This document shows positions 1-64,000 of a stretch of 64,000 nt of DNA, one piece after another. The notes under the pieces were generated by a model. That model was given only the letters and a program-made list of their open reading frames with translations, was not told where the DNA came from and did no database searches. Each line of letters starts with the position of its first letter. Positions within the stretch are counted from its first letter, which is position 1. The DNA lies in the NCBI RefSeq assembly GCF_900142085.1, contig NZ_FQZQ01000001.1, positions 124,001 to 188,000 on the forward strand, read 5' to 3'. The translations under genes were made by a program, and so were the position numbers. This DNA is from Shimia gijangensis. Its GTDB lineage: Bacteria; Pseudomonadota; Alphaproteobacteria; Rhodobacterales; Rhodobacteraceae.

Positions 1-677
1 TGTTCCTGACCCTTCAAAAACAGGCCATTGCGTTGGTTCAGGCTGCACGTGAGGCCACAGGTGTTGACACGGTCCGCATTGCCGGGTGTCTGCCGCCGTT
101 ACATGGATCCTATCGCCCGGACATGGCGCGCAGCCACGACGATTTGCTGCCGGCCTATCGCGAAATTGCGGCACCGCAGGTTGATGCCTGCGATGTATTC
201 CTTTGCGAGACATTGTCTTCGGTGGCTGAGGTCACCGCGGCAGCGCAGGCCGGGGTTGAAACCGGCGTGCCAACATGGGTGTCGATGACCTTGAACGATG
301 ACGACAGCGGCACTCTGCGATCGGGTGAAACGCTCGAGGCCGCGTTGGATGCGCTCGACGGGATGGGGCACACAGGGATAATGCTGAATTGTTCCAAGCC
401 CGAGGTGGTTGACGCCAATCTTGGCGCATTGTTGGCGCGTAACAAACCTGTCGGTGCTTACGCCAACGGTTTCACGGGCATTGATGCGCTTGAAATCGGT
501 GGCACGGTTTCAGAATTGAAGGCCCGTCAGGATTTGACGCCCGAAGCCTATGCTGAGTTCGCGATGGGTTGGGTCAAAATGGGTGCGACGTTTACGGGGG
601 GATGTTGTGAAGTTGGGCCCGCCCACATCGCAGCCCTCGCAGAGCGTCTGATTGCAGATGGCTACAAGGTGATTTGA
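1..677 (+). CDS. Homocysteine S-methyltransferase family protein (5' end cut by window)
   Basis: The reading frame is open from base 3, so the true start lies upstream of the window; the TTG at 33 is an internal Leu codon, not a start. Visible motifs are CLPP early on, NCSKPE near 387-404, and GGCCEVGP with adjacent cysteines encoded at 603-608. The NCS cysteine plus the CC pair are the zinc ligands of the Pfam S-methyl_trans family, which moves a methyl group from betaine or S-methylmethionine to homocysteine. The downstream GbdR-like regulator and dimethylglycine dehydrogenase favour a betaine-homocysteine methyltransferase role making dimethylglycine. An MmuM-like S-methylmethionine role cannot be excluded without the N-terminus. 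The gene ends 1 base before the next start, so the two are probably co-transcribed. Confidence 0.85.
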   Translation, partial: FLTLQKQAIALVQAAREATGVDTVRIAGCLPPLHGSYRPDMARSHDDLLPAYREIAAPQVDACDVFLCETLSSVAEVTAAAQAGVETGVPTWVSMTLNDDDSGTLRSGETLEAALDALDGMGHTGIMLNCSKPEVVDANLGALLARNKPVGAYANGFTGIDALEIGGTVSELKARQDLTPEAYAEFAMGWVKMGATFTGGCCEVGPAHIAALAERLIADGYKVI

Positions 678-678
678 T

Positions 679-1665
679 ATGACAGCCGGAGTTCGCCAGA
701 AAGAGTTTGTAAACGTCAGCAAGGTCTGGCGAATTGACATATTGCTGGCGGACGATTTTGTCCTGACAGAGTTGGCAGGCATTGTGGATGTCCTGATGAT
801 CGCAAACCGCGTCAGCGTCAGCCCGGTGTTCGAATGCACCTATCGGTCTCTGCGGGGTGGCATCGTGCGGACCCGTACCGGTGTTCTTGTTGAAACCGAG
901 TGTTTGCCCGAAAAACCGACGGCAGATTACCTGTTTGTGGTTGGTAATTCCAATCCAGACAATCCGGCGTTGTCGGTCGGCAGTACTGTCAAATCCTATA
1001 CCTATCGCAATGCTCAGGTGTTCCTGCTGGCCGAGGCCGCCAGCCGCTATATCAGCGAACATGGTGACCGCCATCAGGCCTTGACCACGCATTGGGAAAA
1101 CAGTGCTTTGTTGCGCGAACGCATTGGATTCTTTGATGCCGGGTCTTCGCTGGCTGTGGAAGACGGTCGCGTCGTAACCTGCGCGGGCATGGAGGCCACG
1201 CTGGACGTCACGCTCAATCTGATTGGGCGGCATGTTTCGGCGGCGACCAAGATGACAGTGGCGGATATCATGCTGCATGAACGTATTCGCGATTTTTCGA
1301 CCCAACAACCGTTTGGCGGGGCCAAATCCACCAGCACCGGTGACAACGAACTGGATCAATGCATCGAATTGATGAGCGCCAACATCGAAGAGCCTCTGCC
1401 GATCAATGATCTGGTGCGCCTTCTCGAGATTTCGAACCGCTCTCTGGAACGCAAATTCCGCACCTATCTGAACACAACGCCCAACACGTTCTACCGCGAA
1501 CTTCGGCTGGCCAGAGCAAACAACCTCTTGCTGAACACAACCCTCAGTGTGCGCGAGGTTGGTTTGGTTTGTGGCTTTGGCAGCGGGTTCAGTGGGCTCT
1601 ATAAAAGTTTCTTTGGGAAAACCCCATTGGTTGTACGAAAAGAGCGCCGCGCGGCGCAAACATAA
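679..1665 (+). CDS. GlxA/GbdR-like AraC-family transcriptional regulator
   Basis: This 328-residue protein has an N-terminal DJ-1/PfpI-like (class I amidotransferase fold) domain, roughly residues 15-190, and a C-terminal AraC/XylS double helix-turn-helix, roughly 215-320 (...NRSLERKFRTYL... and ...REVGLVCGFGSG...). The architecture is that of the GlxA family, which includes GbdR and ArgR of Pseudomonas. GbdR senses glycine betaine and dimethylglycine and activates betaine catabolism. The gene lies 1 base after a homocysteine methyltransferase and 104 bases before a dimethylglycine dehydrogenase-like gene, so control of betaine/dimethylglycine use is the likely job. That role is inferred from family and context; no operator was identified. 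Confidence 0.88.
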   Translation: MTAGVRQKEFVNVSKVWRIDILLADDFVLTELAGIVDVLMIANRVSVSPVFECTYRSLRGGIVRTRTGVLVETECLPEKPTADYLFVVGNSNPDNPALSVGSTVKSYTYRNAQVFLLAEAASRYISEHGDRHQALTTHWENSALLRERIGFFDAGSSLAVEDGRVVTCAGMEATLDVTLNLIGRHVSAATKMTVADIMLHERIRDFSTQQPFGGAKSTSTGDNELDQCIELMSANIEEPLPINDLVRLLEISNRSLERKFRTYLNTTPNTFYRELRLARANNLLLNTTLSVREVGLVCGFGSGFSGLYKSFFGKTPLVVRKERRAAQT

Positions 1666-1769
1666 CAATATAAGCAGGGGGTTTCCCTTTCATTTAGTGA
1701 CGTATTTGGAATGTTTTTTTCGACCCAAACTGACAGAATACGCACGACTCAGGATCGTTGGAGAAAAAA

Positions 1770-4220
1770 ATGGCTGATCTTCCTAACAAGGCCCGCGTGG
1801 TCATTATCGGTGGCGGTATTGTAGGCTGTTCGGTGGCCTATCACCTCGCGAAACTCGGCTGGAAGGATGTGGTTCTTCTGGAACGCAAGCAACTGACCTC
1901 TGGCACGACATGGCATGCTGCTGGCCTGATTGGTCAGCTGCGCGCGACCGCGAATATGACCAAGCTGGCGCGCTATTCTGCCGAATTGTACCTCGGACTG
2001 GAGGAAGAGACCGGCGTCGCGACAGGCATGCGTCAGGTCGGATCCGTGTCGGCTGCGCTGACGGATGAGCGTCTGGAAGAACTCTATCGCACTGCCGCCA
2101 TGGCACGTGCTTTTGGTGTTCCCGTGGAAGAGCTTTCGCCAAAGGAAGTTTTGGAAAAATACGAACATATCAATCTTGACGGGGTCACTGGTGGTGTCTG
2201 GTTGCCAACCGATGGTCAGGCCGATCCGGCCAACATCGCGCTGGCACTGGCCAAAGGCGCACGTCAGATGGGCGCAACGGTCAAAGAACGCATCAAAGTC
2301 ACGGGTATGTCCAAAGAGGGGCGTCGCGTCACAGGCGTGGACTGGGCCAGCGATGACGGCAAGGAACAGGGCCATATCGCTTGTGACATGATCGTCAACT
2401 GCGCGGGTATGTGGGGCCATGAGGTTGGTAAAATGGCGGGAAGCAATGTTCCGCTGCATGCTTGTGAACACTTCTACATCGTCACCGAAGGCATCGACAA
2501 ACTGGCTCAGATGCCGGTTCTCCGCGTGCCGGATGAATGCGCTTATTATAAAGAGGATGCCGGAAAAATTCTGCTCGGTGCCTTTGAACCCAACGCCAAG
2601 CCTTGGGGCATGAACGGTATCGCGGACAGTTTTGAGTTCGATCAGCTGCCCGAAGATTTCGACCATTTCGAACCCATTCTGGAAGCCGCTGTCAATCGTA
2701 TGCCGATGCTTGCCGAGGCGGGCATTCACACCTTCTTCAATGGTCCCGAAAGCTTTACGCCGGACGATGCCTACCACCTTGGCCTCGCGCCCGAGATGGA
2801 CAACGTCTGGGTCGCTGCCGGGTTCAACTCGATCGGTATCCAGTCGGCCGGTGGCGCCGGTATGGCGCTGGCACAATGGATGCAGGACGGCGAGAAACCG
2901 TTTGATCTGGGCGACGTTGACATTAGTCGGATGCACCCGTTCCAGGGCAATAAAACCTATCTTTTCGAACGCTCTAAAGAGACCCTCGGCCTGCTCTATG
3001 CCGATCACTACCCCTATCGCCAAAAGGCCACCGCACGTGGTGTGCGCCGCACGCCATTCCATCACGACCTGCTCGCACAAGGTGCGGTCATGGGCGAGAT
3101 AGGCGGGTGGGAGCGCGCAAACTGGTTTGCCAACGAAGGTCAGGAACGCGAATACCAATACACGTGGAAACGTCAGAACTGGTTTGAAAATTCGGCTGCT
3201 GAACACCGCGCGGTGCGTGAAAACGTCGGCATGTACGACATGTCCTCCTTTGGCAAAATCCGTGTCGAAGGCCCCGACGCCGAAGCCTTTTTGAACTATG
3301 TTGGCGGCGGCAACTATTCAGTACCGAATGGCAAGATCGTCTATACGCAGTTCCTGAATTCGCGCGGCGGTATCGAGGCGGATGTGACCATCACTCGCCT
3401 GACCGAGACTTCCTATCTGGTCGTGACACCAGCGGTGACCCGTCTGGCGGATCAGGTCTGGATGGAGCGTCACAAAGGCAACTTTAATGTGGTCATCACT
3501 GATGTGACCCCTGGCGAAGGTGTGCTGGCCATCATGGGCCCCAACGCGCGCAAGCTCTTGGAAAAAGTATCGCCCGCAGATTTCACCAACGCTACCAACC
3601 CGTTTGGCACCGCGCAGGACATTGAGCTGGGCATGGGGATCGCGCGCGCGCACCGCGTCACTTACGTGGGCGAACTGGGCTGGGAAATCTATGTCTCCGC
3701 AGACATGGCGGGCCACGCCTTTGAAACTCTGTTCGAGGCCGGACAGGACATGGGGCTTAAGCTGTGCGGCATGCACATGATGGATTCATGTCGCATCGAA
3801 AAAGGCTTCCGCCACTTTGGTCATGACATCACCTGCGAAGACCATGTGATCGACGCCGGGCTTGGCTTTGCGGTGAAAACTGACAAGCCCGACTTTATCG
3901 GCAAGGCCGCCGTGCTGGAACGCAAGGAAACCGGGCCGAAACACCGCATGGTGCAGTTCAAACTGACCGATCCCGAACCGCTGTTGTTCCATAATGAACC
4001 CCTGATCCGCGACGGCGAGATTGTCGGCTACATCAGCTCTGGCAACTACGGCCACACGCTGGGCGGTGCCATCGGCATGGGCTACGTGCCCTGCGAAGGT
4101 GAAAAAGCGGCTGACGTGTTGGCCTCAACCTATGAGATCGACGTGATGGGCACCCGCGTGCGCGCCGAGGCGTCGCTCAAGCCGATGTATGATCCCAAGT
4201 CGGAACGGGTCAAAGTTTAA
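1770..4220 (+). CDS. Dimethylglycine/sarcosine dehydrogenase-like FAD protein with GcvT domain
   Basis: This 816-residue enzyme has an N-terminal DAO-type FAD domain (IGGGIVG at 13-19) and C-terminal FAD-dependent-oxidoreductase central and GcvT (aminomethyltransferase) domains from about residue 420. The TSGTTWHAAG segment contains His49, the position of covalent flavin attachment in mitochondrial dimethylglycine and sarcosine dehydrogenases. Such enzymes oxidatively demethylate N-methylglycines and pass the methyl carbon to tetrahydrofolate. I chose ATG 1770 over an in-frame TTG at 1758 because GGAG at 1760-1763 sits 6 bases upstream. The context (methyltransferase plus GbdR-like regulator) favours dimethylglycine as substrate, but sequence alone does not separate it from sarcosine dehydrogenase. 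A strong terminator follows. Confidence 0.88.
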   Translation: MADLPNKARVVIIGGGIVGCSVAYHLAKLGWKDVVLLERKQLTSGTTWHAAGLIGQLRATANMTKLARYSAELYLGLEEETGVATGMRQVGSVSAALTDERLEELYRTAAMARAFGVPVEELSPKEVLEKYEHINLDGVTGGVWLPTDGQADPANIALALAKGARQMGATVKERIKVTGMSKEGRRVTGVDWASDDGKEQGHIACDMIVNCAGMWGHEVGKMAGSNVPLHACEHFYIVTEGIDKLAQMPVLRVPDECAYYKEDAGKILLGAFEPNAKPWGMNGIADSFEFDQLPEDFDHFEPILEAAVNRMPMLAEAGIHTFFNGPESFTPDDAYHLGLAPEMDNVWVAAGFNSIGIQSAGGAGMALAQWMQDGEKPFDLGDVDISRMHPFQGNKTYLFERSKETLGLLYADHYPYRQKATARGVRRTPFHHDLLAQGAVMGEIGGWERANWFANEGQEREYQYTWKRQNWFENSAAEHRAVRENVGMYDMSSFGKIRVEGPDAEAFLNYVGGGNYSVPNGKIVYTQFLNSRGGIEADVTITRLTETSYLVVTPAVTRLADQVWMERHKGNFNVVITDVTPGEGVLAIMGPNARKLLEKVSPADFTNATNPFGTAQDIELGMGIARAHRVTYVGELGWEIYVSADMAGHAFETLFEAGQDMGLKLCGMHMMDSCRIEKGFRHFGHDITCEDHVIDAGLGFAVKTDKPDFIGKAAVLERKETGPKHRMVQFKLTDPEPLLFHNEPLIRDGEIVGYISSGNYGHTLGGAIGMGYVPCEGEKAADVLASTYEIDVMGTRVRAEASLKPMYDPKSERVKV

Positions 4221-4235
4221 GTTATAAAAGTATTG

Positions 4236-4278
4236 AGCCCCGGCATCACAAATGTTGATGCCGGGGCTCTCATTTTTT
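4236..4278 (+). terminator. Rho-independent terminator after the dimethylglycine dehydrogenase gene
   Basis: A perfect 13-bp stem (AGCCCCGGCATCA at 4236-4248 with TGATGCCGGGGCT at 4256-4268) has a 7-base loop and is followed by CTCATTTTTT. It starts 15 bases after the stop codon. Confidence 0.9.
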
Positions 4279-4339
4279 GAGGTTTCTTTTCGCAAATCTC
4301 CTGCCATAAGAATTCGGTAGCTCATTCAGGAGTGCCGGA

Positions 4340-5248
4340 ATGGCGCAGCCCCCAATTAAATCCCAGGCCGAAGATACCCCACGAGGATTCGCCTTTGCGG
4401 TGACGGCCTATGTGCTTTGGGGTTTTTTACCGCTCTATATGAAACTGCTGTCTCATATCCCGCCAATTGAGGTCGTGGCGCACCGGGTCATTTGGTCTAT
4501 TCCAATAGCCGGGTTGGTGTTGATTGCGCTAAAACGCACCCATGATCTCAAGGCGGCCCTTGGCAATCCGCGTATGCTGGCGATGGCTTGCCTGACCGCC
4601 GCGCTGGTTTCGGTTAACTGGGCGATTTACGTTTGGGCCATCACAAGTGGAAACGCGCTGGATGCGGCCCTTGGTTACTACATCAACCCATTGTTTAGCA
4701 TCGGTCTTGGGGCCGTTTTTCTGGGGGAACGTTTGACGCGGGCACAGTTCGTCGCCATTGGCCTTGCCTCTGCGGGCGTTGCGGTCCTGATTGTTGACGC
4801 TGGTTCGTTGCCCTGGGCGGCATTGGGGCTAACATTCAGCTGGGGTTTTTACGCGATGTTCAAACGGTCTTTGCCTATCGGACCTAATCAGGGCTTCCTG
4901 CTCGAGGTTCTGATCCTCGCCATACCTGCAGTAGGCTATGCTGCTTGGCTAACTGCCTCGGGTACGGCGCATTTCGGGATTGGTCTTTACGATACCGCTT
5001 TGCTGGTGGGGTGCGGCGCAGTCACGGCAGTGCCGCTTATGGTCTACGCCAACGGAGCCAAGCTGGTGCGCCTGTCGACGATGGGTATCCTGCAATACAT
5101 CGCGCCAACGATGATCTTCGTCACCGCAATCCTCGCGTTCGGAGAAGAAATCGGGCAGGGGCGGATGATCGCGTTTCCCCTGATCTGGGCCGCTTTGGTG
5201 GTCTATTCAATTCCTATGGTGCGTCAGCTGCGCCAACCGAAACCCTAA
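4340..5248 (+). CDS. rarD: RarD-like EamA (DMT superfamily) permease
   Basis: This 302-residue hydrophobic protein has about ten transmembrane segments in two EamA repeats. The opening pattern (FAFAVTAYVLWGFLPLYMKL, then AHRVIWSIP) is typical of the RarD subfamily. RarD proteins are inner-membrane transporters whose substrate is usually unknown, although chloramphenicol resistance has been linked to the Pseudomonas member. AGGAGTGCCGG precedes the ATG. The gene has its own unit between a terminator and a convergent SGNH hydrolase whose end it overlaps by 3 bases. Confidence 0.87.
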   Translation: MAQPPIKSQAEDTPRGFAFAVTAYVLWGFLPLYMKLLSHIPPIEVVAHRVIWSIPIAGLVLIALKRTHDLKAALGNPRMLAMACLTAALVSVNWAIYVWAITSGNALDAALGYYINPLFSIGLGAVFLGERLTRAQFVAIGLASAGVAVLIVDAGSLPWAALGLTFSWGFYAMFKRSLPIGPNQGFLLEVLILAIPAVGYAAWLTASGTAHFGIGLYDTALLVGCGAVTAVPLMVYANGAKLVRLSTMGILQYIAPTMIFVTAILAFGEEIGQGRMIAFPLIWAALVVYSIPMVRQLRQPKP

Positions 5249-5940
5249 CCTGGGATCGCCTTGGCAATTTGTCCGGCCCACACAGCATAGGCGTCTTCTG
5301 AGGGGTGGAATCCATCAATCGCCACAAATCGGGGCTCATAGGGCAAATCAAGCGCCAGATGGCTGACGTCTTCCTGCGACTGTGCGATGCCCGCCAGAAC
5401 ACGATCGAGCCTTACCGCATGACACCCCAGCACCCACCGAAGGGGCTGTGGCAGTAGTGGAAAATGGTGCATTGGCGGCAGGCCTGAGAGGATCACATGC
5501 CTGACACCATGGCGCCTGCGCAGGTGATCCATCAGCTTTTTCTGTCGCGCCTGGAACATCTTGGAAGAGGTAAAACGCGTGGTGTCATTCACCCCATGCA
5601 CCAAAAGGGCCGTGTCAAAGGTCTGATCCGGCAACTCAGACAGCTTTCTTAACGAGGTTTTTGTGGTGGCCCCGATCTCTGCCTCCAGATGCCAAGTCAA
5701 CGGGCCGTGTTGTTCCATCACCTTCGAAAGCTGACCGCCCAGACCTTTGGACTGCGTTCTGGCACCAACCCCTGCCGCCGAACTGTCGCCCAGAATCAAA
5801 AGCCGTAATCCATCGCCCTTGCCTCCGGATCGCGGTCCCGGCGGTTCGGGCAGCTGTTGTGCTGTGCGCCGCACCCACAGGCCTTGGGCAAGCAACACCG
5901 GCGCAAGTAGGAGCCTTGCAATTTGATCCAACGCCATCAT
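5245..5940 (-). CDS. SGNH/GDSL-type esterase/lipase family protein
   Basis: The protein is about 231 residues. Block I (ILGDSSAAG, nucleophile Ser) comes after a hydrophobic N-terminus; a GVND block follows, and the C-terminal block DGFHPSEDAY carries the Asp and His of the triad. These are the signatures of SGNH hydrolases acting on esters of lipids or glycans. The N-terminal stretch (IARLLLAPVLLAQGLWV) could be a signal anchor. I chose the ATGATG at 5940 because AGAGG lies just upstream and the preceding gene's TGA ends 1 base away, suggesting translational coupling; an in-frame ATG at 5961 is the alternative. The substrate is unknown. Confidence 0.82.
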   Translation of the reverse strand: MMALDQIARLLLAPVLLAQGLWVRRTAQQLPEPPGPRSGGKGDGLRLLILGDSSAAGVGARTQSKGLGGQLSKVMEQHGPLTWHLEAEIGATTKTSLRKLSELPDQTFDTALLVHGVNDTTRFTSSKMFQARQKKLMDHLRRRHGVRHVILSGLPPMHHFPLLPQPLRWVLGCHAVRLDRVLAGIAQSQEDVSHLALDLPYEPRFVAIDGFHPSEDAYAVWAGQIAKAIPG

Positions 5941-5941
5941 G

Positions 5942-6358
5942 TCAGCCTCTTGTGACAGCATCCTTATGCTTAAGAAAGCGAGGGTCGCTCATGACCCGCG
6001 CGTTCATCGCCTCGCGCAAAGCCTTGACCGTTTTGTAGGGGCGAATGGCAACCTCAAATTTCTGGATGAGGCCATCATCATCAAGTGTCAAAAGATCAAC
6101 TCCAACCGCATCAAGATCACCGACCTTGCACTGGAACTCTAAGATCCAGTCTTTTCCCTCGCCAAGAATGCGACGATACCGGAATTCAGTAAAGATCTTA
6201 CCCACATGACCAAGAAGCATGGCCACCGGCTCGCGGCCGGTCCACGTGGCCCAGTACGTGGGCGGTAAAAAGGTGACGTCCTCGGCCAAAAGGCCCTCGA
6301 TCAACGTGTCATCACCTGAGGCAATAACCTCTTGAATGCGCTGGATGGTTGGGTGCAT
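5942..6358 (-). CDS. SnoaL-like / NTF2-fold protein
   Basis: This small 138-residue protein starts MHPTIQRIQEVIASGDDTLIEGLLAEDV, continues with an aromatic-rich TYWATWTGREPVAML segment, and ends in the beta strands typical of the SnoaL/NTF2 alpha+beta barrel. Members serve as polyketide cyclases, isomerases or ligand-binding proteins, and most bacterial ones have no assigned activity. GAGGAAGG precedes the ATG at good spacing. It is the first gene of a two-gene minus-strand unit with the SGNH hydrolase downstream. I cannot infer a reaction. Confidence 0.75.
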   Translation of the reverse strand: MHPTIQRIQEVIASGDDTLIEGLLAEDVTFLPPTYWATWTGREPVAMLLGHVGKIFTEFRYRRILGEGKDWILEFQCKVGDLDAVGVDLLTLDDDGLIQKFEVAIRPYKTVKALREAMNARVMSDPRFLKHKDAVTRG

Positions 6359-6458
6359 GAGACCTTCCTCGTATTTTGTCCAAGACTGCCGATATCTTTT
6401 GCTTAGGCAAGGCTGACGTTGGGTTGCCGATCCGAGGCTGGGTCTTTAAAGCCTGCGC

Positions 6459-7115
6459 ATGGCAGTTTCATCCGATTATACCCCGCCCATGGATCCGCTC
6501 GTGGTCCTGCACGAAGATCACGAGATCGTCGTCGTCGACAAGCCTGCCGGACTGTTGTCTGTGCCGGGCCGGGGGGACCATCTGGCGGATTGTCTTTTGA
6601 CCCGTTTGCAAGTGGCCTTTCCCACCGCTCTATTGGTGCATCGGCTGGATCGCGACACCTCGGGCGTATTGGTGTTCGGACTGACCCCTCATGCACAGCG
6701 AAACCTGTCGATGCAGTTTGAAAAGCGATCGACGAAAAAGACTTATGTCGCGCGGCTTGAGGGACGGATGGAGGAAAAATCCGGCACCGTTGATTTGCCT
6801 TTGATTGTCGATTGGGAGAACCGCCCCCGCCAGATGGTATGCCATGACACGGGCAAGCAAGCGGTGACCGATTGGCGTGTGCTGAAGGTGTCAGACGATG
6901 ACACCCGTGTACGGTTGTCGCCCAAGTCCGGACGCACGCATCAGCTACGCGTGCACATGCAGGCGCTGGGCCATCCGATCTTAGGGGATCCTTTGTATGC
7001 CAAAGGAGCGGCCCGTGAGGACTATGACCGGATGATGCTGCATTCCGAAGAACTGCGTATCAATCATCCTGACAGTGGCCGAGGGATGAGTTTTCGGGCC
7101 AAGGCGCCATTTTAG
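6459..7115 (+). CDS. RluA-family 23S rRNA/tRNA pseudouridine synthase
   Basis: The 218-residue length matches the short RluA class (about 219 residues in E. coli). The catalytic motif HRLDRDTSGVLVF is present with its Asp nucleophile, as are the N-terminal VVDKPAGLLSVPG and the later SGRTHQLRVHMQ and GDPLY motifs. There is no S4 domain, consistent with RluA rather than RluC/D. The enzyme isomerises specific uridines in 23S rRNA and/or tRNA-Phe. The start is uncertain: ATG 6459 has no clear Shine-Dalgarno, and ATG 6489 (MDPLVV) is possible. The gene is monocistronic and convergent with the fucosyltransferase. Confidence 0.9.
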   Translation: MAVSSDYTPPMDPLVVLHEDHEIVVVDKPAGLLSVPGRGDHLADCLLTRLQVAFPTALLVHRLDRDTSGVLVFGLTPHAQRNLSMQFEKRSTKKTYVARLEGRMEEKSGTVDLPLIVDWENRPRQMVCHDTGKQAVTDWRVLKVSDDDTRVRLSPKSGRTHQLRVHMQALGHPILGDPLYAKGAAREDYDRMMLHSEELRINHPDSGRGMSFRAKAPF

Positions 7116-7124
7116 AAACTGAAG

Positions 7125-7190
7125 AGGGGCGTCGCCCCTTATGACGTTTCTGCCCAGGCAAAGGCGATGCTCACCCCAGTGTATTTTCGA
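7125..7190. repeat. Intergenic repeat, copy A (hairpin plus conserved tail)
   Basis: The copy opens with a GC hairpin (AGGGGC 7125-7130, loop GTC, GCCCCT 7134-7139). It then carries AGGCAAAGGC at 7156-7165 and GCTCACCCC at 7169-7177. The same ordered parts occur at 30872-30945. Both copies lie between convergent genes, which suggests a bidirectional transcription end or a dispersed intergenic repeat. Confidence 0.55.
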
Positions 7191-7213
7191 AATTGTGAAG
7201 CACAGGCTTTGCT

Positions 7214-8059
7214 CTAGGCAGAAATCCGGTGCCAGTCATTTGGTAGAATATCCGGGTTTTGCATGCCTTTTGCGGCGAACCAGTCTGTCGGAGCGGCCAC
7301 AATTTTTTCCGGATTATTGTTGAGCCATGCGCCCCACCAAGAGAATGAACTATTGGCGATGATATTGTGTTGGCAGAGGCTCATCAGGCGCAGGTCTTCA
7401 AAGTCGGTTTTTGGGCCGTTAATGTCGACAACGACCTTTTCGAAACGCAGGGGCAGATTGTCATGGGCCCACTGCGGATCATCTGAAAACACAAAAATCG
7501 TTGGTCTGCCAATCTGGCGAGCTGCGATGTGTTCAATCGCTGCATTGTAGTAGTCTTCTGAGCAAACGCCGTGTGCACCCACCGCGAGGTAGTCGCCGCG
7601 ACGCACATGCAGAGACACAGACGTCGTTAAGTTGATGTGGTCAGCAATCGCTGCATTTTCCGGTGACGGAGCCGGGGTTGGCTGGAACACCTGTCGCAAA
7701 TGGTCGGCGATTTCGGCGAAATACTGCTCGGATTGCCAGTAGCCGTGCAGGTAGCTGTTGTCGGTCCACTGTGCAAAACCGGAATTATACCCAAGATCCT
7801 TTTCACGCTGAAACCTTGGGTCGCTACCAAAGACCCTCCAAAGACCATAACGCAAAATTCCGTCATGTTTCGCGGGGGGTAGCGATGGTGCTGGCGTAAT
7901 GTCCAGATCGAAAACTTCGGTCAACGGGCGTGTGCCATTGTTCTCAATACTGCGGAAATCGAGCGCCAGCTTGGTGCCCAAACGGGTGGCCAGCGCCTGA
8001 CCGGCCGCATATTGAAACATCTGGTTGCCGAGACCACCAAACAGCCGCGCGAAGATCAT
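7214..8059 (-). CDS. GT11-family alpha-1,2-fucosyltransferase-like glycosyltransferase
   Basis: This 281-residue protein begins MIFARLFGGLGNQMFQYAAG, the N-terminal signature of glycosyltransferase family 11. HVRRGDY, the GDP-fucose-binding motif of this superfamily, and the C-terminal NSSFSWWGAWLN motif are also present. The family transfers L-fucose from GDP-fucose to galactose in O-antigen or capsule. I chose ATG 8059 because AAGGAAG lies upstream and the GT11 motif begins at residue 6; the longer open frame to 8140 has no family match. The gene is divergent from an FkbM methyltransferase. No GDP-fucose synthesis genes are in the window, so the donor must come from elsewhere. Confidence 0.9.
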   Translation of the reverse strand: MIFARLFGGLGNQMFQYAAGQALATRLGTKLALDFRSIENNGTRPLTEVFDLDITPAPSLPPAKHDGILRYGLWRVFGSDPRFQREKDLGYNSGFAQWTDNSYLHGYWQSEQYFAEIADHLRQVFQPTPAPSPENAAIADHINLTTSVSLHVRRGDYLAVGAHGVCSEDYYNAAIEHIAARQIGRPTIFVFSDDPQWAHDNLPLRFEKVVVDINGPKTDFEDLRLMSLCQHNIIANSSFSWWGAWLNNNPEKIVAAPTDWFAAKGMQNPDILPNDWHRISA

Positions 8060-8142
8060 GGTAAGCCACTTCCTTTTGGCGTAAAACACAGCCTTGTTAG
8101 CAGAGGTCAGCTCTGCGGGCGAGGCAGAAATCAGGAGCAAAC

Positions 8143-8823
8143 ATGAGCGTTCGAAGCGAGCTGAGTAAATTCTGGCGGATCATGACAGACCCGGCGTATC
8201 GCGCATTTCGCGCGGAATACAAAGCCTTTCGCGCAGCGCATGGCAAGAATACGCCCGCGTCCTATACAGGGTTGATGCCCGGCGATGTGGTGCTGGACAT
8301 CGGCGGTTATCACGGAGACTGGGCCGAGGCGATGGCGGCGCGTTATGCGGTGAATGTGCATGTGTTCGAGCCGCACCCGCGGTTTGCAACCATGATTGAG
8401 CAGCGATTTGCAGAACGCGACGACGTGGTGCCGCATGCCTATGCCATCGGCAGCGCTGACGCTGAGTTGCTTCTGTCTGATGATGAAAATGCATCTTCCG
8501 CCTTGGTGGCCGATGGTCCAACCGCCAAAGGGGCTGTCCGCAATGTTGCGGAGGTGTTCAAAGAGTTTGGATTTGAAAAGATTGGCGCGACCAAAATGAA
8601 CATCGAAGGCGGTGAGTACGACCTGCTGCCTGCCTTGATTGAGAACGGTTTAATAGATCAGTTCGAACGCATCACAGTCCAGTTTCACAAGTTCAGCGAA
8701 GGGGATCGCAAGCGACGCGATGATATCCGCGAGGCTCTGTCCAAGACCCATACTTGTGTCTGGTGCTACCCGTTCATTTGGGAAGAATGGCATCACAAAG
8801 CTCTTAGAGGGTCGCCAGAATAA
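8143..8823 (+). CDS. FkbM-family SAM-dependent methyltransferase
   Basis: The protein has 226 residues. The SAM-binding glycine motif VVLDIGGYHGDW is followed by the acidic strand end VHVFEPHP. KMNIEGGEYDLLPALIE is the hallmark of the FkbM family. These enzymes O-methylate sugars or polyketides, and in Gram-negatives they often decorate surface glycans, which fits the divergent fucosyltransferase and a GT25 gene about 2.4 kb downstream. AGGAGCAAAC precedes the ATG. A 6-bp hairpin (8100-8116) lies in the short leader. The acceptor sugar is unknown. Confidence 0.88.
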   Translation: MSVRSELSKFWRIMTDPAYRAFRAEYKAFRAAHGKNTPASYTGLMPGDVVLDIGGYHGDWAEAMAARYAVNVHVFEPHPRFATMIEQRFAERDDVVPHAYAIGSADAELLLSDDENASSALVADGPTAKGAVRNVAEVFKEFGFEKIGATKMNIEGGEYDLLPALIENGLIDQFERITVQFHKFSEGDRKRRDDIREALSKTHTCVWCYPFIWEEWHHKALRGSPE

Positions 8824-8824
8824 T

Positions 8825-8851
8825 AAACGCCGGGGATGGACCCCGGCGTTT
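8825..8851. terminator. Bidirectional terminator between the FkbM and aldehyde dehydrogenase genes
   Basis: An 11-bp perfect stem (AAACGCCGGGG 8825-8835, loop ATGGA, CCCCGGCGTTT 8841-8851) lies right after the FkbM stop and 20 bases from the end of the convergent aldehyde dehydrogenase. The A/T-flanked stem can act in both directions. Confidence 0.8.
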
Positions 8852-8871
8852 GAATTTGCTGGTCGGGTGTT

Positions 8872-10299
8872 TTACCAGGGGCATCCTGCGATGGCCTTGA
8901 TTTCGCAGAATTCTTCGATGCCCCAGACACCGCCTTCGCGACCATTGCCCGACTGGCCATAACCGCCAAATGGCGACCCGCATTGGGCATCCGCACCATT
9001 GACTTCGACCATACCAGATCTGACAGCCCGCGCGACGCGCACCCCGCGTTCGGCATTGCTGGTCTGGATATAGTTTGTCAGGCCATAGACTGTGTCATTG
9101 GCCATATCGATGGCTTCTTTTTCACTGTCAAAGGGTGTGATGGCCAGAACAGGGCCAAAGATTTCTTCGCGGTAGATGGTCATATCCGGCGTGACGTCCG
9201 CAAAGATCGTTGGACGTACATAATAGCCTTTGTTGATGCCTTCCGGGCGTCCCAGTCCGCCCGTCAAAAGGGTCGCGCCCTCTTTGATTCCGGTTTCGAT
9301 CAGGCCTTGAATTTTGTTGTACTGCAACTCGCTGACGACGGGGCCCAGATGGCGGCCGGAGTCGCTTGTCGGGCCGACCTGAGTGGCGTCTCCAGCGGCT
9401 TTGGCCTGCTCGATTGCTTTGGCATAATGTGACCGTTCCACCAACATACGGGTTGGCGCGTTGCACGATTGGCCAGTGTTTTGCATGCAGTGGATCACAC
9501 CGCGCTTGACCGCCTTTTCGTCCGCGTCGGCAAAGATGATGTTGGCGCCTTTTCCGCCCAGCTCGAGGCTCACGCGCTTGAGCGTATCGGCGGCGGCCTT
9601 AGAAATGGCCGTGCCAGCGCGGGTTGATCCGGTAAAGCTGATCATGTCCACATCCGGGTGCGAGGACAGCTGTGTGCCAACGCCGACACCATCGCCGTTC
9701 ACCATGTTGAACACACCAGCGGGGAAGCCCGCAGCATCCACGATTTCGGCAAAAACGATCGACGACAACGGTGCGATTTCCGAAGGCTTCAACACCATCG
9801 TGCAGCCCACGGCCAGCGCCGGAATAACCTTGAGGAACACTTGGTTCATTGGCCAGTTCCAAGGCGTGATCATGCCGCACACGCCAATCGGCTCAAGGCG
9901 GATGCGATCAACCTCTTTGTAAACTTTCTCGAACTCGAAGCCTTCGAGGGCATCAAGGAATCCTTCCAGATGCCAGCTGCCTGATCCCCATTGCGAGTTG
10001 CGCGACAGATCGATGGGCGCGCCCATTTCCAGGCGCATGGCCTCGGCCATGTCATCGCGGCGGTCTTCATAGACTTCACCCAGTTTACGCAAAAGCGCGA
10101 TACGCTCTTCCAACGGCGTATCCGCCCAGGTCGGGAACGCTGCTTTGGCAGCGGCGACGGCGGCGTCTGTATCGGCCTGATCGCCGATTGAGATCACGGC
10201 GCACACGTCTTCCGTGGCCGGATCAATCACATCCATATCGTTTACGGCAACCGGGTTGACCCAGGCTCCGTTGATGTAAAATTGGCGTTTCTCAATCAT
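8872..10299 (-). CDS. NAD(P)-dependent aldehyde dehydrogenase
   Basis: This 475-residue ALDH-superfamily enzyme has the usual catalytic set: Asn148 in TPWNWP, Glu246 in LELGGK and nucleophile Cys279 in NTGQSCNAPTRM. The cofactor-fold motif FTGSTRAGT lies near 222. It oxidises an aldehyde to the acid; the substrate cannot be read from sequence, though its general look is that of the broad betaine/semialdehyde-type ALDHs. I chose ATG 10299 because GGAGAG is 7 bases upstream; the open frame continues another 61 codons with no family similarity. The long upstream region holds two inverted repeats (10379-10443), suggesting substrate-responsive control. There is no neighbouring regulator. Confidence 0.9.
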   Translation of the reverse strand: MIEKRQFYINGAWVNPVAVNDMDVIDPATEDVCAVISIGDQADTDAAVAAAKAAFPTWADTPLEERIALLRKLGEVYEDRRDDMAEAMRLEMGAPIDLSRNSQWGSGSWHLEGFLDALEGFEFEKVYKEVDRIRLEPIGVCGMITPWNWPMNQVFLKVIPALAVGCTMVLKPSEIAPLSSIVFAEIVDAAGFPAGVFNMVNGDGVGVGTQLSSHPDVDMISFTGSTRAGTAISKAAADTLKRVSLELGGKGANIIFADADEKAVKRGVIHCMQNTGQSCNAPTRMLVERSHYAKAIEQAKAAGDATQVGPTSDSGRHLGPVVSELQYNKIQGLIETGIKEGATLLTGGLGRPEGINKGYYVRPTIFADVTPDMTIYREEIFGPVLAITPFDSEKEAIDMANDTVYGLTNYIQTSNAERGVRVARAVRSGMVEVNGADAQCGSPFGGYGQSGNGREGGVWGIEEFCEIKAIAGCPW

Positions 10300-10378
10300 C
10301 GTGACTCTCCAGAGAACTCTGTGCACATCCCGCGTGCAAAATGAGGCCCGCAAAAGGGTTTGCGACGGCTTTGGTGAG

Positions 10379-10443
10379 AATTTGATCAAATTAATTGAAG
10401 AGTCAATCGATGTCTGATCCGATGGTGTTGCAAAAGATCGGAT
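10379..10443. promoter_or_regulatory. Two inverted repeats upstream of the aldehyde dehydrogenase gene
   Basis: AATTTGATCAAATT (10379-10392) is a perfect 14-bp palindrome. ATCCGAT (10417-10423) and ATCGGAT (10437-10443) form an inverted repeat with a 13-base spacer. Both lie 80-145 bases before the ALDH start. They are candidate operators; no cognate regulator is recognisable nearby. Confidence 0.4.
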
Positions 10444-10506
10444 TTCGCAGCCAACCGCCTTCGGCGAGAGTTTTTGGGCCAAGGTGAAGTGCCTTGCGCC
10501 GCACCA

Positions 10507-11220
10507 TTAAGTCTGAGGGTTGCGATTGACCAGAGCCCTGTAGCGGGCACGGCGGATTTCGCGCATCAGTTTGGAACGCAATCCGCCGGACTTATGTTGC
10601 ACGGTCGAGCCCGCGCCAAAGGGCATCTCGGTGGCACCATTGGGCAGGATGGTTTCAACCTTCTGGTCTGTGATCCAATGCATTTGTAGGAACGTATCGA
10701 CCGGGCGATCAAGTGTTTGTGTAGCGGCCAGAAGGCGCTGTGCCGCATTGCGGCCAACCACTTGCGCGGTTGTCTGCAAACCAATGATGTAGGGTGTAAA
10801 CAGCGCCATGTCTTCCTCTCGGTCGGTCACGGTTGCCTGAGTTTCCCGGTCTTTTGGTGGAATGCGGATAAAGCAGTCTGGCGTGGAATTGCGTGCCAGT
10901 AGCTTCATGAGCGGGGCCAGTCTATCTGGCGCAATCGCAAGGTCATCTTCGGCGACAATGGCCGCGTCCCAATTTTCATCCACGATCTTTTGCCAACAGG
11001 CACGGTGGCTTAAGAAACAACCGATTTCCCCCCCTTTGATCGCAAAGGGATAGTGGGGATCGTGCAGATCTCCGGGGCGCAGATCAACGCTTGTTTGTAC
11101 TTCGGGCAACCGTCCGTCAACGGCTTCGATCACCTGCGCGTTAGGCAGGTCACTCAGCAAACGATCAACGTTTTCACGCCGCTCAATGCTGGAAGACATA
11201 TGGATGATCAGGCTGTGCAT
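10507..11220 (-). CDS. Glycosyltransferase family 25 (LPS-type) protein
   Basis: This protein of about 237 residues has the GT25 arrangement: HSLIIHMSSSIERRENVDRL at the N-terminus, GGEIGCFLSHRACWQKIV in the middle, then AAIVAEDDLAI with the acidic metal/nucleotide-binding motif. GT25 members such as LgtB/LgtE/LpsA-type galactosyl- and glucosyltransferases build lipooligosaccharide. Start 11220 is preferred because the family motif begins 2 residues later; the ribosome site is weak. The gene sits between the pnp terminator and the aldehyde dehydrogenase promoter, alone on the minus strand. It may act in the same surface-glycan process as the fucosyltransferase and FkbM genes; that link is inference. 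Confidence 0.83.
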   Translation of the reverse strand: MHSLIIHMSSSIERRENVDRLLSDLPNAQVIEAVDGRLPEVQTSVDLRPGDLHDPHYPFAIKGGEIGCFLSHRACWQKIVDENWDAAIVAEDDLAIAPDRLAPLMKLLARNSTPDCFIRIPPKDRETQATVTDREEDMALFTPYIIGLQTTAQVVGRNAAQRLLAATQTLDRPVDTFLQMHWITDQKVETILPNGATEMPFGAGSTVQHKSGGLRSKLMREIRRARYRALVNRNPQT

Positions 11221-11250
11221 GACCCACAGATAACGACGCTTAGCCCAAAG

Positions 11251-11280
11251 AAAAAGCCCCGGCGTTTCCACCGGGGCTTT
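11251..11280 (-). terminator. Rho-independent terminator of pnp
   Basis: A 10-bp stem AAAGCCCCGG (11253-11262) / CCGGGGCTTT (11271-11280) has an 8-base loop. Read on the minus strand it ends in a run of T. It lies 22 bases after the pnp stop and before the GT25 start. Confidence 0.85.
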
Positions 11281-11301
11281 GTTGTTTCAAACGAGAGAGG
11301 A

Positions 11302-13434
11302 TTAATCCTCTTTTTTCTCGGCAACGACTTCTTCGCCAGTTTCCTGATCGACAACTTTCATCGACAGGCGCACTTTGCCGCGATCGTCAAAGCCCAAAAG
11401 CTTGACCTTCACGTCCTGGCCTTCTTTCAGAACATCCGACGGATGGTTCAGGCGACGGTTTTCGATCTGGCTGACGTGCACAAGGCCGTCACGTTTGCCA
11501 AAGAAGTTCACGAAGGCGCCGAAATCAACGATCTTCACGACTTTACCGTCGTAGATTTTGTTGACCTCAGGTTCTGCCACGATCGAGTAGATCATGTCAT
11601 AGGCTTTCTTGATGGCTTCGCCGTTTGGCGATGCAATCTTGATGATGCCTTCGTCGTTGATGTCGACTTTAGCGCCCGACACTTCAACGATTTCACGGAT
11701 CACTTTACCGCCCGAGCCGATCACTTCACGGATCTTATCCGTTGGAACCTGCATGGTTTCAATGCGCGGCGCGTGGATCGAGAAGTCAGCGGCACCTGTC
11801 AGTGCTTTGTTCATCTCGCCCAGAATGTGCATCCGGCCGTCTTTGGCCTGAGCCAAAGCTTTTTCCATGATTTCAGGTGTGATGCCGGCCACCTTGATGT
11901 CCATCTGCAGCGACGTGATACCATTTTCGGTACCTGCCACTTTGAAGTCCATGTCGCCAAGGTGGTCTTCGTCACCCAGGATGTCCGACAGGATCGCATA
12001 TGATCCGTCGTTTTCCAGGATCAGACCCATGGCCACACCAGCAACAGCAGACGTCAGCGGAACACCCGCATCCATCATCGACAAAGAGCCACCGCAAACC
12101 GACGCCATCGAAGACGAGCCGTTGGATTCAGTGATCTCAGACACAACACGTACCGTGTACGGGAAGTCGGTTGCCGCAGGCAGAACCGCCTGAAGCGCAC
12201 GCCATGCCAGTTTTCCGTGACCAATCTCACGACGTCCTGGGCCCATCACACGACCAACTTCACCAACCGAATAGGGAGGGAAGTTATAATGCAAGAGGAA
12301 GTTCGAACGGTATGTACCGGTCAGTGCGTCGATCATTTGCTCGTCATCGCCGGTGCCCAAAGTGGTCACAACCAGACCTTGGGTCTCGCCACGTGTGAAC
12401 AAGGCCGAGCCGTGCGTACGAGGCAACAGGCCAGTTTGACATTCGATGCCACGGATGTCGGCAGTGCCACGTCCGTCGATACGCTTGCCAGTTTTGACAA
12501 CGTCACCGCGCAGGATGCCAGCTTCGAGCTTTTTCATCGCCGAGCCAAGGTTGGCGTCTGCCAGCTGGTCTTCGGTCAAGGCGTCTTTGACAACGGCACG
12601 GGCTGCCGAAACAGCAGCAGTGCGCTCTTGTTTGTCAGTCAAAGCAAAAGCGGCACGCATGTCGGTTTCGCCAGCTGCTTTAACCGCATCATACAGATCG
12701 CCATATTCTGGCGGCTGGAAGTCAAACGGCTCTTTGGCTGTGTCTTCGGCCAGGTCAATGATCAGGTCGATCACAGGCTGGATAGACTCGTGTGCAAATT
12801 TCACCGCACCGAGCATTTCTGCTTCGGACAGTTCGTATGCTTCCGATTCCACCATCATCACGGCGTCTTTGGTGCCAGCAACAACAAGATCCAGACGCTG
12901 GTCTGGGTTGTTGCGCAGAACGTGCATGTCATCAACCGTTGGGTTCAGAACATATTCGCCCTCTTCAAAGCCAACGCGTGCTGCAGCGATTGGGCCCATG
13001 AACGGAGCGCCCGAAATGGTCAACGCGGCCGAGGCTGCGATCATCGCAACCATGTCGGGGTCGTTTACCAGATCGTGGCTCAGCACGGTGCACATCACCA
13101 GAACTTCGTTTTTGAAGCCAGGCACAAACAGCGGGCGGATCGGACGGTCGATCAGACGCGCGGTCAGAGTTTCTTTCTCGGTGGGACGGGCCTCACGCTT
13201 GAAGAAGCCACCAGGTACTTTACCTGCGGCATAGTATTTTTCTTGGTAGTGAACGGTCAGCGGGAAAAAGTCCTGACCGGGTTTTGGTGCCTTCGCAAAG
13301 GTCACAGCAGCCATCACGGATGTTTCGCCCAAAGTGGCGATCACACAGCCGTCAGCCTGACGGGCAACTTTGCCCGTTTCCAGAGTGAGGGTTTCTTCAC
13401 CCCACTGCATAGATTTTGTCGTTACGTCAAACAT
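11302..13434 (-). CDS. pnp: Polyribonucleotide nucleotidyltransferase (PNPase)
   Basis: At 710 residues this is a full-length PNPase: two RNase PH domains separated by a helical linker, then a KH domain ([12 protein letters not shown]) and an S1 domain ([15 protein letters not shown]) near the C-terminus. The second core contains the expected catalytic acidic cluster ([19 protein letters not shown] region). It is a phosphorolytic 3'-5' exonuclease of mRNA decay and sRNA metabolism, usually in the RNA degradosome. ATG 13434 has AGGAAACGATAT upstream; the open frame further upstream is not family-like. In most proteobacteria pnp directly follows rpsO. Here about 3.4 kb of other genes intervene, so pnp must have its own promoter between 13435 and 13730. 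Confidence 0.97.
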
Positions 13435-13450
13435 ATATCGTTTCCTAGTT

Positions 13451-13475
13451 GGGAGCACTCCCAGGCGTTCCTGGG
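13451..13475 (-). promoter_or_regulatory. pnp: Competing hairpins in the pnp leader
   Basis: About 17-40 bases before the pnp start, two stems share the same CCC. One pairs GGGAG (13451-13455) with CTCCC (13458-13462); the other pairs CCCAGG (13460-13465) with CCTGGG (13470-13475) around a 4-base loop. They are mutually exclusive. E. coli pnp is autoregulated through a leader hairpin, so an analogous role is possible but unproven. Confidence 0.35.
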
Positions 13476-13730
13476 TCTCCCGTTTCAATAGCGGCCGCAT
13501 TGCCGCCGATCCCTCTTCATCCTTGTTATCGGGTGCCGGGATCAGGGCACCACGCTCAGATGGAGCGGCCATATAGGAAAACAAGTGGTTTGGAAACTGC
13601 AAACTGCATCGGGCAGAGAATGCACAAGGCCTCGGTTTCTCCGCATTTAGTTCGGATTGTTGCCCTTCTCACATGCGATCTCTGTAGTATTATGGCGCCA
13701 TGCCTTTGGGCGCATTGGATATGATGAATT

Positions 13731-14417
13731 ATGTTTAGAAAATCTCTTTTGATTTCGCTCGCCTTGCTGATGAGCCTTTGGAGTGGTTTTGGTGCCGCAG
13801 AAGACAAAACACCCCGCATTCTGACTATGGGCGACAGCCTTTTGGCTTGGCATGGCGTCAGTGGTCGTTCGGTTTCCCATGTTGTGGCCAACGAGCTGAA
13901 GGAACCTGTTGAAAACCGCTCGATTGGTGGTGCCCGGGTTTTGTACGGCTTGCCAGTCACCGGGTCGATGGGGATGAAGATCGCCAAACAGTACACTCCG
14001 GGCGATTGGGAATGGGTTGTTCTGAATGGCGGGGGCAATGATCTGTGGCTGGGATGTGGCTGCAAAGCCTGCGACAAAAAAATGGACCGCATGATTTCAG
14101 CCGATGGTAAAAAAGGCGCCATTCCGGGGTTGATCGGCAAACTGCGCAGCAGCGGTGCTCAGGTGGTCTTTGTCGGCTATCTGCGCAGCCCCGGCGTTGG
14201 CTCGGTTATCGATGCCTGTCGCGACGAAGGCGACAAACTGGAAGCGCGCATCGCCAAACTGGCCAAGTTTGCCGACGGTGTTCATTTCCTGTCCCTGGCT
14301 GAAATGGTGCCGCACGGCGACCGCAGTTTTCATACGGTCAGCATGATCCACCCATCTATCAAAGGCAGCCGCGAAATCGGCAAACGCGTGGCCGAGATCA
14401 TTCGGGACAATGATTAG
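13731..14417 (+). CDS. Secreted SGNH/GDSL hydrolase
   Basis: The protein has 228 residues with a clear signal peptide (residues 1-22, ending FGAA). SGNH blocks follow: TMGDSLLAW (Ser), SIGGARV, LNGGGNDL and the C-terminal MIHPS (His). It is therefore probably a periplasmic or secreted esterase. A CGCKACDKKMD segment gives closely spaced cysteines that may form a disulfide. It is divergent from pnp and interrupts the usual rpsO-pnp neighbourhood. The substrate is unknown; acyl or acetyl groups on glycans are typical for the fold. Confidence 0.85.
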   Translation: MFRKSLLISLALLMSLWSGFGAAEDKTPRILTMGDSLLAWHGVSGRSVSHVVANELKEPVENRSIGGARVLYGLPVTGSMGMKIAKQYTPGDWEWVVLNGGGNDLWLGCGCKACDKKMDRMISADGKKGAIPGLIGKLRSSGAQVVFVGYLRSPGVGSVIDACRDEGDKLEARIAKLAKFADGVHFLSLAEMVPHGDRSFHTVSMIHPSIKGSREIGKRVAEIIRDND

Positions 14418-14445
14418 GTGGGGCAGACCGAAGGCTGAGGACTAT

Positions 14446-14469
14446 GTCTGCTCTGCGGACGAAGCAGAC
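14446..14469. terminator. Possible terminator between convergent genes
   Basis: A 7-bp stem GTCTGCT (14446-14452) / AGCAGAC (14463-14469) with a 10-base loop is followed by TTTCG. It lies between the SGNH hydrolase and the convergent methyltransferase. The T run is short, so confidence is limited. Confidence 0.35.
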
Positions 14470-14481
14470 TTTCGCCCAAGA

Positions 14482-15294
14482 TCATTTTCTTCCGCTGAAA
14501 ATGTAGCGGTTTAGCGAAAAGAAAAACCCTTCACTTTGGTCCAGATTCTTTTGGTCATCCAGCCAGTTCATTTGATCCTCTGAACTGAATTCCGGCGATC
14601 CCTCCATGATTGCTGTCGCAAACCCAGCGGTTTGCCTTGCATATGTATTGTCTCCAAAATCGGTGTTTAGGACGACAAAGCTTTCCGATGTGATATTGCA
14701 GAAACCCGACCGAACAAGTCGTTGCGGCAGTGATTTCGACACATGGGCATCAGCATAGACTGCCTTGTATGCGTCCAACATCCGCGCCATCAAGTCAGGT
14801 GTGTTGTTTTGCCAAACAAGGGTATCCCAATCAGTATCCAAGATTACGATGCGGCCTCCGGGTCTAAGCACACGAAATGCTTCTTTCAAAGCCTGATCAA
14901 CATCATCCAAAAAGCTGAACAATTGCGCCGCAACCACGGCATCAAAGGTCACATCTTCAAATGGTAGGGACACAGCGTCACCCAGAACAAATTCACCCTG
15001 CGGGCAAAAATGTTGTGCCATCCCATTGATCGCTTCCGAGGAATCCAGCCCAACCACGCGGCCGCCCGAACCTAAGCAATCGACCAACTCACGCGCGAAA
15101 ATTCCATTGCCAGAGCCAAGTTCTAAAATGTGTTCACCGGACCTTGGCGATAGAACTCGCATTAGTTCCGAACGCTGGTGCACCATGTCCTTGGTACATG
15201 CTAGGCGCTCCTGCTGTGCCGCCATCGCTTCATCAAAAAATTCACTCAAGGTATCGCCCCCAAAGTTCTCCCACAGATTCTGACTGTATATCAT
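14482..15294 (-). CDS. Class I SAM-dependent methyltransferase
   Basis: The protein has 270 residues. Motif I HILELGSGNGIFARE, the acidic end of strand 2 (VVGLDSS), motif II/III FDAVVAAQLFSFLDDV and the RVLRPGGRIVILDTDW motif are those of UbiE/arsenite-type small-molecule methyltransferases. The C-terminal about 90 residues are not diagnostic. The gene looks more A+T-rich than pnp or rpsO on either side and sits in the block that separates them, so it may be acquired. The substrate is unknown. Confidence 0.82.
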   Translation of the reverse strand: MIYSQNLWENFGGDTLSEFFDEAMAAQQERLACTKDMVHQRSELMRVLSPRSGEHILELGSGNGIFARELVDCLGSGGRVVGLDSSEAINGMAQHFCPQGEFVLGDAVSLPFEDVTFDAVVAAQLFSFLDDVDQALKEAFRVLRPGGRIVILDTDWDTLVWQNNTPDLMARMLDAYKAVYADAHVSKSLPQRLVRSGFCNITSESFVVLNTDFGDNTYARQTAGFATAIMEGSPEFSSEDQMNWLDDQKNLDQSEGFFFSLNRYIFSGRK

Positions 15295-15335
15295 ACGGTG
15301 ACCGCTTAGGGCTCAAACCAGACATCCCGCCATTC

Positions 15336-16640
15336 CTAAGTTTTCGCCAATTCTTCGCGTCCCAATCCCTGAACACCTTGCGCCTGCAACGCCTTGACCA
15401 GTGTTGCGTGATCCACTTCCTGCACAGCACACCCCTCAGCGATCGCCAACGCCGCCGCCGTACCCGTGGCCTGCCCCATCGCCATGCATTGCGGCATGCC
15501 GCGCACGGACGCAAAGGCGGTTGCATCGGCCGAGATAATCCGCCCCGCAAACATCAGGTTTGATACATACTCGGGCACCAAGGCGCGAAACGGGATGGTG
15601 TAGTAATCGCCTGTTTCCACCATTGCGTCATGGGTCATGTCGCTGGAGGTGCGCATCACGTCATCAATCGGGTTGTCGCAACATACGATCCCGTCTGGAA
15701 ATCTGGTACCATCGGCAAGGTCCTGAGCGGTGATCTCATAGACACCCTTTAGTTTGCGGGTTTCGCGCACGCCCACGGTCGGCCCCAGATTGGTCATATG
15801 CGCGTTTTCAAACCCGGGAATATCCTGTTGCAGGAACCGGGCCATTTGCACAGCCCGGCGTCGTCCTTCCTGAGTGCCCTTGGCCACGGCCTCGGGGTTG
15901 GTGCCGTCGATGCCACGGATCACAACCGAATTGCAGAACACGGTATTCTGGTGAAACCCCTTCATCAGATACAGCTTGCCCAAATCCTCGTGCAGCCGCC
16001 CTTCAGCGATACCCTTGGCGGCGTAGCTTGTGAAATAGGGATCATTCTGGGCAAACACCCGATCCCAGTCGGCGTTCTCCATCATAAAGGTCAACGTGAC
16101 CCCCATCATATTGCCCCGCGCGTCGCCCAGGACAAAGGGCACCCCGGCTTTGGCGGAAATATCACCGTCCCCGGAACAGTCGATGACGATCTTGGCGGCG
16201 ATATCATGTTGCCCATGGCGATCAAAGAACGACACTGATGCAATCTTTGTGTCCTGCATGTCCGGTGCAATGGCTGTGGCATTCAGGTGCAGATGCACGC
16301 CCGCCTCTTCCAGCATTTCAAACATTGCCGTGGTGGCAATATCGTGGTCGTAAATGATTTCGTCGCCAAAATTTTCGAGCGTACAGAGGCGTCTTTCGGC
16401 GGCGGGTGGTTGCATCTCAAATAGGCGTGTCGACAACTCCTCCATCAGGCCGCCAATGCTGGTGTCGCATGGATAGGCGGCACCCCAAGGCATGCCCGGA
16501 CAAAACGCCATCACGCCGCCGACTTTGTTGCCTGCCTCGATCAGATGCACGTTCAATCCCTGACGTGCTGCCGCCACCGCCGCGCCAAATCCGGCGGTGC
16601 CGCCGCCGATGACCAGAACATCGGTTGTTATCTTAGACAT
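15336..16640 (-). CDS. FAD-dependent oxidoreductase (FAD_oxidored family)
   Basis: This 434-residue protein has an N-terminal Rossmann FAD motif DVLVIGGGTAGFGAAVAAARQG (residues 7-28), followed by a glycine-rich segment (GGVMAFCPGMPWG) typical of the PF12831 family. A second FAD contact appears at VIDCSGDGDISAKAG. The C-terminal FAGRIISADATAFASVRGMPQCMAMGQ motif closes the FAD site. Members oxidise organic acids or sugars, and most are uncharacterised. I chose ATG 16640; the open frame upstream runs through an intergenic regulatory zone. The zone holds a phased pair of TTGTACAA palindromes also found upstream of the saccharopine genes near 49.8 kb, hinting at shared control and perhaps a link to amino-acid catabolism. 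Confidence 0.85.
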   Translation of the reverse strand: MSKITTDVLVIGGGTAGFGAAVAAARQGLNVHLIEAGNKVGGVMAFCPGMPWGAAYPCDTSIGGLMEELSTRLFEMQPPAAERRLCTLENFGDEIIYDHDIATTAMFEMLEEAGVHLHLNATAIAPDMQDTKIASVSFFDRHGQHDIAAKIVIDCSGDGDISAKAGVPFVLGDARGNMMGVTLTFMMENADWDRVFAQNDPYFTSYAAKGIAEGRLHEDLGKLYLMKGFHQNTVFCNSVVIRGIDGTNPEAVAKGTQEGRRRAVQMARFLQQDIPGFENAHMTNLGPTVGVRETRKLKGVYEITAQDLADGTRFPDGIVCCDNPIDDVMRTSSDMTHDAMVETGDYYTIPFRALVPEYVSNLMFAGRIISADATAFASVRGMPQCMAMGQATGTAAALAIAEGCAVQEVDHATLVKALQAQGVQGLGREELAKT

Positions 16641-16711
16641 GTGCAGGTCGCCCCAATTTGTGTCGCGGGTATTGGAGGTCAAAAGGCGCGAAAAGCAATC
16701 AAATTCGCGAA

Positions 16712-16765
16712 TTGTACACATTGTACAAACCAGACTCTTGGGGAGGGGAGGATTGTACAAAACGG
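16712..16765. promoter_or_regulatory. Paired TTGTACAA palindromes upstream of the FAD oxidoreductase gene
   Basis: TTGTACAC (16712-16719), TTGTACAA (16721-16728) and TTGTACAA (16753-16760, extended as TTGTACAAAACGG to 16765) lie 72-125 bases before the start. The two exact octamers are 32 bp apart, three helical turns. The extended half-site CCGTTTTGTACAA recurs at 49810-49856. This is a candidate operator for a dimeric regulator. Confidence 0.6.
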
Positions 16766-16815
16766 ACACTTTTGGGATTTTGGAGGATTGAGGCCGTCCG
16801 AGCCACAAACGAAAA

Positions 16816-16839
16816 ACGCCCGCTCAAATGAGCGGGCGT
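16816..16839 (-). terminator. rpsO: Rho-independent terminator of rpsO
   Basis: An 11-bp stem ACGCCCGCTCA (16816-16826) / TGAGCGGGCGT (16829-16839) is followed on the minus strand by TTTTTC. It lies 27 bases after the rpsO stop and confirms that rpsO does not read into pnp efficiently. Confidence 0.88.
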
Positions 16840-16865
16840 CTGACAATCCAAAAGGATCGGAATTC

Positions 16866-17135
16866 TTAGCGGCGCAGGCCCAGACGTTTGATCAGGTCTG
16901 TATAGCGTGCTTCTTCTTTGCCCTTCAGGTAGTCCAGCAGCTTACGGCGCTGTGCAACCATTTTCAAAAGGCCACGGCGACCGTGGTTGTCTTTTTTGTG
17001 GGTTTTGAAGTGCTCGGTCAGAGTCGCGATGCGCGAGGACAAGATAGCAACCTGAACTTCGGGCGAACCAGTGTCACCTTCTTTAGTTGCGAATTCTTTC
17101 ATTACGCGGTCTTTTTCTTCAGCAGTAATCGACAT
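16866..17135 (-). CDS. rpsO: 30S ribosomal protein S15
   Basis: The 89 residues match the usual S15 length, with the 16S rRNA-binding signature in the expected place ([21 protein letters not shown], then [22 protein letters not shown]). It binds the central domain of 16S rRNA early in 30S assembly. AAAGGAG precedes the ATG at 7 bases. It belongs to the minus-strand rbfA-truB-rpsO series. Its own strong terminator separates it from downstream genes. Confidence 0.98.
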
Positions 17136-17291
17136 CGGGGTCTCCTTTGGTCAAAGGGTTAAGGGCACGAGCCGGGATGTCGTCCAGCAAGGTCCGTGGA
17201 GAGAATCCCCCCAGTTTTCATGAGCGGATGCGAGCGTATAAGAGATTTATGCACAAAAGAAAAGGGGGATATGGTGCGGCGATTGCGGCGA

Positions 17292-18272
17292 TCAGGCGGA
17301 CAAAAGCTCAGTGACTGTTGTTTGCTGAACCAGTGAAACATCAGCGGCCGACAAATCAGGGTTTCCCTGAACCGTCGCCACAAGAACACCTTCAACAAAA
17401 ATGCCGCTCGCATTGGGCGAGTCTGCCAACCCATAAACCGCGACCTCAGGGGGGAGGTCTGACCCATCATAAACAAGAACAAGACTGTCCTCACTCCTGT
17501 CAAAGTCCGTGATCGTCGTGATTTGATCCGAGGCCGACCATTCATCGAGCAAAAACTGGTCAAGACCTTCGCCACCCGTGATCCAGTCGCCACTCCCGGC
17601 AACTATGATATCATTGCCGTCTCCACCATTCAGGAAATCGGCCTCAGAACCGGTGTCGTCAGCCCCGACGATCACGTCCTGCCCGTCACCGCCAAACAAT
17701 GTATCGCCCCCTTCACCACCGCTAAGAGTATCATCATCCGCGCCACCATGCAGGGCGTCATTGCCTTCACCACCGACAAGACTGTCGGCGCCAAAGCCAC
17801 CTACAAGTGAATCGCTGCCCGCACCGCCATCCAGCACGTCGTTGCCCATATGGCCAAACAGAGAGTCATCGCCGGTCTCACCATTCAGTGTGTCTTCGCC
17901 GTTTTGGCCATGCAGGACATCATCACCTTCACCACCGAACAAAAGGTCGTTGCCGTCCTCGCCAAACAGGTGATCCTCGCCCGCCAGACCTGTCAGGGAG
18001 TCGTCGCCTTCATATCCGTTGATTTGGTCTTTGCCAGCGCCACCAAGGATCGTTTCGTCATCTTCTGTGCCTGAAATGATCTGATCTTCAGACGATGTCA
18101 GACTGTCTGGGTCCAGCCCATCAAGGGCAATGTCGAGGCCGTCCCATTCGGAGTTTTCGATCTGGTCAGGGTCTTCTGGGAGGAGGTCGTCCTCTCCGGT
18201 TGCGATCTCTTCAAAACCAACCATGACAACTGCGCTGGCTGCCATCAGGCCAAGAAGGCCAAAAATAAACAT
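17292..18272 (-). CDS. Membrane-anchored RTX (haemolysin-type) calcium-binding repeat protein
   Basis: This protein of about 326 residues starts with a hydrophobic segment (FIFGLLGLMAASAVVMVGF) that could be a signal anchor, then an acidic stretch. A run of about 17 nonapeptide-like repeats of the GGxGxDxLx type (for example GGEGDDVLHG, GGEGNDALHG) spans residues 70-240. A non-repeat C-terminus of about 85 residues follows. RTX repeats bind Ca2+ in a parallel beta-roll and normally occur in type I-secreted proteins. An N-terminal hydrophobic anchor on such a short protein is unusual, because type I substrates lack N-terminal signals. I chose ATG 18272 for GGGGAG just upstream; a GTG at 18287 is less likely. 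Function unknown. Confidence 0.85.
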   Translation of the reverse strand: MFIFGLLGLMAASAVVMVGFEEIATGEDDLLPEDPDQIENSEWDGLDIALDGLDPDSLTSSEDQIISGTEDDETILGGAGKDQINGYEGDDSLTGLAGEDHLFGEDGNDLLFGGEGDDVLHGQNGEDTLNGETGDDSLFGHMGNDVLDGGAGSDSLVGGFGADSLVGGEGNDALHGGADDDTLSGGEGGDTLFGGDGQDVIVGADDTGSEADFLNGGDGNDIIVAGSGDWITGGEGLDQFLLDEWSASDQITTITDFDRSEDSLVLVYDGSDLPPEVAVYGLADSPNASGIFVEGVLVATVQGNPDLSAADVSLVQQTTVTELLSA

Positions 18273-18386
18273 TACTCCCCACTCCACACAACGCCCCAGA
18301 GTATAAGGGCACGGCAGATGCTGGGCGTAAAGTGTATCGTGAAAAAGTGGTTAACAAGACGCAATCAAAAAAACCTGCACTTTCGA

Positions 18387-18902
18387 TTAGATGCTGATGT
18401 CCCAAAGCTCGGGTTTTTGAGCATAGGCGATGTATAGTGGATGGCCGGGATGACCCTTTTTAGTAAGGCCAAGGCAGTGCACCGGGCGCCCCGTCGCACG
18501 CAAGACGTTTTGCATCGCGGCTCCCCGATTTAGGTGATCTCCGTGCGCGCCCCATGCGGCAATGATCGTATCTGCCCAGTGGCATGCCTGTGTGATGGCC
18601 AGATCGTTTTCCGGACCTTCGGGCGACTTATGGGCGCGCATTTTCTTGGGGTCAGTTTCGCGCAGAGCAAAAATGTTGACCGCGCAGAAACCACCGAACC
18701 CTAACGCCCGTGCGCGGCGTTCGCAGCGTTCAATGGTGGGGTCGTTCTGCTTTTCCGTGGCCTTCGACGGGTTCAGCATAATAAAGACAACGCGTTTGCC
18801 CTCGGGCTGCCAGACTCGTGACAGAGAATAGCGATATGTGCCGCATTCCGAGTATTCAGCCTGAGAGGCGGCGTCGTCTTTTTGATGATGCCGGGTGATC
18901 AC
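18387..18902 (-). CDS. DUF1643 domain-containing protein
   Basis: The DUF1643 core is plain: YRYSLSRVWQPEGKRVVFIMLNPSKATEKQNDPT near the N-terminus, then RRARALGFGGFCAVNIFALR, and a C-terminal HCLGLTKKGHPGHPLYI. The family has no assigned biochemical function. An open frame extends to 19034 but would overlap truB by about 125 bases. The GTG at 18902, just after the truB stop, gives a 171-residue protein that begins shortly before the domain, so I prefer it; the start is moderately uncertain. It sits directly downstream of truB and is probably co-transcribed. Confidence 0.78.
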   Translation of the reverse strand: MITRHHQKDDAASQAEYSECGTYRYSLSRVWQPEGKRVVFIMLNPSKATEKQNDPTIERCERRARALGFGGFCAVNIFALRETDPKKMRAHKSPEGPENDLAITQACHWADTIIAAWGAHGDHLNRGAAMQNVLRATGRPVHCLGLTKKGHPGHPLYIAYAQKPELWDISI

Positions 18903-18909
18903 TGTGAGA

Positions 18910-19824
18910 TCAGACCTCTGGAAGGACAAACACGCGGTTTGGATGCAACTCACCTGCTTTGAAAACACCGACCGCCACAGCCTGGCCTTCGAATGAAGCC
19001 CAGGCCTCGTCGCCGTAGTCAACGCCATGAGCAATCACCATCGCAGGGTTTCCATTGCGAAGCCGGGTGACACTTTCCGCGGTGCATTTCACCTCGGGCA
19101 GTCCGGCAAGGGCCTCTTCCAACGGGCGCAGATGGGTGTCGAGTTCGGGCGTCCGGGCCAGTTTTTCGATCTCGTCAAAAGTCAGCCCATCCTTGACCTC
19201 AAAGGGGCCTGACCAGATGCGACGCAACTTCAGGACATGGCCAAAGCAGCCCAAAGCAGCGCCGAGGTCACGGGCGATCGAACGCACATATCCGCCTTTG
19301 CCACAGGTCATTTCAAGGGTCACGTGATCTGCATCGGGGCGATCTGTCATGACCAGCTCTTCGACCCAAAGTGGGCGAGCTTCGATCGTCACATCTTCGC
19401 CGTCGCGTGCCAGTTTATAGGCGCGCTGACCGTCAATTTTCACAGCGGAAAATTTGGGCGGTACTTGCATGATGTCGCCGACAAATGGGCCCAAAGCGTC
19501 TTTGATCTGCTCATCGGAAGGCCGCAGATCTGATTGTGAGATAACTTCGCCTTCGGCATCATCGGTATTAGTAGCCTGCCCCAGACGTGCGGTGAATTCA
19601 TAGCATTTCAGATCGTCGGTGATGTAGGGCACAGTTTTGGTGGCTTCGCCCAAAGCGATGGCCAGAACGCCCGTGGCTTCGGGGTCCAGAGTTCCGGCGT
19701 GACCGGCCTTTTTGGCATCAAACGCCCAGCGAACTTTGTTCACTACAGCGGTTGAGGTCATACCGGCAGGTTTGTCGACCACCAGCCAACCTGAAATGTC
19801 GCGACCTTTGCGTTTGCGTCCCAT
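18910..19824 (-). CDS. truB: tRNA pseudouridine-55 synthase
   Basis: This 304-residue enzyme makes the T-loop pseudouridine 55 in tRNAs. The N-terminal [14 protein letters not shown] and the catalytic motif [22 protein letters not shown] with its Asp nucleophile are intact, as are [15 protein letters not shown] and the C-terminal PUA-like domain. ATG 19824 is preferred because the conserved fold starts within 12 residues and the upstream frame has no family similarity. It lies between the NAGPA-like gene and DUF1643 in the conserved rbfA-truB-rpsO block. Confidence 0.97.
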
Positions 19825-19948
19825 TGAGTGTCCGATCTGAGTGTTAAGAGCGGCGGCGTAGCGGAAGGCGGGGGAACTGTCAAATTCTGTTGCGCCATCA
19901 GGGGCGCTGCTCCTCATGCCGGGATATTCTGTTCCAGTTGAAAGGAGG

Positions 19949-20683
19949 TCAGTTGGGCGCGACAACGCCAACGATGGGGCCAAGCCAGAAACCCGCATCG
20001 GATCGGTTTAGTTCCGGTGCGTGCAGGCGGCTGACTTTGCCATCAAAGTAAAGTGCGTTGGGTAGTTTTAATTCGTCGCGAAACAGGCGGCCAAATTCGT
20101 GGAAAGTGACCGGGTTATTGGAAATGGCGAAAACGGCGCGGGTGCCATCGCTGTTGGTGCCGACGCCATTGCGCAGATAGCGAGAGGTACTGTCGGGCAA
20201 AAAACGCGGGTGCAATTTGCCGTCAATCACCAGCATTGGCCCGGATTGGCTGGCGTAGGTGCAATTTGGGCGACTTTTTTTAAAGGCGAGGGTTTCAATC
20301 ACTCTGGCCCGAGTGTCTTCAACGCAGAACACACCATTGGGTAAGAGACCAAAGTTACCTTTGCTGGCGCCCGTCAGCAGGCGCCCTTCGGATTTGCCGT
20401 TTTCCACATAAAGCCCAACCGGGCTGCGGTCGGCATGATACATGCCCGCATTCATGGCGAAGGCAAGTGACTGGCCGTCCGGCAGGCGCGTATTGATTGC
20501 GGAAAACTGACCAATAGGCATGGCTTTGTCGTCGCGCAGAAAAAGTCGCAGATCCTCTTGCGTGGTGTCGACTTCGCAGAGCGTGTAGCGATTCTTATCA
20601 TGCTCAAAGTCGCGGCATTCAACGGCTTGAGCTTCGGTCGCCAGCGCCCCCAGTGCGGTTAAGATAGCGACTGCCCGGATCAT
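19949..20683 (-). CDS. Phosphodiester glycosidase (NAGPA / DUF2233) family protein, exported
   Basis: The protein has 244 residues with a signal peptide (residues 1-20, ending EAQA). The NAGPA fold shows as [24 protein letters not shown], then [27 protein letters not shown] and [17 protein letters not shown]. Relatives cleave sugar phosphodiesters (mammalian uncovering enzyme) or hydrolyse peptidoglycan-associated links (YigE/YomE types). Four cysteines could form disulfides in the periplasm. Its ATG overlaps the rbfA stop by 4 bases, so it is translationally coupled to a ribosome-maturation gene, an odd partnership for an exported hydrolase. Confidence 0.85.
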
Positions 20684-21081
20684 TCGTCGCCTTCAATATC
20701 CTGACGCACGTGATCCTGATTCAGTATCCGGCGTGTTTCGTCCATCTGATCAAAGGTCGTATCAAGTCGAAAGCGCAGCTCGGGCGTATGTTTCAATCCG
20801 GTTTTCTTGCCGATGGCATGGCGAATTTCGCCTTTGTTTTTCGCCAGTAGCTTGAGCACATCGTCTTTGCCCTTGCCGCCAAGTGGCAGGACAAAGGCCG
20901 TAGCGATCCTGAGATCAGGTGTTGTGCGCACTTCGCCCACGGTGATGGACATGCGATTCAGGTCCGGGTCGTGTACATCGCCCCGTGACAGAATTTCGGC
21001 CAAAGCGCGACGGATCAGTTCGCCGACGCGAAGCTGACGTTGGGAGGGGCCGGAGCCTTCATAGGATTTGTTCTTTGCCAT
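20680..21081 (-). CDS. rbfA: 30S ribosome-binding factor A
   Basis: The 133 residues carry the RbfA KH-like fold: SQRQLRVGELIRRALAEILSRG, then DLNRMSITVGEVRTTPDLRIATAFVLPLG and LKHTPELRFRLDTTFDQMDETRRI. RbfA promotes late 30S maturation and cold adaptation. ATG 21081 has GTGGGGGCC upstream; the longer start at 21090 is less likely. It is divergent from dapB with 93 bases between, and heads the minus-strand rbfA-NAGPA-truB operon. Confidence 0.96.
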   Translation of the reverse strand: MAKNKSYEGSGPSQRQLRVGELIRRALAEILSRGDVHDPDLNRMSITVGEVRTTPDLRIATAFVLPLGGKGKDDVLKLLAKNKGEIRHAIGKKTGLKHTPELRFRLDTTFDQMDETRRILNQDHVRQDIEGDE

Positions 21082-21174
21082 GGCCCCCACTTATGCTTTT
21101 CCTAAGGCTTTGCCAAGCGTCCCGGCTTTGGGTAAACGTGGCCGGACGTTATTCAGCCGACAGGGGACAGTCAG

Positions 21175-21984
21175 ATGGAAAATCTGCCAGGGATCGTAAT
21201 CACCGGTGCATCGGGTCGCATGGGCCAGATGCTGGTTCAAACCGTGATGGCGAGTGACAAGGCGAGCCTTGTTGGGGCCATCGAACGTGCGGGGCATCCG
21301 TGGGTCGGCATGGATATCGGCGAGGCCATGGGGGGGCAGGCGGTGGGTGTGGTTGTGACAGACCAACCGCTGGACGCCTTTGCCAAGGCGCAGGCGGTGA
21401 TTGATTTCACGGCCCCTGCTGCAACGTTGCAATTTGCCAAACTGGCGGCGCAGGCGCGGGCAGTGCATGTGATTGGCACCACAGGTATGACCGATGAAGA
21501 TATTGCGAAACTCGAGCCCTGCGGACGCCACGCAGTGATCGTGCGGGCTGGCAATATGTCGCTCGGTGTGAACCTGCTGACGCAGTTGACCAAAAAAGTC
21601 GCGGCGGCGCTGGACGATGATTTCGACATCGAAGTGATCGAATCGCACCACAACCAAAAAGTAGATGCTCCGTCAGGGACCGCCCTGATGTTGGGTGAAG
21701 CCGCGGCCGAGGGACGGGGTGTCGATCTGGCGGATGTTGCGGACCGGGGCCGTGATGGCATTACCGGGGCCCGTAAGAAAGGTGACATCGGATTTGTCGC
21801 CATTCGCGGTGGCGACATTGTCGGGGAACATGATGTGATGTTTGCCGCCCCCGGCGAGCGCATTGTGCTGCGTCATCTGGCCAGTGATCGGGCGGTGTTT
21901 GCACGTGGTGCTTTGAAAGCGGCCTTGTGGGGGCAGGATAAAAAGCCCGGCGAATACGACATGCTGGACGTGTTGGGGCTCTGA
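21175..21984 (+). CDS. dapB: 4-hydroxy-tetrahydrodipicolinate reductase
   Basis: This 269-residue DapB has the N-terminal NAD(P)-binding [20 protein letters not shown], and the catalytic/substrate signature [18 protein letters not shown] with its His and Lys. It reduces HTPA to tetrahydrodipicolinate in lysine and meso-diaminopimelate synthesis. GGGGACAG precedes the ATG. The DUF1674 gene converges from the other side with 15 bases between the ends. Note that a saccharopine-type lysine pathway occurs 26 kb downstream, so the organism synthesises lysine by the DAP route and probably degrades it by the other. Confidence 0.97.
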
Positions 21985-21999
21985 TCTCCTAAGGGTCGC

Positions 22000-22188
22000 T
22001 CAGAAGTCGATCGCAATGCCCTTTTTCTCCCAATCGCCGAAACGTACTGGTTCTGGCCCGTCGCGCCCGCCAAGTTCGGTTGGCATTTCCGCGGCTTTCG
22101 CCTTTTTGCGGCGTTCTTCGGCTTCGGCCAACGCACGCCGGGCGGCGGGTGGCAGGTCTGGTTTCGGTTGATCGGGCGTATCGCTCAT
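22000..22188 (-). CDS. DUF1674 (SdhAF4-like) small protein
   Basis: The 62 residues have a charged, Ala-rich N-terminal half and the diagnostic C-terminal motif EPVRFGDWEKKGIAIDF of DUF1674. In mitochondria the family is Sdh8/SDHAF4, which protects flavinylated SdhA before succinate dehydrogenase assembly; a similar bacterial role is inference. I chose ATG 22188, which gives the usual family length; longer in-frame extensions do not match. It is divergent from the rsmB-type gene. Confidence 0.85.
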   Translation of the reverse strand: MSDTPDQPKPDLPPAARRALAEAEERRKKAKAAEMPTELGGRDGPEPVRFGDWEKKGIAIDF

Positions 22189-22264
22189 TGGCAGGGTTCC
22201 TTTCGGTCCGTGCCCCTGATATACGCGCCCGTCCCCAAAGGACAAGTTTTACAGGAGCGTCTTC

Positions 22265-23533
22265 ATGTCTCAGAGCGGTGTCTATGCCCGTCGCAGCGCG
22301 GTTTATCTGTTGGATCAGGTGCTGGGAGAAGGACGACTTTTGCCTGAGTTGATTGGTGCCGGTGCGTTGGAGCAACTGCAACCCGAAGATCGCGCCCGTG
22401 CGCAACGCTTGGCGACGGAAACCTTGCGCGGCCTGGAACGCGCGGATCGTATTTTGCAGAAACACCTCAAGAAAAACCCTCCTATGACGGTGCGCAATGT
22501 GCTGCGGGTGGCCACGGTCGAGCTGTGTTCAGGTGGGGCCGCGCATGGGGTCGTTAATGATGCCGTTGAGCTTGTGAGCCGCAATAAGGGCACGGCTTCA
22601 ATGAAGGGTCTTGTTAATGCGGTGTTGCGCAAGGTTGCGGCGACTGGCCCTGAAGAATGGAAAAAACTACGGGTGCCGCACTTGCCCAAGTGGCTGCGAA
22701 AACCGCTGGTTCAGGCTTATGGTCCTGAGGCTGTGGCCGCCATGGAGGCTGCGCATTTTGCCGGTGCCCCGTTGGATCTGACCGCCAAAGGTGACAGGGG
22801 CGCGTTGCATCGTTCGTTGGGTGGGGATTTCCTGCCAACGGGCACCGTTAGGCTTGAGAGTGCGGGGCAAGTGTCCACGTTGCCGGGTTTCAAAAGGGGC
22901 AGTTGGTGGGTGCAGGACGCGGCGGCGTCATTGCCAGTACAGGTTTTGGCCCCGAAAGAGGGTGAGAAAATCCTCGATCTTTGTGCAGCTCCGGGCGGCA
23001 AAACTTTACAGATTGCGGCCAGTGGGGCTGAGGTCACATCAGTGGATGATTCTGAACTTCGAATGGCGCGCGTGTATGAAAATCTGAAACGGACGGGCCT
23101 TAAATCCGAATGCATTGTGGGCGATGTGATGGAGCAAACCGGTGAATGGGACGCGATCCTGCTGGATGCGCCTTGTTCAGCCACTGGCACCATTCGGCGT
23201 CACCCTGATCTTCCGCACGCAAAAGACGGCAGCGAATTTGGTGCTTTGATTGAGTTGCAGGCGGTTATGTTGGATCATGCGCTTTCGTTGCTCAAACCCG
23301 GTGGGCGGCTTGTGTTTTGTACCTGTTCGCTTTTGCCAGACGAGGGCGAATGTCAGGTCGAAGATGTCTTGGAGCGGCATGAAGGTCTGACTGTGGATCG
23401 CGATGCGCTGAACCTGGACGGTATCGATCCTGCATGGATCACCGAAGAAGGCGGCCTGCGCCTGCGTCCTGATTATTGGGCGGACAAGGGCGGCATGGAC
23501 GGGTTTTACATGGCCTGCCTGCGCAAAGGTTAA
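22265..23533 (+). CDS. rsmB: RsmB-type 16S rRNA (cytosine-5) methyltransferase
   Basis: This 422-residue protein has an N-terminal NusB-like RNA-binding domain (residues about 8-130) and a C-terminal Nop2/NSUN-type methyltransferase. The latter shows SAM motif LCAAPGGKTLQIAASG near 240, DAPCSATGTIRRHPDL (motif IV, catalytic Cys pair partner) and CTCSLLPDEGE (motif VI Cys). It methylates a cytosine (C967 in E. coli) of 16S rRNA. AGGAG lies 9 bases before the ATG. A heparinase-like gene and purH follow on the same strand, an order common in Rhodobacterales. Confidence 0.93.
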   Translation: MSQSGVYARRSAVYLLDQVLGEGRLLPELIGAGALEQLQPEDRARAQRLATETLRGLERADRILQKHLKKNPPMTVRNVLRVATVELCSGGAAHGVVNDAVELVSRNKGTASMKGLVNAVLRKVAATGPEEWKKLRVPHLPKWLRKPLVQAYGPEAVAAMEAAHFAGAPLDLTAKGDRGALHRSLGGDFLPTGTVRLESAGQVSTLPGFKRGSWWVQDAAASLPVQVLAPKEGEKILDLCAAPGGKTLQIAASGAEVTSVDDSELRMARVYENLKRTGLKSECIVGDVMEQTGEWDAILLDAPCSATGTIRRHPDLPHAKDGSEFGALIELQAVMLDHALSLLKPGGRLVFCTCSLLPDEGECQVEDVLERHEGLTVDRDALNLDGIDPAWITEEGGLRLRPDYWADKGGMDGFYMACLRKG

Positions 23534-23654
23534 GTTTTGATCCAGACCGGCAGGAACCCGCAACGCGGTACCGGACAGGCAATTCAAACGGTGACTTTGT
23601 GTCCTCTGCGCTGTATTATGGAAAAAAACGCCAACAAGGCGTAGAGGCAGAGAC

Positions 23655-25397
23655 ATGAGCAACCCCGAAGGGTTTTCAGCGCGCTGGGCGCGCTTCATGC
23701 ATCGCGTGCATGCGCGATTAAGCACGCGTGCGCGCCCTGCAACCGGTTTCACCTCAATGCCTGAACCACGCACCATCGGTAGTTTTGCCCGTGGTCGCCA
23801 GTTGGTGGCGGGAAACTATCTGTTTGCCGGCCATCTGGTGACAGCCCCGGAATTGTCAGTTTGGGATGTGAAAGTGGCCGATCCGGTTTATGGTCAGGAA
23901 TTGCAGGGCTTTGCATGGCTTGATGATCTTGCCGCCGTCGGTGATGCCGCTGCCCGTGATAAAGGTCAGGATTGGGTTTGGCACTGGATTGATCGCTATG
24001 GCCGCGGTCAGGGAGAGGGCTGGACGCCTGACCTGACAGGACGACGGCTGATCCGCTGGATCAACCATGCTTTGTTCCTGTTACGAGGGCGCGAGTCTGC
24101 GCAGTCCGAAGCGTTTTATCGTTCGCTTGGACAACAGACGATCTTTTTGTCTCGGCGCTGGCAGAAATCAGCCTCCGGCTTGCCCCGATTCGAAGCACTT
24201 GCCGGATTGATCTATGCGGGTTTGGCTCTGGAGGGGATGGACACGCATGTTGCCCCTGCCGTAAAGGCGCTGGATCGTGAATGTCGTAGTCAGGTCGACG
24301 ATCAGGGCGGTATTCCAACGCGCAACCCGGAAGAATTACTCGAAGTCTTTACCTTGTTGACTTGGGTCGCGGCAGCTCTGAGCGAAGCCGGGCAAACGCC
24401 AACCTCTGCGCATGTTGAGGCGATTGAACGTATTGCGCCTACCCTTAGAACTTTGCGCCACTCAGATGGTGGGTTGGCACGGTTTCATGGTGGTGGCCGC
24501 GGTATCGAAGGGCGGCTGGATCACGCGCTGGCAGAAAGCCAGATCAAAACCAGCGCACCCGATGGATTGTCGATGGGATACGCGCGTTTGTCGGCAGGGC
24601 GCACCAGCGTGATCGTCGACGCGAGCCCACCGCCTAAAGGCGCTGCATCGCTCAATGCGCATGCCTCAACTCTGGCATTCGAGCTGACCAGCGGGCGACG
24701 GCCAGTGCTTGTGAATTGCGGGTCGGGTGTCAGCTTTGGCGAAGACTGGCGTCGCGCCGGGCGTGCGACACCCAGCCATTCGACTTTGTCGTTGAACGGA
24801 TTTTCCAGCGCACGTCTTGGGGAGGGCGGACGCGGGTGGCGCGATGAACAGTTGGTCGACGCACCGACAGAAGTACCTATTCAGATGAGTCAGGCGCCTG
24901 ACGGGCTTCGTTTTCAGGGTGGGCATAACGGCTATGTGCGCACTCACGGGCTGACCCATGCGCGCACACTTGAGTTGACCTTTGATGGGCGAGGCATGGT
25001 GGGTGAGGATTTGCTGGTCGCACTGGATGATCCTGCCAAGCGGATTTTTGACAAGACGATGGATGCCAACAGCCTGCAGGGTGTGCCTTATGAGGTGCGC
25101 TTTCATCTGCACCCCGAGGTGGACGCGGCCGTGGATATGGGGGGAGCGGCCGTGTCATTGGCGCTGAAAAGCGGCGAGATTTGGATTTTCCGCCAAGGCG
25201 GTGACGTGCAAATAACCCTGGAACCCAGTGTTTTCCTAGAAAAGAACCGATTAAAGCCACGCGCGACAAAACAGATCGTTCTATCTGGCGCCGCAATAGA
25301 GTATGCGACCCGCATCCGGTGGTCGTTGGCCAAAGCGCAGGATTCTGCGGTGGCGATCCGAGACCTGAGCCGGGATGATCTGGATATGACAAACTGA
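23655..25397 (+). CDS. Heparinase II/III-like family protein
   Basis: This 580-residue protein has an N-terminal alpha-helical toroid (about residues 60-300; repeated RLIRWINHALFLLR-type helices) and a C-terminal beta-sandwich Hepar_II_III domain from about 310. The latter includes LVNCGSGVSFGEDWRRAGRATPSHSTLSLNG, the conserved stretch containing the candidate Tyr/His region of this superfamily. No signal peptide is evident. Such proteins occur next to rsmB and purH across Rhodobacterales and are not proven to degrade heparin; a role on uronic-acid polymers or in envelope metabolism is only suggested by fold. The purH start follows by 18 bases. Confidence 0.85.
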   Translation: MSNPEGFSARWARFMHRVHARLSTRARPATGFTSMPEPRTIGSFARGRQLVAGNYLFAGHLVTAPELSVWDVKVADPVYGQELQGFAWLDDLAAVGDAAARDKGQDWVWHWIDRYGRGQGEGWTPDLTGRRLIRWINHALFLLRGRESAQSEAFYRSLGQQTIFLSRRWQKSASGLPRFEALAGLIYAGLALEGMDTHVAPAVKALDRECRSQVDDQGGIPTRNPEELLEVFTLLTWVAAALSEAGQTPTSAHVEAIERIAPTLRTLRHSDGGLARFHGGGRGIEGRLDHALAESQIKTSAPDGLSMGYARLSAGRTSVIVDASPPPKGAASLNAHASTLAFELTSGRRPVLVNCGSGVSFGEDWRRAGRATPSHSTLSLNGFSSARLGEGGRGWRDEQLVDAPTEVPIQMSQAPDGLRFQGGHNGYVRTHGLTHARTLELTFDGRGMVGEDLLVALDDPAKRIFDKTMDANSLQGVPYEVRFHLHPEVDAAVDMGGAAVSLALKSGEIWIFRQGGDVQITLEPSVFLEKNRLKPRATKQIVLSGAAIEYATRIRWSLAKAQDSAVAIRDLSRDDLDMTN

Positions 25398-25415
25398 CCT
25401 GGGACCCCTGAACCT

Positions 25416-27005
25416 ATGACCGATATGACCCCCATCCGCCGCGCCTTGATTTCCGTCTCCGACAAAACCGGATTGATTGAACTGGGCAAGGCGCTTTCTG
25501 AGCGTGGTATTGAACTGCTTTCCACTGGTGGAAGTGCCAAAGCTATGCGTGACGCGGGGTTGACCGTTGTAGATGTCGCTGACGTCACCGGATTTCCTGA
25601 AATGATGGATGGCCGGGTGAAAACTTTGCACCCCAATGTGCACGGTGGTCTGTTGGCTTTGCGCAGCAACCCAGACCATGTCGCCGCAATGGACGAGCAT
25701 GGCATTGGTCCGATCGATCTTTTGGTTGTGAACCTGTATCCGTTTGAGGCCACTGTTGCGGCTGGTGCGGACTATGACACCTGCATTGAAAACATCGATA
25801 TTGGCGGACCCGCGATGATCCGGGCGGCTGCTAAGAACCACGGCGACGTGACCGTGATTGTGGATGTTCAGGATTACGACAAACTGCTTGGCGATATGGA
25901 CAAGCATAACAACGCGACCTGTACCAAGTTCCGCCGCCGTCGCGCACAGATCGCCTATGCCCGCACAGCGGCCTACGATGCAGCCGTTTCAAACTGGATG
26001 GCGGATGCGATTGGCTTTGACACACCGCGCCGTCGCGCTGTTGCCGGTGAAATTAAACAATCGCTGCGCTATGGCGAAAACAGTCACCAGCAAGCATCGT
26101 TCTACACGGATGGATCAAACCGTCCGGGCGTGGCGACTGCTCAACAGTTGCAAGGCAAGGAACTCAGCTACAACAACATCAACGACACGGACGCCGCGTT
26201 TGAATTGGTGGCCGAATTTGATCCGGCCAACGGCCCGGCCTGCGCAATCATCAAACACGCCAACCCTTGCGGCGTGGCTGTAGGGACATCGCTGACCGAA
26301 GCCTATCAAAAAGCGTTTGATTGCGATCGTACGTCGGCCTTTGGTGGCATCGTTGCCTTGAATCAGCCATTGGATGCAGCAACCGCAGCCAAGATCGTGG
26401 AAATCTTCACCGAGGTGGTAATCGCACCGGGTGCGTCTGATGAAGCCAAAGAGATTTTCGCGGCTAAAAAGAACCTGCGCCTGCTTTTGACTGATGGCCT
26501 GCCAGACCCTCGCAAGCCGATTATGGCATACAAACAAGTGGCTGGTGGCATGCTGGTTCAGGACAAAGATGTGGGCTATGTCGGCATCGATGACCTGAAA
26601 GTTGTGACCAAAAAGGCACCGTCTGAGCAGGAAATGGCCGATCTGCTGTTTGCCTGGAAGGTTGCGAAGCACGTGAAGTCAAACGCGATTGTTTACGTCA
26701 AAGATGGCGCCACAGTTGGCGTAGGCGCAGGTCAGATGAGCCGTCTGGACAGTGCCAATGTAGCGGCCTCCAAGGCGGCCCGCATGGCCGTTGAGTTGGG
26801 CATGGATGAAAGCCCGGCCAAAGGCAGCGCCGTGGCGTCCGATGCGTTCTTTCCGTTTGCCGATGGTTTGCTTGAGGCCGCAGCAGCAGGTGGCAAATGT
26901 GTGATCCAGCCCGGTGGCTCGATGCGCGATGACGAAGTGATTGCAGCTGCTGATGAGACAGGCCTTGCCATGGTGTTTACCGGCATGCGCCATTTCCGCC
27001 ACTAG
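25416..27005 (+). CDS. purH: Bifunctional AICAR formyltransferase / IMP cyclohydrolase
   Basis: The 529 residues match PurH. The N-terminal MGS-like IMP cyclohydrolase domain (residues 1-about 150, with [17 protein letters not shown] and [13 protein letters not shown]) is followed by the AICAR transformylase domain. The latter shows the [11 protein letters not shown] motif with the catalytic Lys-His, and [14 protein letters not shown]. It performs the last two steps of de novo IMP synthesis. The Shine-Dalgarno is weak; the start is supported by alignment of the first beta strand. Confidence 0.97.
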
Positions 27006-27020
27006 GGCGGTAAAAAACAA

Positions 27021-27052
27021 GCAACCCGTTACGGATAAACGTTTCGGGTTGC
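27021..27052 (+). terminator. Stem-loop after purH
   Basis: GCAACCCG (27021-27028) pairs perfectly with CGGGTTGC (27045-27052) around a 16-base loop that can itself pair ACG/CGT. There is no T run after it, so it may be an attenuating or mRNA-stabilising hairpin rather than a strong terminator. Confidence 0.4.
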
Positions 27053-27116
27053 GGTAAGAAAATGCGGAAGCCCTTGAAAACAAAGGGAACGCAAGAGGCA
27101 GAAAAGGGGACGTGCA

Positions 27117-27587
27117 ATGCGTCTGGTGTTCTGGGCAGGATTTTGGGCTTTTCTCTCCGATCAGGCGAGCAAGTACCTTGTTGTTCATATACTGAACTTG
27201 CGGGACGTGGGCATGATTGATGTGTTTCCGCCGTTTTTACGCCTGCATATGGCGTGGAACGAAGGTGTGAACTTTGGCCTGTTCTCCAATAGCTCTGAGG
27301 CCGCGCGCTGGGTTTTGATCGTGATCGCACTGTTGATTTCAGCTTTTGTGCTGCTCTGGGTGTGGCGGGATCCCCCCGGTAAGGGCGGCCTGATCGCAGC
27401 TGGAATGCTGGTTGGCGGCGCACTTGGCAACGTTGTTGACCGATTGCTTTATGGCGCGGTCGCGGACTTTCTGAATATGTCGTGTTGCGGAATAAACAAT
27501 CCGTTTGCGTTTAATTTGGCGGATGTCTGGATATTTGCCGGAGCCTTTGGTCTGATCTTTCTGGGTGGGACGAAAAAGCCCTCGTGA
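27117..27587 (+). CDS. lspA: Prolipoprotein signal peptidase (signal peptidase II)
   Basis: This 156-residue inner-membrane aspartyl protease has four hydrophobic segments and both catalytic-Asp motifs, GNVVDRLLYGAVADFL and FNLADVWIFAG. MAWNEGVNFGLF is the conserved central motif. It cleaves signal peptides of diacylglyceryl-modified prolipoproteins. AGGGGACGTGCA precedes the ATG. The next gene encodes a lipoprotein that this enzyme should process. Confidence 0.95.
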   Translation: MRLVFWAGFWAFLSDQASKYLVVHILNLRDVGMIDVFPPFLRLHMAWNEGVNFGLFSNSSEAARWVLIVIALLISAFVLLWVWRDPPGKGGLIAAGMLVGGALGNVVDRLLYGAVADFLNMSCCGINNPFAFNLADVWIFAGAFGLIFLGGTKKPS

Positions 27588-27639
27588 CGTCTGCGTTTGG
27601 ATGCGTTAAAAGCGGGGTCGAGGAAGCAGGAGAAGTGCC

Positions 27640-28152
27640 ATGCGCGTGTCGCGTGCCTTGATTTTAGGGTTTGGATTGTTGCTTGCTGCGTGCAGCGGTG
27701 ATGATGGAATCCGTCAATTGAGCTCGAACGGAGAAGGTCCGGACGAGTTTAGAATTCTGCCTGCCAAACCTTTGAGTGTTCCCAAAGACTTTAATGCGCT
27801 GCCGACGCCCACGCCGGGTGGCGCAAATTCGACTGACGTTGATCCTGTCGGCGACGCAGTTGTTGCTCTTGGTGGGTCGCGCAAGGCTGCAAACAGTACG
27901 TCGATTCCGGGTGGTGATGCTGGCTTGGTCAATTATTCTGGTCGTCTGGGGCGCGCGGAAAATATCCGGGCTACGGTGGCGGCTGACGACGCAGAGTTTC
28001 GCAAGAAGCGCGGACGCTTTACCAACATTCGCATCGTCAAAGAAGATCGGTACAACGAAGTCTACAAGAAGCAGCATCTGAACCAATATGCTGAACAGGA
28101 CCGATGGCGTCGAGGGGGTGCAACAACACCTGCTGCGCCGCCTAACAATTAA
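27640..28152 (+). CDS. DUF3035 lipoprotein (BamF-like)
   Basis: This 170-residue protein has a lipoprotein signal peptide with lipobox LLAAC (Cys18). Next comes the DUF3035 core GPDEFRILPAKPLSVPKDF, which matches the N-terminal motif shared by BamC and the alphaproteobacterial BamF. The rest is Gly/Asn/Pro-rich with a charged helix (EFRKKRGRFTNIRIVKEDRY). Family knowledge: BamF is an accessory lipoprotein of the outer-membrane BAM complex in Caulobacter. Its assignment here is inference from the motif. GGAG lies 8 bases before the start. Confidence 0.8.
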   Translation: MRVSRALILGFGLLLAACSGDDGIRQLSSNGEGPDEFRILPAKPLSVPKDFNALPTPTPGGANSTDVDPVGDAVVALGGSRKAANSTSIPGGDAGLVNYSGRLGRAENIRATVAADDAEFRKKRGRFTNIRIVKEDRYNEVYKKQHLNQYAEQDRWRRGGATTPAAPPNN

Positions 28153-28166
28153 AACGATTTCGTGAC

Positions 28167-28185
28167 CAAGAGGTATTGCCTCTTG
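28167..28185 (+). other. Intergenic stem-loop before the M16 peptidase pair
   Basis: CAAGAGG (28167-28173) and CCTCTTG (28179-28185) form a perfect 7-bp stem with a 5-base loop. It lies 14 bases after the lipoprotein gene and lacks a T run, so its role (weak terminator or processing site) is unclear. Confidence 0.35.
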
Positions 28186-28242
28186 AAGGCGGCTCAGGCG
28201 GTCGTAAGTATCTCGTGACAACTGATGAACAGGGAGAGGCGC

Positions 28243-29580
28243 ATGTCTCGCATTATTGCGTTGGCCGCCGGTCTTGTGATGACGGCAATATCCGTGCAGG
28301 CACAAGAGCAAGTCAGCGATTTCCAACTGGATAACGGTATGCAGGTTGTGGTGATTGAAGATCACCGTGCCCCTGTGGTGATGCATATGGTCTGGTATCG
28401 TGCCGGGTCTGCAGACGAACCGGCAGGCGCCTCGGGGGTTGCCCATTTTCTGGAGCATCTTTTGTTCAAAGGCACTGATACGATGGAGCCCGGTGAGTTT
28501 TCGGCAACTGTTGCCGCAAATGGGGGACGTGACAATGCGTTCACCAGTTACGATTACACCGCCTATTTTCAGCGGGTCGCGGCGGACCGGCTTGAGTTGA
28601 TGATGCAGATGGAAAGCGACCGGATGATCAATCTGCGTCTTGGTGAGGCTGAAATCCTGACCGAACGCCAGGTTATCATCGAGGAGCGCAACCAGCGTAC
28701 CGAAAACAGCCCTGGCGCCTTGATGCGTGAACAGCTGAGCGCTGCACAGTATTACAACCATCGCTATGGCGTGCCCATCATTGGCTGGCGTCACGAGATG
28801 GAAACGCTCTCTCTTGAAGATGCGCTGGCGTACTACCGCACATATTACGCCCCCAACAATGCCGCGCTGATTGTGGCCGGGGATGTAGAGCCTGATGAGG
28901 TTCTTGAACTGGCCAAAACGTATTATGGCGTGCTGCCTGCGAACCCGGATCTTGGACCACGCAATCGGACACAAGAGCCGCCGCAGACCTCTGCGCGTCG
29001 CATGGTGTTTGAAGATCCGCGTGTCGCGCAACCCTATGTGACACGGTCATATCTGGCGCCCGAGCGAAACCCCGGAGACCAAAAAACAGCCGCAGCATTA
29101 ACCCTGCTGGCTGAGTTGTTGGGCGGTGGGACGACATCCTTGATGAACGAACGCTTGCAGTTCGAACAAAAGCTGGCGGTTTACTCTGGCGCGCATTACC
29201 GCGGATCATCTCTGGATCAAACGACCTTTGATCTTACTGTTGTGCCGGCCCAAGGCGTCACCCTTGAAGACGCCGAAGCCGCGATGGATGCCGTGTTGGT
29301 CGAATTTGTAGAAGCCGGCGTGAACAGCCAGCATCTGGACCGTATTAAAATGCAGCTGAGAGCATCGCAGATTTATGAACGCGACAGTGTTGAATCCATG
29401 GCCAATCGTTACGGGCACGCGTTGACTTCGGGGTTAGGGATCGAAGACGTTCAGGCTTGGCCTGATGTGCTTCAGGCTGTCACCGAAGAAGACATTCTGG
29501 CCGCCGCCCGAATGGTTTTCGATGAACGGCAATCAGTGACTGGTTGGCTCACGGGTGTCAGTGCGGAGGTGACCCAATGA
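28243..29580 (+). CDS. M16-family zinc metallopeptidase (catalytic subunit)
   Basis: This 445-residue protein has a signal peptide (residues 1-20, ending VQA) and an intact inverted zinc motif HFLEHLLFKGT (HxxEH) followed by the distal Glu in EERNQRTEN. Its lobes are like pitrilysin/mitochondrial processing peptidase. It probably degrades or processes peptides in the periplasm. I chose ATG 28243 because GGGAGAGG stands directly upstream; ATG 28225 is the alternative. It overlaps the next gene by 4 bases (ATGA), and that gene is a zinc-less partner, so the two should form a heterodimer like PqqF/PqqG-type or MPP alpha/beta pairs. Confidence 0.92.
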   Translation: MSRIIALAAGLVMTAISVQAQEQVSDFQLDNGMQVVVIEDHRAPVVMHMVWYRAGSADEPAGASGVAHFLEHLLFKGTDTMEPGEFSATVAANGGRDNAFTSYDYTAYFQRVAADRLELMMQMESDRMINLRLGEAEILTERQVIIEERNQRTENSPGALMREQLSAAQYYNHRYGVPIIGWRHEMETLSLEDALAYYRTYYAPNNAALIVAGDVEPDEVLELAKTYYGVLPANPDLGPRNRTQEPPQTSARRMVFEDPRVAQPYVTRSYLAPERNPGDQKTAAALTLLAELLGGGTTSLMNERLQFEQKLAVYSGAHYRGSSLDQTTFDLTVVPAQGVTLEDAEAAMDAVLVEFVEAGVNSQHLDRIKMQLRASQIYERDSVESMANRYGHALTSGLGIEDVQAWPDVLQAVTEEDILAAARMVFDERQSVTGWLTGVSAEVTQ

Positions 29581-30875
29581 TGCGTTTTGTATTTGTCGCA
29601 GTCATGATGTTGGCCGCCTTGCCTGCCCGCGCTGGAGTTGAAATCAAAGAGGTGACAACGCCGGGTGGAATAAATGTTTGGCTGGTCGAGGAACCCTCAA
29701 TTCCTTTCGTCGCTTTGGAAATCCGTTTTCGCGGGGGGGCGTCGCTGGACGTGGAAGGCAAACGTGGCGCCACCAACCTGATGGTGGGATTACTTGAAGA
29801 AGGTGCTGGCGATCTGGATTCGCAAGGGTTTGCCAAAGCAACCGAGGCGTTGGCTGCGCAATTCAGTTATGACGCCAGCGATGATGCCATTTCGGTATCA
29901 GCGCGATTTCTAACCGAAAACCGCCGCGAAGCATTAGAGTTGTTGCGCTTGTCTTTGATCGAACCGACCTTTGATGACGTGTCTTTGAATAGGGTTCGGG
30001 GACAGGTGTTGGCCGGAATTCGATCCAGCGAAAAAGACCCTAACGATATCGCTTCCCGGAACTTTGATGCCTTGGCCTTTGGGGATCATCCCTACAGCAC
30101 AGCTTTGGAGGGCACGGTTCAAAGTGTTTCTGGGCTGACCCGGCAAGACATAGTTGACGCCCACGCCAATGCTTTGGCGCGGGATCGTTTGTATGTTTCT
30201 GCCGTTGGCGACATCACCGAAGCTGAGCTTGGCGTGTTGTTGGATGACCTCCTCGGGGCGTTGCCGCAAACCGGTGCGCCTTTGCCGGAACGCGCCGATC
30301 TTACGTTAAGTGGCGGTACGACCGTGATTGACTTTGATATCCCGCAATCAGTGGCTTTGTTTGGCCATGTCGGCATGGAACGTGACGACGATGATTTTTT
30401 TGCCGCTTACCTGCTGAACACAATTCTGGGCGGCGGCGGTTTTGAAAGTCGGCTCATGGAAGAAGTACGCGTAAAGCGCGGTCTGACCTATGGGGTGTAT
30501 TCGTATCTTGTCCCCAAGGATTTGGCCGCTCTTTACCTTGGCTCGGTGTCGTCTGCCAATGACCGGATTGCTGAGGCGGTTGAAGTGATCCGTTCTGAAT
30601 GGGCCCGCACGGCCAGCGAAGGGGTCAGCGAAGAAGAGTTGAGCAAGGCCAAGGCGCTTTTGACTGGAGCGTACCCGTTGCGATTTGACGGCAACGGATC
30701 AATCGCCCGCATTATGGTTGGTATGCAGATGGAAGATCTGGGCGTGGATTACATCGCGACCCGAAATGATCAGCTGAACGCGGTCACGCTGGAAGACGTC
30801 AATCGTGTTGCCGGTGAATTGTTGCAACCAGAGGCGCTTCAGTTTGTTGTAGTGGGCAAACCACAAGGGTTGTGA
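29577..30875 (+). CDS. M16-family peptidase-like protein lacking the zinc motif (partner subunit)
   Basis: The 432 residues include a signal peptide (MMRFVFVAVMMLAALPARA). The M16 fold is clear (RGGASLDVEGKRGATNLMVGLLEEGAG in place of the active-site helix, then LLNTILGGGGFESRLMEEVRVKRGLTYGVYSYL). The HxxEH motif is replaced by NLMVGLLEEG, so it cannot bind zinc in the usual way. The C-terminal Arg/Tyr (KRGLTYGVYS) substrate-binding motif is kept, as expected for the regulatory half of an M16B heterodimer. GGAGG is 7 bases before the start, which overlaps the upstream stop. Confidence 0.9.
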   Translation: MMRFVFVAVMMLAALPARAGVEIKEVTTPGGINVWLVEEPSIPFVALEIRFRGGASLDVEGKRGATNLMVGLLEEGAGDLDSQGFAKATEALAAQFSYDASDDAISVSARFLTENRREALELLRLSLIEPTFDDVSLNRVRGQVLAGIRSSEKDPNDIASRNFDALAFGDHPYSTALEGTVQSVSGLTRQDIVDAHANALARDRLYVSAVGDITEAELGVLLDDLLGALPQTGAPLPERADLTLSGGTTVIDFDIPQSVALFGHVGMERDDDDFFAAYLLNTILGGGGFESRLMEEVRVKRGLTYGVYSYLVPKDLAALYLGSVSSANDRIAEAVEVIRSEWARTASEGVSEEELSKAKALLTGAYPLRFDGNGSIARIMVGMQMEDLGVDYIATRNDQLNAVTLEDVNRVAGELLQPEALQFVVVGKPQGL

Positions 30876-30945
30876 GAGGCTCGTTGCCCCTCACGTGGCC
30901 TTTGTAAGGCAAAGGCAACGCTCACCCCGGGATACTTGACCATTG
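30872..30945. repeat. Intergenic repeat, copy B (hairpins plus conserved tail)
   Basis: The copy holds a stem GTGAGAGG (30872-30879) / CCCCTCAC (30887-30894) with one mismatch, and a second stem GCCTTT (30898-30903) / AAAGGC (30911-30916). AGGCAAAGGC and GCTCACCCC follow, as in copy A at 7125-7190. It lies between the convergent M16 and ALDH16-type genes and probably ends transcription on one or both strands. Confidence 0.55.
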
Positions 30946-30978
30946 GAAGCGGGCGGTCTGGAAAGGCCGCCCGTTTTG

Positions 30979-33318
30979 TTATTCGCCGTAGGGAACCCAG
31001 ATGTTTTTCACCTCTGTGGAGGCTTCAAGGAACATGCGGCTATGATCGTCCTGCCAGTCACAGGCCTTGGCATTGTTCACCCATGTGCGTTTCAGGTTTC
31101 CGGCACTGGCGCGTTCAATCTCGGCCGAAAGATCGGTCGAAGAAAAACTCCAGACCGCGTCGATGTCCAGATGGCTTGCCAATGTGGGGGCCAGATCAGC
31201 GTGATTTCCGGTCAGGATGTTCACCACTCCGGCGGGGACGTCTGATGTGTCCAGCACTTGATAGAAGTCGGTAGCGGCCAGGGGGAATGGTTGCGAGGCG
31301 CCAAGGATCACGCGGTTGCCCATCGCGATGGCCGGAGCCATCACTGAGATTAGGCCCAGCAGTGGGGTTTCATCCGGGCAGAGCGCACCAATCACTCCAA
31401 CCGGTTCGCGCATCGCCAGAGCCACGCCACGGATCGGCACGTTGTGGGCCTGACCGTCGAATTTGTCGGCCCATGCGGCGGCCGAAAATAGACGGGCAAT
31501 CGAGGCATCGACTTCTTTGCGACCGTTGCGCGCACCTGTCAGCGCATTGACGCGCGATGCGAATTCATCGCCGCGTGCCGAGAGATTTTCGGCGATGTAG
31601 TATAGGATTTGCGCCCGAAGGTGGCCCGTGGTTTTGGACCACCCTTTGGCGGCGTGAGCAGCTTCAACGGCATTGCGAATGTCCTTGCGGTTGGCAATCG
31701 GAGACTGGCCCAACAGCGCGCCGTTCTTGCCGTAGATATTGTTGGAATAGCCTCCGTCGGGGCGGGCCTGTTTGCCGCCGATGTAGAGTTTTGGCGTGCG
31801 ATCCAGCGGATCACCCGGCCCCTTGTCACCTTTGAAGGCGGCAACCGGAGCCAATGGTTTGGTGTTGCCTTTGGGCTTGGTATAGGCGCCAAGGCCTTCC
31901 CAGCCACCTTCGCGACCAAAGCCGCTTTCACGCATTCCGCCAAATCCGGCGGCAGCATCAAACAGATTGGTTGCATTGACCCAGACTACACCAGCCACCA
32001 GTTGTGGCGCGATATCAAGCGCAAGGTTGACGTTTTCTGTCCACAGGCTGGCGGCCAATCCATAGCGGGTGTTGTTGGCCAGTTGCACAGCCTCGGCCGG
32101 TGTGCGGAAGGTTGTGGAGACCAGCACGGGGCCAAAAATCTCTTCCTGCATCAGGCGTGATGACGGGGCCAGCCCAGTGATCAATGTTGGCGGATAAAAA
32201 CAGCCCTCAACCGGCATTTCGACATTGGCGCGATAGGTTTCACCTTCGTTATTGGCGTCGACCATTTCAGCAATGGTTTTGAGCTGCACCGGATCGACCA
32301 CGGCACCCACGTCGATGCATTTGTCCAGAGGGTTGCCCAGACGCAGGCCATCCATGCGGGCCTTGAGCTTGGTGTGGAAACGATCTGCGATGCCTTCTTG
32401 TACCAAAAGGCGCGAGCCAGCACAGCAAACCTGACCTTGATTGAACCAGATCGCATCGACCAGCCCTTCGACGGCGCTGTCAATGTCGGCATCGTCAAAG
32501 ACGATGTAGGGCGATTTGCCGCCCAGTTCGAGAGTCAGGGATTTTCCTGACCCGGCGGTAGCCTCACGAATGCGGCGGCCCACATCGGTTGAGCCGGTAA
32601 AGGCGATCTTGTTGATATCCTCGTGGGCGACAATCATTTCGCCCGTAGTGCCATCGCCAGTCACGATGTTCACAACGCCTTGCGGCAGGCCAGCCTGCTG
32701 GCAGATGTCGGCAAACAACAAGGCGGTGAGCGATGTGTATTCCGCAGGCTTCAGAACAACCGTGTTGCCCATCGCCAGCGCTGGCGCGACTTTCCATGCC
32801 AGCATCAAGAGCGGAAAATTCCACGGGATGATCTGGCCACAGACACCCAGCGCTTCGCGATCCGGCATCTCAGCATCCATCAGCTGGGCCATACCCGCGT
32901 GATAGTAGAAGTGACGGTGCACCAGCGGAATATCGATGTCGCGGCTTTCACGGATTGGCTTGCCGTTATCCAAGGTCTCCAGAACGGCAAAAAGGCGGGC
33001 GTGTTTCTGAACCAGACGGGCTATTGCGTAAAGGTATTTGGCGCGGGTATGCCCACCAAGACCTTCCCATTTTCCCTGGGCCTTGCGTGCGGCGGTAACA
33101 GCGGCGTTCACATCGTCCTGACCTGCTTGGGACAATTTGGCGAGGATTTCGCCATTGGCCGGATTGCTGCTGGTGAACTCATCCGTGGGATCGGTGAATT
33201 TGCCATTGATAAAGTGGCCGAAACGCGCGCCCTGATCGACAATCCACGCCAATGCGTCGCCGGCACCTTCGGGGGCGGGGCCGTAATCCATGGTCTCGAA
33301 AATCTCTTTGACGGTCAT
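30979..33318 (-). CDS. ALDH16-type two-domain aldehyde dehydrogenase
   Basis: This 779-residue protein has a complete ALDH domain (residues about 35-490: Asn167 in PWNFP, Glu264 in LELGGK, Cys298 in NQGQVCCAGSR). A second, truncated ALDH-like domain (about 520-779) has the NAD-fold elements (PVGVIGALCPDETPLL) but no catalytic Cys motif. This matches the ALDH16 family, whose bacterial prototype was characterised from the Rhodobacterales genus Loktanella. It lies 13 bases after deoC, whose reaction releases acetaldehyde, so oxidation of acetaldehyde to acetate is the likely job. AGGAC precedes ATG 33318; the longer open frame overlaps deoC and is rejected. Confidence 0.9.
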   Translation of the reverse strand: MTVKEIFETMDYGPAPEGAGDALAWIVDQGARFGHFINGKFTDPTDEFTSSNPANGEILAKLSQAGQDDVNAAVTAARKAQGKWEGLGGHTRAKYLYAIARLVQKHARLFAVLETLDNGKPIRESRDIDIPLVHRHFYYHAGMAQLMDAEMPDREALGVCGQIIPWNFPLLMLAWKVAPALAMGNTVVLKPAEYTSLTALLFADICQQAGLPQGVVNIVTGDGTTGEMIVAHEDINKIAFTGSTDVGRRIREATAGSGKSLTLELGGKSPYIVFDDADIDSAVEGLVDAIWFNQGQVCCAGSRLLVQEGIADRFHTKLKARMDGLRLGNPLDKCIDVGAVVDPVQLKTIAEMVDANNEGETYRANVEMPVEGCFYPPTLITGLAPSSRLMQEEIFGPVLVSTTFRTPAEAVQLANNTRYGLAASLWTENVNLALDIAPQLVAGVVWVNATNLFDAAAGFGGMRESGFGREGGWEGLGAYTKPKGNTKPLAPVAAFKGDKGPGDPLDRTPKLYIGGKQARPDGGYSNNIYGKNGALLGQSPIANRKDIRNAVEAAHAAKGWSKTTGHLRAQILYYIAENLSARGDEFASRVNALTGARNGRKEVDASIARLFSAAAWADKFDGQAHNVPIRGVALAMREPVGVIGALCPDETPLLGLISVMAPAIAMGNRVILGASQPFPLAATDFYQVLDTSDVPAGVVNILTGNHADLAPTLASHLDIDAVWSFSSTDLSAEIERASAGNLKRTWVNNAKACDWQDDHSRMFLEASTEVKNIWVPYGE

Positions 33319-33331
33319 GAGGTTCGTCCTG

Positions 33332-34324
33332 TCAGGCCAAAGCGTGGCGGTAAGTGGCGGAATAGGCGCCGGTGACGTGGTGCTCAAGCTGGCGTTCGAT
33401 GTCGCCCAAGAGCGAGGAAGCGCCAAAGCGGAACAAATCGGGTTGCAGCCAGCGGTCGCCAAGTTCGTCTTTCATCAGCGACAGATATGTCACCGCATCC
33501 TTGGCCTTGGAAATACCGCCCGCGGGTTTATAGCCGACGCGGTATCCGGTGCGGTCATAATAGTCGCGAATGGCGCGGACCATCACAAGGCTGACGGGCA
33601 GGGTGGCATTGACGCTTTCCTTGCCGGTGGATGTCTTGATGAAGTCGGCCCCGGCCATCATGCAAACCAGCGACGCACGCGCCACATTGCGCAAAGTCCC
33701 GAGTTCACCTGTGGCCAGAATAGCTTTGACGTGGGCGTCACCACAGGCCTCACGAAAGGCGCGCATTTCGTCATACAACGCCTGCCAGTTGCCTTGCAGC
33801 ACGTGGCGGCGGGTGATTACGATATCAATCTCGTCCGCGCCAGCTTTGACACCTTCACGGATTTCTTCAACGCGAAGGTGAAACGGAGAGAGGCCCGCGG
33901 GAAATCCGGTCGACACGGCGGCGACAGGAATGCCTGACCCGTCAAGCGCATCCACTGCCGTGGAAATCATGTCGTGATAGACGCAGATCGCCCCGGTGGT
34001 GATGTCGGGCATGCCCAGTTGCTCCAGCAGTTCCGCACGCACCGGCTGGCGGGCTTTGGCGCACAGACGGCGCACACGGCCCTCGGTGTCGTCGCCGGAC
34101 AGTGTGGTCAGGTCCATACAGGTGATCGCCTTGAGCAACCACGCGGCTTGATAATCTTTTTTGACAGACCGTCGGCCAGGCAGCGATTTGGCGCGACGTT
34201 CAATGGCCGATGTATTGGCTTGGGCGCGTCGCACCCAGTCCAGATCAAGCTCCATTCCCGGATTGCGGGGCTCAATGGCTTGCGGCAACTGATGGTCCGT
34301 TGGGGTGGTTGTCGGGCTGTGCAT
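33332..34324 (-). CDS. deoC: Deoxyribose-phosphate aldolase
   Basis: This 330-residue aldolase belongs to the longer, DeoC2-like class. The Schiff-base lysine lies in GADFIKTSTGK, with EIDIVITRRHVLQGNW and the GYKPAGGISKAKDA lysine motif also present. It splits 2-deoxyribose-5-phosphate into glyceraldehyde-3-phosphate and acetaldehyde in deoxynucleoside catabolism. AGGGATGAGAC precedes the ATG. It forms a two-gene unit with the ALDH16-type gene. The 188-base upstream region is shared with the divergent metal transporter, whose Fur-type boxes start 107 bases from the deoC start. Confidence 0.95.
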   Translation of the reverse strand: MHSPTTTPTDHQLPQAIEPRNPGMELDLDWVRRAQANTSAIERRAKSLPGRRSVKKDYQAAWLLKAITCMDLTTLSGDDTEGRVRRLCAKARQPVRAELLEQLGMPDITTGAICVYHDMISTAVDALDGSGIPVAAVSTGFPAGLSPFHLRVEEIREGVKAGADEIDIVITRRHVLQGNWQALYDEMRAFREACGDAHVKAILATGELGTLRNVARASLVCMMAGADFIKTSTGKESVNATLPVSLVMVRAIRDYYDRTGYRVGYKPAGGISKAKDAVTYLSLMKDELGDRWLQPDLFRFGASSLLGDIERQLEHHVTGAYSATYRHALA

Positions 34325-34430
34325 GTCTCATCCCTGTTCAAATCAGACCTTACCGTGTCATGCAAAGCAGGGCATTTCAAGAAGCGGCGTAGGGTTAAGG
34401 GGTGATAATTTGTCCTTTTGGTCAAAAATG

Positions 34431-34483
34431 AATTGAGAATTGTTCTCAATTGCATTGACTTAGTTGCGAATGGCTCTCATATT
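34431..34483 (+). promoter_or_regulatory. Tandem Fur/Mur-type boxes and promoter of the sit operon
   Basis: Box 1 has arms AATTGAGAA (34431-34439) and TTCTCAATT (34443-34451) around TTG. Box 2, TTGCGAATGGCTCTCAT (34464-34480), matches the 17-base core of box 1 at 13 positions, 31 bp away. A promoter fits between and over them: TTGACT (34455-34460), 17 bases, CATATT (34478-34483). The layout predicts metal-dependent repression by a Fur-family protein (Mur or Fur). Confidence 0.7.
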
Positions 34484-34512
34484 CATTTGGTAAGATTGAT
34501 AGGAGTAATCCA

Positions 34513-35475
34513 ATGCGACTCACCCGTCGCGACGTATTGTTGACCGGAATGGCTGGGGCTGCAGTTGCGGCAACGCCTGTTTGGGCATTGGATAAACTGA
34601 CAATTGTGGCGACCACGGGTATGATCGCGGACACGGCGCGACGTATTGGCGGTGACTTTGTTCAGGTCAAAGCCTTGATGGGTCCCGGGATCGATCCGCA
34701 CTCATACCGCCAGACCCGGTCTGACATTGTGGCCATGACACGGGCAGATTTGGTGCTGTGGCACGGACTTTATCTTGAAGCCCAGATGCAGGAGTTTCTG
34801 CACAAGCTGGAAAAACGTGTGCCGGTGCGCGCTGTCACAGAGACAATTCCAAGTGGCACTCTCAGGGTTCATCCCTCCTATGCGGACAAATTTGACCCAC
34901 ATGTTTGGATGGTTCCTGAAATCTGGGCCCACTGCGCGCTGCGCATTCGTGATGTGATGAGCGAGGCCCGCCCGGACATGGCCGAAGCCTTTGCGACAAA
35001 TGCCGACACCTTTCTGCAAGAGTTGAAAGGATTGCAGGCTTATGGCAAGTCTGCGCTATCGACAGTTCCGCAAGAAAAACGCGTGTTGGTCACGGCCCAT
35101 GATGCCTTTGGCTATTTTGGCCGTGAATACGGTTTTGAGGTGCTTGGCATTCAGGGTATTTCAACCCAATCCGAAGCCGGCCTTAACCGGATCAGCGAGT
35201 TGGTGAATGTTTTGGTGGAGCGCAAAATCGGTGCGGTCTTTGTCGAAAGTTCGGTTTCTGACCGTAGTATTCGCGCGCTTGGCGAAGGGGCTGCGGCACA
35301 AGGCCACAATGTCATTATCGGTGGGGAGCTGTTTTCTGACGCTATGGGGGCTGACGGCACCTATGAAGGCACATATCCCGGCATGATCGATCACAACGTA
35401 ACGGTCATCGCCAATGCGCTGGGCGGGCAAACCCCTGCGCACGGGCTGACGGGCAAATTGTCCGCCGGGTTTTGA
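34513..35475 (+). CDS. sitA: Mn/Fe/Zn ABC transporter substrate-binding protein (SitA/MntA type)
   Basis: This 320-residue periplasmic cluster A-I binding protein has an N-terminal twin-arginine-like signal (RRDVLLTGMAGAAVAATPVWA, Arg5-Arg6). Probable metal ligands are His63 (DPHSYR), His130 (FDPHVW), Glu221 (STQSEAG) and Asp276 (ELFSDAMG), the pattern of Mn/Fe-type proteins. It lacks the His-rich loop of dedicated zinc proteins such as ZnuA. GGAG lies 8 bases upstream of the start. It is the first gene of a four-gene operon behind Fur/Mur-type boxes, so manganese (or iron) is the likely cargo. Confidence 0.9.
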   Translation: MRLTRRDVLLTGMAGAAVAATPVWALDKLTIVATTGMIADTARRIGGDFVQVKALMGPGIDPHSYRQTRSDIVAMTRADLVLWHGLYLEAQMQEFLHKLEKRVPVRAVTETIPSGTLRVHPSYADKFDPHVWMVPEIWAHCALRIRDVMSEARPDMAEAFATNADTFLQELKGLQAYGKSALSTVPQEKRVLVTAHDAFGYFGREYGFEVLGIQGISTQSEAGLNRISELVNVLVERKIGAVFVESSVSDRSIRALGEGAAAQGHNVIIGGELFSDAMGADGTYEGTYPGMIDHNVTVIANALGGQTPAHGLTGKLSAGF

Positions 35476-35487
35476 GGAGTAACGGGT

Positions 35488-36294
35488 ATGACCGTTGAAC
35501 TAGTCGCAAATCAGGGGCTGCCCCCCGTCGCGGACAAGGTTGAGAATGCCCCTCTGGCCGTGCGCGGCATGACCGTATCTTACGGACAAAAACCGGTGGT
35601 GTTCTCGGTCGACATGACTGTCGCCGAAGGGTCCATGACGGCCATTGTCGGACCCAACGGCGCCGGTAAATCTACCTTGCTCAAGGCCGCTCTTGGCATT
35701 GTAAAGCCGCTGTCGGGTCAGACCATGGTTTTTGGTCAGCCCTTGCCGGGACAACGGCATCGCATCGCCTATGTGCCGCAGCGCGCCAGTGTGGATTGGG
35801 ATTTTCCGACCCGCGTCATTGATGTCGTCCTGATGGGGCTTTATCGCGAGTTGGGATTGCTGAAACGCGTTCGACAACCGCATCTGGACAAGGCTATGGC
35901 CTGTCTGGAACGCGTCGGTATGACCGACTTTTCTGATCGACAAATCGGACAGCTGTCCGGTGGCCAACAACAACGCGTGTTTCTTGCGCGTGCTCTGGCG
36001 CAAGGCGCGGACCTTTACTTGTTGGATGAACCTTTTGCGGGTGTCGATGCAGCGACAGAAAAGGCCATTATTGCGGTGCTCAAGGGCCTACGTGAAGAAG
36101 GCAAAACCGTTGTCGCCGTGCATCACGATCTGGCGACAGTGCCCGAGTATTTTGACCGGGTGTTCATGATCAACACCAGCAAAATCGCCGAAGGTACTGT
36201 GGCCGAAGTCTTTACCGCAGAAAACCTCAACAAGACCTATGGTGGACGTCTGGCAACCGGCCAGATCGACCAGCTGGATCTGGTGACGGGGTGA
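35488..36294 (+). CDS. sitB: Mn/Fe ABC transporter ATP-binding protein (SitB/MntB type)
   Basis: This 268-residue ATPase carries Walker A GPNGAGKST, the signature LSGGQQQRVFLARAL, Walker B LYLLDEPFAGVD and the switch His in VAVHHDL. The family's YVPQRASVDWDFPT Q-loop region matches metal-type (Znu/Sit/Mnt) ATPases. It follows sitA by 12 bases and precedes the permease by 6. Confidence 0.93.
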   Translation: MTVELVANQGLPPVADKVENAPLAVRGMTVSYGQKPVVFSVDMTVAEGSMTAIVGPNGAGKSTLLKAALGIVKPLSGQTMVFGQPLPGQRHRIAYVPQRASVDWDFPTRVIDVVLMGLYRELGLLKRVRQPHLDKAMACLERVGMTDFSDRQIGQLSGGQQQRVFLARALAQGADLYLLDEPFAGVDAATEKAIIAVLKGLREEGKTVVAVHHDLATVPEYFDRVFMINTSKIAEGTVAEVFTAENLNKTYGGRLATGQIDQLDLVTG

Positions 36295-36300
36295 TACCAA

Positions 36301-37506
36301 ATGCTTTGGGAAGCCATTTTCCTCCAGCTTGGCTATAATGCCACGTTGGTGACGATCGGTGCCTGTTTCTTAGGTATCGCAGCTGGGGTGACCGGCACAT
36401 TTCTTTTCCTGCGCAAACGCTCGCTGGTCAGCGACGCGATCAGCCATGCCACGCTGCCCGGTGTGGCATTGGCCTTTATCGTCATGGTGTCGCTGGGCGG
36501 TGATGGGCGCAATCTGATTGGGTTGCTGCTGGGGTCCGCCCTGTCTGCGGGCTTTGGCCTGTTGTGCGTAAGCTGGCTCACCCGTCAAACACGTCTTGCA
36601 GAAGATGCTGCCATCGGGTCTGTGCTGTCTGTGTTTTTTGGCTTTGGCATTGTGCTGTTGACCGTGATCCAATCGATGTCCTCGGGGCGACAGGCCGGGT
36701 TGGAAGGGTTCTTGCTGGGCTCTACCGCCGGAATGCTATGGAGTGATGCGGTCGTCATTGCAGTAGGTGGTGCGCTGACTTTGGCTGTGGTTTTGGTGTT
36801 GCGCCGCCCTATGGGGTTGGTGGCTTTTGATCCAGAATTTGCCGCCGCCAATGGGATGAATGTGACGCGGATTGACCTCACGATCATGGCGCTGGCGATG
36901 GCTGTGACCGTTGTGGGACTGAAAATTGTCGGCTTGATCCTGATCGTTGCCATGCTGATTATCCCGCCGGTGTCGGCTCGGTTCTGGACGGACCGAACCG
37001 ACCGGGTCACATTACTGGCTGGGATCACCGGGGGCGTGTCTGGCTATGTCGGGGCCGCCCTTTCTGCCGCAGCACCTTCGGTTCCAACCGGCCCGATCAT
37101 CGTACTGGTCAGCTTTGCGATCTTTGCGGTTTCCCTGTTTTTTGCACCCACACGCGGCGTTCTTGCGGCGGTGTTGCGTCACTTGAAGTTTCAGCACCGC
37201 GTTCATATGCGGCAGGGTCTACTGGCTCTGGCCCAAGGTCAGCCGATTTATGAAAAGCTGACACTGCGCCTGTTGCTACACGCTGGGCTGGCACGGGCGG
37301 ACGGTGTGCCGACCGAGACCGGGCGCGCCCGCGCGGCCAAGGCTTTGCGGGATGAAAAACGTTGGGAAGTGGTGCGAACGGATCAGGCCTTTGAAGGGGC
37401 TGCGGCCCTTTACGATGGGCTTCGCGAGATTGAAACCGTGCTGACCGAAGACCAGATTGGTGAAGTTGACCGCCGTATTGGTGGACCACAAGGAGTGGTG
37501 GCATGA
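36301..37506 (+). CDS. sitC: Mn/Fe ABC transporter permease with cytoplasmic C-terminal extension (SitC type)
   Basis: The first about 285 residues form an ABC-3 metal permease with about 8 transmembrane segments; LRKRSLVSDAISHATLPGVALAF and AVTVVGLKIVGLILIVAMLIIPP are family signatures. The following about 115 residues are hydrophilic and contain a helix pattern (LTLRLLLHAGLARADGVPTETGRARAAKAL) resembling a winged-helix module. Such tails occur in a subset of Sit/Mnt permeases and might sense metal or contact the ATPase; that is inference. The stop overlaps the sitD start by 4 bases. Confidence 0.88.
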   Translation: MLWEAIFLQLGYNATLVTIGACFLGIAAGVTGTFLFLRKRSLVSDAISHATLPGVALAFIVMVSLGGDGRNLIGLLLGSALSAGFGLLCVSWLTRQTRLAEDAAIGSVLSVFFGFGIVLLTVIQSMSSGRQAGLEGFLLGSTAGMLWSDAVVIAVGGALTLAVVLVLRRPMGLVAFDPEFAAANGMNVTRIDLTIMALAMAVTVVGLKIVGLILIVAMLIIPPVSARFWTDRTDRVTLLAGITGGVSGYVGAALSAAAPSVPTGPIIVLVSFAIFAVSLFFAPTRGVLAAVLRHLKFQHRVHMRQGLLALAQGQPIYEKLTLRLLLHAGLARADGVPTETGRARAAKALRDEKRWEVVRTDQAFEGAAALYDGLREIETVLTEDQIGEVDRRIGGPQGVVA

Positions 37507-38429
37507 GCGGTGAAGAGTTTGTCCCCCTGTCGCTGACGCCGTTGTTGATTGGCATGTTTGCGGCCGTCGCCTGTGCCTTGCCGGGAAACTTTCTCGTGTT
37601 GCGTAAACAAGCCCTGATTGGGGACGCGATCAGCCATGTGGTTCTGCCGGGCATTGTGGTGGCTTTTCTGGTGACGGGCACCGTGTCAACCTGGCCGATG
37701 ATGATTGGTGCAGCCGTCGCGGCAGTGGTTGCGGTTGGGCTGATCGAGGCCATTCGCCGGTTGGGCCGTATTGAGCCCGGTGCCGCCATGGGCGTGACAT
37801 TTACCTCGATGTTCGCTGGCGGTGTGTTGCTGTTGGAACAGTCCGACACCTCGACCGTGCATCTGGATGTCGAGCACGCGCTTTACGGCAATCTGGAGAG
37901 CCTGATCTGGCTGGATGCGGTTGGATGGCAAAGCCTGTGGGATCCTGCAGCGTTGGCGGGACTGCCAAATGAATTGATCCGCATGGGCCTTACTTTGATT
38001 GTGGTCGTGTGTTTTGTCTGGTTGTTCTGGCGCCCTTTAAAACTATCGACTTTTGACGAAGGGTTTGCACGCACGTTGGGGATGCGCACAGGCGTTCTTG
38101 GGCTCGCTCTTGTTGTTATCGCTGCGATTGCTGCGGTCGCAGCCTTTGATGCGGTTGGATCGATCATCGTGATCGCCATGTTCATTTGCCCCCCTGCGGG
38201 GGCGCGTCTGATGACCAATCGGTTGGAAGTGCAGATTGTCTGGAGCGTCATCTTTGCGCTCATGTCGGCCATTCTGGGGTATTTCATTGCGGGCTATGGG
38301 CCACAATGGCTTGGGGCTGAAAATGCCGTGAGTGCGGCTGGGATGATTGCCACGGTGTCTGGACTGATTTTGGCGCTTGCGGCTTTGTTTGGACCTTGCC
38401 GCAAGCGGACTGGAGCCCCGGCGGTATAG
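37503..38429 (+). CDS. sitD: Mn/Fe ABC transporter permease (SitD type)
   Basis: This 308-residue ABC-3 family permease is about one third identical by eye to the membrane part of sitC (VLRKQALIGDAISHVVLPGIVVAFLV; SIIVIAMFICPPAGARLMTNRLE) but lacks the cytoplasmic tail. Two different permeases are expected in SitCD-type heterodimeric channels. GGAG lies 7 bases before its ATG, inside the end of sitC. It is the last gene of the operon and converges with the SulP gene. Confidence 0.9.
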   Translation: MSGEEFVPLSLTPLLIGMFAAVACALPGNFLVLRKQALIGDAISHVVLPGIVVAFLVTGTVSTWPMMIGAAVAAVVAVGLIEAIRRLGRIEPGAAMGVTFTSMFAGGVLLLEQSDTSTVHLDVEHALYGNLESLIWLDAVGWQSLWDPAALAGLPNELIRMGLTLIVVVCFVWLFWRPLKLSTFDEGFARTLGMRTGVLGLALVVIAAIAAVAAFDAVGSIIVIAMFICPPAGARLMTNRLEVQIVWSVIFALMSAILGYFIAGYGPQWLGAENAVSAAGMIATVSGLILALAALFGPCRKRTGAPAV

Positions 38430-38433
38430 GGAA

Positions 38434-38469
38434 TTTCGCCTCGGGCGGGAGTATGCCCGAAATAATGAA
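38434..38469. repeat. Degenerate intergenic repeat, copy C
   Basis: The stretch TTTCGCCTCGGGCGGGAGTA followed by TGCCCGAAATAATGAA contains CGGGC/GCCCG pairing and resembles the tail of copies A and B (CCCC-x-G-x-gTATtT...AAxTGAAG). Like them, it lies between convergent genes. The similarity is loose. Confidence 0.3.
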
Positions 38470-38471
38470 TA

Positions 38472-40223
38472 TCAGGACGTGGCACGGACCGTATCGGGGG
38501 TCAGTTTGACCATGGCATCGTATTGCGCAAGAAACACCTCGCCAGTCAGATTATCGAGGAAATGACTGCGTTTCAGACGGTCCATGACCGGTCCCTTGAC
38601 CTCAGACAGGTGCAGGGTGATGCCCACCTCGTGCAGACGATGGTTGATCTCTTCAAGGCTTTCCAACGCACTCATGTCGATCTCATTTACCGCCGAACAC
38701 ATCAGCACAACATGGCTGATAGGGGTGTCACCATTCACACGCTCGAGAAGGTAATCCTCGAGAAAGTGGGCGTTGGCAAAATAGAGGCTTTCATCAATGC
38801 GCAACGACACAAGGCTGGGATGGGTTTCGACCTTATGGCGCAGGATATTGCGAAAATGCTGCGTGCCTGGAACCAGACCGACCTCGGCCACATGTGGGCG
38901 GGAGGTTTTGTAAAGGAACAGGCCTAAGGACAGCAGCACACCGGCAGAAACACCGACTTCGACGCCAAATCCAAGCGTCAGAAAGATGGTTGCGGACACC
39001 GCAGAAAAATCAACTTTGGAGTAGGTCCATGTTTTGCGAAGGATCGAGAAATCGACCAGATTAAGAACTGCGACGATGATGGTGGCAGCCAGCGTGGCTT
39101 TGGGAAGAAAGAACAACAGTGGCGTGAGCAAGAGGGCCGCAAAGGCGATCCCAATGGCTGTGAAGGCACCTGCAGCAGGGGTTTCAGCGCCTGCGTCAAA
39201 GTTCACGACGGATCGGGCAAACCCACCCGTGACCGAGTAACCTCCGGACAAGGCTGCGGCGATGTTGGAGGTGCCTAAGCCTACGAGTTCCTGATCCGGG
39301 ACGATGCGTTGGCGTTTTTTGGCAGCAAGGGTTTGTGCGACCGAAACGGATTCTACGAACCCGATGACGGAAATCAGCAAAGCCGACACAAAAAGAGATG
39401 ACCATAGGTCAGCAGAGAAACTGGGCAACGACAGGGGGGGCAGGCCCACCGGAACCTCTCCGACGATCTTTACACCTTTGGTTTGCAGCTGAAACATCCA
39501 TACAACCAGTGTGGTCAGGGCGACCGCGGCAACCGGGCCAGCCTTGGCAAGGATATCGGCCAATCGGGGGGGCATGCCGGTCGACAACAACAATGGCTTC
39601 AGCCCTTTACGCACCCAGAACAGGAACCCAACGCCGGCCACTCCGATCACAAAGGTGATGAGGTTGGTTTCATTCAGGTGGGCGATCAAGGAGGTCACCA
39701 AAGCAATCAGATTGTGACCGTGCGCGTCAACGCCAAGGATGTGTTTGATCTGGGAGGTTGCAATCAGAATACCCGAGGCGGTGATAAATCCTGCGATGAC
39801 TGGGTGTGACAGGAAGTTTGCCAAAAAACCCAATCGGAACAATCCCATAACCGTCAGGATCAGGCCAGAGATAAAGGCCAATGTGATGGCCGCCGCGATG
39901 TATTCTTCGGTGCCTTGCAATGCCAGATTGCCCACCGCAGCTGCGGTCATCAGAGAGACAACAGCAACCGGCCCGACAGCCAATGCCCGCGAGGTGCCAA
40001 AAATCGCATAGGCCACCAATGGCAGGATCGACGCATAAAGCCCCATCTCGGCTGGCAGCCCGGCCAATAGCGCGTAGGCCAGTGATTGCGGGATGAGCAT
40101 GATGGTCACAATCACGGCGGCCACGAGGTCCGATGTGAGCGTATCCCGGCTATAAGTTTTGGACCATTGCAGGATCGGCAGGTGACGCTCGAGTTGGGCG
40201 CGTTTGAGAGGCAGAAGGGTCAT
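38472..40223 (-). CDS. SulP-family inorganic anion transporter with STAS domain
   Basis: This 583-residue protein has a SulP membrane domain with about 12-14 segments (IPQSLAYALLAGLPAEMGLYASILP and GGYSVTGGFARSVVN are family signatures). A C-terminal cytoplasmic STAS domain (about 450-565; VSLRIDESLYFANAHFLEDYLLE) follows. SulP proteins move sulfate, bicarbonate or dicarboxylates. An ATTC-N8-GAAT operator of SqrR/BigR type overlaps its promoter, just as at the neighbouring sulfide-oxidation operon, so sulfate or another sulfur oxyanion is the favoured cargo; this is inference. AGGATTCTC precedes the ATG. Confidence 0.9.
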   Translation of the reverse strand: MTLLPLKRAQLERHLPILQWSKTYSRDTLTSDLVAAVIVTIMLIPQSLAYALLAGLPAEMGLYASILPLVAYAIFGTSRALAVGPVAVVSLMTAAAVGNLALQGTEEYIAAAITLAFISGLILTVMGLFRLGFLANFLSHPVIAGFITASGILIATSQIKHILGVDAHGHNLIALVTSLIAHLNETNLITFVIGVAGVGFLFWVRKGLKPLLLSTGMPPRLADILAKAGPVAAVALTTLVVWMFQLQTKGVKIVGEVPVGLPPLSLPSFSADLWSSLFVSALLISVIGFVESVSVAQTLAAKKRQRIVPDQELVGLGTSNIAAALSGGYSVTGGFARSVVNFDAGAETPAAGAFTAIGIAFAALLLTPLLFFLPKATLAATIIVAVLNLVDFSILRKTWTYSKVDFSAVSATIFLTLGFGVEVGVSAGVLLSLGLFLYKTSRPHVAEVGLVPGTQHFRNILRHKVETHPSLVSLRIDESLYFANAHFLEDYLLERVNGDTPISHVVLMCSAVNEIDMSALESLEEINHRLHEVGITLHLSEVKGPVMDRLKRSHFLDNLTGEVFLAQYDAMVKLTPDTVRATS

Positions 40224-40260
40224 GAGAATCCTGTGTGGTCAAGGTGGTGTCTTCTTATAT

Positions 40261-40276
40261 ATTCCAAATACTGAAT
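40261..40276. promoter_or_regulatory. SqrR/BigR-type operator (ATTC-N8-GAAT) before the SulP gene
   Basis: ATTCCAAATACTGAAT fits ATTC-N8-GAAT exactly, the published consensus of the persulfide-responsive repressor SqrR of Rhodobacter capsulatus. Read on the minus strand, the operator runs straight into a TATATAAG -10-like sequence, so binding would block the SulP promoter. Confidence 0.72.
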
Positions 40277-40389
40277 AAGTGAAGGGCAAAAATACCCCGC
40301 ATCATCACCCATCTGAAACGCGCACAGTCTGAGGGGCAAAAAAGTCTGCCTCAGTCAGCGGTTTCTGCAGGTGTCTGGCGGGCGCAGGC

Positions 40390-42063
40390 TTAACGTGCCG
40401 AGACCTTTTCCGGCTTGGCGAGCCACTCTTTGCCGCGAAGCATGGCCTTCCAATACACCGGCGGTAGGATTTGTTCCTTGAGAATCCAGGCGCGGCGTGT
40501 GGGTTTGGTGCCATCGACCAGCCATTTCGGAAAGCTGGGCAACAAGGTGCCGCCATATCCGAACTCAGCCAGCACAATCTTGCCACGTTCAACCGTCAGA
40601 GGGCAGGACCCATAGCCATTGTAGATCGCGGTCGGGGAATTGCCTTCGATGTCGTCGATCAGATTTTCCGCCACAACGGGTGCCTGAACGCGGGCCGCCG
40701 CCGCCGTTTTGGCGTTGGGAGCATTCATCACATCGCCAAGGCTCCAGATGTTGTCGAACTCCTTGTGGCGCAATGTTGATTGGTCAACGTCGATCCACCC
40801 GGCGGCATCCGCCAGGGGTGACACCCGGATAAAGTCGGGTGCTGTTTGTGGTGGGCAGACATGCATCATGTCAAAATCGACAGTGACAGTGGTTTTTTCG
40901 GTGTCGGGTTTTGAGACCTCAAATGTCGCCTGTTTGGCCGGGCCGTCCACAGAAATCAGGTTGTGAAAGAAATTGAGATCAGCATCGTAGCGTTCGACAT
41001 ATTCCATCAACGCAGGCACATAATCTTTCACGCCAAACAAGACACCTGCAGCGTTCATGAACTGGATGTCGACGTCTTTCAGAACCCCCATGCGCTCCCA
41101 ATTGCTACCGGACAAATAGAGGGCCTTTTGCGGCGCGCCTGCGCATTTGATCGGCATAGGTGGTTGTGTGAACAACGCGCGTCCCCGTTTGAGGCCTTTG
41201 ACCAACTCCCATGTGTAGGGCGCGAGGTCATAGCGGTAGTTTGAAGTGACGCCGTTTTTGCCCAGAGTTTCGACCAACCCTTCGACCTTGTGCCAGTCGA
41301 GTTTCAGGCCGGGGCAGACGATCAGGCGGTTGTATTTCACCACCCGGCACCCATCCAGAACCACAGCGTTGTCTTTGGGCTCAAAGGCGGCGACCGCAGA
41401 TTTCACCCAGTGAACACCCTTGGGGATCAGCGATCCCATGGTTTTCGCGGTGGTTTCGGCATCGAAAATGCCGCCACCAACCATGGTCCAACCGGGTTGG
41501 TAATAGTGGATGTCCGCTGGGTCGATGATGGCAATGTCCAGACCCGGTTTGCGTGCGCGTAGCGACGACGCCACCGCAATTCCGGCTGCGCCACCCCCGA
41601 CAATCACCACATCAAAAGCGGCATCTGCTGTATCGGTCGGGGTCTTGCCACCATTTACAATGCGGCGGATGACGCCAGCCATGTCGTAACCTGCAGCCTT
41701 GGTTGCGGCCAGAATGTCCGCAGGCTCAAGCGTTTTGGATTGGCTCAGCGACCACAGGGTCGCCGAACGGGTTCCGGTGCGGCAATAAGCGAAAACCGGT
41801 CCCGGCAGTTCCATCAAAGCCTGGCCAAAAGCCTCAGAGTCAGAATCTTGAACCTTGCCGGAAATAATTGGCAAGTTGCGACATTCGAGGCCGGATGCAC
41901 GGGCTTCGGCTTCGATTTCCTCAAAGGTTGGCTGATCTGCAGCTTCGCCATCAGGACGGTTGCATATGATTGAACGGAAGCCCATTTCTGCGATAGCCTT
42001 GACGTCGTCGGGGCTGATTTGCGGCGAGACCGAAATCTGGTCATTGATCTTACGGGCTTCCAT
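40390..42063 (-). CDS. DUF442 sulfurtransferase-like domain fused to sulfide:quinone oxidoreductase
   Basis: This 557-residue fusion has two parts. Residues 1-about 115 are a TIGR01244/DUF442 (Blh-type, phosphatase/rhodanese-like) domain with an active-site-like CRTGTRS loop (Cys94). Residues about 148-557 are an SQOR-type flavoprotein: FAD motif VVIVGGGAAG (153-161), redox cysteines in KCAGAPQK (Cys307) and HVCPPQ (Cys403), and SLGDVMNAPNAKTAAA. The cysteines and the CAGAPQK and SCPLTVERGKIVLAEF motifs match animal-like SQORs. The protein would oxidise sulfide to a persulfide and pass electrons to quinone. The DUF442 part could move the sulfane sulfur. It lies 24 bases after DUF2892 in an operon with a SqrR/BigR-type operator. 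Confidence 0.88.
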   Translation of the reverse strand: MEARKINDQISVSPQISPDDVKAIAEMGFRSIICNRPDGEAADQPTFEEIEAEARASGLECRNLPIISGKVQDSDSEAFGQALMELPGPVFAYCRTGTRSATLWSLSQSKTLEPADILAATKAAGYDMAGVIRRIVNGGKTPTDTADAAFDVVIVGGGAAGIAVASSLRARKPGLDIAIIDPADIHYYQPGWTMVGGGIFDAETTAKTMGSLIPKGVHWVKSAVAAFEPKDNAVVLDGCRVVKYNRLIVCPGLKLDWHKVEGLVETLGKNGVTSNYRYDLAPYTWELVKGLKRGRALFTQPPMPIKCAGAPQKALYLSGSNWERMGVLKDVDIQFMNAAGVLFGVKDYVPALMEYVERYDADLNFFHNLISVDGPAKQATFEVSKPDTEKTTVTVDFDMMHVCPPQTAPDFIRVSPLADAAGWIDVDQSTLRHKEFDNIWSLGDVMNAPNAKTAAAARVQAPVVAENLIDDIEGNSPTAIYNGYGSCPLTVERGKIVLAEFGYGGTLLPSFPKWLVDGTKPTRRAWILKEQILPPVYWKAMLRGKEWLAKPEKVSAR

Positions 42064-42087
42064 CGGTGCTTATCCTTGGCTTTTGCG

Positions 42088-42300
42088 TTAGCGGCGGCAG
42101 GTAGACATGCCAACCAGCCGGTAGAGAGGGCAGAACTTCATGGCCGAAGTGGCCACGAGAATGATGCCTACGGCCATAGCACCATATTTCAAGATTGCAC
42201 TGTCCCAAAGGGCATAGTCCGTGACGAAGGGCCACAGGAACAAGGCTGCTCCAAGAAGGATGCGCAGTAGCCGATCAATTTTGCCGACGTTCTTGGTCAT
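42088..42300 (-). CDS. DUF2892 small membrane protein (YgaP-like membrane domain)
   Basis: This 70-residue protein begins NVGKIDRLLRILLGAALFLW and has two transmembrane helices, then the short hydrophilic end CPLYRLVGMSTCR. That is the DUF2892 fold, the membrane part of the rhodanese YgaP. Two Cys residues (in CPLY and TCR) could carry or bind sulfur species. GGAGACC precedes ATG 42300; the open frame upstream is rejected. It is the first gene of the operon with the DUF442-SQR fusion and has the SqrR/BigR-type box at its promoter. Confidence 0.88.
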   Translation of the reverse strand: MTKNVGKIDRLLRILLGAALFLWPFVTDYALWDSAILKYGAMAVGIILVATSAMKFCPLYRLVGMSTCRR

Positions 42301-42341
42301 TTTGGTCTCCAGAATTGTGGGTTTGTAATACTTGGTATTAT

Positions 42342-42357
42342 ATTCCAATATCTGAAT
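42342..42357. promoter_or_regulatory. SqrR/BigR-type operator (ATTC-N8-GAAT) before the DUF2892/SQR operon
   Basis: ATTCCAATATCTGAAT is an exact ATTC-N8-GAAT match and shares 13 of 16 bases with the SulP site. On the minus strand it is followed directly by TATAAT, a perfect -10, so a bound repressor would occlude RNA polymerase. Confidence 0.78.
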
Positions 42358-42535
42358 GAAATGAAGAGACGCAGTGCGCGCGCCTTGTCGCAGGGTGCCT
42401 GTTGCTTTGGTTCTGATCTGAATGAGCGCACAGAGCGCGCGCAGGTTTCGCCCTGTGTGCAGTTGGTGTCTGGCAGCACTTTGGTGCCAGAATGCGTGTG
42501 GCAGAATCGGCGGCAAGCGTGCTAGGTTTTGCGGT

Positions 42536-44395
42536 ATGATGCGACCTGACCCCAACATAAGCGAAAAATCCCCTGTTATTCGACAGTTGGATGATGCGGC
42601 AATCAATCGGATTGCGGCGGGTGAAGTCGTAGAGCGTCCGGCCTCGGCGGTTAAAGAACTTGTCGAGAATGCTTTGGATGCAGGTGCGGGGCGGATCGAA
42701 GTCTCTTATGGTGTTGGTGGCAAGACGCTGATCCGGGTGACGGACGATGGTTGCGGCATAGCAGCCGATGATTTGCCTCTGGCTCTTTCTCGTCATGCGA
42801 CGTCCAAGATTGATGGGTCTGATCTCTTGGATATTCATACATTCGGGTTCCGGGGCGAGGCCCTCCCGTCTTTGGGGGCGGTTGGTCGGCTCAAGATTAC
42901 ATCGCGTGCGCAGGGACATGATGCGGCTTCGATCACCGTCGAAGGCGGGCAGATGAGTGCGGTTAAGCCGGCTGCCTTGGGCGGCGGCACGATCGTAGAA
43001 CTGCGGGATTTGTTCTACGCCACACCTGCACGGCTAAAATTCATGCGCACGGATCGCGCCGAAGCGCAGGCGATCACCGATGTGGTCAAGCGACTGGCCA
43101 TGGCAGAGCCGTTTGTCGGGTTCACCTTGCGCGATCTGACCAACGGTGGTGAGGGGCGGGTTACGTTTCGGGCTGATCCTGAAAGCGGGGACTTGTTCGA
43201 TGCGTTACATGGCAGATTGGCGCGCATTCTGGGGGCGGAGTTTGCCGACAATGCCTTGCGCATCGATGCCACCCGTGAGGGGTTGCATCTGACGGGCTAT
43301 GCCGCACTGCCAACCTATTCCCGCGGCTCGGCCGTGGCGCAGTATCTGTTCGTGAACGGCCGCCCGGTGAAAGACAAACTTCTGGTCGGCGCACTGCGTG
43401 GCGCCTATTTCGATTTCCTCAGCCGGGATCGTCACCCTGCGGCGGCCCTGTTCATCGAATGTGATCCGCATCTTGTCGATGTGAACGTGCACCCGGCCAA
43501 GTCCGAAGTTCGGTTTCGTGATCCGGGGTTGGCGCGCGGGTTGATTGTGAGTGCTTTGCGTCATGCGTTGGCTGAAGCTGGGCATCGGGCGTCGACCACG
43601 GTGGCAGGGGCGACATTAGGTGCGTTTCGGCCTGAACCAACGGGGCGGGTCTATCAAATGGATCGACCGTCTTTGGGCGCGCGTGCCGCAGGTTATCAGA
43701 TGCAGGCGCCGCAGTCCGCCCAGATGGAAACGCCGGGATTTGGCGAAAGCCCGATGGCGATGAGCGCGCGGGTCGAAGTGGTTGAGGCGTCCGAGGCGGA
43801 AAAACCGCTGGAAAGCCATCCATTAGGCGCAGCGCGCGCGCAGGTGCATGAGAATTACATCGTCGCACAGACCGCAGATGGTATGGTGATTGTCGATCAG
43901 CACGCGGCCCATGAGCGGCTGGTCTATGAAAAACTGAAAGCGCAGATGGCGGAAAACGGCGTGGCTGCGCAGGCCCTGCTGATCCCCGAAATCGTGGAAT
44001 TGTCTGATGGTGATTGCGCACGGCTTTTGGCTGTGGCTGATGACCTGACCAAACTGGGCCTAACGTTGGAACCGTTTGGTGGTGGCGCGGTTGCCGTGCG
44101 CGAAACCCCGGCCATTCTGGGCGAGGTTAATGCCCGGGCCATGGTGCTCGATATTCTGGATGAGCTGGACGATCAGGGCGAAAGCCACATGGTGCAGGCC
44201 CGCATTGAGGCAATCCTCAGCCGTGTGGCCTGTCACGGGTCGATCCGGTCGGGGCGACGCATGCAGGCGGACGAAATGAACGCCCTGTTGCGCGAGATGG
44301 AGGCAACCCCACATTCCGGTCAATGCAACCACGGACGCCCCACCTATGTGGAGCTTAAGCTTGCGGATATCGAAAGGTTGTTTGGGCGAACATGA
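42536..44395 (+). CDS. mutL: DNA mismatch repair protein MutL (endonuclease type)
   Basis: The protein has 619 residues. The GHKL ATPase domain (residues 1-about 330) shows [25 protein letters not shown] and GFRGEAL. The C-terminal dimerisation/endonuclease domain contains [12 protein letters not shown], a full match to the metal-binding DQHA-x2-E-x4-E nuclease motif, plus ACHGSIRSG and CNHGRPT. It therefore nicks DNA itself, as expected where MutH is absent. The start is ATGATG at 42536; AGG lies upstream. Its stop overlaps the rmuC start by 4 bases. Confidence 0.95.
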
Positions 44396-45543
44396 TTACG
44401 GTTGGAGACTATGTTCTGGAATTGCCCGAGCTTGTCGGGTTGGGAATTGCCGTGATTGTGATTGTTTTGCTGATCATGACGGTGCGCGCTGCAGGACGCT
44501 CGGCGCAGTTGGCCGAACCCATGGCACAACAGATGGGCGCGATCTCGGCGCGGGTACAGATGTTGTCGGACGGGCAACAGCAACTTACGGGCGGGCTCAC
44601 TCATGTGTCCGAGGCACAGGCTGCGTCACAAACCAGCATGTTGCAACTGATGGAAAAAAGGCTGGCGCAGGTCAGCGAGAATATGACTGAAAACCTGCAA
44701 GGCTCGTCCCGGCGCACCGCGCATTCCTTGGGAGAGTTGCAAGAACGGCTCAAGACCATCGACAAGGCACAGGAAAATATCACCAAACTGTCGGGCGATG
44801 TTCTGTCGTTGCAGGATATTCTGTCGAACAAACAGACCCGCGGTGCGTTTGGGGAAATTCAGCTGAATGACATCGTGGGCAAAGCGCTGCCCAAAGATTC
44901 CTATGCTCTGCAACATACGCTCTCGAATGGTAAGCGGGCCGACTGTCTGATCTATCTGCCGAACCCTCCGGGGCCAATTGTGATCGATTCCAAATTTCCT
45001 TTGGAAGCCTATGAGGCGTTGCGCAATGCCAAGACGCAAAGCCAGTTGAACGAAGCGGCGCGGATGCTGCGCACGTCTGTGCGAACACATATCAAGGCAA
45101 TCTCGGAAAAATACATCCTTGAGGGCGAAACTGCCGATGGGGCGCTGATGTTCCTACCGTCTGAAGCGGTTTACGCTGAGCTGCATGCCAATTTCCCGGA
45201 GCTTGTGCGCGAAGGGTTTTCGGCAAAAGTTTGGATCGTGTCGCCCACCACCTGCATGGCAACGTTGAACACCATGCGCGCGATCCTAAAAGACGCCCGT
45301 ATGCGCGAACAAGCCGGTGCTATTCGTCGCGAACTTGGGTTGTTGTATACAGACGTTGAACGACTGGGCACGCGGGTTGAAAACCTGGACCGGCACTTTG
45401 GTCAGGCGGCCAAGGACATCTCGGACATCAAGATCAGTGCCGACAAAGCTGGGCGTCGTGCGCGTCGTCTGGACAACTTTGACTTTGAGGAACTGGCCTC
45501 GGACGATGACAAGGTTGTGCCTCTGACCAAGCCCGAGGTCTAA
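44392..45543 (+). CDS. rmuC: DNA recombination protein RmuC
   Basis: This 383-residue protein has an N-terminal transmembrane helix ([18 protein letters not shown]), a long coiled coil (residues about 40-150) and the RmuC nuclease-like domain (about 150-330). The latter shows [25 protein letters not shown] and [13 protein letters not shown]. RmuC limits inversions at short inverted repeats. It overlaps mutL by 4 bases, giving a small DNA-maintenance operon. Confidence 0.95.
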
Positions 45544-45547
45544 CCTC

Positions 45548-46474
45548 TCAGAAATTTGCAAGAACCTGCGAGACCTGCTGGCGCAGCCAACGATGGGCCG
45601 GATTGTTTGTGCTGCGCTCGTGCCAGATCATGCATAGTTCCGGCTCGGGCACCGGCATCGGCGCTTCAAACATATCCAACCCAAGGAGTTCTGCAACATA
45701 ATCAGCATATTGGTGGGCCACCAGCGCAATGAGGTCGCTATGGGCTACGGCATTTGTGACCCCTGAAAAGGCCGGCAATGACATCACCACACGTCGGCTT
45801 CTCCCAACTTTGGCGAGGGCGGCATCTCCTAACCCATGCAGGTTTCCTTCAGTTGAAAACAGAACATGGCCGAGACTGCAGAACAAATCCATATCCACCT
45901 TGGACCCCGGTGCAAGCCCGTTGCCCCCAAGTTGCGGGTGGCCCTTTCGTGCAATCACCACAAAGCGCGACCGAAACAAGGGCTGATAGCCAATCCATGA
46001 CGGAAACGCGATCTTTGGGATCAGAGCTAGATCAATCGCCGCGTTTTCCAGAATCCCGACGTAACTTTCTGGGACAAGGTCGACCTGCTGGATGCGCATC
46101 AGCGGGGCCTTGCGAGCAAATACTTCAGCCAGTTGGGGCATCAGGAGGGTAGCAAAGAAATCTGACCCGGATACCTTAAAGCTGGTGTCCGACTGATATG
46201 GATCAAATCTGTCAGATCCTGAAAGCGCCTGTTGAAGGTCGCCAAGGATTTTTTCAAGTGGGCGCTCTAATGTGCGGGCAAAGTCGGTTGGCACCAGGCG
46301 CTGACCTTGCCTGACAAACAGCGGATCATTCAAGGCATGCCGCAACCTGTTCAGCGCGGCTGAGACCGCAGATTGTGAGAGACCAATCTTTTCGCCGGCT
46401 CGGGTCGTCGAGTGTTCCGCCAGCAGGGCACTGAGCACTCTGAGAAGGTTCAGGTCAAAAGATAATAAATTCAT
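45548..46474 (-). CDS. LysR-family transcriptional regulator
   Basis: This protein of about 308 residues has an N-terminal winged HTH (FDLNLLRVLSALLAEHSTTRAGEKIGLSQSAVSAALNRLR) and a LysR substrate-binding domain (FKVSGSDFFATLLMPQLAEVF...). It resembles the NodD/SyrM-like branch by pattern. The start is uncertain: ATG 46474 begins just before the HTH; ATGs 46486 and 46492 are in frame and none has a good Shine-Dalgarno. It is divergent from a small membrane protein, and an imperfect ACC-N6-GGT palindrome lies at its start. The effector is unknown. Confidence 0.88.
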   Translation of the reverse strand: MNLLSFDLNLLRVLSALLAEHSTTRAGEKIGLSQSAVSAALNRLRHALNDPLFVRQGQRLVPTDFARTLERPLEKILGDLQQALSGSDRFDPYQSDTSFKVSGSDFFATLLMPQLAEVFARKAPLMRIQQVDLVPESYVGILENAAIDLALIPKIAFPSWIGYQPLFRSRFVVIARKGHPQLGGNGLAPGSKVDMDLFCSLGHVLFSTEGNLHGLGDAALAKVGRSRRVVMSLPAFSGVTNAVAHSDLIALVAHQYADYVAELLGLDMFEAPMPVPEPELCMIWHERSTNNPAHRWLRQQVSQVLANF

Positions 46475-46484
46475 AACATAAATC

Positions 46485-46502
46485 ATTACCATGAAAGGTA
46501 TT
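46485..46502. promoter_or_regulatory. Imperfect palindrome at the divergent LysR promoter
   Basis: ATTACC (46485-46490), spacer ATGAAA, GGTATT (46497-46502) forms an 18-bp palindrome with one mismatch, just upstream of the LysR start. It is a plausible autoregulatory site. Confidence 0.4.
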
Positions 46503-46587
46503 TGTTTTGAAGATGAACTAAGACCCGTCATTCTCTGAGCACACCCCGGAGCGAACGCTGGGGATTTCAAAAGGGACGGAGGAAACA

Positions 46588-46959
46588 ATGCGTGGAATTT
46601 CAAAAGCGTTTTTTGGACTGGCACTTGTCTGTGCGATCGTAGGTATGGCTTGGGGTATTCAGATGTCTGCTAGCGGCGATCATCTGTTGTCACCGGCGCA
46701 CGCTCATCTGAACCTGATTGGGTATGTGGGTTTTGCAATATTCGGGATTTATTATCATCTTGTTCCATCGGCGGCGGAAAAGATGATTGCAAAAATCCAC
46801 TTGGCCATCGCTGTGGTAGGAGTCGTCTTGATGGTGCCAGGCATTGTCATGGCGATTAGGGAAACTAGTGAGACACTGGCCAAACTTGGATCGATTGCAG
46901 CCATTGCATCGATGCTGCTTTTTGCCTGGATATTCATCACTTCAAGCCGAGAAACCTAA
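46588..46959 (+). CDS. Small four-helix membrane protein
   Basis: This 123-residue protein has four hydrophobic segments. Its second segment carries HAHLNLIGYVGFAIFGIYYHLVP, whose spaced histidines resemble the subunit I motifs of heme-copper oxidases. It is far too short to be an oxidase; close relatives are annotated as uncharacterised. GGAGGAAACA precedes the ATG. It is divergent from a LysR regulator that may control it. A heme- or metal-binding role is speculation. Confidence 0.75.
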   Translation: MRGISKAFFGLALVCAIVGMAWGIQMSASGDHLLSPAHAHLNLIGYVGFAIFGIYYHLVPSAAEKMIAKIHLAIAVVGVVLMVPGIVMAIRETSETLAKLGSIAAIASMLLFAWIFITSSRET

Positions 46960-47052
46960 ACCAGTTAGCAGTTTTTGAAGTTGCGCAAGATCAAGGACGG
47001 GGTGCATAGTTGTCTGTGAGATAGAACCGAACAGGACAATTGGAGTCAGCAA

Positions 47053-47379
47053 ATGCTTGAAATTTCGCCTTGGAAGGTTGCGCAAGTCGTGCTCATGTCC
47101 CGCGAATTGGACCGCGCGGAAGGTGAGCTGCGCGGTTTTATCGACAACCTAAATGAAGATGAACAGGCCAGCCTCGTCGCCGTCATGTGGATTGGCCGCG
47201 AAAGTTTTATGCGCGATGAGCTGGCCGAAGCGATCGCCACTGCCAAAGCCGAAGCCACTGCACCAACCGCTGACTATCTGCTTGGATCGCCACATCTTTC
47301 AGATCATTTGGAAAACGGAATGGGCGAATTGGGCATTTCACTGACGGATGAAGAAGACGAATTGATGCGTCGCGGGTAA
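47053..47379 (+). CDS. DUF3775 domain-containing protein
   Basis: This 108-residue soluble acidic protein begins MLEISPWKVAQVVLMSRELDRAE and contains LNEDEQASLVAVMWIGRESF, the core of DUF3775, a family common in alphaproteobacteria with no known function. It ends with an acidic ISLTDEEDELMRRG tail. It is monocistronic; a 12-bp bidirectional terminator follows. Confidence 0.8.
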   Translation: MLEISPWKVAQVVLMSRELDRAEGELRGFIDNLNEDEQASLVAVMWIGRESFMRDELAEAIATAKAEATAPTADYLLGSPHLSDHLENGMGELGISLTDEEDELMRRG

Positions 47380-47400
47380 TCGCGCTGCACATGTAAAATA

Positions 47401-47428
47401 AAAGGCCGCAGAAACCTCTGCGGCCTTT
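47401..47428. terminator. Bidirectional terminator between DUF3775 and the saccharopine genes
   Basis: AAAGGCCGCAGA (47401-47412) and TCTGCGGCCTTT (47417-47428) form a perfect 12-bp stem with loop AACC. On the minus strand it is followed by TTATTTTAC, so it mainly ends the saccharopine operon. Confidence 0.85.
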
Positions 47429-47450
47429 GGCATTCGTAGGACTGCACGGA

Positions 47451-48593
47451 TCAGGCCGTGTGGTCCACGACTTGCAAATGTTGCGCCAAAATGCCCACGT
47501 CTTCCAGCCAGGCATTGAACAACTTGGGATCGCTTGGCGCCGCGTGAACACCCGCAGGGATCTGACGTTTCATCACAGCTTCGATCGCAAGCGACACAGG
47601 GATCGACACAAGGCGCGCCATGGCCGTACCGCGCTCGTCACCCCAGGCATCCATCACATAAGTCTTGTGCCAGACTTCCTTACCGTCCCGTTCGGCCTTG
47701 AGACCCACACAAAGAACAACCCGATCCGGCTCGCCTTCGTCATAGGCGTTTTCATCCCAGAACTGATCGGACATTTCTTTCAGCCGAGCTTCGCCTTCGG
47801 GGCCTTCCAGCGTCTCAATTTCCTTGAACACTGCGTCCCAGGCCTCAGCCCAGCCGTTCAGGCGCAACGTGCCGCGGACGAATTCTTTGACGGTCCAGTC
47901 CGGATCGAACTTGTAGTCCTCCATGAAGGGGATTGAATCGCGGTTGGGATAGACCTCAAAGCTTTCTGGTGTTGGTAGCGGCGCGATATAGCTCGAGATC
48001 GCGTCCCATGGGCGGGCCACATCTAAAGGGGCGTGATTGCGGATGGACCGTGACGGCGAGCGCAGCGCTTTCAGAACACCAAGCGGCGACCAGCTGAATT
48101 TATAACGGAAAGGATTCGGGTTCTTAGGAATGCCGCCACAGTACCCAATGAACGAGATCGTGTTGTTCATGTCATAGGCATCCGAGGCTTTGTAATCGGC
48201 GACCAGCGCGTGCGCCATCAAGTGATCGATGCCGGGATCGAGACCCATTTCATTGACCAGCGTGACACCTGCTGCGCGTGCTTTGTCGTCCAAAGCCTTC
48301 ATTTCCGGCGCAATGTAAGAGGAACTGACAAAGTTGGCCTTCTTGGAAATACACAACTCAGCCAAGGGGACATGCCAGTCTCCGGGCAACATGGAAACGA
48401 CAATGTCGCCGCTTTCCAACACTGCATCAAGAGCGTCGATGTCAAAGGCATGGATATCCGTGGTCAGATCGCCCACTGCTTCCTGCGCCTTTTCGATTGT
48501 TCGGTTCCAGACTGTGATCTTGTGGCCCGCATCCAGCAGTCGGCGAAGGCCGGGAATAGCCGAAAGGCCAGTACCACACCAGTGAATTGTCAT
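47451..48593 (-). CDS. Saccharopine dehydrogenase (L-glutamate-forming type)
   Basis: This 380-residue protein has an N-terminal Rossmann NAD(P) fold (IHWCGTGLSAIPGLRRLLDAGHKITVWNR) and the Sacchrp_dh_NADP/catalytic domain with NEMGLDPGIDHLMA and IGYCGGIPKNPNPF, matching the LYS9/SDH half. It converts saccharopine to glutamate and 2-aminoadipate semialdehyde. AGAGGGGAAAAG lies before ATG 48593. It follows the lysine-side gene by 13 bases. Together they make a split LKR/SDH pair, used for lysine degradation in proteobacteria. Confidence 0.9.
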   Translation of the reverse strand: MTIHWCGTGLSAIPGLRRLLDAGHKITVWNRTIEKAQEAVGDLTTDIHAFDIDALDAVLESGDIVVSMLPGDWHVPLAELCISKKANFVSSSYIAPEMKALDDKARAAGVTLVNEMGLDPGIDHLMAHALVADYKASDAYDMNNTISFIGYCGGIPKNPNPFRYKFSWSPLGVLKALRSPSRSIRNHAPLDVARPWDAISSYIAPLPTPESFEVYPNRDSIPFMEDYKFDPDWTVKEFVRGTLRLNGWAEAWDAVFKEIETLEGPEGEARLKEMSDQFWDENAYDEGEPDRVVLCVGLKAERDGKEVWHKTYVMDAWGDERGTAMARLVSIPVSLAIEAVMKRQIPAGVHAAPSDPKLFNAWLEDVGILAQHLQVVDHTA

Positions 48594-48606
48594 ATCTTTT
48601 CCCCTC

Positions 48607-49662
48607 TTACAGGTCTTTGGAATGTTTCGTGAAATCAGCTTCGGCACGGGTCCAGACGCCGTCGGAAAGATCGTCAAGTTTCAGCAGAGTTGCCAATAGC
48701 TGCTCTGCGTAGTCTTGCGAAGATTCGACCGGCAGCATCGACGGCAGGTTATCAATGGCCATGACATCCAGCACCGGATCGTCGTGCACGCGCAATGCCG
48801 GGGCGTCCCAGGTGGTGGCTTTGTCATAGACAGGCACCGGGTTGTAATCGCTGTCGGGATCGCAAGCCACGTCCCCGATGGCCGTCAGTTTCCGCGAGGC
48901 CGTTTTGGCGTCTACTGGCACAAAGACAGGCGTGCCGGGACGGGCGAAGATGCAGCTCATAAAGATGTCGTGTTGCAGAATTTCCGGGAAAGGGCCGCCT
49001 GTCGCAGTCTCAGCCATATCCCATTTGGTCACATCTATGCCAAGGGTTTCCAAAAGATCAGCGGCACCTGTTCCAACGCGGCCAAGCGCTCCAATGACGA
49101 TGGCGTTTGGCATTTCGATACCGGGTACGTCGAGTTCGGCCCCAAGATCATCCAAAAGGGCGTCTTTGTTGCTGTAAACGCCAACAGGTCCGCAAAGGCG
49201 CCCATGCTGCTGTGCGATCCATGCCTTTAGAGTGACAGCTGCACCAGCATATCCTGCCCAATAGCCAAAGGCTGCGACGCGGCGACCGGTGTCACCCACG
49301 AGATACTCAAGATCATAAAGAGTGCCGCCGCCCTCTTTGAAGCGCTTTAAGAGAGCGATTCCAGAGTGTTGCCCTTTGAAGGCATGACCAAACATAATGT
49401 GTTTGTGGGGCAGCGGTGTGCCATCTTCCGGTAATTCTTTGAGGCCAAAAATGATCGCGTCCTGCGGCGCTTCGGGCCAGGTATTTTCACGCGCAATGTC
49501 ACATCCGGCATCGCGGTATCCGTCAATGGGAATGGCCCGGACAGAGCTTTCTTCGACGGTGACGCGAATGCCTTTGGCAATCAGCTGTTTCGCGCCATCG
49601 GGCGTCAGGCCCACGCGCTCTTCGTTCGGGCGTTGTTCGGCGCGTACCCAAAGATGTGTCAT
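48607..49662 (-). CDS. Saccharopine dehydrogenase (L-lysine-forming) / lysine-ketoglutarate reductase type
   Basis: The protein has 351 residues. The N-terminal AlaDH/PNT-like domain (HLWVRAEQRPNEERVGLTPDGAKQLIAKG) and the central NAD-binding part (NAIVIGALGRVGTGAADLLETLG) match LYS1-type enzymes. The reaction couples lysine and 2-oxoglutarate with saccharopine. Since dapB shows lysine synthesis by the DAP route, the pair most likely degrades lysine. GAGGAGAG precedes ATG 49662. The paired TTGTACAA sites lie 150-195 bases upstream. The longer open frame that runs through them is rejected as a start. Confidence 0.88.
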   Translation of the reverse strand: MTHLWVRAEQRPNEERVGLTPDGAKQLIAKGIRVTVEESSVRAIPIDGYRDAGCDIARENTWPEAPQDAIIFGLKELPEDGTPLPHKHIMFGHAFKGQHSGIALLKRFKEGGGTLYDLEYLVGDTGRRVAAFGYWAGYAGAAVTLKAWIAQQHGRLCGPVGVYSNKDALLDDLGAELDVPGIEMPNAIVIGALGRVGTGAADLLETLGIDVTKWDMAETATGGPFPEILQHDIFMSCIFARPGTPVFVPVDAKTASRKLTAIGDVACDPDSDYNPVPVYDKATTWDAPALRVHDDPVLDVMAIDNLPSMLPVESSQDYAEQLLATLLKLDDLSDGVWTRAEADFTKHSKDL

Positions 49663-49809
49663 GGCAACTCTCCTCGCTGATCGGCGACTGATAAAGCACC
49701 GTGTTGAGCGAAAGACAAGAGACGAGGTGCGCGGGTCTCTGAAAGGTCGCAGGCAAAGCCCTCGCCATTTCCAAAGTCGGGCGTGGTCGGTAATAAAATG
49801 CGATTTGAC

Positions 49810-49856
49810 CGTTTTGTACAACTTCTCAGAGCTGAATCTCCGTTTTGTACAAAACG
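49810..49856. promoter_or_regulatory. Paired TTGTACAA palindromes between the saccharopine genes and polA
   Basis: TTGTACAA occurs at 49814-49821 and 49845-49852, 31 bp apart. The second is the core of a perfect 16-bp palindrome CGTTTTGTACAAAACG (49841-49856). CCGTTTTGTACAA precedes both, as in the reverse-strand copy at 16753-16765. The site could serve the saccharopine operon (minus) or polA (plus); the former is favoured. Confidence 0.62.
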
Positions 49857-49954
49857 CCAGCTTAGGAGTTTTGGCCCCCAAAGGCGCGGTTTCCGGGTGG
49901 AACCGCCGTGCGCCGCGTGGCACAACAGTTGAAACGAAACGGGAGATGCGCGAC

Positions 49955-52765
49955 ATGGAAACCGGGTTTGGCAAAGGGTGCCATCTGCATCTGATTGATG
50001 GATCGGCCTTTATCTTTCGCGCCTATCACGCGCTGCCTCCGCTGACACGCAAATCCGATGGCCTGCCAATTGGCGCCGTGGCCGGATTTTGCAACATGCT
50101 GCACCGCTATGTTGAGGGCAACACAGGCGCGGATGCACCGACACATGTTGCTGTGATATTTGACAAGGGCAGCCACACGTTTCGCAACGACATGTATGAC
50201 CTTTACAAGGCCAACCGTGAGGCGATGCCCGAAGATTTGCGCCCGCAGATGCCGCTGACCCGAGAGGCGACCAGGGCGTTCAACATTGCCTGCAAGGAAA
50301 TGGAGGGCTGGGAGGCCGATGACATCATCGCCACACTGGCGGTTCAGGCCCGCGAGGCGGGCGGACGTTGCACGATCATCTCGTCCGACAAAGACATGAT
50401 GCAGTTGGTCGGTGGCGGCGTTGAAATGCTGGATGCGATGAAAAACCGTCGCATCGATGTGGACGGCGTGCATGAAAAGTTTGGCGTCGGCCCCGAACGT
50501 GTGGTCGATGTGCAGGCCTTGGCCGGAGATAGCGTGGACAACGTACCGGGTGCGCCGGGGATTGGGATCAAAACCGCCGCCCTATTGATCAATGAATATG
50601 GTGATCTGGAGACGCTTCTGGATCGTGCGACAGAGATCAAACAACCCAAACGCCGCCAGACGTTGATCGACAACCGTGCGCAGATCGAACTGTCGAAAAA
50701 GCTGGTCCAGCTGGACGAAAACACGCCACTTGATTTCACGCTGGAAGACCTTGAGGTCAAAGACCCCGAACCAGAAGCTTTGATGACGTTTCTGGCCGAG
50801 ATGGAGTTCCGCACCCTGTCCAAACGGATCGCCGATCAAATCGGGGTTGAGGCCCCGGTGATTGCGGATGCGCCCGCCAAGGCGGCGGATGGTGCCGCGG
50901 CGGACGCGCCCGAGGACAAGCCGTTTGATCCAGAGGCTTATGAGTGGGTCAAGGACCGCGCGCGGCTTGAGGATTGGGCAGCTAGGGCTGTCGCCAAAGG
51001 GTATGTGGCAGTGGATACCGAAACCACCGGTCTGGACGACATGGTTGTCGATCTGGTGGGCGTGTGCCTGTCGATCGAGCCGGGAGAGGCCTGTTACATT
51101 CCTGTCGCCCATAAAAAGGGCGCCGCGGATGACCTGTTCGGTAGCGAAGAAATGGCCGAAGGGCAGATGAGCGTTGACGAGGTGCTGGAAGTTCTGAAGC
51201 CGGTGCTGGAAGACGCGTCTGTCCTGAAAATCTTTCAAAATGCAAAATATGACTGCAAGATTCTCAAACGCTACGGGGTGAGTGTCGCGCCGATTGATGA
51301 CACGATGCTGATGTCCTACGCGTTACAGGCCGGATTGAACCGACATGGCATGGACGCTCTGTCAGAACTCTATCTGTCGCACCAACCGATTTCGATCAAG
51401 ACGCTGTTGGGCACCGGCAAATCGGCGATCACCTTTGACCGGGTGCCGATTGAGGATGCGGTGAAATATGCCGCCGAAGATGCCGACATCACCCTGCGCC
51501 TGTGGCAGAAATTCAAACCACAATTGCACCAACAGCAGGTGACCACAGTTTATGAAACGCTTGAGCGTCCTTTGTCGCCGGTTTTGGCCGAGATGGAGAT
51601 GCATGGGGTTAAGGTGGATCGCGATACGCTAAGCCGGATGTCCAATGCCTTTGCCCAGAAGATGGCTGGGCTTGAAGCCGAAATTCATGACCTGGCCGGA
51701 GAAAACTTTAACGTCGGCAGCCCGGCCCAGTTGGGAGAAATCCTGTTTGACAAGATGGGTCTTGAGGGTGGCAAGCGTGGCAAAAACGGGAAGTACTCGA
51801 CGGGTGCTGATGTTCTGGAAGATCTTGCGACCGAAAACGATCTGCCCGCCAGGGTGCTGGACTGGCGGCAATTGTCCAAGCTGAAGTCAACCTATACCGA
51901 TGCGCTGCAAGACCACATCAACCCTGACACGGGCCGCGTGCACACATCGTATGTGCAGACCGGGGCCAACACCGGGCGTCTGGCGTCCACTGATCCCAAC
52001 CTGCAAAACATTCCTGTGCGCAGCGAAGAGGGGCGCCGCATTCGCGAGGCCTTTGTCGCCGAGCCAGGCAAGACGCTGATTTCGCTGGACTATAGTCAGG
52101 TCGAACTGCGCATTCTGGCGCATATCGCGGACATAGAAGCATTGAAACAAGCGTTCCGCGACGGGCAGGACATTCACGCCATGACCGCATCCGAGATGTT
52201 TGATGTGCCGATGGAAGAGATGACACCCGAGGTCCGTAGCCGCGCTAAGGCGATCAATTTCGGGGTGATCTATGGCATCTCAGGCTTTGGTCTGGCGCGT
52301 AACCTGCGCATTCCACGCGGCGAGGCGCAGGATTTCATCAACCGGTATTTCGAACGCTTCCCCGGCATTCGCACCTATATGGATGACACCAAAGCCTTTG
52401 CCAAAGAGCATCTCTATGTGCAGACGTTGTTCGGGCGCAAAATCCATATGCCACAGATCAATGCCAAGGGACCGCATGCTGGGTTTGCCTCGCGCGCAGC
52501 GATCAACGCACCCATTCAGGGTACGGCAGCAGACATCATACGGCGCGCGATGATCCGTATGCCCGAAGCGATCAAAGACCTGCCTGCCAAGATGCTTTTG
52601 CAGGTTCATGACGAACTGATCTTTGAGGTTGAAGACAGTGCCGTGGACGACACCATCGCTGTTGCACGAGCGGTCATGGAAGGTGCTGCAGAACCCGCGA
52701 TCAAGCTGGACGTGCCGCTGATTGTGGATGCGGGGCAAGGGCAAAACTGGGCCGAGGCGCATTAG
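49955..52765 (+). CDS. polA: DNA polymerase I
   Basis: At 936 residues this is a full-length PolA. The N-terminal 5'-3' exonuclease (LIDGSAFIFRAYHALPPL; GWEADDIIATLA; GDSVDNVPGAPGIG) is followed by an active 3'-5' exonuclease (VAVDTETTGLD with D-x-E) and the polymerase domain. The latter shows SLDYSQVELRILAHI, RSRAKAINFGVIYGISGFGL and QVHDELIFEV. It repairs gaps and removes RNA primers. ATG 49955 has GGGAG upstream; the longer open frame (to 49397) overlaps the divergent saccharopine gene and is rejected. Confidence 0.97.
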   Translation: METGFGKGCHLHLIDGSAFIFRAYHALPPLTRKSDGLPIGAVAGFCNMLHRYVEGNTGADAPTHVAVIFDKGSHTFRNDMYDLYKANREAMPEDLRPQMPLTREATRAFNIACKEMEGWEADDIIATLAVQAREAGGRCTIISSDKDMMQLVGGGVEMLDAMKNRRIDVDGVHEKFGVGPERVVDVQALAGDSVDNVPGAPGIGIKTAALLINEYGDLETLLDRATEIKQPKRRQTLIDNRAQIELSKKLVQLDENTPLDFTLEDLEVKDPEPEALMTFLAEMEFRTLSKRIADQIGVEAPVIADAPAKAADGAAADAPEDKPFDPEAYEWVKDRARLEDWAARAVAKGYVAVDTETTGLDDMVVDLVGVCLSIEPGEACYIPVAHKKGAADDLFGSEEMAEGQMSVDEVLEVLKPVLEDASVLKIFQNAKYDCKILKRYGVSVAPIDDTMLMSYALQAGLNRHGMDALSELYLSHQPISIKTLLGTGKSAITFDRVPIEDAVKYAAEDADITLRLWQKFKPQLHQQQVTTVYETLERPLSPVLAEMEMHGVKVDRDTLSRMSNAFAQKMAGLEAEIHDLAGENFNVGSPAQLGEILFDKMGLEGGKRGKNGKYSTGADVLEDLATENDLPARVLDWRQLSKLKSTYTDALQDHINPDTGRVHTSYVQTGANTGRLASTDPNLQNIPVRSEEGRRIREAFVAEPGKTLISLDYSQVELRILAHIADIEALKQAFRDGQDIHAMTASEMFDVPMEEMTPEVRSRAKAINFGVIYGISGFGLARNLRIPRGEAQDFINRYFERFPGIRTYMDDTKAFAKEHLYVQTLFGRKIHMPQINAKGPHAGFASRAAINAPIQGTAADIIRRAMIRMPEAIKDLPAKMLLQVHDELIFEVEDSAVDDTIAVARAVMEGAAEPAIKLDVPLIVDAGQGQNWAEAH

Positions 52766-52783
52766 AGCCCCAACCTTTTGAAG

Positions 52784-53539
52784 TTACCTGTGGTTTACCC
52801 AGTCCAAACCTTCGGTGGTGATGCTGGCGGGGTGGTATTCGGCGCTGACGTACCCTTGGTAGCCTTCCTTATCCAGCAAGTTGAAAAACGCAGGATAGTC
52901 GACGTGACCAGTGTGTGGTTCATTGCGCCCCGGAGCACCGGCAATTTGAATATGGCCCGCGCGTGCGCCATGCGCCTCCCAGACGGCTTTCATATCGCCG
53001 GTGATCATATGCGCGTGATAGGCATCAAATTGCAGGGTCAGATTGGGGGCTGAAACCTCGTCCAGAATGCCAGCGGCAAGACCAAAATCGTTCAGGAAGT
53101 ATCCCGGCATATCAACCTGGTTGATCGGCTCAATTGTCAGTTTTTGGCTGGGCGCAAAAGCCGTGGCCCATCTGAGGTTTTCAATCATCGTGTCGTGGGC
53201 TTCGGTGCCCTCGGCAATCCCGGACATGACGTGGATCATATTGGCACCAAGAACGCCCGCATAACGCAAAGCCCGCCTGAAATCGTGTTGAAACCGTTCC
53301 TGCCCGCCAGGGATGGCAGCGAAACCGCGATCGCCTCCCGTCCAGTTTGGCGGCGGGGTGTTGATCAACAATAGCTCCTGCTCTGTTGCCTGAAGACAGC
53401 CGAGGATGTCCCTTGCGGCAATGTCATAAGGGAACAGGATTTCGACGGCATCAAAGCCAGCTTTCTTCGCAGCCGAGAAGCGATCCAGAAACGGCAACTC
53501 GGTAAAAAGCACACTGATGTTAGCTGCAAATTTTGGCAT
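52784..53539 (-). CDS. hyi: Hydroxypyruvate isomerase
   Basis: This 251-residue TIM-barrel (xylose-isomerase-like) enzyme has PKFAANISVLFTELPFLDRF at its start, the metal/acid residues in LTIEPINQ and in SAEYHPA, and LQFDAYHAHM. That is the Hyi family pattern, which interconverts hydroxypyruvate and tartronate semialdehyde. AAGGACTAAAT precedes ATG 53539; the long upstream open frame is not coding. It has no glyoxylate-carboligase neighbour, so its pathway cannot be told from the context. Confidence 0.88.
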   Translation of the reverse strand: MPKFAANISVLFTELPFLDRFSAAKKAGFDAVEILFPYDIAARDILGCLQATEQELLLINTPPPNWTGGDRGFAAIPGGQERFQHDFRRALRYAGVLGANMIHVMSGIAEGTEAHDTMIENLRWATAFAPSQKLTIEPINQVDMPGYFLNDFGLAAGILDEVSAPNLTLQFDAYHAHMITGDMKAVWEAHGARAGHIQIAGAPGRNEPHTGHVDYPAFFNLLDKEGYQGYVSAEYHPASITTEGLDWVNHR

Positions 53540-53752
53540 ATTTAGTCCTTTCGGGTCCCTGTAAACCTGACGCCAATCAACGTCAAGGCATCGTTGGCGA
53601 ACGAGGCCCTTCCTGCTGCCGTGCCAAGCGTAGAACGGGCCAAAACCGACATTCTGTCGAAAACAGAACAGAACAGCGCCTGTTTCAAAGACAGACTTTT
53701 TTACATTGGCCTCATTTCGGGCCACTTCTGATTCGATTTGAAAGGTGTGGGA

Positions 53753-54691
53753 ATGTCCGTGACAGGCCCGGATACCGCTCGGTTTGATACCGCAGCGCGC
53801 CATCGTCAGGTATTGTCTGGTAATGCCCTTGGTATTGCGGCGGTCCTGTCGTGGTCTGTCGGATTTCCTGCCGCCGAACTTTTGCTGACCAGCTGGCCTC
53901 CGCTTGCTCTTATCACCGGGCGCTTTGTCATCTCAGTGTGTGTTTTGATGGTGCTTTGGCTGAGTGTGGACGGCCCAAGTGCTGTGATTAACGCCCGATG
54001 GGGACGCGGCACATTGGTCGGAAGCGTGACCTTTGGGTTGGGGGCCTATCTGTTGCTATTGGCGCAGTATTTCACGGATCCGGTCACTGTTGCGATCATC
54101 GCCTCAACAACGCCCATCGCGGCCACACTGGTGGAAATGGTGACTGGCAATCGCCGTCTTAGCGGAATGTTCGCCTTTGGACTTGGAGCGTCTGTGATTG
54201 GCGGGATCGTGGCCACTGGCTCTGCCGATGTGGGAAATCTTGGGCTAGGGGCGCTAAGCGCAATAACGTCCGGATTTCTGTTTTCGATTGGCAGCCATTG
54301 TTGTGTCAGGGATTTGCCCAGCTTGTCCCCGATCGGGCGATCTGCAGTCACCTTGGCGGGGGGGCTTCTGTTTGCGGGCGGGGCTTTGATAATTTCGCAT
54401 ACCCTTGGGATGGAGGTTTTGCCCAACCAACCGGTTGACGCCTCTCAGATCGGTCTTTTGTTGATCTATGCGCTGGCGGGCATGGCGTTCAGCCAAGTCA
54501 TGTGGATCGCCTGCGTCGGGCGTCTTGGGGTTGCGCTGGCGTCTTTCCACATGAATGTGGCCCCGTTTTACGTGATGCTGATCATGTTGGCACTGGGCGC
54601 GGGTTGGAATTGGGGCACCGCGCTGGGTGCCGGGATTGTCATTATTGGAGTCATTCTTGCCCAGACACCACCGCCCCGCAGGCGGGTCTAG
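53753..54691 (+). CDS. EamA-family (DMT) transporter
   Basis: This 312-residue membrane protein has ten predicted helices in two EamA repeats (WSVGFPAAELLLTSWPPLALITGRF; TTPIAATLVEMVTGNRR). The substrate is unknown; DMT transporters export amino acids, nucleosides or toxic compounds. ATG 53753 is preceded by GGTGTGGGA; an in-frame TTG at 53738 is less likely. Its 3' end overlaps the convergent DUF1285 gene by 3 bases. Confidence 0.85.
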   Translation: MSVTGPDTARFDTAARHRQVLSGNALGIAAVLSWSVGFPAAELLLTSWPPLALITGRFVISVCVLMVLWLSVDGPSAVINARWGRGTLVGSVTFGLGAYLLLLAQYFTDPVTVAIIASTTPIAATLVEMVTGNRRLSGMFAFGLGASVIGGIVATGSADVGNLGLGALSAITSGFLFSIGSHCCVRDLPSLSPIGRSAVTLAGGLLFAGGALIISHTLGMEVLPNQPVDASQIGLLLIYALAGMAFSQVMWIACVGRLGVALASFHMNVAPFYVMLIMLALGAGWNWGTALGAGIVIIGVILAQTPPPRRRV

Positions 54692-55290
54692 GGCAATTCA
54701 GAAGACGGAATGATCGGGAAAAACGCACCGCCCGAGCGTACGCCAAACCAGCTTGTGTTATCCACGTCCTGATGCTCTCCCAAATCCACCAGCCGGTAAA
54801 AACTTTTGCGATCAATAAGCGCCTCAAGGTTGGCGCGGATCAGAACATAGGGTGATGGTTCGCCTGTTTCGGGATCACGTTCAACACGGATGGGCAGATC
54901 AGGGCCTGCTGCGGCCTCGTCTCCGACATTTGTGGTAAAAGTCAAAATCTGGTCTTCGCCATTGCCTGAGACTTCGAAATCCACCGCGACAAACGGCGCG
55001 TCGTCGACGGTGATGCCAACCAATTCAACGGGTGTCACCAGAAAGTATTTATCGCCGTCTTTACGCAAAATGCTTGAGAACAGCCGCACCAGTTCATGCC
55101 GTCCAATCGGAGTGCCAAGGTAGAACCATGTGCCATCACGCGCGATGCGCATATCCAGATCGCCGCAAAACGGCGGATTCCACAGATGCACAGGTGGCAG
55201 ACCCTTGCCTTTTTTGGCCGCACGGGCTGCTGTGGCGATGCCATCTGCTGAAGGTTTCACAGGAATTTGTCCGCTCATTGCTTTTGTCAT
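54688..55290 (-). CDS. DUF1285 domain-containing protein
   Basis: The 200 residues show the DUF1285 core: FCGDLDMRIARDGTWFYLGTPIGRHELVRLFSSIL, then KYFLVTPVELVGITVDDAPFVAVDF, and SFYRLVDLG near the end. Function is unknown across the family. It starts 55 bases from the divergent MoxR-type gene and is often its neighbour in alphaproteobacteria. ATG 55290 is used; ATG 55278 is also possible. Confidence 0.85.
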   Translation of the reverse strand: MTKAMSGQIPVKPSADGIATAARAAKKGKGLPPVHLWNPPFCGDLDMRIARDGTWFYLGTPIGRHELVRLFSSILRKDGDKYFLVTPVELVGITVDDAPFVAVDFEVSGNGEDQILTFTTNVGDEAAAGPDLPIRVERDPETGEPSPYVLIRANLEALIDRKSFYRLVDLGEHQDVDNTSWFGVRSGGAFFPIIPSSELP

Positions 55291-55345
55291 TTCATCAAGG
55301 CGTTATACAGTTTCTAAAGGATATAGCCGAAACAGGAGATTTGTC

Positions 55346-56353
55346 ATGACCGAACACGCCGATCTGGTGCAGGAAATCGAAGTTCTTGGCGAAAAGCTGG
55401 GTCTGGCGAAAGCGGCGATCACCAAACGGTTCATCGGACAGGAACGGGTGGTCGATCTGACACTATCGGCGCTTTTGTGTGGTGGACACGGGCTTCTGAT
55501 TGGATTGCCGGGGCTGGGTAAAACCCGGTTGGTGGACACACTGTCGACAGTGATGGGGTTGAATGGCAATCGCGTGCAGTTCACGCCGGACCTGATGCCC
55601 GCAGATATTCTGGGCTCAGAGATCCTCGAAACCGGAAGCGATGGCAGCCGGGCATTCAAATTTGTTCAGGGGCCGGTGTTCTGCCAGCTGTTGATGGCAG
55701 ATGAGATCAACCGCGCCAGCCCTCGTACCCAGTCGGCGTTGTTGCAGGCGATGCAGGAAGGCAAAGTCACTGTTGCAGGTGAGGATCGCGCGTTGGATCA
55801 CCCGTTTCACGTATTGGCCACACAGAACCCGATTGAACAGGAAGGCACCTATCCACTGCCCGAAGCACAGCTTGACCGCTTTTTAGTCCAGATTGATGTG
55901 CCCTATCCTGAGCGCGACACCGAGCGTGACATTTTGCTGGCCACAACCGGTGTCGAAGAAGACGAAGCCCATCAGGTGTTCACTGCCGACGAATTGATTG
56001 CGGCACAGGTATTGCTGCGCCGCATGCCCGTGGGCGAAAGCGTGGTGGAAATGATCCTTGATCTGGTGCGCGCCTTCCGCCCCGAGGACGAAAGTGCCTC
56101 TGAGGCTGTGCGCGAGAGCGTGGCTTGGGGGCCGGGACCACGGGCGGCTCAGGCCTTTATGATGACCGTGCGTGCTCAGGCCCTGCTGCATGGGCGTCTG
56201 GCCCCGTCGGCACAGGATGTGATGGACATGGCGGCGCCGGTTCTCAGTCACCGGATGGCGTTGAGCTTTGCAGCGCGCGCACGTGGCGAGACCATCGTCG
56301 ATCTGATTGCGGCCACGCTGCGCGACCTTGACGGAATAGGGGCCGCCGCGTGA
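55346..56353 (+). CDS. MoxR-family AAA+ ATPase
   Basis: This 335-residue ATPase has Walker A GLPGLGKTR (53-61), Walker B LLMADE (115-120), a LDRFLVQIDVPYP sensor segment, and the lid domain. MoxR proteins act as chaperones or activators for partners of the DUF58 / von Willebrand A kind. AGGAGAT precedes ATG 55346; the longer frame overlaps the divergent DUF1285 gene. It is the first gene of a four-gene operon with 4-base overlaps throughout. Confidence 0.93.
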   Translation: MTEHADLVQEIEVLGEKLGLAKAAITKRFIGQERVVDLTLSALLCGGHGLLIGLPGLGKTRLVDTLSTVMGLNGNRVQFTPDLMPADILGSEILETGSDGSRAFKFVQGPVFCQLLMADEINRASPRTQSALLQAMQEGKVTVAGEDRALDHPFHVLATQNPIEQEGTYPLPEAQLDRFLVQIDVPYPERDTERDILLATTGVEEDEAHQVFTADELIAAQVLLRRMPVGESVVEMILDLVRAFRPEDESASEAVRESVAWGPGPRAAQAFMMTVRAQALLHGRLAPSAQDVMDMAAPVLSHRMALSFAARARGETIVDLIAATLRDLDGIGAAA

Positions 56354-57222
56354 TTTCAAACCCCCAGCTACGCACGCGGGCCGAGGCCGAAGCTGCCCGT
56401 CTGCCGCCATTGTTGGCGCAGGCCGAGCAGTTGGCGGGCACGGTCCTGTTGGGCGAACACGGCCGCAGGCGCGCCGGGCTGGGCGACGATTTCTGGCAGT
56501 ACCGACCGGTGCAACCCGGTGACAGCCTGCGAATGATCGATTGGCGTCGGTCAGCGCGCAGTGATGCCCAATTTGTGCGTCAGCGGGAATGGCAAGTGGC
56601 GCAGTCGGTGATGCTTTGGGTGGATCAGGCAGCCTCAATGGGGTTTGCATCAACCAAAGAGGGTGTGACCAAACGTGACCGCGCCCGTGTTTTGTCGCTG
56701 GCTTTGTCGATCCTGTTGATCCGATCGGGTGAACGGGTTGGTTTGACCGGTACGACCTTGCCTCCGCGCCGGGGCGAGGCGCAAATTCTTCGGCTGACAG
56801 AAATGTTGCTGACGGACGAGAATGATGACTACGGCACGCCCGAGGCACGGGCGATGTTGCCCCATGCGCGGGCGGTTTTTCTGTCTGATTTTCTGGGGGA
56901 TATGGATGCGGTTGAGGCGGCCTTGCTCAAAGCTGCGGATCGCGGTGTGCGTGGTGTCATCTTTCAGATACTTGACCCTGCCGAAGAAAGCTTTCCGTAT
57001 GAGGGGCGCGCCATTTTTGAAAGCATGGGCGGCAGCCTGAGCCACGAGACCCGCAAAGCGTCTGAGTTGCGCCAGCGATATCTCGACAGGCTGGCGAAAC
57101 GCAGGGATCGGTTGCAGCATCTGGCGCGGGTGACAGGCTGGCAGTTTGGCAGCCATGACACAGGGCATTCCGCGCAATCCGCATTGTTGTGGATTTATCG
57201 CGCGCTGGAGCAAAAGCTGTGA
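56350..57222 (+). CDS. DUF58 domain-containing protein
   Basis: This 290-residue protein has the DUF58 signature GDSLRMIDWRRSARSDAQFVRQRE near residues 57-80 and a von Willebrand A-like fold after it (VMLWVDQAASM). No transmembrane helix is evident. It is the standard partner of MoxR. Its GTGA overlap with the next start ties translation of the membrane proteins to it. Confidence 0.9.
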   Translation: MISNPQLRTRAEAEAARLPPLLAQAEQLAGTVLLGEHGRRRAGLGDDFWQYRPVQPGDSLRMIDWRRSARSDAQFVRQREWQVAQSVMLWVDQAASMGFASTKEGVTKRDRARVLSLALSILLIRSGERVGLTGTTLPPRRGEAQILRLTEMLLTDENDDYGTPEARAMLPHARAVFLSDFLGDMDAVEAALLKAADRGVRGVIFQILDPAEESFPYEGRAIFESMGGSLSHETRKASELRQRYLDRLAKRRDRLQHLARVTGWQFGSHDTGHSAQSALLWIYRALEQKL

Positions 57223-59966
57223 TTGCTGGTCTGCCCATAGGGTTCGCCGCACCATGGGTGCTGCTGGGGCTGATCGCCTTACCGATCCTTTGGATCCTTC
57301 TCAGGGCCATCCCGCCTGCTCCGATCCGGCGGCGATTTCCCGGCGTGGCCTTGCTTTTGGGGTTGCAGGACGAAGATACGGTGACCGATCGAACCCCATG
57401 GTGGCTGTTGTTGTTGCGCTCCTTGGTGCTGGCGGCGGTCATTATCGGATTGGCGGGGCCTATCCTGAACCCCACGGACCAGTCCAAACAAGGCAGCAAC
57501 CGTTTGCTGGTGTTGTTTGATGGTGGGTGGGCTTCAGCCTCGGCCTGGAGCGAACGGATGGCGATGGTCGAAGGGATTTTGGATGCGGCCGCACATTCGA
57601 ACCGCTTGGCGGCTGTCGTGTCCCTCACTGAGCCGAACGCGCCGCGGTTTCAACCGGCGGCCACGTGGAAGGCGCGATTGCCGGGGGTTTTGCCGAACCC
57701 GTGGCAACCCGACCCAACCCTGATGGGCAGCTTCTCTACAACGCTTGGTGCACAGGATTTTGACACGATTTGGTTGTCTGACGGGCTGTCCAACCCCGCG
57801 CGGTCCGGGCTGTTGCAGGTTTTGCAGACACATGGGGACGTGAGGGTTGTTGAGAACCGCCTGGGTCTAATGGCGCTGCAAAGGCCCGTTGTTGATGGTG
57901 GATTGTTGCGCATCACAGCACAGCGGATTGGCCCTGCTCTTGAACGGGATGTCACGGTGCAGGCACATGGGTTAGACCCCTCGGGGGCGGCAGCAGTGCT
58001 GGCGTCTGTGGAACTGAGTTTTGCGGCCGGGGAAGAAAACGCCAGTGCCGAGCTGGCGCTGCCTGCGGAACTACGTGCGCGCATCACGCGATTTGAAATC
58101 TCGGGCGAAGGATCTGCCGGGGCAGTGGCCCTCTCGGATGACAGCCTGCAACGCCGCGAGGTGGCGCTGATTGCAGGACGCGAAGAACGCGAAGGTTTGC
58201 AATTGTTGTCGCCGCTGCACTATCTGCGGCAAGCGTTGCAACCCAATGCCGAAGTTCTGGAGGGCCCGTTGGGCGACCTGCTTCCGGCAAAGCCGGATGT
58301 GGTTGTCATGGCAGATGTGGCCGGTCTGGCCCCATCCGAAGAAGCGGCATTGCTGAAATGGACCGAGGCCGGAGGGCTTTTGGTGCGATTTGCGGGGCCG
58401 CGTCTGGCGGCGAGTGAACTGGCCCGTAGCGGCGAACATCCTTTGATGCCGGTGCGCTTGCGGGTCGGGGGACGCAGTGTCGGTGGTGCAATGAGCTGGG
58501 GCCAACCCAAAGCCTTGGCGCCATTTTCCCAAGACAGCCCGTTCTTCGGCTTGCAAATACCTGATGAAGTGCGTGTTTCTGCTCAGGTTGTGGCGCAACC
58601 CGATCCAAGCCTTGCCAGTCGGGTGATTGCCGAACTGAGCGACGGCACACCTTTGGTGACCCGCAAAGAGGTGGGGCAAGGGCAGGTGGTGCTGTTCCAT
58701 GTGACCGCCAATGCGGAATGGTCCGGGTTACCTTTGTCTGGATTGTTTGTGCAGATGCTGGACCGTTTGGCTGTTCTGAGTTCGGCGGACCGCGCCAGCG
58801 AAGATCGCATTGCCGGAACAATTTGGCAGCCAGTAAAGGTTCTGGACGGGTTTGGACGGCTGGAAGACGGTCAGACCTTGCCCGGTGTGGATGGGGTGGA
58901 ATTGATCTCGAACGATCTTGGCCCAAAGCTCAGACCGGGTCTTTATCGTGACGGGATGCATTTGCTGGCTCGTAATGTGATTGAAGACGACAACAGACTT
59001 ACGGCTGCAGACTGGCCAAATGATATCCAGGTAGAGGGCCTGAGCACGCCGCCATCAGAGAACCTGTCGGGCCTGTTTCTGGGATTGGCGCTGATATTGT
59101 TGGCAGCGGATGTTCTGGCGTCTCTTCTGGTCTCCGGGCGGTTTTGGGGGAGTCGACAGGTTGCTGCGGTTCTGGCGGTCCTGCTATTGCCGCAACTCTC
59201 CGAAGCCCAGAACGCCACAGCCATACGCGACACGCGTGAAGTGGTGTTAGGCCATATCCTGACCGGAGATCGCGCCGTCGATAAAATGGCTCATGCGGGG
59301 CTTGTCGGACTGTCCGAGACGTTGTTTTTTCGCACGTCGGTGGAACCCAACGAACCTGCTGAGTTGAACCTCGAAACGGATGAGCTGGCGTTTTACCCTT
59401 TGCTTTATTGGCCAATCTCTACGGATCAACCGACCCCATCCCCCGAGGCCTATGCAAAGCTGAACACCTACCTGCGATCCGGTGGTATGATCCTGTTTGA
59501 TACCCGTGACGCAGATGTGGCGCGGTTTGGCACAGCCAGCCCGAATGGTCGCAAACTGCAACGTCTGGCCGCGCCGCTGGATATCCCACCGCTCGAAGTG
59601 CTGCCCAATGACCACGTCCTGACGCGCACTTTCTATTTGTTGCAGGATTTTCCCGGGCGGTATGACAGCCGGGATGTCTGGGTCGAGGCCGCTCCGGTGG
59701 ATGCTGTCAAAATTGAAGGCATGCCGTTTCGCAACTTGAACGACGGGGTGACGCCGGTTGTGATCGGTGGCAATGACTGGGCATCTGCCTGGGCGCAGGA
59801 TGGTCGCGGCAATACTATGGTGCCCGTGGGACGTGGCCGCGCCGGAGAACGGCAACGCGAATTGGCCTATCGGTTTGGCGTGAATCTGGTGATGCATGTG
59901 CTGACTGGAAACTACAAATCCGATCAGGTGCATGTGCCGGCTCTTTTGGACAGGTTGGGCCAATGA
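57219..59966 (+). CDS. Membrane protein with BatA-like N-terminus and DUF4159 C-terminus
   Basis: This protein of about 915 residues starts with a BatA-type double transmembrane region (WVLLGLIALPILWILLRAIPP; LRSLVLAAVIIGLAGPIL). A periplasmic VWA/GATase-like region follows, then a further transmembrane segment near 620-640 (LSGLFLGLALILLAADVLASLLV). The C-terminus is DUF4159 (about 680-900; FYPLLYWPISTD, GGMILFDTRDAD, DHVLTRTFYLLQDFPGRYD). I used the GTG at 57219 with GGAG 8 bases upstream. Related aerotolerance-type (Bat) operons act in envelope integrity or stress; the exact role here is unknown. Confidence 0.85.
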   Translation: MIAGLPIGFAAPWVLLGLIALPILWILLRAIPPAPIRRRFPGVALLLGLQDEDTVTDRTPWWLLLLRSLVLAAVIIGLAGPILNPTDQSKQGSNRLLVLFDGGWASASAWSERMAMVEGILDAAAHSNRLAAVVSLTEPNAPRFQPAATWKARLPGVLPNPWQPDPTLMGSFSTTLGAQDFDTIWLSDGLSNPARSGLLQVLQTHGDVRVVENRLGLMALQRPVVDGGLLRITAQRIGPALERDVTVQAHGLDPSGAAAVLASVELSFAAGEENASAELALPAELRARITRFEISGEGSAGAVALSDDSLQRREVALIAGREEREGLQLLSPLHYLRQALQPNAEVLEGPLGDLLPAKPDVVVMADVAGLAPSEEAALLKWTEAGGLLVRFAGPRLAASELARSGEHPLMPVRLRVGGRSVGGAMSWGQPKALAPFSQDSPFFGLQIPDEVRVSAQVVAQPDPSLASRVIAELSDGTPLVTRKEVGQGQVVLFHVTANAEWSGLPLSGLFVQMLDRLAVLSSADRASEDRIAGTIWQPVKVLDGFGRLEDGQTLPGVDGVELISNDLGPKLRPGLYRDGMHLLARNVIEDDNRLTAADWPNDIQVEGLSTPPSENLSGLFLGLALILLAADVLASLLVSGRFWGSRQVAAVLAVLLLPQLSEAQNATAIRDTREVVLGHILTGDRAVDKMAHAGLVGLSETLFFRTSVEPNEPAELNLETDELAFYPLLYWPISTDQPTPSPEAYAKLNTYLRSGGMILFDTRDADVARFGTASPNGRKLQRLAAPLDIPPLEVLPNDHVLTRTFYLLQDFPGRYDSRDVWVEAAPVDAVKIEGMPFRNLNDGVTPVVIGGNDWASAWAQDGRGNTMVPVGRGRAGERQRELAYRFGVNLVMHVLTGNYKSDQVHVPALLDRLGQ

Positions 59967-62005
59967 CAAGTCAGATCCTGTTTGACCCATTATTGCCCTT
60001 TTGGGCGCTGGCTGTTCTGGCCGGGATTGGTGTGATTTCTGTTGGCTGGGCATGGTGGCGCGGCCTAAGCGGCTGGAGCCTGCGTGGGCTGGCCGTTCTC
60101 GTTGTGCTGGCCGCCCTGAGCGGGCCGTTCTTACAGGGTGAAAACCGCAAACCGCTGAGCGATATCGTTTTAATGCTGGTGGACCAGAGTGCGAGCCAGC
60201 AGTTGGGTGATCGCGCAGCAATGACCAATCGCGCCGCTCAGGATCTCGAAACTCGGCTTGCCAACCGTCCCAACACCGAGTTGCGCCGCATTGATGTGCC
60301 AGACGGTGCAGGAAATGCAGGCACCGAGATGATGCGCGCCCTTTCCGAGGCTTTGGCACAGGAGCCCCGTGGCCGCATTGCCGGCATTCTCGCTCTAAGC
60401 GATGGACATGTGCATGATATGGAACGCGCCCCTGATCTGCCGGCACCTATGCATCTGCTGCACACCGGGCGTCGGTCCGATTGGGATCGCCGCCTGATTG
60501 TCACTGGCGCGCCTGCTTTTGCCATTCTGGGAGAGCCGATCACTCTGACGATGCGCGTAGAAGACAGCGGTGCCGTGCCCTCAAATGGGGGTAAGGCGCC
60601 AGTCGAAATTTCTGTCGATGGTGAAGAGCCGCGCGGTTTTATGGTGCCGATTGGACAATCAGTGGAACTGCCTGTGACGCTCCCGCATGGGGGGCGCAAT
60701 GTGATTCAGTTCAAAGTGCCCGCAGCAGAAGGTGAACTGACGGACCGCAACAACAGCGCGCTGGTGCAGATCAATGGGGTGCGTGATCGCCTGCGTGTGC
60801 TGCTGGTCAGCGGTGAGCCGCATCCCGGAGGACGGACATGGCGCAATCTTTTGAAATCGGACGCGTCCGTTGATCTGGTGCATTTCACCATTTTGCGCCC
60901 ACCTGAAAAGCAGGATGGCGTGCCGGTCAGCGAATTGTCGTTAATCGCTTTTCCAACCCGCGAATTGTTCATGGAAAAGATCGAAGACTTCGATCTCATC
61001 ATTTTCGACCGGTATCAGCGCCGGGGTATTTTGCCATCCTTGTATCTGGACAATGTGGTGCAATACGTGCGGGGCGGTGGGGCCGTTTTGGTCAGTGCCG
61101 GGCCGGATTTTGCCAGTGCGGACAGCATCTATCGTTCCCCATTGGAAGATGTCCTGCCAGCGCGTCCAACGGCGCGGGTGATCGATCAGGCCTATACGCC
61201 AAAAGTGTCCGAACTCGGAGCGCGTCACCCCGTGACTGCAGGTCTGCCAGATCAGGAAACCTGGGGGCGCTGGCTGCGTCAGATTGAGGTCGAACCCGGT
61301 GAAGGCGATGTTGTCATGACAGGGGCCGAAGGGCTGCCATTACTGGTTCTTGATCGGGTTGAGGACGGGCGCGTAGCCCTCATTGCGTCGGATCAGGCGT
61401 GGCTTTGGGCACGTGGATACGAAGGCGGTGGACCGCAGCTGGAACTGTTGCGCCGGTTGGCGCATTGGATGATGGGCGAGCCAGAGTTGGAAGAAGAAGC
61501 GCTGTGGGCCGAGGCCAATGGTCAGGACATGCGCATCATTCGTCGCACGCTGGAGGTAGGCGCGGGTGATGTTGTGGTCACGGCGCCTTCGGGCGTGCAG
61601 GAAACCTTGCCATTGCTGGAATTGCGCCCCGGCCATTTTGAAGCAAGGTACACAGGACAGGACATCGGTCTTTACAGGTTGGTGAATGGTGAACAGGAAG
61701 CGGTGATTGGTCTGGGGCCCGCCGCTCCGCGAGAATTTGTGAGCACGATTGCCACGGGCGAAGTTCTAGACCCGATACTGCAGAGCCAACGCGGCGGCAG
61801 TTTTGCACTGGAGGACGGTCTGCCGGGAGTACGGTCCGTGCGCCCCGGGCGACCTGCTGCAGGCAATGGCTGGCTGGGTCTGACACCGCGAGATGCCTAC
61901 GAGGTGCGCGATGTTGCGCGCACACCGATCCTGCCTGCCTGGTTGATTTTGATGATGACATCAATGTTGATATTGGGCGGCTGGCTGCGCGAAGGGCGCC
62001 GGTAA
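59963..62005 (+). CDS. Membrane protein with glutamine-amidotransferase-like periplasmic region
   Basis: The 680 residues have two N-terminal transmembrane segments (FWALAVLAGIGVISVGWAW; LRGLAVLVVLAALSGPFL) and one at the C-terminus (PAWLILMMTSMLILGGWL). Between them lie a VWA-like strand (DIVLMLVDQSASQ) and a class I GATase-like region (LRVLLVSGEPHPGG ... YVRGGGAVLVSAGPDF). No catalytic Cys triad is evident, so it is probably a binding rather than an enzymatic domain. It is the last gene of the moxR-DUF58-DUF4159 operon, overlapping by 4 bases. Confidence 0.8.
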   Translation: MTSQILFDPLLPFWALAVLAGIGVISVGWAWWRGLSGWSLRGLAVLVVLAALSGPFLQGENRKPLSDIVLMLVDQSASQQLGDRAAMTNRAAQDLETRLANRPNTELRRIDVPDGAGNAGTEMMRALSEALAQEPRGRIAGILALSDGHVHDMERAPDLPAPMHLLHTGRRSDWDRRLIVTGAPAFAILGEPITLTMRVEDSGAVPSNGGKAPVEISVDGEEPRGFMVPIGQSVELPVTLPHGGRNVIQFKVPAAEGELTDRNNSALVQINGVRDRLRVLLVSGEPHPGGRTWRNLLKSDASVDLVHFTILRPPEKQDGVPVSELSLIAFPTRELFMEKIEDFDLIIFDRYQRRGILPSLYLDNVVQYVRGGGAVLVSAGPDFASADSIYRSPLEDVLPARPTARVIDQAYTPKVSELGARHPVTAGLPDQETWGRWLRQIEVEPGEGDVVMTGAEGLPLLVLDRVEDGRVALIASDQAWLWARGYEGGGPQLELLRRLAHWMMGEPELEEEALWAEANGQDMRIIRRTLEVGAGDVVVTAPSGVQETLPLLELRPGHFEARYTGQDIGLYRLVNGEQEAVIGLGPAAPREFVSTIATGEVLDPILQSQRGGSFALEDGLPGVRSVRPGRPAAGNGWLGLTPRDAYEVRDVARTPILPAWLILMMTSMLILGGWLREGRR

Positions 62006-62108
62006 AGCGACTGGCACAAGGCCATACCGCTGTGTTGGCCAAGAAACCGGTTCACCCTAGGCCTTGGTCGCGGTAGAACGCGTCCAAAGCAAGTTGGAGC
62101 AGCCCGAA

Positions 62109-63626
62109 ATGATCACGCCCAAACCTGTAGTCCTTTGCATTCTCGATGGGTGGGGGATCAGCGACACAAATGAGGCCAACGCGCCCGCATTGGCCGCAAC
62201 GCCAACGTTTGACGCGATGATGGCCGAGTGCCCAAATGCAACCCTGATCACCCATGGTCCGGATGTGGGGCTTCCGACAGGGCAGATGGGCAATTCCGAA
62301 GTGGGGCACACCAATATTGGCGCCGGTCGGGTTGTCGCAATGGATTTGGGCCAGATTGATCTGGCGATCGAAGAAGGTTCGTTCTTTGACAATGATGCTC
62401 TGCAGACCTTTATCCGGACTATGAAAGATACCGGCGGCACCGCGCATCTGATGGGTATGATTTCGGATGGCGGTGTGCACGGCCATATCGAGCATATTCT
62501 GGCAGCGGCCAAGGCTGTAGCGGATGCGGGCGTGCCTGTGGCTTTGCATGCGATCACTGATGGGCGTGATGTCGCCCCCAAATCCGCGTTTACCTATCTG
62601 GAAACACTGGCGGACCGTTTGCCAGATGGCGCGCGTCTGGTCACGGTTTCCGGGCGCTATTTCGCGATGGACCGTGACAATCGCTGGGAACGTGTCGCGG
62701 AAGCCTACAATGCCTGGATCAAGGGCGAAGGCAACCATGCTGATGACGCCCACGCGGCGGTGTCCAATGCCTATAACCGGTCAGAAACCGACGAGTTTAT
62801 CACCCCGACAATTCTTGGAGATTTCGCCGGGGCGACGGACGGAGACGGGTTCTTTTGCCTCAATTTTCGGGCAGACCGGGCGCGGGAAATCCTGGCAGCG
62901 ATTGGTAAGCCGGGGTTTGATGCCTTTGACACGGGTACACGCCCAAAATGGGCAGCGATGTTGGGGATGGTCGACTATTCTGAAGATCACCGCACCTATA
63001 TGACCACCTGCTACCCCAAGCAGGAGATCGTGAATACGTTGGGGGAATGGGTGTCCAAAAAAGGGCTGCGCCAGTTCCATTTGGCGGAAACTGAAAAATA
63101 TCCGCATGTCACGTTTTTCCTGAATGGCGGCAAGGAACAGCCCGAACAGGGTGAGGATCGCTATATGGCGGCATCGCCCAAGGTTGCGACCTATGATTTG
63201 CAGCCTGAAATGTCCGCAGCGGAAGTGACCGAGCATTTTGTTGGCGCCATCGAAGACGGCTATGATCTGATCGTCACCAACTATGCCAACCCGGACATGG
63301 TAGGCCATACCGGAGATCTGAATGCGGCAATGCTGGCCTGTGAAGCCGTGGATCAGGGTTTGGCGGCCGTGTGCGAGGCCTTGACCAAAGTGGGCGGTGC
63401 GATGATTGTGACCGCGGATCACGGCAATTGCGAGGTGATGGTAGACCCAATTACCGGTGGGCCACATACGGCCCATACGACCAATCTGGTGCCTGTCGTT
63501 CTGGTCAATGGTCCTGAAGGCGCGTCGTTGCGGTCTGGCCGTTTGGCCGACCTTGCACCTTCGCTGTTGGATTTGATGGGGCTGGATCAACCGCCCGAAA
63601 TGACCGGAGAAAGTTTGATTTCCTGA
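62109..63626 (+). CDS. gpmI: 2,3-bisphosphoglycerate-independent phosphoglycerate mutase
   Basis: The 505 residues match iPGAM. Metal/catalytic motifs VLCILDGWG (Asp) and GQMGNSEVGHTNIGAGR (nucleophile Ser), GMISDGGVHGH, and NYANPDMVGHTG with VTADHGNCEVM near the end are all intact. It interconverts 3- and 2-phosphoglycerate with Mn2+. GGAG precedes ATG 62109. Its stop overlaps the start of the next gene (TGATG). Its Mn2+ dependence makes the nearby SitABCD manganese-type uptake system physiologically relevant. Confidence 0.97.
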   Translation: MITPKPVVLCILDGWGISDTNEANAPALAATPTFDAMMAECPNATLITHGPDVGLPTGQMGNSEVGHTNIGAGRVVAMDLGQIDLAIEEGSFFDNDALQTFIRTMKDTGGTAHLMGMISDGGVHGHIEHILAAAKAVADAGVPVALHAITDGRDVAPKSAFTYLETLADRLPDGARLVTVSGRYFAMDRDNRWERVAEAYNAWIKGEGNHADDAHAAVSNAYNRSETDEFITPTILGDFAGATDGDGFFCLNFRADRAREILAAIGKPGFDAFDTGTRPKWAAMLGMVDYSEDHRTYMTTCYPKQEIVNTLGEWVSKKGLRQFHLAETEKYPHVTFFLNGGKEQPEQGEDRYMAASPKVATYDLQPEMSAAEVTEHFVGAIEDGYDLIVTNYANPDMVGHTGDLNAAMLACEAVDQGLAAVCEALTKVGGAMIVTADHGNCEVMVDPITGGPHTAHTTNLVPVVLVNGPEGASLRSGRLADLAPSLLDLMGLDQPPEMTGESLIS

Positions 63627-64000
63627 TGAAGTGGATTGCGGCGTTGATGTTTGTGGGACTGGTTGCGGGTTTTGCCCGCGCTGAAACCAGCCCTGCCGAA
63701 GCGGCGATAGCGGCGGCCGATCAGCTTGAGGCCGCTTCCCTTTCTCTGCAGGACGCTAAAAAATCGCGCGACCGGGTCGCCGCGCTGACGGAAACGGTGC
63801 AGGCCTATGAGGCCGGGCTTGCGGCCTTGCGCGAAGGGTTGCGCCGTGCGGCTATTCGCGAAGCTCAGATCGGGCGCGAGCTGAAAGCACAAGAAGATGA
63901 GATTGCCCGTTTGCTGGGTGTGCTGCAGGGCATGGGTCAAGGGCCAGCCCCGGTGATGCTGTTGCACCCCGAAGGCCCTATGGGGACCGCGCGGTCCGGG
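63626..64000 (+). CDS. EnvC-like murein hydrolase activator (3' end cut by window)
   Basis: 125 codons are visible. They encode a signal peptide (MKWIAALMFVGLVAGFARA) followed by a heptad-rich coiled coil (AAADQLEAASLSLQDAKKSRDRV...; AQIGRELKAQEDEIARLLGVLQ). The following GMGQGPAPVMLLHPEGP segment is typical of alphaproteobacterial EnvC/M23-family proteins located after gpmI. The catalytic-like LytM domain lies beyond the window. EnvC-type proteins activate amidases for cell division. The start overlaps the gpmI stop by 1 base. Confidence 0.8.
   Translation, partial: MKWIAALMFVGLVAGFARAETSPAEAAIAAADQLEAASLSLQDAKKSRDRVAALTETVQAYEAGLAALREGLRRAAIREAQIGRELKAQEDEIARLLGVLQGMGQGPAPVMLLHPEGPMGTARSG

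Follow-up and report, generated by a model that had tools for sequence, protein, structure and literature searches.

Paired putative SqrR-type operators at a DUF442-SQR and SulP locus and their candidate repressors

The stretch of DNA analysed here, 64,000 nucleotides long and termed the window, carries on its minus strand the genes for a small YgaP-like transmembrane protein (DUF2892), a DUF442-SQR-like flavoprotein fusion and a SulP transporter with a STAS domain (Table 1). The transporter scores 457 bits against TIGR00815 (cut-off 380) and matches PF00916 as well as PF01740, as expected of the SulP/SLC26 family. For the fusion, the best SQR model is NF049943 (type III SQR), at 198 bits against a cut-off of 525, and SQR activity of the protein is presumed from its sequence. 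The scan that identified DUF2892 covered 42088-42303, i.e., one codon ahead of the ATG.

Exact ATTC-N8-GAAT palindromes lie at 40261-40276 (ATTCCAAATACTGAAT) and 42342-42357 (ATTCCAATATCTGAAT), 2.08 kb apart and identical in 13 of 16 bases, just as the original prediction had described them (2.1 kb apart, 13 of 16 bases in common). Its further claim, that both are placed directly upstream of a -10 element on the coding strand, also holds, since the sites run into -10-like boxes. Read on the minus strand, the SulP-side site leads into TATATAAG, with 37 bp between its end and the start codon of SulP (40221-40223); the DUF2892-side site leads into TATAAT, with 41 bp between its end and the start codon of DUF2892 (42298-42300). 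The mutL gene (window 42422-44395) is divergent from the DUF2892-SQR unit; as its longest open reading frame (ORF) begins 65 bp from operator 1, this operator might also affect mutL expression.

Table 1. Features of the locus (window positions) and the two candidate repressor genes found elsewhere in the genome (contig and position).
Feature	Position	Strand	Description
Operator 1, ATTCAGATATTGGAAT on coding strand	42342..42357	-	between TTCATT (-35-like) and TATAAT (-10-like)
DUF2892 / YgaP-like transmembrane protein, 70 aa	42088..42300	-	PF11127, 77 bits
DUF442-SQR-like flavoprotein fusion, 557 aa	40390..42063	-	DUF442 = PF04273 / TIGR01244 sulfurtransferase
Operator 2, ATTCAGTATTTGGAAT on coding strand	40261..40276	-	between TTCACT (-35-like) and TATAAG (-10-like)
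SulP/SLC26 transporter with STAS domain, 583 aa	38472..40223	-	TIGR00815, PF00916, PF01740
Repressor A	C76:115703-116062		orphan, beside an ORF read as helicase
Repressor B	C55:37767-38123		SoxR-like; beside a YeeE/TsuA-related transporter and genes read as sox

The bare pattern is weak as evidence, because the genome (4.09 Mb, 78 contigs) contains 50 ATTC-N8-GAAT places, 34 of which fall within mechanically called ORFs of at least 100 aa; the genome-wide count was therefore rejected as an argument. Within the window, four matches stand against 1.23 expected, a number reached in 3 of 100 shuffles. Nine of the 50 places lie outside ORFs of at least 100 aa and at most 100 bp from a gene start, and five of these nine belong to SulP, DUF2892-SQR and genes read as soxX, soxB and soxC. 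An exact palindrome also precedes, at 17 bp, the start of a gene read as rpoD (G000 C50:65212-65227, locus L028 position 3213), probably by chance. For the twin sites chance is excluded, since their position is conserved in relatives.

This conservation was assessed in a sample of SQR loci. Among 149 genomes drawn from the family, 55 had an SQR match at E<=1e-50, and 38, the own genome included, encode a full-length DUF442-SQR fusion. The draw contributed 40 loci (the 38 full-length fusions including the window, and two SQRs without DUF442), and another 80 named loci came from a contig search. As these 80 are the best 80 of 241 relatives, all locus counts describe the sample only, and some of the sampled loci are cut by contig ends. 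Two of the 120 loci (L127 and L161) were removed as near-duplicates, yielding 118 non-redundant loci. Sites were sought up to 350 bp upstream of SQR and up to 170 bp behind the SQR stop codon, the latter zone corresponding to the SulP promoter. Window included, exact sites occur upstream of SQR in 15 loci and just behind SQR in 12; both positions are occupied in 11 loci and at least one in 16, and 102 loci having the same SQR are without any exact site. Eleven control palindromes with permuted half-site letters were never found behind SQR, and upstream of it each occurred 0-2 times (five in total).

The 11 twin-site loci include the window and loci of a Pelagimonas MAG, Mameliella alba, Maliponia aquimaris and Salipiger mangrovisoli. 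In the SQR tree, the operator-bearing SQRs need five label changes, and as at least two of these are forced by well-supported branches, they do not simply constitute one clade. The conservation of DUF2892 was left unscored, since BLAST detection was too weak in distant loci. The conserved placement lends in silico support to the earlier view of the palindromes as SqrR-type operators, and co-control of the DUF2892-SQR unit and SulP is well supported at this level. Because matching sites are present at SQR and SulP, and the paired layout recurs in relatives, both promoters are probably switched on together by sulfide.

The geometry of the sites suggests how such control would operate. The 27 sites at SQR loci have a common frame of CTTNACA, the 16-bp site and RTATAA, in which a -35-like TTNACA and a -10-like TATAAN flank the palindrome, and the operator occupies the spacer. 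The window promoters read TTCACT-site-TATAAG (SulP) and TTCATT-site-TATAAT (DUF2892, where -10 and site have one base in common), and at both of them ATTC-N8-GAAT overlaps the promoter, as expected of SqrR/BigR control. Scored in a frame that starts on the last site base of the gene strand, at least four of the six TATAAT bases are present at 13 of the 27 locus sites, compared to 6 of 94 site-strands when 47 other sites of the own genome are read on both strands. Judged from these sequences, the sites sit in the spacer of a sigma70-like promoter, where a bound protein would block RNA polymerase. Frequent motif matches had been named as a possible objection to the original prediction; this objection applies to the bare pattern and has much less force in promoter context.

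The promoter-context form, ATTC-N8-GAAT followed by RTA, performs better than the bare pattern: it occurs at 51 places in the ten operator-bearing genomes (several of them inside genes, and some palindromes counting on both strands), compared to 2 places for the reversed pattern and 10 for a permuted palindrome. In relatives, such sites precede a soxB-like gene (L320) and a rhodanese gene divergent from uvrA (L289/L330 and L318). The palindrome lies between the uvrA-like and rhodanese genes at L330 2993 and L318 2017, and before uvrA in L312 (around 1983), an arrangement that would put a DNA-repair gene at a sulfide-type operator. TsoY-like genes are preceded by two exact sites 24-25 bp apart (L325 2989/3014, L319 2015/2040, L313 2984/3009, L327 3245/3269); the membrane protein of L325 was assigned to the TsoY family with 511 bits (cut-off 150), and those of L313, L319 and L327 by likeness. 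In L327, a bare-pattern site also marks the start of a gene for a di-haem peroxidase (PF03150) that neighbours a second SQR-like gene. In the own genome, the promoter of the TsoY copy (L332) has no site within one mismatch, and the two rhodanese homologues (42% and 36% identical) have neither an exact site in their loci nor a nearby promoter site within one mismatch.

It is very improbable that the sites serve a different regulator which recognises a similar palindrome and has nothing to do with sulfide. A short motif with 50 genomic copies would fit such a regulator, as would the remaining promoter-context matches in relatives, which lie inside genes or before genes without evident sulfur link. 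However, the motif is shared by several sulfur genes of relatives, and it is the published site deduced for Rhodobacter capsulatus SqrR, as given in the available part of PMC9774250.

A repressor of the SqrR type would have to be encoded elsewhere. The HTH_5 model has ten matches in the genome and none on contig C36, which carries the window, in agreement with the earlier statement that no SqrR/BigR gene lies there. The genome search that had been proposed for such homologues returned two, A and B, both of the SqrR/BigR type with the conserved cysteine pair; the objection that the genome might lack a homologue thus fails. In a PDB search, both proteins matched 6o8k-6o8o first (A with 115 bits, B with 128.5 bits), entries which we take to be R. 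capsulatus SqrR (RcSqrR), the record itself stating the ArsR family only. Both score below the cut-off of 155 for the BigR equivalog model NF040642 (102.8 and 93.4 bits, respectively) and are likely relatives of BigR rather than BigR itself. In a tree based on 98 columns and featuring long branches, RcSqrR joins clade B with support of 92/40, and A stands apart (row L169, a wrong pick, is disregarded). No recognisable sulfur gene is adjacent to A in its own genome, and upstream of A no site was found within one mismatch.

The distribution of the two repressors points to A. Among the 38 full-length-fusion genomes, A is present in 10/10 operator-bearing genomes (seven with both sites and three with one) versus 8/28 others, with a Fisher p of 9e-5 that is inflated by the relatedness of the genomes. 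Presence was called at >=140 bits for A, a line drawn through a continuous score list on which the label A depends, and at E<=1e-40 for B. Those eight others have A but no exact site, and the G099 match among them contains a stop codon. The corresponding figures for B are 9/10 and 20/28 (p = 0.40), and by this comparison the orphan A appears to track the operators, and the SoxR-like B does not.

The possibility that B, rather than A, reads both sites, and that sox and SQR-SulP form one regulon, is nevertheless to be weighed. B is located in the sox cluster, where exact ATTCA-N6-TGAAT sites precede the genes read as soxX, soxB and soxC (L026, G000 C55; positions 10127, 12478 and 14294), it scores higher than A against RcSqrR in the PDB search and is placed beside RcSqrR in the tree, and it could bind the operators too, because A and B have almost the same recognition helix. 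Yet B fails to separate genomes with operators from those without, and genome G098 (84% complete) possesses both operators and A, with B absent at E<=1e-40. We consider this alternative unlikely. The three sox-gene sites near B may mark another, related regulon of this genome.

The presence of a SulP gene had appeared as an unexpected recruitment in the original prediction. This surprise is misplaced, because SulP is the usual follower of this SQR (96 of the 118 sampled loci), and a pdo-sqrB-sulP arrangement has already been published. According to the available text of PMC6548844, pdo, sqrB and sulP are clustered in Methylophaga thiooxydans, and the SulP is expressed during growth on dimethylsulfide. 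The loci where SulP follows SQR span Alpha-, Beta- and Gammaproteobacteria, including Comamonadaceae, Methylophilus and gammaproteobacterial genomes, and SulP is absent from the Paraburkholderia, Burkholderia, Cupriavidus, Pseudomonas and Acinetobacter loci found. A literature search of partial coverage returned nothing that links SulP to a SqrR/BigR operator, and an earlier description may exist.

What is unusual is how the genes are arranged: loci with operators have no neighbouring persulfide dioxygenase (PDO) gene, and SQR and SulP have separate matching operators. In the stretch examined, PDO is found in none of the 16 operator-bearing loci; among the 102 loci without operator it lies directly upstream in 73 (p = 3e-8) and somewhere in the stretch in 85. 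Loss of PDO from the own genome was considered and rejected, as the gene is located at C67:69297-70163 (66% identical to the operon-type query), accompanied by PmpAB-like genes and a stand-alone DUF442. Anywhere in the genome, PDO was detected at E<=1e-30 in 9/10 operator-bearing genomes, and G053 has none. This PDO lacks an exact site and shows just one stretch with a single mismatch, directly ahead of its start codon. The region is a second sulfide-type locus (L337 5292-6590 and neighbours in G000 C67; L340 in G100), in which the PmpAB-like genes next to PDO and DUF442 are two in number and of the YeeE/PmpAB kind; its PDO promoter carries TTGATTTAGGTCAA, presumably an FNR-like box, which is kept in G100. 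The PDO of L081 (5838-6719), the only such PDO scanned, aligns to the Blh model over residues 140-423 only, and for this reason the Blh halves may be redistributed. In PDO-SQR-SulP loci Blh seems to be split, the dioxygenase half forming a separate neighbouring gene and the DUF442 half being fused to SQR.

The closest solved relative of SulP is the plant H+/sulfate symporter AtSULTR4;1 (337 bits). In an alignment of 93 of 96 SulP proteins (three were dropped as too short), the equivalents of its residues Q112, Y116, A153, E347 and R393 are identical in 93/93 sequences; the Glu347 and Arg393 equivalents that mark a SULTR-type protein at the sequence level are E291 and R337. Ser392 was rejected as a substrate marker: its equivalent is Ala in the window and in 53/93 SulP proteins and Ser in 40/93, and the two are mixed in operator-bearing loci (8 and 7) and in the others (45 and 33). 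Seawater contains about 28 mM sulfate, and the organism is presumably marine, judging from its named relatives. AtSULTR4;1 is described in the available part of PMC8298490 as electroneutral, by inference with two protons per sulfate, and as requiring Glu347 for proton drive. With an AtSULTR4;1-like mechanism in sulfate-rich seawater, sulfate export would therefore run uphill; sulfite or thiosulfate, which are scarce outside, could leave. That SulP exports or imports a sulfur oxyanion is in itself a guess, and release of sulfite or thiosulfate is its likeliest reading, held with modest confidence.

Alternatively, SulP might simply import sulfate or another anion and owe its co-expression to something other than the need to dispose of a sulfide oxidation product. 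The five conserved AtSULTR4;1 positions are compatible with this, as is the activity of the plant protein as a proton-driven importer in liposomes (PMC8298490, available part). On the other hand, sulfate import amid an excess of sulfide would make little sense, SulP is widely paired with SQR and the dioxygenase, and the Methylophaga authors name the neighbour a sulfate/sulfite permease (PMC6548844, available text). Simple import therefore appears rather doubtful.

Taken together, a two-cysteine repressor of the SqrR/BigR type quite probably controls both promoters, induction taking place as sulfide forms persulfides. The repressor, most likely the ArsR-family orphan A on contig C76, would occupy ATTC-N8-GAAT in the -35/-10 spacer of the two promoters and block RNA polymerase. 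Upon oxidation of sulfide to persulfides, sulfur would bridge the two cysteines, the repressor would release the DNA, and both units would be induced. The DUF2892 and DUF442-SQR unit would then oxidise sulfide to sulfane sulfur and hand it on, and SulP would transport an oxidised anion of sulfur, for which release of sulfite or thiosulfate from the cell is more likely than movement of sulfate.

More tentatively, and as a possibility in which we place less than even confidence, orphan clade A would run a dispersed persulfide regulon with SulP as an induced release valve for sulfite or thiosulfate, an ancestral PDO-SQR-SulP operon having been dismantled and its pieces re-wired with individual operators. 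In Rhodobacteraceae-type bacteria, this regulon would span the SQR fusion, SulP, TsoY, the rhodanese shared with uvrA and partly sox. SulP is widely found beside this SQR and, in some lineages, comes with a sulfide-type operator of its own, so that its hitherto vague annotation as a transporter becomes open to testing, and the analysis singles out an uncharacterised SqrR paralogue together with a set of promoters on which it could be tried. If SulP indeed releases sulfite or thiosulfate, it would represent an exit step in the heterotrophic oxidation of sulfide by many bacteria.

We regard the locus as a re-wired form of a known sulfide detoxification unit, with the uncharacterised repressor paralogue A as the most interesting lead. 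It resembles the R. capsulatus SqrR regulon in its operator, the related cysteine-pair repressors and the SQR target. The targets of R. capsulatus SqrR include SQR and a rhodanese, as stated in the available text of PMC9995734, and a site-bearing rhodanese is found here in two relatives (L330, L318). In contrast to that regulon, SulP here has its own operator, SQR is fused to DUF442, and candidate A lies outside the RcSqrR/B group in a weak tree. The pairing of SQR and SulP is shared with the pdo-sqrB-sulP cluster of M. thiooxydans, which however contains the dioxygenase gene; the available text of PMC6548844 mentions no SqrR operator. With the bigR operons of Xylella, Agrobacterium and Acinetobacter baumannii (PMC5823870, PMC7315123, available parts), the system has in common a DUF442 sulfurtransferase, a dual-cysteine ArsR repressor and a transporter for sulfur compounds. 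The Xylella and Agrobacterium operons join DUF442 to the dioxygenase (Blh) and have a TauE-related sulfite transporter, and the A. baumannii transporter genes are YeeE/YedE, whereas the present locus has DUF442 joined to SQR, SulP as the transporter, and no adjacent repressor gene. Finally, DUF2892 belongs to the YgaP-like transmembrane family (PF11127) and thus recalls Escherichia coli ygaVP, where, according to the available part of PMC9774250, the SqrR/BigR homologue YgaV represses its own operon with YgaP and an ATTC-N8-GAAT-like site is present; the regulator adjoins its target there and lies elsewhere in the genome here.
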